Shown here in pieces: positions 1 through 64,000 of a stretch of 64,000 nt of DNA. The DNA lies in contig NC_090785.1 of assembly GCF_040054535.1 (NCBI RefSeq), positions 7,127,501-7,191,500 of the forward strand, given 5' to 3'. The DNA comes from Antennarius striatus. Taxonomy: Eukaryota; Chordata; Actinopteri; Lophiiformes; Antennariidae. The position numbers and the translations under genes are program-made. The notes beneath the pieces are model-generated. The model was given only the letters and a program-made list of their open reading frames with translations, was not told the origin of the DNA and did not search any database. Every line of letters begins with the position of its first letter. The stretch's first letter is position 1.

Positions 1-396
1 CAATTTCCTCTGGGATTAATAATCTATCTATATATCTATCTATCTAAAGAGCAGAACAAATTTGTATTTTAATCTCACAGATCCACATTGTGATATGGAT
101 CCAATTATGCATAGTGGTGTGGCATCACAAGTTATCCGTATCTGGGGGTTTTTTTTTTTTTTTTTTAAATCTCTTCTATTATTTAACTACCATCTAAAAA
201 ATTTAGCCCAACATTTCCTCAGTATGAGATCCACACTTCCAAAAAACATCCCGCAGATCAGTTGATGACCTCTTGAGATATGTTGTGGACAAAACAAATC
301 AAACAACCTCTTCTAAGCAAAGCGCGTCTGGCGTGATGGAGGGGTGGTGGTGGTGGTGGGGTTGGGGTTGGGGGGGGGAGACAGGAAATGACTTAC
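1..396 (-). other. zdhhc9: zdhhc9 intron 1 (partial)
   Basis: This is non-coding sequence downstream of the zdhhc9 donor site. It contains a poly-T run (about 147-166), a short (CTAT)n stretch near 25-45 and a G-rich stretch (about 342-380). Nothing else is recognised. Confidence 0.6.
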
Positions 397-560
397 TCGA
401 AAGCAAAGAAGAGGGCGCAGGTCCCGATGATGAGGAACAGAGTCAGGTAGAACACTCCTTTCTGTCGGGCCATCATCACCCGTCCATCGCAGCAGAAGGT
501 GTTTTTACCCGGGAGCTTCTCCCATTTGCGCACCTTTCGCGTTATCATCACCGCTGACAT
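397..560 (-). CDS. zdhhc9: Palmitoyltransferase ZDHHC9, first coding exon (partial gene)
   Basis: DHHC palmitoyltransferases transfer palmitate from palmitoyl-CoA to cysteines of substrate proteins; ZDHHC9 works at the Golgi with GOLGA7 on Ras proteins. Only the N-terminus is here. The minus-strand frame from the ATG at 560 reads [20 protein letters not shown], then a Cys-Cys-Asp-Gly-Arg segment and a hydrophobic stretch ending FFAFE, which is the start of the first membrane segment. This closely matches ZDHHC9; ZDHHC14 and ZDHHC18 differ in the lysine/arginine-rich start. The exon ends at 397 with donor GA|GTAAGT (intron begins at 396), so later exons including the DHHC catalytic domain lie left of position 1. 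A Met further upstream at 677 is in frame, but the 560 Met matches the family start. Identification is firm; completeness cannot be judged. Confidence 0.9.
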
Positions 561-1020
561 GTTGTCTCCTCTTCCCGAGCGTCGCTCGGTTCTCTCCGGG
601 GGAGGGGGGAGTGTGTGTGGATGGGTGGAGGGGGGGTGGTGGTTCAAGTCCGATGCTGTGCCGTAAAAACGGGTCAACCAATAACCAGATGCGTTCAGTC
701 AATGTGACAAATCGTCACCGGTCAAAAAACACGCAACTTGTCCAGAGGTTTCTGCGCACGACGATCACACGGGAACATTTTCGCTGTGGTTGAGAAGCGT
801 CGCAGTCACATAATCAATGTTTTCTAATCCATATCGCATAATGCAGCATGTCATTCCCACAGTCCCACGCCGCTCAGCCGATCCTCTCACTATCTCCTAC
901 AGATTGTGCAGAAACGTGCCCGAATGCTTGCAGATGTTTCCCAGCGTGAAAGACGGACGATCCACCCGTGGCTGACGCGTCCGGAAAGCGGACCCTGACC
1001 ACTGACATTCATATCATCTC
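561..1020 (-). promoter_or_regulatory. zdhhc9: zdhhc9 5' UTR and CpG-rich promoter region
   Basis: The sequence just upstream (on the minus strand) of the zdhhc9 start codon is GC- and CpG-rich compared with its surroundings and has no TATA box at a convincing distance. This is what a housekeeping-type promoter looks like. The exact transcription start cannot be placed from sequence. Confidence 0.5.
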
Positions 1021-3150
<2,130 letters not shown>

Positions 3151-3189
3151 TTTTTCATTCATATTCTTCACCCAATTCTTCCCCGTCGC

Positions 3190-3510
3190 GAGTCGCGAGA
3201 TGCTGGAGCCTATACCAGTCTACTGGGGTTGCGAAGCAGGGTTTACTCCGGGCACAACGCCAGTGCACCGCAGAGCTATATTGAGACAGACAGCCATTCA
3301 CCTACACACTCACGCCTATGGGCAGTTTCAAAAACCGGCCAATTCGCATTAAGTGCATGTTTTTGGAGGTTGGAGGAAGCCAGAGAACCCAGAGAGAACC
3401 CACGCAGACACGGGGAGAACATGCAAATACGCACAGAGCAGGACTCGAACCGGGAACCGCCTTGATGTGCGGCAACAGCGCTAATCACTGTGCCGCCGTG
3501 CCGCCATGGT
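3190..3510 (-). repeat. tRNA-related SINE-like dispersed repeat, minus orientation
   Basis: Read on the minus strand it starts with a GGCGGCACGG head and has a pol III B-box-like GGTTCGAGTCC. It then carries the common fish core (GCATGTTCTCCCCGTGTCTG, then AAAACATGCA) and ends in GGCTCCAGCATCTCG followed by GAATGAAAAATGAA. Related copies occur at 10.2, 10.9, 16.7, 20.9 and 25.8 kb in this window. Confidence 0.75.
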
Positions 3511-3640
3511 TGCATAAAATATATTGATCTGAATTTAAAATTTAACATGGTTGAGACTATGACACAACCAGCCTTCTTGAATGTCTCACAATATAGATTT
3601 GTATAAAAATGGAGAGAAAAAAAAAATTATCTGTATAGAG
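3505..3640 (+). repeat. LINE endonuclease-domain fragment (decayed)
   Basis: A short remnant of the same LINE segment found at 9570-9990, 12655-12790, 16135-16480 and 20420-20500. It is recognised by the shared run encoding Tyr-Ile-Asp-Leu-Asn-Leu and, after a gap, Leu-Leu-Glu-Cys-Leu-Thr-Ile-like sequence. It is heavily decayed. Confidence 0.5.
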
Positions 3641-3774
3641 GTTCAGATTCTTGGTTCCTTTTCAGCAATGTAGCCAGACTGACCAAGAAACACAACAGTA
3701 TTTAGCACATCCAGTCCTTTAAATCTGTACAGTGAAGACTTCAAATTCTTTCAGAATAAAAAACAAAATTTGGG

Positions 3775-4800
3775 GATGAGATCCATTGTACACTGTCATT
3801 TGTTAATCCCATAGCAGAGGAACAGGTTAAATCTAGCAATTACCTGGAGTGCCTTCAGCAAATGGAACTCTCCAATTTAAGCTCCCAAATCTCCTCTGCT
3901 AAACCGTCTACCAGTCTGCTGGAAAAAATTCCAACTACCCTTCTAAATGAGGTACCGTTACTAAATAAAGTCATACTCTCGATAATTAACTAGTTTTAGG
4001 TATAGGCTATGTACCACAATCTTTTAAAGTAGCTGCGATCAAGGCCCTCCTTAAGAACCAAACCTAGATGTAACTCTGTTCAGATATTACAGGCCAATCT
4101 CCAACCTTTAATTTCTAGCCAAGATTCTAGAAAACGTATACTGGCCAAACAGCTAAATGACTATTTAACAGAGAATTACTTGTTAGAGGACTTTAAGTCA
4201 AGTTTTAGAACAAATAACTGGTATGGAGTAACGAGCATTGCTCAGAGTTACAAATGACCTTTTAATAGCATCAGATAAAGGTCTTCTATCTGGTTTAGTT
4301 TTATTAGACCTCAGTGCTGCGTTTAACACTGTTGATTATTCTTCTCAGATTAGAAGATGATCAAGTTGGTTTAGATCATATCTGTCTGGCTGATTCAGTT
4401 TGTTTATGTAAATAATAAATCTTCAGAACAAGAAAGTCTTAGCTGTGGAGTACCTCAAAGAGCCGTTCTGGGGCTAATCGGTTTGTATATGTTAGGTAAT
4501 ATTATCAGAAAACATAAGATTCCTTTTCACTGCTATGCAGATGATACCCAGTTATATTTGTCAATTAAAACCAACAATTCTGACCAATTAGTTAGAGACT
4601 TGCTACAGTTACATTAAGTCTTGGATGCTCTACAAATTCTAAACACTGATAAACCTGAAGCTATCATTATTGGTCCTAAACACCTTAGAGATCATATTTT
4701 TAACACTGTAATTCACTTTGATAATATTGCTTTAACCTCTAGTAGCAATGTCATAAGCTGCTATAGGTCTAGACTGCTGAGGGTATTTTCTGTCTCTCCC
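3775..4800 (+). mobile_element. Decayed L2/CR1-like non-LTR retrotransposon, reverse transcriptase region
   Basis: Non-LTR retrotransposons copy their RNA at a nicked genomic target. Fragments in several frames spell conserved reverse transcriptase blocks in order. These are an RPISNL-like motif and KILE..KQLNDY (about 4090-4165), LLDLSAAFNTVD (about 4295-4340), CGVPQ..VLG (about 4445-4480), the catalytic FHCYADDTQLYLS block (about 4525-4565) and IIIGPKHLRD (about 4655-4700). Frameshifts and stops break the frame throughout, so the copy is dead. The motif set fits the L2/CR1-type elements common in fish; the exact family would need a repeat library. Confidence 0.8.
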
Positions 4801-4817
4801 ATTAAAGGGACTTACTT

Positions 4818-4858
4818 GAATGAATGAAATGAATGATTTTCATTCATTTCATTCATTC
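4818..4858. repeat. Perfect 19-bp inverted repeat (3-nt loop)
   Basis: The left arm at 4818-4836 (GAATGAATGAAATGAATGA) and its exact reverse complement at 4840-4858 are separated by TTT. It sits at the end of the LINE remnant and the start of the duplicated block described next. Confidence 0.9.
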
Positions 4859-5280
4859 TGACTGCAACATCCCGCGACACCCGAATTCCAAATTTTACCC
4901 TGACCTACTTGCATAGGTCAAAGATCAAAGCTGGTGCTCTGACCTACTTTCATAGATCAAAGCACTGGCTTTGATCAATGGTCAAAGCACTAGCTTTGAT
5001 CTATGGTCTTACTGAAACTGGCCTTCCCCCCCGTCTTTCTATCTTATCCGGTTCCTGAGTGTACAAAACTTGACCTTGACCTAGTTTTCTCATCGCCTTA
5101 TTTTCATCCCCTTTGCCACCCGGGTAATGTGCTTTTTGTTTCATCTTTCTGTCAGCAACGGTTCCGAAGATATTTCGTGGACTAATGGACGAACAAACGG
5201 ACAGACAGACAAATGGACGGATGAACACATGAACGCTGACAATTACAATATATGGCCGCTTTGAAGCGGGATTTAAGTAA
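4859..5280. repeat. Duplicated non-coding block upstream of array copy 1
   Basis: This roughly 420-bp block recurs at 7962-8402, upstream of array copy 2. Both contain repeated CAAAGCTAGTGC/GCACTAGCTTTGATC direct and inverted motifs, a TTGACCTTGACCTA segment, a GCGAAGATATTTxGTGGAC segment and a run of GGAC/AGAC repeats ending ACAATATAT. No coding potential is seen. It could be an unclassified mobile element or part of the tandem unit. Confidence 0.7.
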
Positions 5281-5299
5281 TCTACTTTTTAAAAGTAAA

Positions 5300-5552
5300 A
5301 CTATGTAAAATAATCCCGCTCAGCTAATCTTGAAACCATGGAAACAAGATAAAAGCCAAAGACGTTCCCATTGTCATGTAGGTGGCCATAAAGAAGTTGT
5401 GCTTTGAAGTGAGAATATAAAGAAGCTGAAACATATACATTTAACATATTGGTTTTGTTGTGCTGTGAGACAGGGTGCACTCCGGGTGCGACGCCAGCAC
5501 AATGCGGAGCCATATGCTGTACAGAAGAACAAACAAAGAGAGTCAGTCCACA
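5300..5552 (+). promoter_or_regulatory. Conserved 5' flank of array copy 1 (candidate promoter)
   Basis: A block repeated before each exon A of the array (also before 8591, 10654 and 17080, and partly before 12893). Shared elements are an ACCATGGAAAC core (5335-5345), a GGTGGCCATAAAGAAGTTGT segment, GAATATAAAGAAGCTGAAAC with a weak TATA-like AATATAAAG, and ATATTGGTTTTGT just before the start codon. Conservation of non-coding sequence next to the start suggests a promoter and 5' UTR, but it may simply reflect recent duplication. Confidence 0.5.
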
Positions 5553-6865
5553 ATGGACGACTTAATTGTTGATGCAATTACACGGACTGAGTTAGGAGAG
5601 ATTGACCCGCAGTTTGATGAATTCCTGCGTTACTTGCTTTCAGAATCACCGTCTGGTGAACCTCCATCATGGTTCCCTGACGAGGACGGGGTGCAAAACC
5701 ACTTGGACCATCCCTATGCTGCTGGTTGTAAGACAGTTTTTTGTCAGATATATAGTGAAAAGTTAAAAAAACATGCTGTGTGGATGTTTAATGATCAATA
5801 ATCCATTTGAAAGTGCTGTTGAGATAGAAACCACCACACTGAACTTTTCAAGACAAGCCTAGTACAACAGATAAGATGGATTGATGGCATTTACAAATCA
5901 ATGTTCATATTATGACTCCTTCAAAATAAAGTCCTTACTAATTGTGAACAAGATAGTTTTTAATAAAAACTATCTTGTTCACAATGTTAAAAAATAGAAG
6001 TTACTCTTTTTTAAATGCGTTGCAGTTTCTGACATTCAAGCTGAAATGGAAACTCCACCAGCTCCGCGGCGGCAGTTTTGTGACTCTGTGGAGACTCCAA
6101 CGGTGAAGGCTTCCACTGGCTCACTCACAAACTGCAGACTCGAAGTCAATCACCTGAGTCACAACCCCTATTCCCGTGCAGACACACGGTGGGAATATCC
6201 CTACTCTGATAAAGGTAAGTCCATTTTTGACAGAGTGAAATGTGATTAATAAACAACAGATGCTATGTGGATGTTTAGTGATCAATAATCTACTATAAAG
6301 TTCTTTTGAGCATTTACCTAAACACGTGGGGAAGAAACCTCACTTAAACTTTTCAGACAAGTCTTGCACAACAGATTTAAAAGATGGATGGAGGGAATTT
6401 ACAAAGCAAAGCTGATATAGTGACTCCTTCAAATTAAAAGTTCTTATCAATTGCTATTTCCTACATATTGCACTGTGGATGATCACAATCATCTTATTGA
6501 CAGTCGGTTATCGGCCTTGTGGGTCAAAGGTCTTCCGGAGCCTATCCCTACTATGGGCAAAAGGCAGGTCACACTCCAAATAAGATGGAAGCTCATCATG
6601 GGACCAACAACTATCTTTTTTTTTTTTTTTTTAAAGGGTGTTTTTGTTTGATTGTTTTGCAGCAACTGAATCTGAAAATGGAACTCAACCAGCTAAGCGG
6701 CAACGTGTTGGTGAACTGATGAAGGACAGGACCTACCTGCACACCTGCAGGGCCTCCCACACAGGCAGAATCCATCCAATTAGGGAACACAGACAACAGT
6801 CTGCCCCTCGTCGTAGTGGTAGAACAAGAAAAAGTCCTATGAGGCCAGAGTGGCTCAGTTGGTAG
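5553..6865 (+). CDS. Tandem-array gene, copy 1: unassigned three-exon nuclear-like protein
   Basis: I do not recognise this family. Proposed exons are A 5553-5727, B 6026-6214 and C 6663-6865, giving 188 aa. Donors are T|GTAAGA and AAAG|GTAAGT, acceptors end in TTGCAG and TTTGCAG, and both introns are phase 1, so the frame is open throughout. Exon A encodes an acidic segment (MDDLIVD start, FDEF, WFPDEDG, HPYAAG end). Exon B carries METPPAPRRQF, CRLEVNHL and HNPYSRADT. Exon C carries PAKRQRV, a basic nuclear-localisation-like motif, and ends RSGRTRKSP. The last residues (EWLSW) and the stop come from an adjoining SINE. There is no signal peptide or membrane segment. The acidic N-terminus with basic C-terminal clusters suggests a nuclear protein; that is inference only. 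The parallel exon structure in five neighbouring copies is the main support that this is a real gene. Confidence 0.65.
5941..5985. repeat. Perfect 22-bp palindromic hairpin in intron 1 of copy 1
   Basis: ATTGTGAACAAGATAGTTTT plus TA (5941-5962) is followed by one base and its exact reverse complement (5964-5985). Sister copies have the single arm only (for example AAAACTATCTTGTTAAT near 11206), so this is a local inverted duplication specific to copy 1. Confidence 0.9.
6505..6612 (+). repeat. Dispersed-repeat remnant in intron 2 of copy 1
   Basis: The segment reading GAGCCTATCCCTACTATGGG, then CAGGTCACACTCC and CTCATCATGGGACC, resembles a very common fish repeat (compare a fresher copy at 43390-43500). 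The same remnant sits in intron 2 at 11755-11825 and 13850-13940 and in part at 9545-9580, so it was present before the array expanded. Confidence 0.6.
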
Positions 6866-7135
6866 AGTGGGCCATCCAATGATTGTAGGATTAGTGATTT
6901 GATTCCCGCTCCACTAGTCCCTGGGCAAGACAATTCCTTACGTGAATGTGCGTGATTGTTCCGGTGGAGGTTGCAAAGGCCATTGGCATGGATTGGCTGC
7001 CATGTTTCCTTCAGTCTGCCCCAGGACAGGTGTCACCATGTATGAATGAGGAGTGAATGAATAGTGGATCCACTGTAAAGCGTCTTTGAGTGTATAGAAA
7101 AGCATATATAAATCTGATCTATTGTTATTATTACC
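6847..7135 (+). repeat. tRNA-derived SINE following exon C of copy 1
   Basis: It starts with an A-box-like GTGGCTCAGTTGGTAGAGTG and a B-box-like region (GATTTGATTCCC). It runs through GGGCAAGACA and GTGGATCCACTGTAAAGCGT to a 3' end TATATAAATCTGATC followed by TTATTATTAC. The first bases form the last codons and stop of the upstream reading frame. Confidence 0.75.
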
Positions 7136-7200
7136 TTGATTACTATAAAATAAAAATACATGAATATGATTTGGTTGTATTCTATTGATTTGAAAATACA

Positions 7201-7464
7201 AAAGAGTTGAATATCTTCTTCACTCTTTGTCCATTCTTTAAAGGGGTCCAATTATTAAAAAAACATTTTCAGGTCTCTGCATACACATTGTGGTCCTCCT
7301 TAACCCTACCAACTCCAAGTATCTAGAAAACAAATGCCTCCTACATCAATAAATATTTGAAATCTTTTGGAATCTTTGGCTTGACAGCATCAAAATGATC
7401 CCTTTTGTCACAGCTCCCGTCTTGTTGTAACAACAGGAGTGATTGACAGAGTGATTGACATATC
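7201..7464. other. Spacer between array copies 1 and 2, no feature seen
   Basis: AT-rich non-coding sequence with no open frame of note and no recognised repeat. Confidence 0.4.
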
Positions 7465-7928
7465 CTGAGCCATATTTGATTGATTGGCATGTCCTTTCCC
7501 CAGACAAGGACATAGTCAGGCTGACGGCAGTGTGTGGTAATGACCTGGCTCAGAGCTACACACTCAAAGTTCCTCACAAGCTGTTGAAGTCAGCTGGCAT
7601 TTGGCTGACTAGTTAGCTCCGCTTCAGTAAGGTTGTGTGTGTGTGTGTGCGTGCGCGCGCGTGTGTGTCTGTCTGTGTGTCTGCATAAGGCGTATCCTCA
7701 GCATCATAGCAAACACATAACCAGTTTCATAGCAGATGAAGACACTACTAAATCAGAACTGTTGTCTGTTTTTGATGAATGAAAGCAGCTTTAGCTCTTT
7801 TAAGTGATCTGAGAACTGTGTGTATCTAAAGCGACTACACCACTCATTAAAAAACAGCGTCAGCTTCCATTTACAGCCTAATAGAAATTCACTGTCACCA
7901 GTTAAGGGTTACGTTGAACTGATCTCAA
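7465..7928 (+). repeat. Left member of a roughly 450-bp inverted repeat pair
   Basis: This block reappears in reverse orientation at 18153-18605. Shared segments include GACCTGGCTCAGAGCTA, TAGTTAGCTCCGCTTCAGT, a GT microsatellite (about 7633-7680), AGCATCATAGCAAACACATA, CCAGTTTCATAGCAGATGA and GGGTTACGTTGAACTGATC. Substitutions show that the copies are not recent. Confidence 0.85.
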
Positions 7929-7961
7929 CCTTGCAAGAAACAAGAACTTAGGCAGTCAGAG

Positions 7962-8402
7962 ACTGCAACATCCCGTCACTTACCCTGGCCTATTTCCAGG
8001 GCAGGACAGGGTACCCTGAAAGTAGCACCTCACAAGTGCATAGATTGGTAGGGTAGGTCAAAGCTATGCACTAGCTTTGACCATAGATCAAAGCTAGTGC
8101 ATATGTAGATCAAAGCTAGTGCATATGTAGATCAAAGCACTAGCTTTGATCTATGGTCTTACTCACACTGGCCTTCCTCGTCTTTATATTTTATCCGGTT
8201 CCTGAGTGTACAAAAGTTGAAATTTGACCTTGACCTAATTTTCCCAAGGTCAAGGTCATCATCTCATTTTCATCCCCTTTGCAGCCCGAGTAATCTGCTT
8301 TTTGTTTCATCTTTCTATCTGCAACAGTTGCGAAGATATTTGGTGGACATACGAAGAGACGGACAAACGAACAATTACAATATATCACTGCTTTGAAGCA
8401 AG
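7962..8402. repeat. Second copy of the duplicated non-coding block
   Basis: Homologous to 4859-5280 (see that entry). It includes a small internal tandem duplication, CAAAGCTAGTGCATATGTAGAT twice at about 8089-8132. Confidence 0.7.
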
Positions 8403-8590
8403 ATGTAATAATCCCACTCAGCTCATCTTGTAACCATGGAAACAAGATGAAAGCTTAACAAGTCACATTGTGACATCATAAAGGTGGCCACAAAGAAGTT
8501 GTACTTTGAAGTTTTGAATATAAAGAAGATGAAACATACTTTCAACATATTGGTTTTGTCCTGGTAACAATCAGAGGGAATCAGTTCACA
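8402..8590 (+). promoter_or_regulatory. Conserved 5' flank of array copy 2 with X-box-like site
   Basis: Homologous to the flank of copy 1. At 8430-8443 it has GTAACCATGGAAAC, which fits the RFX X-box pattern (GTNRCC, spacer, RGYAAC) except for one base in the right half-site. Just before the ATG is CCTGGTAAC. Functional assignment is inference. Confidence 0.45.
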
Positions 8591-9325
8591 ATGGACGACT
8601 TCACTGTTGACATGATTATAAAGATGGAGTTAGGAGAGTTTGATCCCCAATTTGATGAATTCATGCATTACCTGCTTTCAAACGCACCTTCTGCTGAACC
8701 TTTTTCATGGTTCCTTGACGAGGAGGGGGGGCAAAACCACATGGACCATCCCTACGCCGCTGGGTGTAAGACAGTCTTTGTCAGTTATAGAGTGAAATGT
8801 TACAAACAACATTCTGTGGGGATGTTTAATGATCAATAATCCGTTTTAAAGTGCTGTTGAGATTTACCTTAACACAGGAGGAAGAAACCCCCTTAATTAA
8901 CCTTTCAAGACAAGTCTTGTAAAAACACATAAGAAAGATGACATTATGCCTCCTTCAAAATAAAAGTCCGTACTAATTGCTATTTCCTACATGTTGAAGA
9001 AAAACTCTTTTTTATAATTATAAAACATAAAGGCTGTTTTTCTTTTTTTTTATGTGTTGCAGTGTTTGACTCTCAAGATGAAATGGAAACGCCACCGGTT
9101 AGGCTACAGTTTTGTGACTCTGCAGAGACTCCAGCGGTGAAGACTTCCACTGACTCACTCACAAACTGCAGAATTGAAGTCAATCCCCTGGATCACAACC
9201 CCTATTCTCATGCAGATACACGGCGGGAGTGTCCCTACTCTGGTAAAGGTAAGTCCATTTTTGTTACAGTGAAATGTCATTACAGTAATAAAAAACATGC
9301 TGTGTGGTTGTTTAGTGATCAATAA
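8591..9325 (+). pseudogene. Tandem-array gene, copy 2: exons A and B intact, exon C lost
   Basis: Exon A 8591-8765 (175 nt, donor GGGT|GTAAGA) and exon B 9063-9248 (186 nt, acceptor TTGCAG, donor AAAG|GTAAGT) are open and in phase. They encode the same modules as copy 1: MDDFTVDMIIKMELGEFDPQ at the start and METPPVRLQF and HNPYSHADTRREC in B. No exon C follows; where it is expected the sequence changes into a LINE fragment at about 9570. If intron 2 is retained the frame runs to a TAA at 9325, giving a shortened protein. Because exon B is bounded by phase-1 introns, splicing to a downstream exon C (for example at 12196) would also stay in frame. It is probably a truncated copy. Confidence 0.6.
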
Positions 9326-9569
9326 TCTATAAAGTGCTGTTGACCATTTACCTTAACACATGGGGAAGAAACCTCACTTAAACTTTTAAGACAAGTCTAG
9401 TACAACCGATTAAAAAATGGATAGAGGGAATTTACAAAGGTAAGACGATATTGTGACTCGTTCAAATTAAAAAGTCCTTATCAATTGCTATTTCCTACAT
9501 ATTTTATTGTTGATGATCACAATCGTCTCATTGACAGCCGATTGTTGGCCTTGTGGTTCACATGTCTGC

Positions 9570-9990
9570 TGGAGAGCTACAAATTTTCATATAACAGGCA
9601 GAGCAAAGGTGGAGATGGGGTTGCAATATATATTGATCTGAATTTAAATTTCACGATGGTAGGGGCTAGGACACGAGTGCCAACCAGCCTTCTTGAATGT
9701 CTCACAATACAGATTTGTTGGGAAACAAAACAAGATATCAGTGAGGTCTAGGTTCTAGTATAAACTCAGTGATAAGCTCAGTGAATGGACAAAAGCCCAA
9801 TAAAAATATCTTCATTTGCTGGGATTACAATATTAATCTACTAAAACTCAATTTTGTTTTAGAATTTGTAAAATATTCAATATGTCTGTACTGAATATTT
9901 TACTAATTCAATCCATAGGTTGAGTCTCTTTCAAATAATCACTAGATCTGTGAGTAGCAGCCTTCAGGAGCTCCTAGTAAATTTACACAT
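9570..9990 (+). repeat. LINE endonuclease-domain fragment replacing exon C of copy 2
   Basis: The frame at about 9592-9750 reads NRQSKGGDGVAIYIDLNLNF and later LLECLTIQIC, a pattern known from endonuclease domains of fish LINEs. Further on, about 9806-9845, a broken frame spells a GDYNINLL-like motif. The frame is interrupted, so the element is dead. Confidence 0.65.
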
Positions 9991-10196
9991 TTGACAAAAA
10001 AAAATTTTTTTAATCAAATAACTATCTCCTGCTTTTGGCCTATCTGGATAGTTCCCTTGATTTCGCCAACTTTTGATAAATCCTTGTAACAATCTGTTAT
10101 TTGTAATTATTGACGATTACTCAGAAAAAAAAAATATTGAATGCATTTTTTAAGAATTAAATTTTTAGAGTTCATAAAATATCGTAAGACTGCTCA

Positions 10197-10450
10197 AAGC
10201 CAGAGGCATGGTGATACATTGGTTATCACTGTTGCCACACACCAAGAAGGTTCTGGGCTCAATTCTTTCTGTGCTGAGTTCTGTATGATTTCTGTGTGGG
10301 TTCTCTCCCGCTCTCACTTCCAAAAACATGCAATTTAGGTGAACTAATCACCCCAAAGTGACCGGAGGTGTGAGTCCAGGCTGTACTCCGCCTCTAACCC
10401 TTAGCCAGTGTGGATAGGCTCCAGCAGACACGTGAAGTGAAGACACGAAT
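10197..10450 (+). repeat. tRNA-related SINE-like repeat
   Basis: It has the same family features as 3190-3510: head GGTGATACATTGGTTATCAC, then GTTGCCACACACCAAGAAGG, the core (TGTGTGGGTTCTCTC, AAAACATGCAATTTAGGTGA) and the tail GGATAGGCTCCAGCAGAC. It lies between array copies 2 and 3. Confidence 0.7.
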
Positions 10451-10653
10451 ACAATCATCTGAGAGGCTAGAAGCTGTACTTCCCCTCTAGCCTCTCAGCT
10501 TTTAACCATCGAAAAAAGGATAACAGCTAAAGATGTTGCCATTGTTACGTCATAAAGGTGACCATAAAAGAAGTTGTGCTTTGATGTTAGAATATAAAGA
10601 AGCTGAAACATACATTCAACAAATAGGTTTTGTCGTGGTAACAATCAAAGGCA

Positions 10654-11978
10654 ATGGATGAATTAGCTGTTGACATGATTATAAAGATGGAGTTAGGAGA
10701 GTTTGATCCCCGATTTGATGAATTCATGCATTACCTGCTTTCAGACTCACCCTCCACTAAACTTCCTTCATGGTTCCCGGACGAGAAGGGGGCACAAATC
10801 CACTTGGACCATTCCTATGCTGTTGGGTGTAAGACAGTTTTCTTCAGTTATATAGTGAAATGTTACAAACACCGCGGTGCACTGGCATCGCGCCCGGAGT
10901 TTCCCCACCTCACGCCCTAAGACAAGCAAGGATAGGCTCCAGCTCCCCACGACCTGCACAAGCAGATGAAGTGGGTTGAGAAAATGAGTGAATGTTACAA
11001 ACAACATGTTTAATGATCAATAATCCATTTTAAAGTTCTTTTGAGATTTACATTAACTCATGAGGTAGAAACCACTTCAATGAACCTTTCAAGTCTTGTA
11101 CAACAGGTAAAAAAATGGATTGATGGAATTCACAAATCAAAGTTGATATTATGGCTCCTTCAAAATAAAAGTCCATACTAATTGCTATTTCCTACATGTT
11201 GAAGAAAAACTATCTTGTTAATTATAATAATTTTAAAATGAGTCTGTTTTTCTTTTTTTTTATGTGTTGCAGTGTTTGACTCTGAAGATGAAATGGAAAC
11301 TCCACCAGTTAGGCTACAGTTTTGTGACTCTGCGGAGACTCCAGCGGTGAAGGCTTCCACTGGCTCACTCACAAACTGCAGACTCGAAGTCAATCACCTG
11401 GATCACAACCCCTATTCCCGTGCAGACACACAGCGGGAGTGTCCCTACTCTGATAAAGGTAAGTCCATTTTTGCCAGAGTGAAATGTGATTAATAAAAAA
11501 CAGATGCTGTGTGGTTGTTTAGTGATCAATAATCTACTATAAAGTGCTGTCAAGCATTTACCTTAACACATGGGGAAGAAACACCTCATTTAAACTTTTA
11601 AGACAAGTCTTGTACAGCAGATCAAAAAGATGGATGGAGGGAATTTACAGAGCAAAGCTGATATAGTGTGTCCTTCAAATTAAATATCCTTATCAATTGC
11701 TATTTCCTACATATTGTATTGTGGATTACCACAATCGTCTCATCGACAGTCGGTTATCGGCCTTACCGGTCACAGGTTTGCTGAAGCCTTTCCTCATAAC
11801 TATGGGCGAAAGGCAGGTCACACCCAGGGCGGCAGTGGCTCAGTTGGTAGAGTGGGTCGTCCAATGATAGAGGATTGGCGGTTCAATTCCCTTTCCCGCC
11901 CAGCCACCTCGGACTGTGAGCTGATAATGGAAGGTGGCCACTGGCCATGCCCTCTCCCCACCACATGCCCAAAGGCCC

Positions 11979-12014
<36 letters not shown>

Positions 12015-12485
12015 AGTCCTGTACACACTATATACTGTATATGCATGTGATTAACTGTGTGCTAGAGTGTCAATAATTTCCCTACGAGGATTACAGTATT
12101 AAAGTATATTACATATACATATACAGGTACGACGGCAGCTCTTTTAAAAAACCCCAAAACAAAACAAACGGTGTTCTTTTTGGACTGTTTTGCAGCATCT
12201 GAAGCTGAGAATGGAACTCAACCAACAAAGAGGCAACGTGTTGCTGACCTGATGAAAGACAGGACCTATATGCCCACCTGCAGGGCCTCCCACACAGGCA
12301 GAATCCATCAAATTATGGACCACACACAACAGACGGCCCCTCGTCATAGCAGTCGAAGAAGAAGAAGACCTTTGAGGCTGGAGTGGCTCAGTGGGGAAGG
12401 TGAGTCGTCCAATGATTGTAGGATTAGTGGTTTAATTCCCACTCCATTAGTCATTTGTCATTGTGTCCTTTGGCAACACATTTGA
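10654..12485 (+). CDS. Tandem-array gene, copy 3: unassigned three-exon protein with SINE-derived C-terminus
   Basis: Exons are A 10654-10828, B 11273-11458 and C 12196-12485, predicted 216 aa; both introns are phase 1 with GT-AG ends. Exon A gives MDELAVDMIIKMELGEFDPR, FDEFMHYLLSDS and WFPDEKG; exon B gives EDEMETPPVRLQF, CRLEVNHL and HNPYSRADTQREC; exon C gives SEAENGTQPTKRQRV, RASHTGRIH and RSSRRRRRP. The frame then runs about 40 codons into a SINE before its stop, so the protein is longer than its sisters. Intron 1 carries a SINE fragment and intron 2 carries a second SINE plus a GT microsatellite, none of which breaks the splice sites. The upstream flank (10500-10653) has a degraded X-box-like site and a TTACGTCA CRE-like octamer. 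The family is unknown; the open frame despite heavy repeat insertion suggests it may be expressed. Confidence 0.65.
10871..10992 (+). repeat. SINE 3' fragment inserted in intron 1 of copy 3, with target duplication
   Basis: The inserted piece (GCGGTGCACTGGC, GATAGGCTCCAGCTCCCC, then AAAATGAGTGAA) is flanked by a 10-bp direct repeat, TGTTACAAAC, at 10861-10870 and 10993-11002. The empty site is visible in copies 2 and 4, which read TGTTACAAACAACATT without interruption. Confidence 0.85.
11831..11985 (+). repeat. tRNA-derived SINE in intron 2 of copy 3
   Basis: GTGGCTCAGTTGGTAGAGTG head with B-box-like GCGGTTCAATTCCC. It is truncated and runs into a GT microsatellite. Confidence 0.7.
11981..12011. 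repeat. (GT)n microsatellite
   Basis: Short GT run within intron 2 of array copy 3. Confidence 0.9.
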
Positions 12486-12530
12486 CCTTCCTTATGTGAA
12501 TGTGCATGATTATTCTGGAGGTGGTCGGAT
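12375..12530 (+). repeat. tRNA-derived SINE following exon C of copy 3
   Basis: GGAGTGGCTCAGTGGGGAAG head, degraded B-box (GGTTTAATTCCC) and GTGTCCTTTGGCAACACA. It is at the same position relative to exon C as in copies 1 and 4, so the insertion predates the array. It is read in frame as the end of copy 3. Confidence 0.7.
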
Positions 12531-12654
12531 AGGTAATATTATAGCAAAGAATAACCTATCTGTAATTTACCTCATCAAAGCTTATATATAAACTTTAACA
12601 GCATCAGGGAATATCTACATACATTCTAGCAGATATTTAACAGGGGAATGAATT

Positions 12655-12790
12655 TTGAAATGGAGAGCTACAAATTCATATATAACAACAGGCAGAGTAA
12701 AAGTGGAGATGGGGTTGTGATATACAGTATATTAATCTGAATTTAAATGTCAAGATGGTGGAGGCTATGACGCCACCAAAATGTATAAGC
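12655..12790 (+). repeat. LINE endonuclease-domain fragment
   Basis: Decayed copy of the segment at 9570-9990 (ATATAACAACAGGCAGAGTA, then TGGAGATGGGGTTGTGATAT, then AATCTGAATTTAAATGTCAA). It lies directly upstream of array copy 4. Confidence 0.6.
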
Positions 12791-12892
12791 TGAAACATAC
12801 TGTATATGTACATTCACCATATTGATTTTGTATATTGGTTTGGTTTGTATATTGGTTTTGTCCTGGTAACAATTAGAGAAAATCAGTTCATA

Positions 12893-14187
12893 ATGGACAA
12901 CTTCTTGTTCACATGATTATAAAGATGGAATTAGGAGAGTTTGACCCCACAATTCGATTAATTCATGCATTACCTGCTTTCAGACACACCCTCTGCTGAA
13001 CCTCTTTCATGGTTCCCTGACGAGGAGGGGGCGCAAAATCACATGGACCATCCCTATGCTGCTTGTTGTAAGACAGTTTTTGTCAGATATATAGTAAAAT
13101 GTTACAAACAACATTCTGTGGGGATGTTTAATGATCAATAATCCGTTTTAAAGTGCTGTTGAGATTTACCTTAACACATGGGGAAGAAACCACCCCATTT
13201 AACCTTTCAAGACAAGTCTTGTTCAATACATAAGAGAGATGGACTGATGGAATTTACAAATCAAAGTTCATGTTATGAGTCCTTCAAAATAAAAGTCCTT
13301 ACTATTTTTTCTACATGTTGAAGAAAAACTGTCATGTTAACAATTAAAAAAATGAATGCTGTTTTTTTTGTTTTTTTTTTTAAATGTGTTGTGACTCTAA
13401 AGATGAAATAGAAACCCCACAGTTGTGTGACTCTGTGGAGATTCCAGTGGTGAAGGCTTCCATTGGCTCACTCACAAACTGCAGATTCGAAGCCACTTGC
13501 CTGGGTCACAACCCCTACTCCTGTGCAGATACACAGTGGGAGTGTGCCTACCCTAATAAAGGTAAGTCCATTTTTGCCAGAGTAAAATGTGATTAATAAA
13601 AAACAGACGCTGTGTGGTTGTTTAGTGATCAATAATCTACTATAAAGTGCTGTTGTACGTTTAAACATGGGGAAGAAACCTGACTTAAACAAGACAAGTC
13701 TTGTACAACAGATTAAAAAGATGGATGGAGGGAATTTACAAACCAAAGCTTATATTTTGACGCCTTCAAATTAAAAGTCCTTATCAATTGCTATTTCCTA
13801 CATATTGTATTATGGATGATCACAATCGTCTCATCGACAGCCAGTTATTTGCCTTGTGGGTCACTGCTGCAGCCTATCCCTGCTATGGGCAAAAGGCAGG
13901 CCACACCACAGATAAGACAACACCTTATCATGGGGCCAAGAACTATCTTATTTAAATAAAACAAAATAAAAATAAAACAAAGGGTGTTCTTGTTTGATTG
14001 TTTTTCAGCATCTGAAGCTGACAATACAACTCTACCAGCTAAGAGGCAACGTGTTGGTGAACTGATGAAGGACAGGACCCACCTGCCCACCTGCAGGGTC
14101 TCCCACACAGGCAGCATCCAGCCAATTATGGACCACACACAACAGACAGCCCCTCGTCGTAGTGGTAGAGCAAGAAGAAGACCTTAA
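12893..14187 (+). pseudogene. Tandem-array gene, copy 4: pseudogene
   Basis: Exon A is at 12893-13067. A one-base deletion after the fifth codon shifts the frame to an early TGA, and a later one-base insertion restores the length. Exon B ends at 13561 with a good donor (AAAG|GTAAGT), but its start has lost the TTGCAG acceptor and it carries a 12-base in-frame deletion and an altered PQLCDSVE segment. Exon C at 14009-14187 is intact with acceptor TTTTTCAG. It encodes SEADNTTLPAKRQRV, RVSHTGSIQ and RSGRARRRP and stops at TAA before the SINE, which probably represents the ancestral C-terminus (59 residues in this exon). The copy cannot make the full protein. Confidence 0.75.
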
Positions 14188-14191
14188 GGGC

Positions 14192-14325
14192 TGGAAGTAG
14201 CTCAATGGGGAGAGAGGGCAGCTGTCACCATGTATGAATAAGGAGTAATGGATCCACTGTAAAGTGTCTTTGAGTCTCTATTAAAGCGCTATATAAATCT
14301 GATCAATTATTATTATTACCTTGAT
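14192..14325 (+). repeat. SINE remnant following exon C of copy 4
   Basis: The head is degraded (GAAGTAGCTCAATGGGGAG) and joined to the 3' part (GTCACCATGTATGAATAAGG, TGGATCCACTGTAAAGTGTC, GCTATATAAATCTGATC). The middle is deleted compared with the copy at 6847. Confidence 0.65.
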
Positions 14326-14689
14326 TACTATAAAATAAAACTACATGAATGTGATTTGGTTGTATTCTATTTTTTCAAAAATACAAATGAGTTGAATATC
14401 CTCTTCGCTCTTAATTCATTCTCTACATCAGACAATTGCCATTATTTTGCGATCATAACAATCCATGTGAAGTTGACTCAGGAAAAACAAGGACATAAAT
14501 CCTATTCCTGAAACCTGCGATGATCTACAGTATGTCTGCCATATGTTTTGCCTTATTCATATGTGGCTGGCCTTGTCTTATTTATTGGTTTTCATTTCAT
14601 GTGCATTTCTGGTTTTCTGTTACTGTCATATTCTGGAGTCATTGCACCTGGTCTTGTTATCCTTGACTGTCTCGTTTGACCCGTCGGGG

Positions 14690-15530
14690 GACAGGTGCAG
14701 TGTGGATTGGGTGGCAGTCGTCAGCATGGGGCTCGACGACCCAATCCCCAGACAAAGAGTCTAGCTCTAGGGAAATGGAATGTCACCTCGCTGGGGGGGG
14801 GGGGAGCCAGAGCTTGTGAGGGAGGTTGAGAAGTTCCAACTAGATATAGTCGGGCTCACCTCCACCTACAGCTTGGGCTCTAGAACCCAAACTCTTGAGA
14901 GGGGCTGGACTCTCCACTTTTCTGGTGTTGCCCAAGGTGAGAGGCAGCGGGCTGGTGTATGTTTGCTTATAGCCCCACAGCTCAGCCGTCATATGTTGGA
15001 TTTCACCCAGTTGAATGAGAGGGTTGCATCCTTGCGCCTTCGGGTTGGGATAGGTGAATCACTGTTGTTTCGACTGAGGATATTGTCAGGCGGTGGAAAG
15101 TATACCTCAAGGATCTCCTCAATCCTGCTACCATGTCTTACACGGAAGAAGCAGAGCTTGAGGTACCAGAGGTGGATGAGTCCATCACCCAAGCTGAAGT
15201 CACTGATGTGGTTGCCAAAATCCTTTGCTGAGGGCTATCTGGTCCCTGTATGACCGAAAGGACAAGATCCCGGATACAAGTGGCTGAAATGAGTTTTCTC
15301 CATAGTGACTGGGCGCAGCCTTAGAGATAGGGGGAGGAGCTCTCCTGCTGGGAGAAGACCTCAAGGAAGACCAAAGACACGCTGGAGGGACTATGTCTCT
15401 CGGCTGGCCTGAGGATGCCTTGGGATCCCCCCGGTGGAACTGGAACAGGTGTCTGGGGAGAGGGAAGCATGGGCATCCCTCCTGAAACTGTTGCCCCTGC
15501 CACCCGGCTCCGGATAAGCAGTTGAAGAAG
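14690..15530 (+). mobile_element. RTE-like non-LTR retrotransposon, internally deleted
   Basis: The frame at 14780-15070 reads EPELVREVEKFQLDIVGLTS, ERGWTLHFSGVAQGERQRAG and LLIAPQLSRHMLDF, the apurinic-type endonuclease domain of a fish LINE that cuts the genomic target. After a large deletion that removes the reverse transcriptase core, the 3' end follows: a CGGTGGAAAGTATACCTCAA segment (about 15092), then GGATGCCTTGGGATCCCCCC (about 15413) and a terminal CCGGCTCCGGATAAGC (about 15505). The 3' tail is a degraded GATG-type repeat. The clade (RTE/Rex3-like) is my best guess from the 3' end. Confidence 0.7.
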
Positions 15531-15585
15531 GATGGAATTAATGGATTGATGGAATTAATGGACTGATGGAATTAATGGATTGGTG
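15528..15585. repeat. Short tandem repeat, three 18-mer-like units
   Basis: GATGGAATTAATGGATT/CT is repeated about three times at the 3' tail of the LINE. Confidence 0.85.
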
Positions 15586-16134
15586 TTTATCTAATGGGTG
15601 TCTAGAACTCCCCATTGTTCACTCCCACGTATTCAGCTGGTAATTTATTCTACCTGAACCTAATTTAGCAAGTGTCCTCCTGCTCTGGGTATTTAAGCAA
15701 CTTTACTGCAATGTCGACCCATCAGTGTTGAGCAGCATTTGTTTGTGCAGAGAGCCGTGTATGCCATTCGCTATGGTTACTTCCTCGACCGTTTCCGTAT
15801 GACCATGAGACTGTCTAGCCTTGTTTTGTATTTTTCTGGAGACTGACCTTTGCCTGTTCTGACCACAATTTTTGTCTTTCGCTGCCCTGTGTATGACCAT
15901 GGCCCTGTCTCTTTGAATTACGTATTACGTTTTTTGCCTGCCTCCTATGTACCGTCCTGACCGACCCCTGCCTGTCCAGTCACTAGGAACTTTGGATATC
16001 CCTCTGGCGCTGCAATCTCTGTGGTTTTTTGCTGTGAAACCAAACAAATAAAGGCCTTTGATATTTTGGCATTGACCCGTGACTGGTTCCTTCTGAGGCC
16101 GTTTCAAAACCTGGATTAGTACTAAAAGTTGAAT

Positions 16135-16480
16135 GAATTTTGAAATGGAAAGCCTCAAATATATTCAGTATATACAGTACCAACAGGCACAGCGATGGTG
16201 AGGATGAGGTTGCAATATATATTGACCTGAATTTAAATTTCAAGGTAGTAGAGGCTATGACACAAGTAGCGACTAGTCTTCTTGACTGTCTTACAATACA
16301 GATTTTTATATAAACAGTGAATGGACAAAAGCCCAATAAAAATATCTTCATTTGATGGAATTACAATATTTACCTACTAAATCTCAACAATCAGAGAAGT
16401 ATTGAATATTTTCAATGCATAGTTTGAGTCTTTTTCCTACAATCACTTGAGAGAGATGCTGCCTTCAGGACCACCAAGGA
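16135..16480 (+). repeat. LINE endonuclease-domain fragment
   Basis: Decayed homologue of 9570-9990, sharing GAATGGACAAAAGCCCAATA and TTGCAATATATATTGACCTG. It lies upstream of array copy 5. Confidence 0.6.
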
Positions 16481-16675
16481 AATTTCCACATCTGACAAAG
16501 CTCATAAAATAACTGTCTTATTATGTTACGTTATATTACGGTTTTTTCCTGGGTTGTGCCAGCTTTTGATAAATCCTTGTAACAGTCTGTTATTTGCAAT
16601 TATTGGTAATTAAATATATTTTTTAAGAATTTAATATTTAGAATTCATTAAATATATGACTGCTCAAAACAAGTG

Positions 16676-16850
16676 GAATGGTGTCGCAGCAGGTATCGCT
16701 GTTGCCTCACAGCAAGAAGGTTCCGGGTTCGATTCTATCTGTATGAATTTCTGTATGATTTCTGCGTGGGTTTTCTGCAGCTTTTCAGCTCTTACCTCTA
16801 AAAACATGCAAATTAGGTGACCTAATCATCCCAAAGTCAAATGCTCAAAA
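16676..16850 (+). repeat. tRNA-related SINE-like repeat
   Basis: GGTGTCGCAGCAGGTATCGC, GTTGCCTCACAGCAAGAAGG, B-box-like GGGTTCGATTCT and AAAACATGCAAATTAGGTGA. The tail is missing. Confidence 0.75.
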
Positions 16851-16904
16851 ATACATAAGACAACTACATGAAGTTAAACCCTATCTAAAATAATCCCACT
16901 CAAC

Positions 16905-17079
16905 TCATCTTGTGACCATGGAAACAAGATAAAAGCTAAAGACGATGCCATTGTTAAGTGATGGTCTGATAATTGACCATGAAGAAAGTTGTGCTTTGAA
17001 GTTAGCTTATAAAAAAAGCTGAAACACATAGATTCAACATATTGGTTTTATCCAAACAATCAGAGAGAATCAGTTCAAA
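16905..17079 (+). promoter_or_regulatory. Conserved 5' flank of array copy 5 with X-box-like site
   Basis: GTGACCATGGAAAC at 16912-16925 keeps the left X-box half-site exactly and the right half-site with one mismatch. The rest of the flank matches the other copies up to the ATG. Confidence 0.45.
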
Positions 17080-20000
17080 ATGGATGACTTAATTTCTGAC
17101 ACAATTATAAATATGGAGTTAGGAGAATTTGACCCCCAATTTGATGAATTCATGCATTACGTGCTTTCAGACTCCGCTGAACCTCCCTCATGGTTCCGTG
17201 ACGAGGAGGGGACGCAAAACCAGATGAGGCATCCCTATGCTGCTGGCTGTAAGACAATTTTTGTCAGTTAGTCTGTTGTGATTAAAAAACAGGCTGTGTG
17301 GATGTTTAATGATCAATAATTCTGTTGAGAATTTACCTTAACACACGGGGAAGTGAAAAACTTTTAAGGCAAGTCTTGCACAACAGAAAAAAGATCGATT
17401 GATGGAATTTACAAATCAAAGTTGATACTATGACTCCTTTTTACAATAAAAGTCCTTACTAACTGCTGTTTCCTGTATATGGAAGAAAAGCTATCTTGCT
17501 AAAAATAATGACAAAAAATAAAGGCTGTTCTCTCTTTTAAAAATATGTTCCAGCGTCTGACTCTCAAGCTGAAATGGAAGCTCCACTGGCTAAAAGGCAG
17601 CGGTTTTGTGACCCCCTGGAGACTCCAGGGGTGAAGGCGGGTTTCCTCCATTCTCTTCCTCATGGCATACTATTGAAGGACTGCAGAGTCCACTTGAATC
17701 AACTGGGTCACAACCCCTACTCCCGTGCAGACACACGGCAGGAGTGTAACTACTGTGATAGAGGTAAAACCGTTTTTGCAGATGCTGTGTGAATGTTTAG
17801 TGATCAAGATATTAATGACTGCTTTCTCAGTCAGCCGAATGTGACTCCGTAGCTGCACTACATGGGCTAATCCTACTGAGACCACCGTGAACAAATTCAC
17901 GGTGAATTTGTGGATTGAAACCCACAGTGTTTGCAAATGGGACAAAAATCAGTGGAGAAGACAATAGATGATCACAGATGACCTATTATCTATTTATTAT
18001 GATTTCTCTTAGTTCTTCACTTTAAATTTTCCTTCTTCTCTGTGTCTGTGTGTGTGCGTGCGTGTGTGTGTGTGTGTGTGTGTGTGTCTCACAAGGCTGG
18101 GATTGAGTGATATATACACCTCTTGATTTCTGCCTGGATAATGCTGGGTTTAGATCAGTTCAACGTAACCCTTGGTTTGTGAAAGTGAACTTCTATTAGG
18201 CTGTAACTAAAGGCTGAGGATCTTTTTTAATGAGTGGTGTAGTCGCTTTGGATACATGCAGCTCTCATATTACTTAGAAGAGCTAAAGCTGCTTTCATTC
18301 ATCAGAAACCAGACGACAGTTCTGATTTAGTAGCATCCTCATCTGCTATGAAACTGGTTATGTGTTTGCTATGATGCTGAGAATATGCCTTATGCAGGGA
18401 CATGAACACACACACACACACACATACCTGACTGAAGCGGAGCTAACTAGTTAGCCAAATGCTAGCTGACTTCAACAGCTAGTGAGGGACTTTCAGTGTA
18501 TAGCTCTGAGCCAGGTCATTTCCACACACTGCTACCGTAGCCTGAACAGTTCCACCTCAGGGATGATCACACCCTTATCCAGATGGACAATCAAATATGA
18601 CTCTTGTTAAAAATAATGATAAAAAATTAAAGACCCTTCTCTTTTAAAAAATGTGTTGCAGTATCTGACTCTCAAGCTGAAATGGAAACTCCACAAGGTA
18701 AGACACAGCGGTTTTGTGACCCAATGGAGACTCCAGCGGTGAAGGTGGGCTTCCTCTATTCTCTTCCTCCTGGCGTACTATTGAAGAATTACAGAGTCCA
18801 CCTCAATCCCCTGGGTTACAACCCCTACTCCTATGCAGATATACGGCAGTAGTGTCCCTACTCTGATAAAAGTAAGACCGTTTTTGTCAGAGTGAAAAAC
18901 CCGTTGCTGGTTGGATGGTTAGTGATCAGTACCATTTACCTTAACACCTGGGAAAGAATCTACCTCATTTACAATTTTAACACAAGTCTTGTACAACAGA
19001 TTAGGAAGATAGATGGTGTCATGTCTCTGGACAATTAGTGTCTTGTTTCAGTTTTTCTAACATACCATGTCATTTCAGATTCATTGGTAATCAGCTCATT
19101 CCCTGCATCTACCTTCCCTTCGCTCACCTGCAGGCTGCAGCCACTCACCTAATCAGCCGGAACTCTTCATATGCTCTGCTCAGCCCTCTGCCAGATTGTT
19201 AGTATCCATCCTGACTTTCCAAACTTTATATCCTGACTGACACTTGATCCTGATTTGATCCTGCCTGTTTCCGGACCCTACATGTTGCCAACCCCTCGTC
19301 TGATCTGTCTGGTTTTTGGCCACGTTCAGATTTTTTTTTTTAAATTTAATTTAATTTTATATACTGGTTTGATCCCCGAAGGGAAATTAAGAGAGCACAC
19401 TCTAGCTACTGATTGATGGCAGATGGCAGGCATATCAGATTTCCTTCCATATCTGATTTTTAGAGATGACTGTTCACGCTGTTTAGCAAGTGTACAATTT
19501 CTTTTTCCGTGTTTTACCACTCCGTAATGCGCGACACTCTTCCTTCTGGCACCTTGCTCTCGCGTTGTGAATATGACATCACAGTCCGCTTGGAGTGTTG
19601 GGAGCTGTTCAGACTGCAGACGCCTCTATCCCTATCCAACACGAAACTATCTCCCGAATGTGGTTTCAATCCATCACACAAAAATCAGATTTCATGTGGT
19701 ATGAGACTGTTCAGTCTACAAACAAGATATGCGACATCAATCTGGATGGGCTAAAAATCAGATATAGGCGACTAATCTGAACAAGGCCTTTGATTGCTTA
19801 GTGCCTGACCCTGTGAGATAATCGGATTCTGCAAGTTCCCCTGCCGTCTGTCTGCTTTGTTTGCTTGTTGGACTGAATTCCCGGGACCAGAGCCCTGCCA
19901 GTCTAATTAAACCCTTTTTGAGACTCTTGACCCATCTGCCTGCTTGTCTGTCATGCTTTTGGGTTCTCCATCAGTTTTGTTCAAGTCGTGATAGATGGAA

Positions 20001-20327
20001 GGAATTTACAAAGGAAAGCTCATATTGTAACTCCTTCAAATTAAAAGTCCTTATCAATTGCCATTTCCTACATATTGTAAAAACAAAAATCAAAGGGTGT
20101 TCTTCTTTGATTGTTTTGCAGAATCTGAAGCTGAGAATGGAACTCAACCAGCTAAGAGGCAACGTGTTTGTGACCAGAAGAAAGACAGGACCCACCTCAT
20201 TTGCCTCACCCACAGGGCCTCCCACACAGGCAGAATCCAGCCAATTAGAGACCACAGTCAACAAACAGTCCTTCGTCGTAGTTGTGGAAGAAGAACTTTG
20301 AGGCAACAGATGGTAGATGCCATGTGA
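17080..20327 (+). CDS. Tandem-array gene, copy 5: unassigned three-exon protein, exon C displaced by insertions
   Basis: Exon A 17080-17248 (169 nt, two codons shorter than its sisters), exon B 17554-17763 (210 nt) and exon C 20122-20327 give 194 aa if spliced together; all junctions are phase 1. Exon A reads MDDLISDTIINMELGEFDPQ and WFRDEEG. Exon B keeps the basic motif AKRQRF lost from copies 1-3 and has an 8-codon insert (GFLHSLPHG-like). Exon C reads PAKRQRV and RASHTGRIQ and ends in LINE-tail sequence (RQQMVDAM, stop). Between B and C lie an inverted-repeat block, an orphan exon B with a stop, and an LTR with a nested DNA element, so intron 2 would be about 2.4 kb. Whether exon C belongs to this gene or to a broken sixth copy is unclear; the phases allow either. 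Confidence 0.5.
18153..18605 (-). repeat. Right member of the roughly 450-bp inverted repeat pair
   Basis: Reverse-oriented homologue of 7465-7928. It ends immediately before the intron sequence that leads into the orphan exon B at 18662. Confidence 0.85.
18662..18871 (+). pseudogene. Orphan exon B of a sixth array copy
   Basis: 210 nt, the same length as exon B of copy 5 and sharing its 8-codon insert (GFLYSLPPG-like). Acceptor TTGCAG and donor AAAA|GTAAGA are present, but an in-frame TAG follows the ADIRQ codons. No matching exon A lies upstream; that position is occupied by the inverted repeat. It would end translation if included. Confidence 0.75.
19017..19993 (+). mobile_element. Solo LTR (Ty3/gypsy-type) with a nested DNA element
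   Basis: The element starts TGTCATGTCT and ends near CGTGATA, flanked by the 5-bp direct repeat GATGG (19012-19016 and 19994-19998), as expected for a gypsy-type insertion. Outside the duplication the two flanks join into the same intron sequence seen in other array copies. It has the C/T-rich GCCTG-type composition of fish LTRs and TTAAACCCTTTTTGAGACTC (about 19907). No internal gag/pol region is present, so it is a solo LTR. Confidence 0.65.
19323..19790. mobile_element. Short non-autonomous DNA element nested in the LTR
   Basis: The insert has inverted ends sharing GTTCAGATT (left, 19324-19332) and AATCTGAAC (right), with GGCC on both outer sides. It contains no transposase frame. The family is not identified. 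Confidence 0.5.
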
Positions 20328-20425
20328 GAGAAGAGGATGCAGAAGACAGGGTTAGATGGAGGCAATTAATTCGCTGTGGTGACCCCTGAAGGGAAAGGCC
20401 GAAAGCAGAAGAGACACTATGGCAT
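20300..20425 (+). repeat. LINE 3'-tail fragment
   Basis: GGATGCAGAAGACAGGGTTA, then ATTCGCTGTGGTGACCCCTG and AAAGGCCGAAAGCAGAAGAG, is a familiar 3' end of fish LINEs. Its start supplies the last codons and stop of exon C at 20122-20327. Confidence 0.6.
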
Positions 20426-20500
20426 GAGTGATCTTGAATGTCTCACATTCGAGATTTGTATAGAAATGAAAATACTTATATATTGTTGTGTACACTGTAA
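20420..20500 (+). repeat. LINE endonuclease-domain fragment
   Basis: ATCTTGAATGTCTCACATTC followed by GAGATTTGTATAGAAATG is a small homologue of the segment at 9570-9990. Confidence 0.5.
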
Positions 20501-20847
20501 AAAAAAAAAGTTGAACTTACATAAAAACTATGTAAAATCTGTACAGAAAAATACTGTATAAGCAAATATATATACATATATTTTTGGATTAAATCACAGT
20601 TAACTTTTGTGAACATGTTATATTTTACAACATCTGTTTATAATCACATTTGTTTGTGGAACTAAAAATGTTGGAATGAGAAACAGAGAAATTGTACTAC
20701 TCATAACAAAACATTTTTTTAATTTGACATACAAATATTCTGAAAACTAGTTTCAGTCAGTTGTTAAAAAAAAAGCAAGTCACTTTACTAGGTTACAGTG
20801 TACTTTCAACATTATTGATAAAACAATGTAAATGGAGCCAATAAAAT

Positions 20848-21130
20848 GTTCATTCATTCATCATTTGATTTGAGCCAATCCCAGCTGGCTTGGGCGTGAG
20901 GCGCGGGAAACTCCGGGCATGCCGCCAGTGACCCCAGGAGCCACAGAGACACAGACAAACACGCTCCCACTCATACCTATGGACACTTTGAAGCTGGCCA
21001 ATTAACCTGAAGTTTTTGGAGGTGGGAGGAAGCCGGAGAAACAGGAGAGAACCCACGCAGACACGGGGAGAACATGCAAACTCCACACAGAGCGGCACTC
21101 GAATCAAATAATCAACGTCAACATGCATGG
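20848..21130 (-). repeat. tRNA-related SINE-like repeat, minus orientation
   Basis: Contains ACCCACGCAGACACGGGGAG, AACATGCAAACTCCACACAG and the reverse complement of the GGCT/CCAGC tail. Same family as 3190-3510. Confidence 0.75.
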
Positions 21131-21711
21131 TTGCCTATAGGTGGTGGAGCCTTTGAGAATAAAAACAGTTTTGAATTATAAGCACCGTGACTTTTGACGA
21201 ATTAATCCAATTACCTGACTATGACGTTGCAACAAAACTACTAAATTTTATTTAATGTGCCTAAAATGAATTGACTTTTCTTGACAACAAAGTCGGTAAC
21301 CCACAGTAACCTACCTGCATCAGATAGGAACCGGTATGTCTCCATCTATCGGCAGTAGCGAGGAAATCGTTCAGGGAGCCTTATTCTGAATGGAATTTTA
21401 TAACGAGAGCCGTGGTTGCTTATAATTATAACATGATAAAACTAGATTTATCACAACAAATGCGAAAAAGTAGCCTTGATAAAGATTCTTTTTTTGGGGG
21501 GGGGGGGATTAAATTGTAGATGTGAATTGTACGGTTTTTGTTTTTGTAATAAAGTTGGGTGTTTTGAAATGTCCGTCCTGCATAACCATCCGACTAGAAA
21601 CACGTGTTGTTTGAATGTTCCGGTGTAACGACCATTCGCCCGTCGCAATGGATTAAAGCAAATTTTATTGAAACTAAAAAATATTTTAGCAGTCAGTGTG
21701 CTTGTTTGAAG
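21131..21711. other. Region upstream of trmt12, no gene
   Basis: Probable promoter and 5' UTR of trmt12. There is no clear TATA box. A G-run (21494-21507) and AT-rich sequence are present. Confidence 0.4.
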
Positions 21712-24421
21712 ATGGATAATACGCCTTGCCTTCGTGTATCTCAATGTCATACACAGCTGTTAAGGTAATAGGGTATTTACGTAAGTGCAAGTTAGAAAGT
21801 ACTGTAGTTAGCATTGGAGCTTTGTACTGCAAAATAAGGTTTGATGGACGAGTTTCATGTGTTCCATGAGATGAAGTGCGTTTGAATTCTAATGTGTGAT
21901 TTAAACAGGAAAACTCTACAATCCAAAGGCCTACTTGACCCAACTTTGTGTTTACTCAAAGACTCAGACGAGACGATCCTCCTACCACTCTTAGCATCTT
22001 GTTTGTCAGGACTTGATCTGCAGTCTCTCAAAGCAATTGTAGCTCCGGAGAGCATTTGTGAGATCGTTTGGAATCAGGTAATTAAAGATGGGTTTCACTT
22101 GAACACACGATTAGCATAACGAAACACCACACTGCTGCTTGACACGTGTTTGGGATTTTTTTTCCAGTCTCCCCTGCCGTCTAAAAAGTCTAAAAGATGG
22201 ACGCTTGGTAATAAATTACAACAAAACCTCCAGGAGCTGGTGGAATCTCATGGTGAGGGATGGACAGAGGAGCTGAAGGGAGATCTCCCTCACAGCTTCC
22301 ACAGGCATGGAGATGTAATCCTGCTGGGTGACAGCTGTTTCTCCATGCCACTATGGGGGAAAATGGGTATGTTAACTTTGTCAGTCTCACACTTTTATCG
22401 ACTAATGTACTTCTATGTGTAGAAGATAATCATGACACTTAATAATAACTAATTTTTTTTAGATGCCCAACAGTTGTGGAGTGTGGTGGCAAAAGTCTTT
22501 GGTGCGAAACGCCTGGCAAAGATGAGTCAAATATCGAGAAATGGATTTAGGTCTCCTGCTGTGACTATGCTGTATGGAGAGAACAGCTGGGTCAGACATG
22601 TGGACAATGGGATCGTGTAAGTCTCAGTCAGTCAAGTTAAGTAACGTCTGTTCTCTTGATGTTCTTGTTGAATAGGTATTGAGAATGAACAAATACTGTA
22701 CTTTGGAGTTTGAGTAAAGCATATTTGATTTTAGGCTAAATTACCAGGGATCAGAGCATTTTGTCAGACTCGTGACTATCCTGCTTTTCACCCATATGTC
22801 AGTTGGGTTTGGATCCCGTCCCACCTAAATTCAGTACTTTTTTATTTCAGGTATGAGTTTGATGTTACGAAATGCATGTTCTCAGCTGGAAATATAACAG
22901 AAAAGCTACGGGTGGCTGGATTTGACTGCAGAGGGGAGACTGTTGTGGATTTGTATGCAGGTGGGATGACTTTTTTAACATGTGACAGGTTTCGACATTG
23001 ATAAGTATACAGTAGAATCGTTTTTGTTTTGTTTTTTTACTGGTTCCACCAAAGGAGAACCAGAAAAACAAATCCTATATCATAATATCCACAAAACTCT
23101 CCATCATATCAGATTTTCATACTCTCCTCGTGGGTTATTAAGTGTAGTTTATGTAATGAAATGAATGTTTCAGTGTAAATAAAACTATTGTACATCTTGG
23201 TTTAGGTATTGGTTACTTCACGCTTCCATACCTGGTACATGCACAAGCTGGTCATGTTCACGCCTGTGAGTGGAACCCTGATGCGACTGAAGCTTTACAG
23301 AAAAACCTTGTGGTAAACGGGGTGTCTGACCGCTGCACTGTTCACCAAGGAGACAACCGAAAAGTAATTCCACACTGCTGACATGATATTAGCTCTGTTT
23401 TAACTCAATAATTCCACTGAAAGTTAGACCATTCGTGCCATAAATTGTGAACCAAAGCAAATTGTGAGCCAAAGTGTTCCTGTGCTATCTGCTATGAATC
23501 AAAAGAAACAGATAAATATGTACTATATATAAGTTAATATTTCACTATTTAAATGTTGGAATTCCGGGAGAAGTACAATTTATTTTGAACATTGATCAGC
23601 TGTATCGAGTAATACATCAATGTAAAACAGAAATTCAAATATCTAGGAATAGCTTATATTTATTTTTGAGGTTGAGGTCACACATGTGTTATCATCCTGT
23701 GGATATTCTTTGACATTTGTGTGTGACTTTAGACATCAAATATATTTTAAATACATCATAGGGTTCTTATCTCTGTGAAAATAATCTTGATCGCTTTTAG
23801 TTTATTAACTTTTAATCTATGGTTATGAACAGATTTTTAGTGCATATGTTGGATTTCAGACATATATGAATATCTTAAGAATAAGAAAATCTTTTGCCAT
23901 TGCTTTTAACGTGACAGACTGACTGGACAAACTCAACATAAAAAGTCATATCGGCATGTGGTATAGCAATGATACTGGGATGCACCAGAAGAAAAGGTCT
24001 TGCCTCATTTGGATAATTTAGTAAATATTCAACTTTTTTCCAGCTTCAGCTGTGTGACATCGCTGACCGAGTGAACTTGGGTCTCATACCGCGCTCTGAG
24101 GACGGTTGGCCCGTCGCCTGTCGACTTCTGAGGAAAGCAACTGGTGGTATTTTGCACATTCACCAGAACGTCACTTCTCCACTGCCTGACACAACAGCCG
24201 TTCCAGCAAACGTTGATGCCACTGGGAGAGTTTCCAGGAAGACGGCGGACAGAGAGGTGTGGCGACTGTGGGCTGATGACACAGCACGCTGCATCGCCTC
24301 TCTTCTAAAGGACACAACTGGTGCAGTGTGGATCACAAGCATCCAGCACATCCAGCATGTGAAGTCATATGCACCCCATGTTCACCATATTGTGCTGGAC
24401 CTGGACTGCAGACCGTCCTGA
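21712..24421 (+). CDS. trmt12: tRNA wybutosine-synthesizing protein 2 homologue (TYW2/TRMT12)
   Basis: TYW2 transfers the 3-amino-3-carboxypropyl group of S-adenosylmethionine to the tricyclic base at position 37 of tRNA-Phe, a middle step of wybutosine synthesis that guards the reading frame. Seven exons, all GT-AG: 21712-21764, 21909-22077, 22168-22366, 22463-22616, 22851-22960, 23206-23363 and 24044-24421. They total 1221 nt, 406 aa (human about 448). The SAM-binding block DLYAGIGYFTLPYLVHA is at about residues 225-241. It is followed by HACEWNPDA, GDNRK and the NLGLIPRSEDGWP segment, and the protein ends KSYAPHVHHIVLDLDC. NGIVYEFDVTKCMFSAGNIT precedes the fold as in other family members. 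The N-terminal exon is short and chosen because LRVSQCHTQLL aligns in style and phase with the family start. It is flanked by the array on the left and sytl4 on the right. Confidence 0.93.
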
Positions 24422-24494
24422 GACAAATATCAATAATGAGTGGAAAGGAAATAAATCAGCTGCCTGGTCAAGGACTTTACAATGAAGCCAAACC

Positions 24495-24496
<2 letters not shown>

Positions 24497-24539
<43 letters not shown>
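24497..24539. repeat. (CA)n microsatellite
   Basis: About 42 bp of CA repeats in the trmt12 3' UTR region. Confidence 0.95.
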
Positions 24540-24540
<1 letters not shown>

Positions 24541-25764
24541 CTAGTGTCTATCATAATGTCATTAGTCAGCTACTGTATTGTTGTGTATTATTTAATAGTT
24601 ATTTGTCCAGGGTAGGTTCCGTGGTTGTTGTTTTTTTAAACGCCCTGATTCAGACCTGTGATTATAATCACATTTGAAACTTTCCAGGCTAGACTGCAAT
24701 CACAGCCTCTCAGCAGCTCACTGTTAATGTCACACTCTGCATTGATTTTCCCTCTAGTGCTCGATCCCTAGAGCAAATGCCTTTGGGTACAATAAAAAAC
24801 GGAAGACATTAGTGACAACTGCTGGTTCTCTGTCAGACATCAGTGGCCCATGCTGCTATTTACAGGAATAGGCACACTATCAAAACAAAAAATGAGATAT
24901 TAAACTGCAGGATTCATAGAAATGACATGATTGTTACTTTAAACTCTACAAAATAATGTGTAAATTACTTTTTCTGAGCAACAAAAATGAGAGGAAAAAC
25001 CTGAATAAATGTGGGTAAACAGAAAGCTGATGCTTCCACTTACGTGTTGACTGAATGGTTTCATGAGTGTGGAAATTACGTTAATCCTGTGATCCGGCCT
25101 TCAGCAGCTTTGGATAGTGGACGCAAATAAGGGAATATCTTCTGGATAAATAGTGTTAATCCTTTCAGCAGAGGTGTATGCCGAGCAGCTGTTCATGTCA
25201 CGGAGACATTAAATGTATTTGTTTTTCCCCTTTGACACCCACCTGTGTCCACTGTGAAGATGGTGAAAGCACAAAATGCATCTTTGTAGCAAAACAGCTA
25301 TTTTCAATCGACAAGGTTGGATTTTCTCAGTGAGCGATGGCCCATAAGTGTTTCATCCTTGAAACACAAAGTCAACAGAATCACCCTGACATCTTCATCG
25401 TTCCCAGTCGAGCTTGACAGTTCAGTCTGTAAAGACACAGAGGGACATGTTTTAACCTTTGGCTACGTTCATATTTAATTAGATAAGACATCTGAAATAT
25501 TTTTTTAAAGAAAAACTCAAAAGACATTCACCAACAATACTTTCAGTGAACCCTGAACAAATAAACAGTTTCCAGCGATGCTGAAACAATATCCTGTAAC
25601 AGTCCTCAGAATTATATCAGCAGAGCCATGAGCATAACAGTATAATGTGTCCTCATGATGAGGTTTCTTATATCTGATCTGCCTCATGTCAACGTAAGCA
25701 ATTCCTTGAAACCTGGAAACCTAGAACTCAATAATTTTTAACATCTTTGGTCAACATGTGCATA

Positions 25765-25905
25765 GTAGGTATCTGTTGCCTCACAACAAGAAGGCCTGGG
25801 TTCTAATCCACTTGATGGGTGCTTCCTGGGGTTTTTTTGTTTGTTTGTTTTTTCGAGTTCATTCTGGTCTCTCAAGCTTCCTCCCAGAGTCTAAAAACAT
25901 GCTGG
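25765..25905 (+). repeat. SINE-like repeat fragment
   Basis: GTATCTGTTGCCTCACAACA, then AGAAGGCCTGGGTTCTAATC, and AAAACATGCTGGTCTGTTAG. A degraded member of the family at 3190-3510, with a TTTG-rich insertion. Confidence 0.55.
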
Positions 25906-26363
25906 TCTGTTAGAAGGATTACACAAAAACTTCTTGGCATAGCTTCATGAAACTTTGTTGTCCGGATGGTCACATTGTAGGAAAGAATCCATTACATTTT
26001 GGAGAGGGAACAGGTATTTGGTTTTACTTCCTTCTACATTACCAAATAAGGCTTTTTTTCTCTCTCTCTGCGTTTCCGTCTATTGTGCAAAGACTGCCTG
26101 GTGGATTTTGTTGAAACCCTTTTGCATGGTTGGGCATGTAACAAGGAAGCACCCAAAGCATAATGCAGTGGATCCAGTCAAAGGGAGGGAAGTTGTTGAC
26201 CATTGCAAGATAGCTCTTTGTTTTCCTTTTTTGAACAATTTGGCATGTTTGATAGAGTAACATGAACTTGAGCGCACAGGTAGGGGTGCACCATGGAAAT
26301 ATAAGAAATCACCATTAGTGAGATATTTTTTTTATTCCAAATCCTTTGAGGAGATGTTCATGG

Positions 26364-26545
26364 CTATGGATGGATGGATGGATGGATTATTAATCCCAAA
26401 GGAAACATTATAGTGACATTACAGTCATGTGACAACATTATAGTTATCACAGGCAGCACAGCAGCCAATAAATGTAGTAGGATATACAAAAAGGATATAA
26501 AAGACACAAATACGACTGTACATGACTCATTTAATAAGGGTCGAA
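26364..26545. repeat. (GGAT)n with LINE-end-like sequence
   Basis: (GGAT)5 is followed by TATTAATCCCAAAGGAAACA and sequence resembling the 3' ends of fish LINEs. The family is uncertain. Confidence 0.45.
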
Positions 26546-26814
26546 TCAATTATAAATTTTATTTTTAGGCGCAAATACAACCTGATTAATTTTGTATAAT
26601 AATGCTTTGCACGTCCCCTGATAAAATTAAAATTGCAGCATTTCCTGTTTGATATCGTGATTTCATCTTAACATTAAAAAAAAAAAAAAAAAAAGAAACA
26701 TTTAGTTCTGCTTGTATCTTTATTCTGCTCTCAGTGCATTGATAATAAACTGTCATGTAACTGTTTGCATGGAAAACGGGAAGCGGGTGGATAATTAAAG
26801 CCGTGTCGGTGGGT

Positions 26815-27182
26815 CAAATTTTCCACATCCAGGCCGCGGCTGGAAAAGAAAAGCACCTGTCATGGAAACTGTGGAGAGGCGCCTCCGTGCGCCGCAAACT
26901 TCATCATCTTCCGGTAGTCGGGAGCTGAGCGCAGTTCGGTCAACACGTCTGGAGACGGGAGGCGCGACGATCGGCCCGGGAATGGACGCTACCGACGTGG
27001 AAAGTGCGTAAAAGTGCAATTTACGCAACTTAAAACGTCGCTGGCTTCTCTGTTACTTTTCACGTTTCTTTCTCTTTTTTTTTTTTTTTTTTTTTTTTGC
27101 GCGTTTTTGTGTTTTTCAGGATTGTCGCTCAGTCGGCCGTGACGTCAAGCGTCGGGAGCGCAGAAGTGGATTTTGAACAACA
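26815..27182 (+). promoter_or_regulatory. sytl4: sytl4 promoter and candidate non-coding 5' exons
   Basis: A CpG-rich stretch (about 26820-27000) is followed by a possible donor AAA|GTGCGT near 27003. A polypyrimidine tract and TTTTTCAG then lead into a candidate exon at 27120-27182 with donor ACAG|GTGAGT. These would be untranslated exons of sytl4, inferred from splice signals and position only. Confidence 0.5.
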
Positions 27183-28534
27183 GGTGAGTGTCGTGGAGTT
27201 TCATGAGCTTTATTTTCAGACCTTAAAACAAACTCGTTTTTCTCTAAACGGACGCAAAAACCTCCGTCTGTGTTCTGGACGCTCTGTGCGTTCAGGAAAA
27301 CGTGGCGCTGACTTCATGTTAACGCAGTGAGACTTACTGTCAATAAGTTTGTAAAAGTCCCGTCCTACTGGATCTGCAGGTGTCAGTTTTTTGGGGGTGT
27401 TTTTTATTATTATTTAATTTAAATTATTTTCTGTAAAGTCGGTCAGTGGCTGAAGTAGATTGCTGCACTTTATGGATTTATTTCTTAGACTTATCCATCT
27501 TTTTAGAGAAAATTTGAGTTATACTCTCTGTGTGCGTATGTGTGAGTGTGTGTGTGTGTGTGTGATCTTTCAGATAGGTCATTTCCTCAGAGGTTAGATT
27601 TCTTCCGTCACTCAACACCAGTTGCTGTTTTTTCACCTTCTGGTATCAAACAAGTAAAAAAGAGGATTTGTTTTATAGAGTTTAACCCACTCCATTTAAT
27701 TTCCTTTGTGCCAATGAAATTCCAGTCGAGAGTGTCAGATGGGAACATGACAGGTGATAAGCTTGATGCTGGGTTCAAACAAATGATCATGCTGCCATAC
27801 TCCACCCAGCTCTCTGTATCTTTAGAGGGTGGGAACCCTTGATAACAGCCAAGTTCATGTTTCTGCTTGACCGGTTCAAAACAAACTTTCACCAGGGCAG
27901 AGGCTCTCTGTGGGATTTTAAATCCTCTTGCATCCTGGTTAGTCGTTTATCATATCGTGGGAATGTTAATGTCCTGTCAAAAGCTTGTTTTTCCAGGGTT
28001 TTAGATTAATTCCTACCCTGTCATGAAAAGAAAACAAAACGAGATGTCTGTGTTGGCCTTTGGGTTGTTGTTGTGTTTAGATTTTCAAAGCCAGGCATTT
28101 TGAAGAAAATTAACCATCCTCTTTCCACTGAAAAACACTTGACTGCTTGCAGGCCAGCAGGAGCCACAGAGGTGTTTGTGATCTGCTTAATTATAATATA
28201 TAAATAGTGTGTTTTATATTTCTTCTTGTTTGTATCTGCGTGGCAACGTGGCAACAAGCTGCTAAGTTCTCCATTTTTCTTACCTTGCTTCACATGTCAT
28301 TGCAAAAATCCTGTAGAGGGCAAAGTCAAGGCTGCTGCTCAGCTTCAGGCTTTTTTGTTTATGCTCCATCAGTCTTTAGAATACAGGTTTTGTCAGTATT
28401 CATTCAAATTTTTGCTGCAGCGTAACGAGTTATTTGTCATGTCAGTGAACTCCTCATCTCGTGATCTCCATGGGACAGCAGCTGAGCTGAGCTGAGGCGG
28501 TTCCCCTAATATAGGGTCTAGGGTGGAAGCCACC
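27183..28534 (+). other. sytl4: sytl4 5' intron and leader
   Basis: Presumed first intron(s) and 5' UTR of sytl4. A possible acceptor (GCTGCAG) is near 28421, about 110 bases before the start codon. Nothing else is recognised. Confidence 0.4.
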
Positions 28535-31500
28535 ATGCCCCAAGCCGGGGAAACGATCAACCTCGGCTTCCTGTCCGACAGCGAGCAGGAGCTGATCCTG
28601 GAGGTGCTCCGGCGAGATGAGGAGCTGAGGCTGGCTGAAGAGAAGCGAGTTCGGTGAGGAGAGAGCATCTTTCATTTTTCATTTATTGTATTGACAAGGA
28701 AAGAAGAGACATAAGGTACTGATAATCATTCATTAATCATTTTGATATTAGTTTAATTTCCCTGTAATTCACTATTACCTCCATTAGAGATGGTTTTCAG
28801 GGAAATATTCCTACCAACACTTAGTGGACGGGTCCAGCGTGGGCCGAGGATTAATTCTTGAGCTAACGTTAGTTAGAAGGCATGAGAGACGTGTTATTTT
28901 TCAAACAGTAGATGAAGAGATGGGAGCTGTGTTTAAGACGACAGAAGCAGTCAGTCGGAGAATTTAGTTGTTCAAATTGTGTCACAAAGGTTTCTTTCTC
29001 AAACACGAACACTTCCTGAAACCCTGCACGTGTACACATTAAAGTAGTAACACTGACACCGTTCAATTTTAATTCTGTTCATGTTAGTGAAAGCACCTCT
29101 TTAGAATAAAGTGTTATATAAAGTGGATAAACATGACCTGAAACTATGGATACATCAGTTTCTGTTCCTGAAGGCAGGTTTACATAGCCACGTGACTGTT
29201 CATGCTAATTTTGCAGTAATGTGTGAATTATAATTGTTTTTAAATGGGACCAAGAAGGATTCTAACATTACTCTCTGTACAGAGAACTCTCATCAGAAAA
29301 TACAGAGTAAAATGCTTTAAAAAAAAAAAAAAACGTCCACTCTGCTCTTCATCCGGTTGTGCAATGCGAGCACAGTCACAGAAACCAAAGCTTATCGTTT
29401 CTTCTCTGAAACATCAAACATTTGAAATAATCTCTTGACATTTTGATGAAATTCCATGGTGGAAAATGAGTTTACCCCATGCTTTGTAAAGTATTCATTG
29501 TAAACAATCTGATAAGGCAGAACGCTTCAAATGGGCTCCATCGCTTGTTCCGGTTTGACTCTGAACATGACCTGTAGAAATGTCCTTACTGTTTGCTCTC
29601 ACAGCTGTGTTACAGCGGGTCAAGTTCAGTTTCCAACCGATTAGCATCTCAGAAGCGCGAAAAGTCATTAGACTAGCATGATAAAAAAATAAACAGGTGT
29701 TGATAACTTGGAGCCTTTCTAGCAGTGTGTTTTATCTCACCGCCTCAGAGGTATCTTTCTAATCCTTCCTTGGACACAAACAAATCTCCCTCTTGTGAAA
29801 ATAATTTTGCCTAAACCCAGTTATCTAAAATGACTGTAGGCCCATCTCCAAATTTCCTCGTTTGCATTTCCTCCTTGTCATTTATTATGACGGTGCAGCT
29901 GAATGTTTTCTTATCCTCTGACCGTGGCCCTTAAATGTTAACGACTTGGCGGCGTAGGGCTGTCAGAGCAAATTGTTGTTTTCAACAGACGGATTTTTAC
30001 ATTTATTGTTCCCTGCTGGAAGAACGCCTCTTTATTTTTTGAATCCCATCTCTGTGTTTGTGCTGCCTCGTTGTTCAAGCTGCACACTGTCTGTTGTGTG
30101 GTGCATTCATTTCAACATTTATTTCGACATATGTTTCGACATTTACGACAATATTCATAGCAAGTCTTAACAACCTTACTCACCTGTGTTTTTAAGCTCC
30201 AGTTCGATGGTCCATATTGTCCCCTTATAGATTCAATCGCTAGTATATTTTGAATTATTCTTACCTGCAGAAATGTGTCTCATTTTCACACCTGGGATAT
30301 ATTTCTACAAACGTTTCCTAATGTCTGTGTTAACCTCAGAAATAGTGCATTTCAGTAAACTGTGCCCTCTAATTGGAGTCATCTAATTGGACATATCCTA
30401 GGACTAGCTCTCTGAATATTTGTTTTTTTCTGACTTGTATTTTTTTCCTGTGTTTACTCAAATTATATTTGTTTTATGTCTGTTATCGTGTAAAAGCTGC
30501 CTCGCTTGACCAGGTTTCTCTTAGAACATCTCAGTGAGATTTCATACCTGAATACATTTAGCTTTCAATGGAAAACACTCAGCTGTGAATGAGCAAAAAT
30601 GTCAACTGAAGTGATGGAGGAAGAAATAATGTTTTAATAGCAGTATCACCCAAGTATCTGATTGGCACCAATATAAGAAACTCAAACAACACCCAGCCCT
30701 CGCTGCTCAGCAAATATACATTAGAGGCCGATGCAGATGACAACATCGGTAGACGATATCTCTGGGTCTTGGGCTGGGGAGCGGAGGGTTGCCAGTTCAC
30801 CTCCTAAGCACTGCCAAGGTGCCCTTGAGCTCCTCATAATTTGTCTGAATTGCTAAACTGATCTATAAATTTGCCATCATGGTGTCCAAGAGCCCAAAAT
30901 GCCCTCATAAGAATTCCTCTGGACAAAATGAAAATCCATGACTGAAGTTGTTGCCACTATATGGATTGAGGATATTTTGGGAAACATCCATTAGAAACCT
31001 TTTGCTTGAACGCATCACTGTGGAAAAATGAAGGGGAAATGAACGCTCACTTGTGATCATTCACTCACATCTGCAGCTCATTAGTCTGTTCATTGATACC
31101 CAACTTATGTCGTCTGTAAACACACAGGAGAGTATTTATCACCAATAGATGTCTGAAGTGGCTTCACAAAGGACAAGCCTCTTAGCTGTGTGTTTTACTG
31201 TGTCTCAGGAAGCTGAAGACAGATTTCCTGGAAGTGAAGAGGAAGGGAGCTAAACGTGGCAGCGGCAAATACCGTCAGAATGTCTGTGGCAGGTGCCTGG
31301 AACCCCTCAGTCGACTGACTTTTGCTTCAAACCAGTGCAAGATGTGCAATCACCACGTGTGCCGTAAATGCCGGACAGCCCTCCCCGAAGGATCCTGGCT
31401 GTGCAGCGTCTGTGCCAAAGAGTCGTAAGAGGCTGCTTTCGTTCTACTCCCCCGTGTGTTTTACAAAGTATTTTGTCTGCATCAAAAGTTCCTGTGTCCT

Positions 31501-34500
31501 TAGGCTTATTACCTCAATGGTATGGATGATATATGTAACGTGGAATTTGTCCCAAAAAAAAAAACATAGGGGGGGTGTTTTGTTTTTTTAAATCATGAAA
31601 GAATAAGTCATCAACAGGCTTAATTCTTTTTCAGGCAGGCTCTATGAGCCCGAACAGTTGAACGGTTTCATGTCTTTTAAATACAAACTTAAAAAGACAT
31701 GAAACAGTTAATTTTCTGTGCCGGTCACGATGTGGAAGATGGCCTAATAAGGCTTCAGGAGCCGGGATAAGGGCTGATCACGCGAACATGTCAAGAGGAC
31801 TGAGCCTAATGCGAACTGTCTGGAAAGCGTAACGTTAAAGCCCCATAGATTAAGATTTCACAGCATGTCAAGATAACTCGGTTAACTCAGTAAACATCAA
31901 ACTAAGTGAACAGTTTGATCTGATGTCGGACTTCTTGTGGCCTTTTTCGGGTTTTCCTGTTGGTGCGTCATCTGGAGAGTTTCATCTCTCACTTATCCAC
32001 ATCTCTGCAAACTTCTGAGCAGGGAGCGAACGCATGTCTGACCCATGAACAGTGTGGGCACATGGGCAAAAGTAGAGAGGTAAAAACCAGAAGGGGGGAT
32101 GACCCCCCCCCCCCAACAAAATGCACCCTGAATATATGCAATAGTTATATGTCAGTACATTGAATGCAGACTGATAGATGTTTCCCTGAAAGCTGTTTAA
32201 CGCTACATTCAAGGATTCTGTCAGAAATGAGTTCAGAAGCAAATTCTTTTGAATACTTTTACATTTTGCCTCCAGGCATTTTACAAGTATTAATTTTGGA
32301 TTCTAGGAATGTGAAGAAAATGACTGGCGACTGGTTCTACGATCAAAGAATCAACCGGTTCTCTGCAGCGCCTGTACGTGACCTCATTAGAGTCTCCATG
32401 AGAAAGAGGAGTCAGTGTAAGTACAGGAAGAGGAAGTGATTTCCAACAGTTAAACCAGGAATGCAAACATCTTTCAGTCAGGCCTCAAAGAAATCCCACA
32501 GACATCATGCCAGTTCAGGGGGTAGACAAAAAGTGACGTTAGGAACTGCTGTAAAACTATAAAAGTCTGGAAATGTGATTTTATCCTTTGTTCTGTCTTT
32601 CAGCAAATAGGCGTGAGACAACAGGTGAAATACTGTTGAGAAGTAATGAACTACCGGTAAACACAGATCCTCCCGTTCCTGTACCTCAGGCCAGGAAACC
32701 CAAACAGACGTCTAGTAACAAAAAGTGCACCATCATTCTTTCCAGCAATTTTCTCAATTTATGTTAATTACATCTCATCCTACTGTCATACTTTTATTTG
32801 ACAGTCCTTCAAATGTGAATTCTGGATCACTTGCTTCAAGCGAAACCTTACTCAGTGATACGGAGTCTGTGGAAAACATCAGTCTAAGAAGCAGTAAAAC
32901 TGATCCAGAGTCGGGCCGCAACACCCCCCAGCATCAGAGGTAAACCTAGTCTTGGACTACAGTATTTTCCGCGTTATAAGGCGCAGCCAAAAGCCTTTAA
33001 TTTTCTCAAAAAACGATGGTGCGCCTTATCATCCAGTGCGCCTTATATATGAAAAAGGGTTGTAGAATAGGCTATTCATTGAAAGTGCCCCTTATAGTCC
33101 AATGTGCCTTATATTGGGGAAACTACTGTAGTCTGTAATTTCTTAGTTATTTTACACTGCAATTAATAATGATTTGTAATATCACACAGCCGAGCAAGAA
33201 GGTCCGTTCAATACAGCTCACCGGGATCCAGTGTTTCCAGTAATAGCATTCCATTCAACGCAGATATGGCTTCTATTGACGGTCCCAACACAGACACTAA
33301 CAGTGTACGACACTTTCAAGTAACAGCCTTGTTTTTGTCTCAAGACATTAAGCCGCATTTCCTTTTGACTGATTCCTGATCTTTGTCACTTTAGGCCCAT
33401 GAAGTCCGACCGGTCAGCCAGACCTCAGATTTAGATGTCGATAAACTTTTCAAGAAAAGCATCAAACGAGACCCGAGGTCTAACGGTCGGTATCTCCTTA
33501 CGTGTGCTGTGTTGAATTGGAAACATTGTGTGGCTCACAGTTTTAAATGCTGGTGTGTGTTTTTTTTCTATCAGAGTATGTGTCGACGCAGGAACTGTAT
33601 AACGGAGATGAGAGTTCGAAGACTTCGATGGGCAGTAGGTGCAAATCTGCACCAGGCCTGGACATCCAGGTAAATAAATTAACTTATTGAAAAAGAATCT
33701 GGGGGGAAAAAAATCAATGAAATGCCCTGAAAGGAGAGTCTGACTGCCGTGTTTTGTGAAGCATTGCCTTTTGTTCAGCAACATACTTTTCAACTTTCTT
33801 CATGTGATCCAGTTTATAAGCATCCTCAAACAAATTTAATTAATTGCAGATATCTTAAAGCTATCTATGCCTTCTTCCATAATGGATTAAGTCCTGTTTG
33901 ATTTGTCACTCCCAAATAAACCCAAAGCCCATCTTCTGAGCTAAACCCTGGTTTTTAGACCTTCAGATAACCGAACACTTTCTTATTAAATCCCTTCACT
34001 TGGGGTATCCTGTTAATCCACAGAGTATAGGGGTTCAAAGTCTTTCAATGGAATTTTTAAGAGTGCAGTGTGAAGATCCATCCTTGGCAAATGGAACTTA
34101 CTTTATTTATTTATTTATTTACTTACAAACCACTTGATCCTCACATCGACTGTCAAACAAAAACACAATCAGTCTTCTAAATGTTTCATTTAACGCGACA
34201 GGAAGGCAGAGAGGAGGAGGAAGATATCGACAGCTTGGTTAATTTTCATAAAAGGAAAATGGCTTCAAGCTCCTCCAGCCTGCAGAGCTCAAAGGTAAAA
34301 TATTGACATTTTAAAGCTCATATTACTGTTGGAAGAAGAACAGCTCACAACATCTTTCACAACGAAGGCCATAAATAATCTCAAGTAGCATCTATGACCT
34401 CAGGATATCCTTGAGCAACTTTGTGTGAAAATTGATTTGTAAATTGTTGCTATAGTTACCAAGGTCTCACTTAAAGTAATGCCGCAGCTAAATACCCTGC

Positions 34501-37487
34501 CTGCCATCACTCATCTTTGACATTAGCTTTGTACCTGACTCATTTCCTGTTTACTCTCATGCATTCATTTTTTTATGATTCTTTGCTATATTTTTATGTT
34601 TCTCAACATTTTAGATATCATTATATGCCATTAATGAATCCAATGTAGAAACATTTTCTGATTTATTGAGGTTAAGTATTTGTATTTTTGTCCAGAGCAC
34701 AATGGGCAGCCTGATGAGCGTTTACAGTGAGGCGGGAGACTTTGACACTGTGGACGTGACCGGAGAGGTCGTCTTCTCTATGAGATACGATGATCAGAGC
34801 CAGAGCCTCCAGATCTTCATCGAGGAGTGCCACGATCTGGCCTGTGGGGACGCTGCACGTCAAACTTCCAACCCGTAAGTATTGAACACTTAGATAATTT
34901 GAATCTCCATTGTGGAAAAAGGAATTGGAAGCATTTTAGTCAAACTTTGGTGTTAATTGTGAAACTAATGTTTGTTTTCCACGCACACGCATAGACACAC
35001 ACACACACACACACATACATACACACACACCCCAGTGATGTAAGCATGGCTCTGATCAGTTTAGATAAGACGTCGCTGTGTTCACACAGTCTCAGTAATC
35101 ACAACCTAGGGGTGATTACTTGAATTTTACAGGAAAGTGAATGTCAAAATATTTTTTTAGAGCATTTAGAGAGAAAACCGCAGCCAAAGATTGGAAGCCC
35201 TGCTTGACAGAAACACTGACATTTTTGTTTTTTGTGTTTCAGTTATGTCAAATGTTATTTACTCCCGGACAAATCTCGTCAGAGCAAAAGGAAGACCAGC
35301 GCTAAGAGAAACACGCTCAACCCGGTCTACAAAGAAACGCTTAAGGTGATGTTTTATAGCTGCACCACAACGAGCAACCTTATCTCTTTGACTTGACACT
35401 CCCTGATTAGTGACATTGTGCCATGCCTGCTGCAAATAATAACCACACCTACACTGACTTTAAGATTGATATTGACTTTGGAGATTAAAAAAAGCTGTTG
35501 TTAAATATTGATTTTGTTCCTGGCCTTCAGTGTATAATCAACTTGAAACGTTGCGATAAAAAAAGCTGCTGCACCTAAAATTAGCCAAAGGAATCAATTA
35601 ATAACCAATGTACTGTAAAGGCGGATTTGGTTTTTTAAATTTTATTTAAATTAAAACAACAAGAAAAGAAAAGAAAAAACTTTTGGGACCTCCATTAAAA
35701 TTTGAATCAGTCTTTTTTGTCCTCAATTAATGATTTGCTTGAACCTCCCTCGGCAGTGAGACATTAATGTTATTTAAGACCTCTTCATCACCTCTTCAGT
35801 ACTGAGGTTTTGTTTTATCCCACTGTCTTCACCAACAGTACTCCATCAACCGCTCCAAGCTGTTCACCCGCTCAGTGCTGATTTCTGTCTGGCATCACGG
35901 GCGCCTCAGTCGGAACGCCTTCCTGGGGGAGGTGGAAATCGCTCTCGACTGCAGAGACCTCAGTTCCCCGTTTGTGGACTGTGTGCCTCTCATGGGGAAG
36001 GTAGAGATAATCTAGATTCATTCAACTGCGCGACAGTGGAGTTTTCTTATAAATAATCCAAAGTTAATGGAATGAATGGATTCAACTTATACAAGCAGAG
36101 CAAGTTTTAATTTTTTTTAAGAAAACATTCAGCTTTGTCAGTGTTTTAGAAGTTTTCTTCTGTTCTGTTTTTGTGTTTGTGTCGTCATGCCGTAAGTCAG
36201 TTTAAATGTAACTTGTATTTCATTTCTGTTCTCATTTAGAACAGTTTAAAACATAAAAGTTGTAATTTGTCGACATAGTGAGCTCACAAGAGTTATTGTG
36301 ATTCAAATTCACCATCAATGTGATCCATGTCACACATGGACATTTCTTGTGCCACGCATAAAATAATGTTCTATAGAGCTTCTTTATTATAGAAGAGACA
36401 TGCATATCAATATTGACAGCATGTTTTGACTTCCTGCTTTTCCTGAAGTTGGATCTATTTTTCTTGAACAGTCACCGTCTACTGTGTCAGCCTCAGCTTT
36501 TGCTCAATACAAAGGAGATTTGGTCATCTCCTTGAAGTATATTACACCTAAAAATCAAACCACTGTGAAACACAAAGGTAAGGCTAAGATGACAATCCTG
36601 GTCTGTGTTGTCTTGATTTCATTATTCACTAGAATTTTCTAAGTATGTCCATCTTGTTTTCAGGCAAAAAGGTTGTGACTGAGGAAATGGGAGAAATGCA
36701 CATCCTAGTTAAAGAAGCGAGTCATTTGATGCCGATGTCAGTGGGAGGAACGTTGGATAGCTTCGTAAAAGGGTTAGCGTGAACCTCACAGATTTCACAG
36801 GAGTATTGATCAGTTTCAACTAAATGTTGATGTGGTTCTACAGATACTTGTATCCAGCCAAGGGAAAAACCACAAAGAAGAAGACGCCTGTTGTCAAGAA
36901 GAACTTGAATCCCCACTATGACCACATATTTGTGTACAAAGGGCTGTCTCTTGAACAGCTGAAAGACATGTGTCTCGAGCTGACGGTGTGGGACAAAGAG
37001 GCCATGTTGAGCAACGAATTCCTGGGCGGAGTCCGCCTCAGTTGTGGAAAAGGCAAGATTACGATATAAACCCCAATCTTTGGAACATTTGACCCTTTGT
37101 GACAGACTTTATGCTGGATTGATGGTGAATTAAATAACGTCTAATCAGAAAATGATTGTATAATTATTATTAATGTCAAGGCATAGTCGCCTTTGTGAGA
37201 GGGATATTTTTTATTACTTCCAAAGCATCCACAATGCTTTTCTCATCTGGAGTCACTGCCAAAACAGAGTGGAATGAAAACAACTTTTAGAGTAGCAAAA
37301 TCTACATCAGTGTTTGACTCATTACGTTATCTTCACCCCTGCAGGCACTGTCAAAATAGGAAAAGAGGAAGTGGAGTTGGACTCTGTTGGAGAGGAAGTC
37401 AGTCTGTGGCAGAAGATGATGCAGTACCCAGACTCCTGGGCAGAGGGCACTCTTCCACTGCGTTCCACCATGAAGACGGAGAAATAA
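28535..37487 (+). CDS. sytl4: Synaptotagmin-like protein 4 (granuphilin)
   Basis: Granuphilin binds Rab27 on secretory granules and docks them at the plasma membrane through syntaxin and phospholipid contacts. Sixteen coding exons: 28535-28653, 31209-31424, 32307-32416, 32604-32724, 32805-32939, 33190-33304, 33395-33485, 33575-33669, 34202-34294, 34696-34874, 35243-35345, 35839-36000, 36472-36577, 36664-36772, 36844-37052 and 37345-37487. Total 701 aa (human 671). The start has a GCCACCATG context. An N-terminal Rab-binding domain encloses eight zinc-finger cysteines (about 66, 69, 83, 86, 91, 94, 105, 108) and the Rab27 motif TGDWFYDQ (about 118-125). Two C2 domains follow: C2A around [20 protein letters not shown] and C2B around [19 protein letters not shown] and [15 protein letters not shown] and WFYDQ favour SYTL4 over SYTL5. 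Intron 15 uses a GC donor (AAAG|GCAAGA). The middle region is the least certain. Confidence 0.92.
28654..31208 (+). other. sytl4: sytl4 intron 1 (coding)
   Basis: A 2.55-kb intron, the longest in the gene. No repeat or RNA gene is recognised; there is an A-run at about 29320-29333. Confidence 0.5.
32947..33138. mobile_element. MITE-like element in sytl4 intron 5
   Basis: Its ends form an inverted repeat, GACTACAGTATTTTCC on the left and GGAAACTACTGTAGTC on the right. The interior has tandem, inverted ATAAGGCGCA/TGCGCCTTAT-type motifs (TTATAAGGCGCAGCC, GTGCGCCTTATCATCC, CCAGTGCGCCTTATATATG). This is a widespread non-autonomous DNA element type in animals. No coding frame is present. Confidence 0.75.
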
Positions 37488-39490
37488 ACAACACATGACA
37501 GGAGCCTAAGCAACATAAATAAATAAGGGGGAGCTGCTAGGTCCGAGACATTAATCCGAGACATTAATCTGCACACTGTGGAATAACTTTACATTCTAGC
37601 TAAAATCAAACCAACACGCATTTGATAATGAGGCTCACCAGTTTCCTGAACACTAAGGCTGAATCCAAATGTCCTCCCTCTGGACTTGAGGATTTGACTT
37701 TTTACATACTTTGACATAGTCATTATCTAAATTTGCACGAGCTTGAGACTGCAAAGCATTAACAAGCTGCTGGTCTAAATACTACGGGAATAAAATGTGC
37801 TTTGATTACCTCTATTCCATGCCTTTACATATTTGTCAATTATTTCTGTCATATATGATTAAAGCATTATTTTAATAAAGAAATTGTTTAATTATTCGTT
37901 AATTTAAACCAGTTTTTTTTTAGCTTGCTATTGGAAAAACTGGTCTGTATTGTAATGAAATGCATAACATTATGAAGTCTGCGCCACAAGTGGACTCCGG
38001 AATGCAGAAGGTCTTCCTGAAGGAGGAAATATATGAAATGTGTTCTGGATGACCTCAAGCAGTCATTCACTTAATGAGAACGTGGCCCGGTCTGCAGGAG
38101 CTGCAACATGTCGACAATTGGCTTCAGGTTAAACATCTGCTCACACCTGCGTCCTCGTGTCGAACTAATTTTCGACACACTCTTCCCAACAGCAGACGGG
38201 TGTAACGGCTGAAAAGGTGCCAAAGCATCACACAACTCTGGATGCATTGCAAAGAGCAAAACTCAGACTATATTTCTGTAACTAAAAATCATGCACAGAA
38301 CTTGTCACACTCATGTTTTAATACAGTATGTACAGAATTACACGAATGTGGGTATTAATGAATGAAAATATATATCCTGTTGCATCCAATGAAGTACACA
38401 ATATTTGTAAAGAAGGCATGTTGATGAAAATGAAGTGAAACTACACATAGATTACTAAATTTCTGATTCGTCAGTGTTTCTTGAATAATCTGTATACTCA
38501 ATGGATCAAATCTGTTGGAGTGTCTCAGTTCTGTATGAAACTTAAACATTGACTGAATAAAAAAGTTTTCTGTCCACTTAAATGATTCTCAGTAGCCTTT
38601 TGTAGAAGAAATGATCTATTAAATATCAATAGAATATATTTCCTCTGCTTGTGTGCGTAAATTTGGTGACGTTTTTTTGCAGGAAACTGTCAGAACTTGA
38701 GTGTTGGAATCACTGTTCAACATTTGAACGGCTCCCTTTACGATTATTTTTAATGTCCCTCTTGATTTTGTTTCTGGTTTGTTGTCCTTCCTCATCTTGT
38801 ATTTTTGAAACTGGTGAGTTTATTGTGACAGACAGAGAGGTATGGGGCAATTGTTGTGGAAATACTATTTCTTAATGTGTGTGTCAAATTATCTCCAAAA
38901 ATATACTTAGATTTGTGTTTTTAGAGGAATCTGTGCATTATAAGACTCATAAATGTCCTGAAATAATGTAGAAGTAATACTAAGAATGATCTGTTTTACC
39001 TGAATGACCTTACTGCACCTGTGCCTCAGCAGAGACCTGGAAATGCATCTGACGGCTTATACAGTATATGTAGAGAACCGGAGTCACAGCCAGGTAGAAT
39101 ATGGAGACTCACAACAAAACTGTTCTAGATATAAATCAGTGTTAAATAAGTTATTCAGAAATAAGGCATCCTTGCATGGTGTTCGCTGCTGCCAGCTAGT
39201 GCTGGGTATGCTGTGCAAATTGGTCGACTCTACACACCACAGATATGGAGAGTATTCAGAAACTGCGGTTAAAGTTAAATGTTCAAGCATTTCTTAGTTT
39301 ATACATTTTTGAGTTTGTAAATAAAGCTGTCAACACCGCTATCTTTTTGAACATTATATTTCTTGACTCATATTCATATTCAATTACTTTTTCCACTATT
39401 CTTTCTTTGAAAAAGAATGTGCTGTGTCCCCGATGCATTTGTGTGCTTTATAGTCAAATTTAATTGACAAATTTTGGTGTTTAGTCACTT
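37488..39490. other. Convergent intergenic region: sytl4 and srpx2 3' UTRs
   Basis: The sytl4 3' UTR has AATAAA-type signals near 37518, 37787, 37872 and 38558. On the minus strand an AATAAA at about 39505-39510 could end srpx2 transcripts. The open frames here have no family resemblance. Confidence 0.5.
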
Positions 39491-39878
39491 TTTAAGCACA
39501 CAGCTTTATTATTATGAACATAAATGTATGTGCAGATCTCTGCCTCAGCAGCCTCATCGCTCCAGACAAGTAAAAAAAAAGACACAAAGTCTGGTCTTGA
39601 CTTGTCCGTACTTGCTGTCCTTGAATAGGACTGGTTCTTTCAACCAGTTATAACCACATATTTATAGATACGTCTCTACATTTACACATCTCACACTGTA
39701 TTTCAGAATATTACAATTCTAAATACAAATGTCACGGCATAAATATAGAAGTCCCATTACGCAAACACAGATTCCATATCTGCACAAAATTAGGAGTTGA
39801 TTTACATATTTATAAATCCTCAACTCTCCACACACATTTGCAAACAGTTTTGCCACAATAAAAGCTCCAAAGCGAAGT

Positions 39879-45163
<5,285 letters not shown>

Positions 45164-45701
45164 ATCAGGAATGCAAAAACGACGCTCCAGGAGAAAAGAA
45201 GTTGCGCAGATAAGTTCTGGATCCACGGTCAAATGAGAAAGGATAAAGTTGGGCACAACAGGTTTTTATCCACAAAAGTTCACAGCTGGTTTGACAAACG
45301 ACTTAGAAATTTGACAGAAAACTTCACCAGAATATCCTCGATGCGGACAAATCTCTGTCCTGTCCCACCAGATCACCGCAGCTGAAGTGAAGTCGGGAAC
45401 TTTTTGTGTCCTCCGAAGCACAAATCCACTTGGTGGCGCAAACTGGACTCCTCACTTTTTACGCGTTCCCTCCCACCGCGTAAAAGAACCACTTCTATTA
45501 ACTACACCCCTTCGAGCAGCTCATAAAATCCAGACAGTGACAGTTATCATCGAATGCAAATGACAGTATATAAACTCCAACATGAGAGTGGAACTAATGA
45601 CATCAGCTGTGACGCGTTATGACGCAGGGAGATTATACATTTAAAATATCCTCTAGTTATGAAGTTCATAATGTCCAATGTGAATGATGCTAACCCCGTG
45701 T

Positions 45702-45747
<46 letters not shown>

Positions 45748-46690
45748 TCTAATAAATACCATTTCTTTGTGAAGAGCTATTAAAAAGTGTTTCGCGGATT
45801 GAATTAAAAACAGGAAACACTTTGCAGAGATAAGATGTGATAAAAGACAATGTAAGTCTTCATGTTTATCTTGTAAGATTGTGCTCTTATTTACCAGCTG
45901 GTGTGTGATGTGTCACGTTAACGAAACAAGAATGATAAAGTCAGACAGCATGGGAAGAGGAACGGTGCAACTGGCCTCTCAATAAAAGCACACATTTTAT
46001 CAAGATCAAAACTTTACATGCAAGTAGAACTATAATTATTTGACAAATAAAAGTATTTTTTAGTAAATGTTGGAAGGAGTGATTTACAGATGAGTGAAAA
46101 ACATCGAGATACTACATATAATGTCGGTTCAGACTGCTAAATGCTATTTAAAATCAAAATTGCTCTAAATAGAACTTATCTTTTATTATTTTTCTGGACT
46201 CACTTAAAAGAATTATCACATTTATTAACCTAATTTATCTAAAAATCATGAAATGGAAAGTGAAAACTTTTACACTTTGGGGTTTTTGCATTATTAGTGG
46301 GCTAATACTGTATTTATACTGTATTCAAACTGCACTTTGTATATGTTGGCCTACATAGATAAAGACCACCTTACGTAATGTAGTCTATACATACTACGGC
46401 TCCCCTGGCTGATAAGAAGAATTAAAATACATTAAATGAAAGAATGCTTCTTTAAATTATCAATTTGTTTTTGTGTAATGACTTTCTTTGCAGAAAATTT
46501 GGGAAACAAAGCTTTAAATGGCCAAATAGATTAAGTAGTTTGTAAGAAAAGATAAATGAAAAGAATACATGCTAAATTCCAGTCTTACAGTTCACTGAAC
46601 ATTTTACACATGTTAACATAGTTTACAGAAAGAGCAATTCAGCTCTGTATTTTATTCTGGAACCATTTCTGTCTTATCTCCAGGTCTCTC
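45164..46690. other. Intergenic between srpx2 and tspan6
   Basis: Presumed srpx2 promoter (minus strand, about 45164-45500, moderately CpG-rich) followed by AT-rich sequence with an (AAT)n run. No gene is recognised. Confidence 0.5.
45702..45747. repeat. (AAT)n microsatellite
   Basis: About 15 trinucleotide units upstream of srpx2. Confidence 0.95.
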
Positions 46691-47343
46691 TGATCTGTTT
46701 GATCAGAGAGACGGACACACAGACCCAACCTAAAACAGATTTTGCCGATTGGCTTTTTTCAAATGTATTTTATTATGTAAATATTGTGGTTGTCTTGTTA
46801 TTCATGTTTTACTTCTTGTTTTTGCAATTAAAGAAAGGATTTTTGTCTTTGAATTTGTTTGGACTTTGCATGCTCTCTCCATATTTCCATGGATTCTCAC
46901 TGGATGCTCCAGCTTCCTCTCAGGTTCCAAAAGCAGGTAATAAAACTGCACGCTGTGTTTGTCTGTCTCTGTCCTCCATTAAACAACATATATACAGTTT
47001 TTACACTGAAAAAATTATCAAGCAAGCATTGACAAAAATAGCATTAGAAGTGAAAATCCACAAATCAAACTCTGCTGTCCCAGCTGGTGCTGTCACACAG
47101 AACTGGTGCTTTTATTTTGAAGGCCGAGTGGTGGTGCGTTTACGTGCCCTCAGACTTGACAGTGGTGCGGACGCTGGAAAGTTGAAACCTAGAGGGGAGT
47201 CTCGGATGATGACGACACTTCCCCCTTCTCCCTTTGGAATTATCCCCGAAGTATTTTCTCCTCTCTCCTCCCGTCCTCAGGCCGCTGTAAAGTACAAAAA
47301 TCCTCCTTTTTTTTTTTTTTTTTGCAGATTAAAGCCAAAAACA

Positions 47344-50013
47344 ATGTCACCGCCGTCCAGACGGCTTCAGACGAAGCCGGTGATAACCTGCCTGAAGACT
47401 TTTCTGATCTCCTACAGCCTCATTTTCTGGGTGAGTTGACGGAGCCGGACGGGGAACAACAAGCTAAAGCTGCAACAATGGGCTCCTAGCGGCGGTGCCA
47501 GCAAGGCCAGCAACAACTTGGCTTTAAATCACAACTAGACACTCATAGTGAGGTTAATGTTGAAAACATGACCTCAGGTAAAAACAAACACTTGTTGAGA
47601 AAGTACCGACCAGGGGGAGCAGATGTTCGACTCGATTCGATCAACAAGTCGGTGCCTGAAAATAAACCTTGGAACTATTTAGTTAAATCACTATTTTTTA
47701 CTTTATTTTTACTATTTTTGTTCAAATTAAGATTGATTCTTATTTTTCCTGCTGCGATCTTACCGTCATTATTCCATCACTCGATTTTTATTTTTATTTT
47801 TTTCCTCTCCATCGATTAATTGGTCAAAACAAAGAGCCTTCATTGGATTGAAGCGGATTTAAAGCTACCACACACACATTCACACATGTCAGTGTGTTAT
47901 TCTCTGATACATTAAAGAAAATGCTACTTAAAAAGGCCTAAAGTGCAATAAAAAATTTTTTTAAAATTAATTGAAAACAAAAGTTAAAAAAAAAAATCAT
48001 GCGTCCACCTCCTTGTGCAGGAAAGGATGTAATCGATTAATCATTGGGTCTTTGTTGACAAAAGTCTATACAAAGTAACGTTACAGCACAGAAACTATTA
48101 ATTTGTAATATAGCAAAAAAAAAATATAAAAAAATAGGCTAATTCAAAGACCTGTACTCGCAAATTTTAACCTTTTTTATTTTAAAAATTTCTGATTTTT
48201 AAAAAAAAAATTTTTAAAGAAAAAAACAACACCGACAGTAATCGGTAACTGTAACAGCTTCTCATGCATGTAAGGAAAGATGAGATATGTCATCGGAATT
48301 TAACAGCTATCACCAATCTTTGTCCCGAACAAAGAGCCGATGAACACAAAACACAGCTCAGGGTTTTTATCAGGTGAGATGTTGGTGGGTTGATTTTCTG
48401 TCGCTTTAGTTCGGATCATCTTTCAGCTGCCTGGAGTTGTTAATGGCCAAATTAATTTAATCTAATCCAAACAAATTATGTCTCCACTGTTTTTGTATAA
48501 AACCCTTGGGTAATAATTTAACTAAATGACACTAAATATAAAGTCTGGAAACTTGAACCGCTGAATCTTCCAGTTGGTAATGTAAACATAGTTTTGTTGG
48601 TTGACCAAATAATTTCTAGCTGTTCATTCTCTGATTGTGGAGCTGATCCGCCCTGCTGTCTTCAGTTCACAGGTGTGATCCTATTGGCTGTCGGGGTTTG
48701 GGGGAAGGTCAGCCTGGAGGCCTATCTGTCCCTGGCATCAGAGGAGAGCACCAACGCACCTTATGTCCTCATCGGGACCGGCGCCACCATCGTTATTTTT
48801 GGACTTTTCGGCTGCTTCGCCACGTGCCGCGGGAGCCCATGGATGCTCAAACTGGTGGGTGAAGGTTCGGTCAATACTCTTAAAGTTTGCGAGCCTGTGT
48901 AATCGATGTTTCTGTGTGTTTCCTTCAGTATGCCATGTTTTTGATCTTGGTGTTCCTCGCTGAGCTTGTTGCCGGTGTTTCGGGCTTTATCTTCCGACAT
49001 GAAGTAAGTTAATCATCCGGAAACTTTCAGTATTCCAAATGTGAATTCCTTAACTTACTCAAATACGTAATTGGCTTTTTCTTTTTAAAAATGTATTTGC
49101 CAGATCAAGGCCACGCTGGGGCTTGCCTACAAAGACGCTGTGAAATCCTACAACAGCACAGAGAGCAGCAGATCTGCCGTTGATGCCATCCAGAGGACTG
49201 TAAGTGGGAGTGTGTCCATTACATTAATAGCATTTCTCTTATCTAACTTTACGTGTCCCGCTGTAGGCGTGCAAAACTAGAGCTGCTGTTTGCAGAAGGA
49301 CATTTTGAAAGGGCAACTGAGCACTAAGCATATCTTATCACTACTGCTGTTTCCCAGTAGATGATTCGCGTCTGTGATTATAGCCTTAAAGCTGCATGAT
49401 CCGAAAACATTAAAAAAAAAAACCAACAACCTGTGCTCCTGCTTCTAGATATGTTTTTTTTCTTTTCTTTTTGTGTAGTTGCAATGCTGTGGGGTGAAAA
49501 ATTTCACCGACTGGAGTGACACGCCTTACTTTAAAGATAATGGCATCCCAACCAGCTGCTGTAAAGACAACACTAAATGCTCTCCGGAGACCCTGAAAGA
49601 CTTGGAAAAGGCTGCCAAAGAGGTGTACACCACGGTGCGTTCACTGCCTCCACACCTTCACACGTGTTCATGTGTGTGACTGTACTTATTGAGCACGTTA
49701 TGATTGTTAATACTAAAACCAGTATTAACAAAAGATGCAATCCTTCCTTTATTCTGCTGGACAGGGCTGCTTCACGCTGGTGACCAGTGTGATGGAGGCC
49801 AACCTGGGAATCATCGCTGGGATCTCCTTTGGCATTGCCTTCTTCCAGGTACTTGCAGAGAAACATTTTTTTCTTTATATGAGGAGATGAAAGTACAATT
49901 GTTCTGTATTTTGATTGTGTGTTTGTTTGTTTGTGGTAATCCAGCTCATTGGGATCTTCTTGTCCTGCTGTTTGTCCCGATACATAACCAACAACCAGTA
50001 TGAGATGGTCTAA
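47344..50013 (+). CDS. tspan6: Tetraspanin, TSPAN6/TSPAN7 group
   Basis: Tetraspanins are four-pass membrane scaffolds that organise partner receptors and vesicle traffic. Seven coding exons: 47344-47430, 48666-48854, 48929-49003, 49104-49199, 49479-49634, 49765-49848 and 49945-50013. All introns are phase 0 with GT-AG ends, and the product is 251 aa. The N-terminus SRRLQTKPVITCLKTFL and C-terminus ITNNQYEMV are TSPAN6-like, whereas STNAPYVLIGTGATIV through FRHEI is closer to TSPAN7. The large extracellular loop has the CCG motif (about 152-154), a later Cys pair (PTSCC) and a GC motif, with possible N-glycosylation at NST and NFT. Membrane segments are at about 19-41, 62-84, 93-115 and 215-238. 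A GT-AG intron lies in the 3' UTR. Adjacent sytl4 and srpx2 favour tspan6. Acceptor TTTGCAG at 47327 suggests an untranslated first exon upstream. Confidence 0.9.
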
Positions 50014-50790
50014 CCTTGGCCGTTCACAGGTGAGTTTTATTTAACTCCCCCCTCCCTCAGACACACACGTTAGACACAAATGATGCTGACTCACAACCTG
50101 TTGGGTGTGTTGTGTGTTTCAGGTTCAAGATGGCCAGCTCCAAATGGCGTTAAAAAGAATCTCCTGTGATTTTAGATGTTTGTTCATTCGTTGTTGTTCT
50201 TGTTATATTATTTTAGAAAGGTGCAAACACCTCCCACCTCTTCCTTTATACAGTCTCACCAATGACAGATGAGCAGAGGGGAATAATGTTATAATAAAGG
50301 GACATTATCTGCTGTGTAGTTTGACCAGAAATGAAAAGGGACCTGGATTCATCAAAGAGAATTTGTCACTTCTTGTATTTAATTTTCTTTTTCTAGATGT
50401 TATTATATAGATCTTATCACCTCGAGTTAATTAACCCTTACAAACGCATTTCCATATCTTGTGTCTTTGTGTAACGCAGCTGCCTTACGTTGTAATTTAG
50501 CTAAAAATTAGTTTGTAGCCAAACAGATAAACTTTATGCAGTAAGCTGATGAATTTATCTGCTACGCTAAATGAATTTCTGTGTGACACGCATGTAAACC
50601 TGTGAGTTGGACAAGAGGTTGCCAACTGGAACTGATGCACGTCAGGTATGATTTACAGAAAATACTTTATTCTGTAGGCCAGTATTGTTGAAAGCCTGCA
50701 AATTATGTGCAAATTACACAAGCCAAAGTCGATGTCACAGATTTCAGTGTTATTTGTTAATTTGTTTGTTGTTGCATGTGAAATAAAGAT
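50014..50790 (+). other. tspan6: tspan6 3' UTR with an intron
   Basis: Sixteen bases after the stop there is a donor CACAG|GTGAGT (50030) and a matching acceptor GTTTCAG (50122). The spliced 3' exon continues to AATAAA signals at 50293 and 50782. The junction is close enough to the stop not to be expected to trigger nonsense-mediated decay. Confidence 0.6.
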
Positions 50791-50859
50791 TTAAACATCT
50801 TTAACAATTTGCATGTGTGCTTCCTGTTGTGGTTCTCTTCTACACATGAGGTGGGGTAC

Positions 50860-51075
50860 ACAAGTCCTCCAGTTCATCACACACCAGTGGTCATACAGCG
50901 TCCATTTGTAGGATGAGTACATGGGTTGGGCCCCTGAAATATTTGCACCAAAGCTGATCCCACATGTGTTCAATGGGGATGAGATCAGGACTGCTGACAC
51001 GACGTTCTGTGGAGATACGGGACTGGAACTGATTACAGAATCTCATCTCAATATCTGCATTTAGATTTCCTACAA
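50860..51075 (-). mobile_element. Tc1/mariner transposase fragment
   Basis: A minus-strand frame reads SSPDLIPIEHMWDQL, the conserved SPDLNPIEHxWD region holding the third catalytic residue of Tc1/mariner transposases. Flanking transposase sequence is frameshifted and incomplete, so it is a dead fragment downstream of tspan6. Confidence 0.6.
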
Positions 51076-51079
51076 ACAT

Positions 51080-51900
51080 CACACTGTCTCCACCAAAACA
51101 TGTTACTGTCTTGGTGTCGCCATCAACAAAGTTTTCTCTATATCTTCATATTTTATAGTTGTAGGCAGAATGAGGACCAGTCAAGGCCCTGATTGACAGC
51201 ATCAGAACAAAAGCCAACAGGAATGTTTTGCATAGATACAGAAGATTTGGCATATTTTTCATACTCATCCTGCAAATGTATGTTTCTTACAAATGTGACA
51301 CCATTAAGAGAAGATTAAGAGAAATAAACCACCCTCAGGGCCTTAGTGGACCGTATATATGCAAGATGATAGCAGATTAACCAGCAGGCGGAACCAATAA
51401 CAAGTCAACAAGCGCACTAACCCTGATTAACTTTATTATGGTCACCTGCCTGCTGCTTGTTTCAGCTGAAGGGCTGTTGCTTCAGATTCAGTGGCTTCAT
51501 TTGAAAGGAGATAAGAAGAGATTTTTTTTTGATCTGGTAAGACCCTCGTTTTCTTCAGAATCATTCAGCACTGTGGAACTGGGTGTTATAAATGCACTTT
51601 GAGCGGCAGATTAATTTGTAATCCCGTCAATACGCTTTTAAGCATGAATTTAACCGGCCACTAGGTGGCAGTGTTGTGCAACATTAAAGTTTTCTGGAGG
51701 CCGAAACGCGCAAATAAAGTTTCATTTTGCTCCAGTTTAACTTGAAGGGGTTTGGTTTTCCTAATAAACATGGGGGGTATTTTCCATCAGACCAACTGCC
51801 GTTGTTTAAACTTGCATCAGCGTTGCCTTCAGGCTACAACCTGCTTGGACACAAGCAAACAGGGTGCAGCTAATTGCTGACAAACCCTTGACAAATATGT
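51080..51900. other. Intergenic between tspan6 and mid1ip1
   Basis: No gene or clear repeat is seen. A short CACTAGGTGGCAGTG at about 51659-51673 resembles the CTCF core motif (CCACTAGGTGGCAG). Confidence 0.5.
51659..51673 (+). promoter_or_regulatory. CTCF-like binding motif
   Basis: CCACTAGGTGGCAGTG matches the well-known vertebrate CTCF core (CCASYAGRKGGCRS) closely. It lies in the tspan6-mid1ip1 intergenic region, about 0.4 kb upstream of the mid1ip1 promoter. Binding is not shown. Confidence 0.55.
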
Positions 51901-51924
51901 TTGAGTGGCAGCTGGGATCTCATT

Positions 51925-52182
51925 TCCTATTGGTCCAAATCGGATCAGACGCTCTCGGATCGACGGTCCTGGCCAATTGACTCGCTAGAAAATACAAGGA
52001 GGGCGGACCTAATGTTTTTTCTTCCATCCTTCACCCGGGTTGTGCGGTATAAAAGCGGGGCTCCGCTGCTTGTCAACTGGGAGAAATTTTCACTTTTCTT
52101 CCCGGCGGGTGGTGCGCAGAGCCAGAAAGGACTTTATTAACCAACCAAGACGTCCTTTCCCTCCGCGTAAATCTTAAATCAG
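51925..52182 (+). promoter_or_regulatory. mid1ip1l: mid1ip1-family promoter and non-coding exon 1
   Basis: A TATA box, TATAAAAG at 52048-52055, predicts a start near 52078-52080. CCAAT elements lie upstream (ATTGG at about 51928, CCAAT at about 51972). The first exon is untranslated and ends at 52182 with donor CAG|GTCAGT; the intron runs to the acceptor TTGCAG at 52456. Confidence 0.75.
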
Positions 52183-52527
52183 GTCAGTGTGCGTATTTTT
52201 TCCCCCAGACTTTTAAGAAAACATCTTGTTGCGTGGGATGCTGAGTAATATAGTATTTTCCGGTTCGTGTAAAATTCAGGCATTTCGAATTTTATTCTCA
52301 TAACTGTGCTGCAATTCAGATTCTGAGATGCGCTTCCTGGTTTTTTTAGGGGTTGTTTTTTTTTGTTGTTGTTTTTTTTTAATGCTCAATGTGAATCTGG
52401 ATTCATCTTTGTTAATTTTTTTTTTCTTTTATACTTATTTCTCCTTCCTGTTGCAGATCATCCAAAAACCACTGTATCACTCTGCCTTAACAGCTCCACC
52501 TGCCAGCAACAACCTAAAGCCTTCAAA

Positions 52528-53022
52528 ATGATGCAGATCAGCGACTCCTCCAGCAACAAGCACTCCCTGATCAACGTCATGCACCGCTTCATGGCAGCTG
52601 CCAACAACATGGATGAGACCATCATGGTGCCCAGCCTCCTTCGGGATTTGCCACTGGAAGAGCAGGCGGCTGCGGAGGTGGAGCCGAACAACAATAACGA
52701 CTGTCCGCTGAAGCAGAGGGACATGTATGAACACTACCTGCTCCTCAAGTCCATAAAGAACGACATGGAGTGGGGGCTGCTGAAGAAGGAGATGAGCACT
52801 GGCACCAGCTTCCTGGAGATGGCGATGAAGCAGGAGGAGGAGCAGCAGCAGCAGCAAGCGGTTAATGGTGATCTCCTCCTGGAAGACAACTCTGATCTGG
52901 AGCATCAGTTTCATTATCACCTAAGAGGACTGTTTGGAGTTCTGTCCAAGCTCACGATGCAGGCCGACAACCTCACCAAGCGATACAAGAGGGAAATAGG
53001 AGGCGGAAACTTCATTAGATAG
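52528..53022 (+). CDS. mid1ip1l: MID1-interacting protein 1 / Spot14 family protein
   Basis: MID1IP1 (MIG12) and Spot14 (THRSP) are small cytosolic proteins that regulate lipogenesis by promoting polymerisation of acetyl-CoA carboxylase; MID1IP1 also binds the microtubule factor MID1. The coding region is a single exon of 164 aa. The N-terminus MMQISDSSSNKHSLINVMHR, then NNMDETIMVPSLLRDLPLEE, DMYEHYLLLKSIKNDMEWG and a C-terminal DLEHQFHYHLRGLFGVLSKL are the family's conserved blocks. The middle has a Glu/Gln run (EEEQQQQQ) that is variable in the family. The start is the first of two adjacent Met codons, as usual. Which fish paralogue it is (mid1ip1a, mid1ip1b or the gastrulation-type mid1ip1l) is uncertain. 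It is next to tspan6, as MID1IP1 is next to TSPAN7 in human. Confidence 0.9.
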   Translation: MMQISDSSSNKHSLINVMHRFMAAANNMDETIMVPSLLRDLPLEEQAAAEVEPNNNNDCPLKQRDMYEHYLLLKSIKNDMEWGLLKKEMSTGTSFLEMAMKQEEEQQQQQAVNGDLLLEDNSDLEHQFHYHLRGLFGVLSKLTMQADNLTKRYKREIGGGNFIR

Positions 53023-53700
53023 GAGCCCCCGGTGTTCCTCTCCCCCTCGGACTGCTTGACTTGCACAGTGGGATGTGTTGAGAAGAGGCCCAGCTCTTCC
53101 TAATAGGTCTCAATGGACAGTGAACTGACCAGGGTAACCACTTTGACTTGTCACTCTTGAGTAAAGGCACTCCCAGCTTCCTTCATGCAGCACACCTCAG
53201 ACCAATGATGCATGCACTCGTCTCTCTGCCCGGTCCCATGCAGAGGTTGACACGTGCTTGGTGGAGGTTTACTGATTCTATGTCCAAATAAGCACACCCT
53301 TGGTTTATGCAAAAACCCGGCCTCCTTTTTTTAATTTCTAAATTTGAATTTGTCACCAGGCTGAATAACACAGGTGTCTGACTCCAGGAGAATTTGAATG
53401 CTGGTTATTCTGTCCCTCCTTTTTTATATTATCAGGATTTTAATGCCTAACAGAAGGGCTCTTGGCTGCAGAGGCTTTTAATCTTTCCACTTGGTATTAC
53501 TGTAACAATGCCGTGCCTTGAATTTTTTTGTATACTCTCATGCCCCCCCCGTCCCCTGCCCTGTCCCACCACTATCATTGTCTGAAAGCTTAAAACATTC
53601 ATCAAATTGTTTAATGAAATTTATTTGTCATGTGTTTAAAAAGCATTTTATATTGAGGCAGAAAAATGTTAAAACTGAAATAAATAATTGGAAATTTTTT
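53023..53700 (+). other. mid1ip1l: mid1ip1-family 3' UTR
   Basis: Non-coding sequence following the stop, ending at or near an AATAAA at 53679-53684. C-rich and T-rich stretches are present. Confidence 0.6.
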
Positions 53701-55860
53701 TGGCTGTTTGTTTTTGCAGATTTACGTGCGGTTTAAGTTCCTCTTCCTCCTAAGGGTTTACTTGAAACACTTTTTTTTTTTCTTGCTCTTTATCTTGACA
53801 CAGGATCTAAGTATAAGGCTGTACAGGAAGTTGACGATTGTTCACTCAGTTTGACAGAGTTACGTAATATGAAGGCATTTACATACAAAACGCAAACCGG
53901 TTTCTCACTTAAGCAAAATTATATCCTTTTTCTTTCTTTTTTTTAAAGCAAACGGATGAACTAACGTGTTTCAGTAGAATGTTGTCAGCTTATTTCCTCT
54001 CCATGGTGCAGTACAGCTAGTGTTTCTCAAGTTTGTGAAACCTGGGACAAAGGACTGCAATTTCAACTGCAGCTTTACATACAGTCTGTAAAAACCACAC
54101 TTAACAAAGACCAAGGTCTGAATACAAACTTTGTCGCCTCTTTGTGCTTATTTCCCTTCGATAATTTTGCTAGTCAATGAAAAAGATGGAAATAACAGCT
54201 AATGGAGTGCTGACACTTTAACCCATAAGTAATGTTGAAACATATTGGAGCTACATAGGGTCTTCAAAAGTTCTTTAGGAGATCAAGACTTTTAGGATTC
54301 TTGGTACTTTTAGTGTTTGCATTGAATATCTTGGAATTAATTCTGCAGTATACACTTTAAATGTGAAGTAGAATCAAATACCACAAACTACTATCACCAA
54401 TATTACTCAGTTATATTAAAGTAAGTACCTCGGTTGAGCACAATATTTTTAAATTGCATTCGTATCATTTCCTTCACTGGTTATTCTAAATACTGACTAA
54501 TATTTAAAAATCTCTTGCAAAAATCTTGCAGTTTTATGATGCTCTTTACCTGCCTAATGACTAAAGTCAGTATTAACCCACAATATCGGTCACACATTTC
54601 TGCAGTGACGCCTTGTCTCACGTGATGTCACAGGTCATGAATGAAATATTAAATTGTATATATGTTTCTCAGTATGTTTGGCCCCAACAGCTGCCACATC
54701 TATCCATTACTGAGAGGAACCCTCCCCTTAGCAACAGCTCCACTAAGAGCAGCCAATGCGAAGGCAAAGGACCCCCCCTCCCACCACCACCACCATCCCC
54801 ATCACAGACAGCGGTGATTAAGAGAGTGTGATGAAGGGCATCCAGGAGGCGAGTGGAGTGTTGACATGGTCAAACGAGCCGGCGCACCTAAAGCGGTGAT
54901 GGAGAGAACCCTGGGGAAGAGACAAAGCGCAGTCCACTCATTCTCCACCCGTAATGTGCCTGATGAAGATCAAATGGTTGTTTTGGTCACTGAGCCCAGG
55001 CCCACTCATGTAAAGTGGGGCAACCAAACTGGTGACAGATGGCCACGCAGTGAACTTGAATGGACACAGGGCTTCTGTTTTAAGCTAAAATGTACAAACT
55101 GCAGCCGTCAGATCCTTCAAGCGCTCTTTAATTTATTATGTAGGCCTAAGTGAAAGCAAAAGTACATCATGATGGAAAAACAAGCATTACCTCTTCTTAT
55201 GATTTTATGTCAGCAGAAAAGCTTCCGTATCAGTGCATAGAAAACTAAATACGTCTCTAGAACATTTAGGCAATGAGCAGAGAGACGTAAGGATTTCATG
55301 ACCTTGGTGTCCACCTGAAAAATAAACTAGACTGGACTGACAAGTTATGCAAATGCTCTCTGACTCTGGTCAGGAAGTGATCTTGAGCATCTTTTGGTCT
55401 CAGTTGCTGACAGCCAGCCCTGGGATGCCTCAGTGGAGGTGGGGGAGGAGGAGGAGGAGGATGGCTAAGCCTTCATCCGTCTCATTTTAATCACACTGAG
55501 CTGCTCCGTCAGTGGCAGCTTGAAGAAGAGAAACCACAGGCCCTACTTTCTCCTCCGATAGAACACGTCAAAAGAAATTCACAATTGTGATATCAACATA
55601 TTCAAGAACTTGTTTATTTAATCATTTTTTTGTTGTTTGTTAAGGGAGTGTCGCAGAAAGGTATTAGCAGTCTTCAATGAAATGTTGTGAGAAGGTGATC
55701 CGGATCAACATTTTATTGCAGCCCCGGGGAGGTTCTCCAGGTGAAATGCTGCAGACATCCCTGCTGTGGGATTAATTAAGTTCTCTCAGGGTAGAAAAAT
55801 TCACCTATCAGCAGCTGCGATCATCACGTTACAGCTTATCTATTTCATTCATACAAAAGC
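53701..55860. other. Intergenic, no gene recognised
   Basis: Contains a C/A-rich stretch (about 54770-54800) and a GGA-rich stretch (about 55438-55462). The frame at 54866-55153 has no recognisable motif and no splice support. Confidence 0.45.
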
Positions 55861-55863
55861 TAA

Positions 55864-55998
<135 letters not shown>

Positions 55999-56639
55999 CT
56001 GGTCGTGCATCAGACAAATCTTTTCGCCAACAGCAGCTAAAAAGTTGGGTCTTACTTTTCAGTTTCCATTAATACAGTATATGAATAAATGAGAAAAGAT
56101 GTGCAAAGTTGGTGAGTTAGTAGGTCAAGCTACACTAACTAACTGTGACCTCACATGTTAAGCTATGACAGCGACACCATTCTTGTTGAAATAAGAGATA
56201 AAAATGTCTTAAAACATTTCCTTTCATACATTAAATGTTACAGATGCTGTATATGTTGGGAAGCTACAGACACATGTGTATGTCAATAGTTCATGATGAA
56301 GATATTTAGTCACGTGTGTATTTGAATTGTTCTAAAATGTTTTTAAGAAGCTGACTTACAGTTTATGGCTAAACAAATCAAAGAGGTTGAAAGATGATAT
56401 TATGAAATGCAGTTGTGACTGCTGGGATGTACTTATCTCACGACGTCTTGAGAAACCTGAGAGCACATGGTGACCGCCGTTGGTACATTGCAGATTTGAA
56501 ATGCATGAAAGTGCTAATTTACAACACGCATCACTTTTGGAAATCTGGCTTTTTCTCTGAAACAGTCTAGGATGATAGCATCCAAGAGAGTTCATTTAAA
56601 AAAAAAAAGAAAAGAAAAGAGGACCAAGTAATTGTTTGT

Positions 56640-56929
56640 ATGGCTGTTAACTATCTAAGGGCCGGGGTCTCGCAGGGGGCTTTGGGTTCACTGCAGTGAC
56701 TGCCACATCCTGAGTCATGGGAGACATTTTGTGTTGAAAAGCCTCTTGAAACTGTGGCTGGCGGATCCTCATCCCACTCAGGATGCCAACAGGAGACCGC
56801 GCGATCACAGACTTGGCAGACAAAGATGGCATTTTCTGTGCCTTCTGTTGCAGTGCCTGCGAATTTGCTGCCTGGCTGTAAAACTCATACTCGACTGGGA
56901 CCCAATCCCAGACAGAGCAGAGATTATTT
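56640..56929 (-). other. Exon-like open frame, unassigned
   Basis: On the minus strand a frame of about 95 codons stays open and has coding-like, Gln/Pro-rich composition (for example SQAANSQALQQKAQKMPSLS and later PKPPARPRP). A possible acceptor (TTTTACAG) is near 56879. No domain is recognised and no clear donor follows. It may be a terminal exon, a decayed exon or chance. Confidence 0.25.
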
Positions 56930-57479
56930 CTTTATGAGGCCAGAGGTCTAGTCAGAAAGTCATGTTTAAGGGTCAGAATCATGATTCTAAATAAAGATCA
57001 GTATCTATTCAGCAGTGGAACTTGCACGTACAGCAGTAATATATACACCTGACTCACAGCTGACCTTTCTTCTCTTATCACCTGTTCAGCACGACACCAT
57101 GAATAAACATGCTGGATTGTTTGCTTTAATATTCAGGCATGTTACAATGTCTTGGCCAGCTTCAACAACCCCACAATTGACTTGCTGTTTACAAAATCAT
57201 TATGCAAACCTTAACCAAGAACTGAAGTTGCCTAATTATCACAAACCTTCATCAAATGTACCAGTTTAACAGAAAAACTTTTACAATGCAAAGACATAGT
57301 GTGAAACATCGGCATAACATTTCATGAAAAGAAAGAAAATCTCACTGAAAATCTTTTGTTCATTGTCAACTGTTTATCTAGTTCAAAAGTATTCATCAGT
57401 ACTTGAGTAAATATTGGTAGTTGCTGTATATTCTACTACAAAAAATGTGTAATGTTATGTAATGTTTGTGTCTGCATGT

Positions 57480-57665
57480 GTTGCTAGGCGTCACTGTAGC
57501 GTAAAATCGGCTCATGCGAACGATAAAGAAGCCTTCTGCACTGAGGACGGCACGGACGTACAAAATGAATCCTTGTGCTGCAGAAGTAATGAGAACCAGC
57601 ACGCTCACTGAAGTCATTAACATTTCTGTGTGTTCTCTGTCTCCATAATAACAGAGTATGGCGGC
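57480..57665 (-). other. Exon-like hydrophobic open frame, unassigned
   Basis: A minus-strand frame encodes a membrane-like stretch (MLMTSVSVLVLITSAAQGFI, then AVLSAEGFF). The LY...AEGF pattern is faintly like the third exon of proteolipid (PLP/M6) proteins, but the similarity is too weak to name it. Splice signals are poor. It could pair with the frame at 56640-56929. Confidence 0.2.
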
Positions 57666-59404
57666 AGAAAAGGTCATCTTAACAAAAGGTGTCTATGTGA
57701 AGCTAATACCCATAAGTCATTGTCTTTTCAGCTATATATGAGTTATTAAAATTTAAAAATATATATATTCTGATTGATTAATCCATGTGAATTTTGCAAT
57801 CTGATCACTTAGGGTAATAATACAGCAGAATGCACTCAACAAATTATGAGCCGTTTAAATCTCTGTCGTATTTTATAATTAAAATTGCATCATTAATATT
57901 AATACAGTATTCCACTCATTTGAAATATTATTTAGTGACACATGTAGTAGATTTCAAAAATGATATTTTTTAAATTTACCTTTCCTGCATTTTTGCATTC
58001 ACATTTGAACAACTTTTGATAAAGGTTCGAATGATAAAAAACTTTCTGTAGAAGTTTCTGATGAGAGCTGCTGTTCAGCCTCAGATCAGACCACTTCCAG
58101 TTCTTTAGTTTAGCCAGTGTGGTGAAGTTTGGAACATCATGTTCTCTTTTAGGTGGAGGCCTTCCCACTGAAACCCTGCAACATGAAGGCACCACCCCCT
58201 TCCTGCAGTTCCTCTTGGCAGCATCAATGCAAGTCTTTAGTATTTGGTCTGAATCCTCTCTTTTGCTGGAAATAATTAAAGCATTACAAATCTTTATCGG
58301 TGGAACTTTACAGGTAGGGGGTGAAAATACTGAAATAAGTTAGAGCTTGGTGAAGATCTATTGCATTGCATATCAGCTGATCTTCCACCCCGCTCGCGCA
58401 TTGCTGGTGAATGCCACACCACACAGCCAGTATGCATGTCCTCCATACAGTACACAGGGTGGAATGTAAGCAGTTATGCAAGAGGGGAGGGGGCATGGAG
58501 TTCATCTGGAGCAGTTTACCGCCTGATACAGAGTGTCCCGGAGACCGAACAATCCCCCAGCCTGGCCTTGTCTGCAGCTCACACACTTATAGGTCTATCC
58601 ATTTAAGTGCTGTTTAAATAGGTTAATACAACCTCCTGTTCTGCACACAGTGCATGCACGTCCACAGTCAGAATGGGGGGGTATATGCTGGGTGGTCTAT
58701 ATATGTAACATATCCAAAGATAATTTCTAGGAGAGTTTTGCAGATTGACAGAAGCACTTAACATTCAGTATTTAAAATGAAATTAAATAAAATTAATAAA
58801 TCAATAATAGTGACACTACTCTTAAAAAGTAGCAATAGCAAAATACAGTCAAAAGAACCAGAATTAAAAGTACTAATAACACAGAATGTGTACATTTTAA
58901 AATACATTTTCTATTTTAACACTGCTGACATGCCAATTTGCAGATGAAGTCAACTATGACCTTATCTTAAGCTATTATAATACAGAATTATATACTTGTT
59001 AATAATATGCACGTTGCATTTCATTATAACCAGCACGTGCATACAGCATGACCTGCACATTGCAGAGGAACACTCACATTACAAGTGACTTCTCATGCTC
59101 ACTGTAATGCATTGACTTACTATATATAGTTCGTACACTGCTAAGACAGTCAGTTAGATTCCAGTTAGACAGCAATGTGTAAACTATGTTACTTTATTCA
59201 TCGTCTTACCACACTTTATTTTCATTTATTGCTTTTTCTTTATTCAACTGTGGCATTTTTTTTTTTTTGGTTTTGTTGTTTTCCTGTAATTTGCTTTTAA
59301 TCTATATTTGAGTCTTATCGTATCAGAACTTTGGTCAACCTACTGCAGTTGTTCAAAACGTGCCTCATGAATAAACTTTGACTGGACTTTTATTCTTAGA
59401 TTTT

Positions 59405-59545
59405 TGCTAAGATACCACTTCCCTTATACTGCTGTGTCAAATTCCCCACGGGGATCAATAAAGCTATGCCTCATATCATATCATATCATATCATATCATA
59501 TCATATCATATCATATCATATCATATCATATCATATCATATAATT
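59405..59545. repeat. (ATCAT)n pentanucleotide repeat after a LINE-end-like sequence
   Basis: AATTCCCCACGGGGATCAATAAAG (split: AATTCCCCACGG and GGATCAATAAAG) is a common 3' end of fish retroelements. It is followed from about 59470 by some 14 units of CATAT/ATCAT. Confidence 0.75.
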
Positions 59546-59950
59546 TCATACTGAGTATTATTAATCCGAGTCTGTAAAGTAACTAGGAACTTAAGTTATC
59601 AGATCAATGTAATGAATTAAAAAGCTAAATGTTTTTCACATAAATGTTTTGGAGCAAATTAGCATAAGAGACACATTTGTGTAAAGTAAAAAAACCAAAA
59701 CAAAAATCAGGTAAAATTTTACTTAAACACAGTATTTTGGTTTAATTTCTGTATATAATACATAATTAAACATGTTTCGCTACAAATTTTTTTGTAAATT
59801 AACAAATACTGTCACCGTCAGATGACTGTGTTAGAATTTTTTTTTACTATATTCACCAGTGAAAAAAGCAATGTAGCCGCAAGAGGACACAAGCCAGTGT
59901 CTTATTGTGCCGGTCCCAAGCAGTGAAAAAAGCCAGAAGGATAATGAAGA
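59546..59950. other. AT-rich intergenic, nothing recognised
   Basis: No open frame or repeat of note is visible. Confidence 0.4.
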
Positions 59951-59987
59951 CTATGTACAATTGTACACTGTAAGTAACATAAAATAA

Positions 59988-60065
59988 GTGCAAATATAAG
60001 CAATGATATTGCTTATATTTGCACCACTGGCTTTTTATCTTGACAGTGGTGCAAATATAAGCAAT
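59988..60065. repeat. Triple inverted module forming two alternative hairpins
   Basis: GTGCAAATATAAGCAAT occurs at 59988-60004, in reverse complement at 60008-60024 and again forward at 60049-60065. Arms 1 and 2 make a 17-bp perfect stem with a 3-nt loop. Arms 2 and 3, extended to 22 bp (60008-60029 with 60044-60065), make a perfect stem with a 14-nt loop. A perfect TGTACAATTGTACA palindrome is nearby at about 59954-59967. Confidence 0.9.
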
Positions 60066-60714
60066 ATTGCTAGCCATCTGTTCCGCTGAAGGTGAAAAGC
60101 ATCATTCTGATCTTTGTCAGCTGAGATCATCTCTCCTGACATAAAGAGAAGAGAAGAGATCTCCACAGGTCAGTGTTCGTGTCCAGCTCTCAGCATGCGG
60201 CTGGATTTAATATCACTAGCAGAAGAATAGTGAGACAATAGCATGACTGTTTGAATGAGGGTGCCAACCAACAAGGGAGGCCCTTGGGCGGTAGTTATTG
60301 GAAACCCATACAATCCATGGAAAACACAGTGATCAGGTTTCCAACATCAGTGTTTGTTTGAAATATAAAGCCAAGGCTTTGTAGTCGAACAAGAACCTGT
60401 TGTGGAATGTATTTTTACGAGCTTTGTGTGATGATGTGTTATTTGGAGATACTTACCTTCATGTAGCTTGAATAATACTGAATGTCAAAATGGGTTTTTT
60501 TTGGACCTGTGGTATACACACAGACAACACTAACACCTTATGCATTACCATCATTGGGTACATGCTGTTTAACACAGGTGAACGGTGAAAATAACCAGTG
60601 ACCTCTTTTCCATTGTCAGAAGACAAATTTGCTTTCTCTTTCCTTTTGTCTCACTAAATGTGAGACGAACACAAACACGTCTAAAAGCATAGAACAGCAG
60701 TATTTTTCCAATAA

Positions 60715-60840
60715 AAACCATCAAAATCAACTTTATTTATTACGGCACTTTTCAGCAGACAAGAACATGCAGCACAAAGTGCTTCACACAATTTAAAACA
60801 ATAAACACAATTAAAAAAAGACAGACAACTACAGATTTAA
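60715..60840 (-). repeat. Dispersed fish repeat end
   Basis: TCAACTTTATTTATTACGGC, ACTTTTCAGCAGACAAGAAC and AAAGTGCTTCACACAATTTA resemble a common short-repeat end in fish genomes. The orientation is inferred. Confidence 0.4.
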
Positions 60841-62600
60841 GGTTTTTTTTAAGCTAGCAACAGTGTTACCCTGGTTACTTCGTATCTTAAGTCTCTCTTT
60901 CCAACTCTGATGATGTTGCTATAGCACTGCTTCAACATAGAATAATGGAGGACTTATTACACAACATTAACTGTAACTTCAAAACTGTACACGGAGAGAA
61001 AATTCCACCTGGATTTGTATTTTTGTAACATTGTGAAAAATCCACCACAGACTGTCCTCCAGCTCTGACTGGAGGGTGATCCACAGGATGACATCATCAG
61101 CGTGCTGCGTCTGTCCATGAATAGGAGGATTACTGCTGTAATCACTGCTGATGGGGACTACAGTGATTACTGATGATGTAAAAGGTTGTAACAACACCTC
61201 AGAAATGTACAACACTTTCATCTTTGCTGGGTATTTTGTTTTGCTGATTAAAAAACAATCAGCAGTAAAAGTTAATAATGACCAAAACTCTTCTTGTTTT
61301 TGTCACAGTTCTGCTTCATTTGAACAACTTTTACTTCCTACTCTTAAATGTCAGCTGCAGATTAAATGCAACTCTTTCATTTCAATGTCTGAACAAGTCC
61401 AATTTATAGAGATTCATTTCAACTCCAAACTGCTGATGACACTTCAACTCCTTTCTGTTCTCCAACTTCATCTGACAGGTCAACCTTTCTAAGAACTTAA
61501 ACTTCAAGTCGCGTACAACCTGTATCAGAGAACTGATGATTCTCTTGATTTCCCAGCTGTCAGGATGTCAGCTGATATTTGCCATCATGACTCAGATATT
61601 GACTGACATCTTTCAGCTCTTCACGTTCAGTGATTCACTGTTTTCCAAATAACTGGGGAAAAATAAATATTCCAGTGCACACAACTAGAATTTCCATTCA
61701 AATTCTGCATGAAGTCTTGCAAAGAACATGCAAATACTTCATTTTTATGTATTTTAATTTCCTTGCACCATTGATTAAAGGTCATGTATGATCTCCTTTG
61801 CATTTGCATGTTGTTAAATAACCAGTTTTGTTTTGTCGACGTTTCAAGGTCTAAAATGTTTCTTAATCATAACCAGACGAGTTGAAATGCTTTCTGCAGA
61901 CAGATGGCTGGGATGTCTGGACAGAGACGACTCTTGCAACATAACGACGGGCAGTGAGTGCCTGTTTTTCTCCTTGGGTTATATTTAGAGCTGTATGGTT
62001 GAAACCATGGAGCGGGAGATAACAACAGATTAATCACCATTAGAGGCCTTGTTAATAACAAGGACGAAAGACACTGCTCGAGTCTTATTCAAAGAAAACG
62101 CTTTCGCTTTTGTGATTATCAATGTTTTAATGTAGAGCCAGAGAGAAACAGCAGTCGTGGCTGTGGTGGGGGAACACATTGGTCACAATAAGTCTGATCA
62201 GTGTCCAGATTTTTTTTTTTTTAAAACAGCAAAAGGACACTGCACACAGACCACAGCCTCCATTACTGCAAGTTTAACACTCTGCAGTGGATACATCAAT
62301 ACATCAGGCCATTTTCAGTGGCGTGACAGAAAAGGAAGTGTCTCAGGTGGGATTTAAACACAAGTTTTAGACCAAAAAAAAAGTCCCGTTTCCTAGCTGC
62401 CATCAAGGAGGGTTTTCATGTGGCCCTTTAGAAACATAAAGGTAATTAAAACAACTTTATTGGAGATGGTTTTCACTGGAAGAAAGATTGACAAGACATA
62501 TCTTGTGTTCTTTTAACAAGGTGGAAGTTCACGTTAAATGGGAAAAAACAGTGAACACCCAACCCAATTTTCATATCATAAAGTGTTGGACTACAAAACA
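60841..62600. other. Intergenic, nothing recognised
   Basis: AT-rich sequence; the open frames are short and without motifs. Confidence 0.4.
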
Positions 62601-62689
62601 ATCCTCTCCCTTAGTGTCCGTGAAAACAGAGTGCAGAACTCCAGCAGGAGAGCCTCCCTTCCTCTTTCCATGTCAGTCTGTCAGTAGGT

Positions 62690-63180
62690 CTTGTGTGGAC
62701 TTGCCCTCGTTTTCATCCAATCAGACGCGACTGCCTGATATCAGTCAGCCAATCAGCGGCGAGATGCGAAGGGGGTTTGGTGAGGGAGGCGGCCCGGACA
62801 GTTCATCCCCACGAATGACGTAATAAAATTTGATTTACAGTAAGTTAACCCCCGTCTGAAATATGAGCGCTCCCAACAGATCGAACCAAGTGGTTCAAGT
62901 TTACAAAACACAAATTAATTTAAGTTTATACATTTAAGTTTATAAATCCTACTGTATTTTTTTTTTTTGCATTTAAAATGAATCAGTTGTGTTAAATTTG
63001 GATATGTGCGCCATTTGCCAACGCTTTTGGCAGACCCCGGGCGATCCCGCTGAATGAACTCGAGTTACCTCACGCAGACAGCACAGGCCACGCCTTGTGA
63101 GACCATCTGTGTCGTGGGGCCCGCGAGGGGCGGTGCCTGGTGTTTTGTGCCTTACGGAGACCCGTACGCTCCAAAAGGCG
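62690..63180. promoter_or_regulatory. CCAAT- and CpG-rich promoter-like region
   Basis: Two CCAATCAG boxes (about 62717 and 62750) stand in a locally GC-rich stretch, with further CpG-rich sequence at 63030-63170 (GGGGCGGTG-type GC box near 63126). This is unlike the AT-rich surroundings and may be the promoter of a gene beyond the right edge. No start codon or exon can be assigned. Confidence 0.4.
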
Positions 63181-63289
63181 AATGTGAATTATCCTCTGTC
63201 CTCTGAATGGAGGAATTCAGCTCCCGGTAACAAAATGAAATATAAAAAAAAAAAAAAGTTGAATTTTCACTGTAACGCCGTTCACTAAC

Positions 63290-64000
63290 TTCTTCTTTCG
63301 ACTGAAAGAATTAGCAGCTGCCGTGGTGGACAAAGTCTAAACATGTTACATGTGACGCAATGTCATATTAGGTTCTGTTAGTGTTCATCATGCGATCCGT
63401 CGTGTCTTTTATATTTTTGGATGCACTTTTGATCCTCAGAAACAGCTGGTGATACTCGGCATTATATTGCAATCACATGAGCGGAGTTATCAATGAAGCT
63501 TCAAATAAAATAAAATTTAAAAAAAAACAAAAACCTGGTGAACTGAGGTCAGATGTTAAAGCATTCTGCTGAGTGATCCTTTCGGTTTAAACATTAACTA
63601 TTCCGTGTTGTTGGTTCCCTCTAGTGGTTAAAACCAGACAACACTCTACCTCCCAGTTCACAGCGGATCAAGCCGCATCATCACATAATAATTGACAAAA
63701 CAGCTCACTTATTATGGGGTTCACTTATGCAGAAATGTAGATGAACCAACTTTCAAGTCTGAGCACAAGCAGTGTGTTTTATGCATGTCTGCTTAAATTT
63801 GGGACATTTAAACAAACTGATGAAAAGTGATGTGTAAAAATAATAACCTACAGAAGTGACAAAAATTATGTAACAGCGCTGAACAGTTAGTGGTTCACTA
63901 CTGGTTATTCCAGGTCAAGTTGCACTGGTGAGCAAGGGTGTATTTGCTTGTGAGGAAAATAAATTTGCACTCTTCTAACCCTTGGCATTTTCACCTTCAT
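63290..64000. other. Right edge, nothing recognised
   Basis: AT-rich sequence with an A-run near 63519. No exon or repeat is identified. Confidence 0.4.

Follow-up and report, generated by a model that had tools for sequence, protein, structure and literature searches.

The window, i.e., the whole 64 kb stretch of DNA analysed here (contig C10:7127501-7191500), contains five copies of a small gene arranged head to tail and in direct orientation within the ZDHHC9-TRMT12 interval, as determined by both repeat analysis and tblastn (Table 1). When the protein of copy 1 was compared with the whole genome by tblastn, the search space being 548 Mb, 15 of the 22 matches listed were located in the array. 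The N-terminus of ZDHHC9 lies on the minus strand before the array (E 8.3e-27 to 8hf3), and the N-terminal domain of TYW2 (TRMT12) follows it at 22150-22422, with a match (E 5e-5) that is below the cut-off of Pfam itself. Past this match there are HYR, tetraspanin, and Spot_14 domains, which presumably represent srpx, tspan, and mid1ip1. Tandem families confined to one lineage are in themselves common. The array that an earlier note on this DNA had described between zdhhc9 and trmt12 is borne out by the repeats and the tblastn matches.

Table 1. Features of the array, in positions of the window.
Feature	Position	Strand	Remarks
TATA box, copy 1	5416..5421	+	at -137
Copy 1, intact	5553..6868	+	exons 5553-5727, 6026-6214, 6663-6865 + stop; 188 aa
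Intronic element GATGTTTANTGATCAATAAT	5783..5802	+	first of nine in the window
Further GATGTTTANTGATCAATAAT elements	starts 6270, 8821, 9307, 11005, 11514, 13123, 13617, 17301		
Copy 2	8591..9248	+	open exons 8591-8765, 9063-9248 (120 aa)
Copy 3, intact	10654..12488	+	exons 10654-10828, 11273-11458, 12196-12485 + stop; 216 aa
Copy 4, broken	12893..14190	+	exon 1 12893-13067; exon 3 14009-14190, open
Copy 5	17080..20327	+	exons 17080-17248, 17554-17763, 20122-20327 (stop included); 194 aa
Exon 2 duplicate within copy 5	18662..18871	+	repeat family D18 + tblastn; one in-frame TAG

Copies 1, 3, and 5 have three exons with open frames, and all their introns are in phase 1; the splice coordinates that the earlier note had given are correct. 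Copy 5 is intact if its second exon 2 is skipped. It was this exon that had been read as an orphan and had brought the count to “five to six copies”, of which five stand, given that the D18 repeat and the tblastn matches assign the supposed sixth to copy 5. The damage reported for this exon and for copies 2 and 4 was also found. Exons 1 and 2 of copy 2 are open and have good splice sites, and no exon 3 of this copy is among the tblastn matches, while copy 4 has four in-frame stops and two 1-base indels in exon 1, and has lost the AG of its exon-2 acceptor. Copies 1 and 3 read beyond the position at which copy 4 and the members on two other chromosomes (C19 and C6) end.

These two further members are both open. 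The C19 gene (9.7708-9.7719 Mb) has three exons and encodes 185 aa, and the C6 gene (21.6144-21.6159 Mb) has four exons and encodes 219 aa, or 184 aa minus the extra exon. The usual donor of exon 1 has been lost in the C19 gene, which needs the adjacent GTCAGT, with phase 1 retained, so that an open frame and phase-1 splicing are found in five genes, i.e., copies 1, 3, and 5 and the members on C19 and C6. Identity to copy 1 falls from 72% in copy 3 and 64% in copy 5 to 47% in the C19 gene and 38% in the C6 gene. A second C19 copy lies approximately 9.6 kb away, of which only exon 3 was found, carrying a TGA. The loci with good E-values in the genome thus number three, these counts being lower bounds, and the matches on C17 (E 0.055) and C14 (E 0.31) were taken as chance. 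An open frame neighbouring the C19 gene was duplicated along with it (L009:2056-3261 and L010:1902-2651, both on the minus strand) and resembles, by eye, the linker region of a zinc-finger protein from fish, and a 261-aa open frame near the same gene (L009:7645-8427, minus strand) is similar, also by eye, to a retrotransposon integrase.

The molecular structure of the genes retains the traces of internal duplication. Introns 1 and 2 are mutually homologous (65-80% in blastn pieces, best E 1e-48), and the end of exon 1 together with intron 1 matches the end of exon 2 together with intron 2, for example, between copies 1 and 4 (E 1.7e-34). Over the intron and the first 50-odd bases, exon 2 also matches exon 3 (copy 3 vs copy 5, E 1e-17). 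Given these blastn homologies, the gene is considered to have grown by the copying of an exon and its flanking intron, and C6 and copy 5 show further events of this type, with exon 2 of C6 and its extra exon being 55% identical over 29 residues (E 9e-5).

At the level of the whole unit, homology between chromosomes extends, in blastn, from approximately 620 bases before the ATG to shortly past the stop, and its upstream limit, judged by eye, is a gradual fade rather than a sharp stop. Copies 1 and 3 differ by 10% in exon 2 and by 22% in exon 1, which suggests gene conversion. The array may grow via unequal crossing over, and each gene via the copying of an exon plus the intron beside it.

The introns share a 20-base element, GATGTTTANTGATCAATAAT, with nine matches in the window at up to three mismatches, where 0.04 would be expected, and it is the best-conserved 20-base stretch of the 13 aligned introns (0.91 vs a mean of 0.62). 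At up to two mismatches, it is present in 14 of the 16 introns, and 12 of these 14 elements are located 53-59 bases from the donor, one of them in the third intron of C6, which is 134 bases long; the final two introns of copy 5, which lack it, have four mismatches each. The exact form occurs seven times in the genome, always within this gene family, and the reversed control pattern has zero genomic matches. By eye, we take the element to be a forkhead-like TGTTTA joined to an ONECUT-like ATCAATAA. If the family is expressed, this family-specific element offers a direct way into the study of how the genes are regulated or spliced. The element, the C19 and C6 members, the internal exon duplication, and the actual position of the supposed orphan exon all go beyond what the earlier note had contained.

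The divergence of exons and introns was compared using strict gap costs, under which shuffled sequence diverges by 40-43%, given that lenient costs proved unusable, with shuffled sequence reaching approximately 25% mismatch, no worse than the real pairs. Between C19 and C6, introns 1 and 2 differ by 15 and 22%, and exons 1-3 by 25, 30, and 21%. CpG decay was considered as a cause of the fast divergence of the exons. When CpG contexts are left out, the exons differ by 20, 27, and 19% vs 14 and 22% for the introns, so exon 3 is then no faster than intron 2. When the C6 gene is set against the array copies, the divergence is 26-35% in the exons, compared with 24-28% in intron 1 and 23-31% in intron 2, and the exon-intron gaps are smaller when C19 is compared with the array. 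Within the array the order is reversed, and copies 3 and 5 differ by 15-21% in the exons and by 21 and 42% in the introns. Between chromosomes, then, the exons are no slower than the introns, and no claim is made that they are faster throughout. The accelerated exons of snake venom PLA2 and other toxins are likewise cases of duplicates with exon divergence equal to or greater than that of the introns, in the part of the account available here (PMC2711939). Those toxins are secreted, unlike the proteins proposed here, and the fish genes differ further in having a dN/dS of about 1, not clearly above it, and in the reversal of the exon-intron order within the array.

The substitution rates alone look neutral. 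Nei-Gojobori dN/dS ranges from 0.50 to 1.14 in 15 pairs, with dS of 0.19-0.57, and omega is 1.05 under a codon model fitted to six copies, which is no better than 1 (lnL -2504.76 vs -2504.83). Separate omegas for four regions fit better than a single one (lnL -2491.45 vs -2504.76), with values of 0.81 for residues 1-45, 2.45 for the remainder of exon 1, 1.13 for exon 2, and 0.92 for exon 3. Only the segment at 2.45 differs from 1 (p 3.5e-5), and it is short, gapped, and hard to align; in none of the four regions is omega significantly below 1 (p 0.22 for residues 1-45). The site models are weak, with p 0.026 for M8 vs M8a and p 0.07 for M2a vs M1a.

The reading frames, on the other hand, are not neutral, and the evidence supports their retention by selection. 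Neutral simulation of the six copies along the same tree produced a mean of 17.3 stops, or 9.6 with the branches halved, and none of the 300 runs in either branch setting was free of stops, in simulations that used one start sequence and one topology, though gene conversion is likely. Between C19 and C6, all six of the exon indels keep the frame, vs four of the 13 in the introns (p 0.011), in a count without two terminal gaps, one in exon 3 and one where intron 2 was cut. For other pairs, the aligner broke up some exon gaps into parts (such as 7+14 or 4+4) with totals that are a multiple of three. The net charge of exon 1 is -8 to -13 in all six copies, and a mean charge that low was reached in none of 200 neutral stop-free runs. 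Residues 14-45 have 10 invariant columns vs 4.8 expected (p 0.010), although over the whole of exon 1 the 12 invariant columns are within the neutral expectation (p 0.14), as are the charge of exon 3 (+8 to +15 in five copies) and its eight invariant columns. It has therefore been shown that the frames, splice phases, and acidic exon 1 are kept by selection while most amino acids change at an approximately neutral rate. The earlier note had taken a dN/dS near 1 as one half of the case against its reading, and the value of 1.05 is indeed near 1, but as a guide it is misleading here, since selection acts against stops and frame changes. The family is an example in which dN/dS near 1 would call open genes dead, while the stop, indel, and charge tests disagree.

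The genes of the array have the appearance of functional, so far unstudied genes, not of junk or of a transposon. As the earlier note had suspected, they belong to no known family, in the sense that searches of Pfam and PDB yielded no credible relative, the profile search of PDB giving no matches. As for the second concern of the note, that the frames might be pieces of a transposon polyprotein, no transposon, viral, or bacterial relative was found in Pfam, IMG/VR (none of 67 candidate stretches), or GTDB (none of 19). As these collections do not cover other fishes, “orphan” means only that no relative is present there, and it is quite possible that annotations elsewhere list these genes as uncharacterised. 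The matches to Viral_coat (E 0.21, copy 3), SOCS (E 0.003, copy 5 only), Spb1_C (E 0.08-0.34, two members), and Rz1 (E 0.87, one member) were taken as chance, being below the curated cut-off or unshared; PDB matches at E 1 or worse were rejected, and the BH3-like and LxCxE-like motifs that were sought by eye were dropped. In the literature, as far as the sources available extend, no paper on this gene family was found, and zdhhc9 and trmt12 co-occur in one paper.

The explanation preferred here, held tentatively and with somewhat less than even confidence, is that of a selected tandem and dispersed family that encodes small, mostly disordered nuclear proteins acting as transcriptional or chromatin co-regulators, possibly in the germline. 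Exon 1, with its conserved acidity and an aromatic core (F/Y..F..Y/F.L) followed by PSWF and acidic residues, is the part under the clearest constraint, and may form an activation-type arm which grips a co-activator. In p53-type activation domains, an acidic arm carries spaced aromatic and leucine residues, and exon 1 is predicted to be alike (F..F..YLL, then WF beside acidic residues), whereas the fish proteins have no DNA-binding domain and no homology. The AlphaFold model of exon 1, based on a four-row alignment, places helices at residues 3-15 and 19-29 with low confidence (mean pLDDT 59.5). The KRQR/KRKR-type stretches, from which a nuclear location is predicted, would serve as nuclear signals, and the basic tail may hold nucleic acid or chromatin. 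The role of a fast-evolving transcriptional or chromatin co-regulator, possibly in the germline, is the least certain step of this scheme. It is also possible, though doubtful, that what selection maintains in this undescribed fish family is the frame, the set of exon modules, an acidic first arm, and the 20-base intronic element, and hardly the amino-acid sequence, with the internal exons added as an exon plus an element-bearing intron, so that each module would come with a splice or regulatory signal of its own. If the family is expressed, it has several paralogues in which to ask what a small, fast-changing, nuclear-type protein is selected for.

The upstream regions provide evidence both for and against this scheme, the TATA boxes in register counting for it and the lack of a strict X-box against it. 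A TATA word is found in all seven, vs 2.6 expected, and it is in register in copies 2, 3, and 5 (-72, -61, and -72) and in the C19 gene (within -61 to -72); that of copy 1 lies farther away because of an insert, that of C6 is at -92, and the broken copy 4 has only one far upstream. A CRE-like 8-mer occurs in three of the seven regions vs 0.16 expected, an X-box-like word in two under a loosened pattern and in none of the seven under the strict one, and an ISRE pattern in one vs 0.4 expected, and as the copies are related by descent, none of these counts are independent. RFX2 and CREM both regulate spermiogenesis, with gene sets that are largely separate in mouse in the sections of the source at hand, so an X-box and a CRE-like word together are no spermatid signature (PMC4498915).

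The lean toward the germline rests, given this separation, on fast evolution and on analogy with the SPANX sperm proteins of mammals, and it weakly suggests such a role. The SPANX proteins have basic stretches similar to nuclear signals, as in the fish family. They are likewise small, tandem, and fast-evolving, with copies that arise via duplication, although the likeness drawn here is one of traits, and SPANX genes have two exons vs the three or four seen here (PMC1831492). According to the available part of the same source, SPANX is known to be expressed in spermatids, while the fish family is known here from its genes alone, and SPANX-N is acrosomal, so that SPANX itself is not uniformly nuclear (PMC1831492).

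Other explanations have to account for the same pattern of open frames, changing residues, and conserved introns. The copies may encode a fast-evolving nuclear factor of innate immunity which diversifies in an arms race with viruses or parasites, as the tandem arrangement, the rapid change of the protein, the segment with an omega of 2.45, and the M8 test would suggest. This is unlikely, however, given that the segment in question is short and poorly alignable, M2a is no better supported than M1a at p 0.07, no known immune domain was matched, and the ISRE is found in a single upstream region. More improbable still is that these are dying duplicates, formerly useful and now neutral, which are open by chance. 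Decay would be compatible with the omega of 1.05 and with the damage seen in copies 2 and 4, in the additional exon 2 of copy 5, and in the incomplete copy on C19, but it fails to account for the absence of the expected stops, the frame-keeping exon indels, the retained acidity of exon 1, and the existence of five open genes over three chromosomes.

The product that matters might also be intronic, as RNA or DNA, while the exons are merely carried along, since between chromosomes the introns diverge no more than the exons, and the 20-base element is retained in most introns in a form that, when exact, is restricted to the family. Selection on frame and charge requires a protein, though, many indels have accumulated in the introns outside the element, and there is no Rfam match in the window, which makes this reading very improbable. 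The least probable is a mobile or viral gene, either domesticated or still live, as suggested by copies on three chromosomes and by repeat debris close by. Such a gene would have to be reconciled with only three loci at good E-values (as a lower bound), with units that include introns and an upstream region, with the lack of any Pfam match, and with IMG/VR and GTDB candidates of which none are related. 

Finally, the repetitive surroundings of the array have features of their own. A broken reading similar to a reverse transcriptase was seen by eye at 3900-4830, and is probably LINE debris. A 22-base tRNA-like word occurs at 6850-6871, beside the stop of copy 1, and at 11835-11856, in intron 2 of copy 3; by eye, a tRNA-derived SINE was suspected next to the stop of each of copies 1 and 3, a label that is not established, the word being found twice in the window and ARAGORN having detected no tRNA gene. 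A repeat of approximately 390 bases is present in inverted orientation (7527-7935 vs 18142-18532; three pairs, 86-93% complementary), with one arm past copy 1 and the other inside copy 5, between exon 2 and its duplicate. Short tandem repeats with a palindrome-like word, CAAAGC..GCTTTG, are located upstream of copies 1 and 2, at 4957-5008 and 8084-8138.
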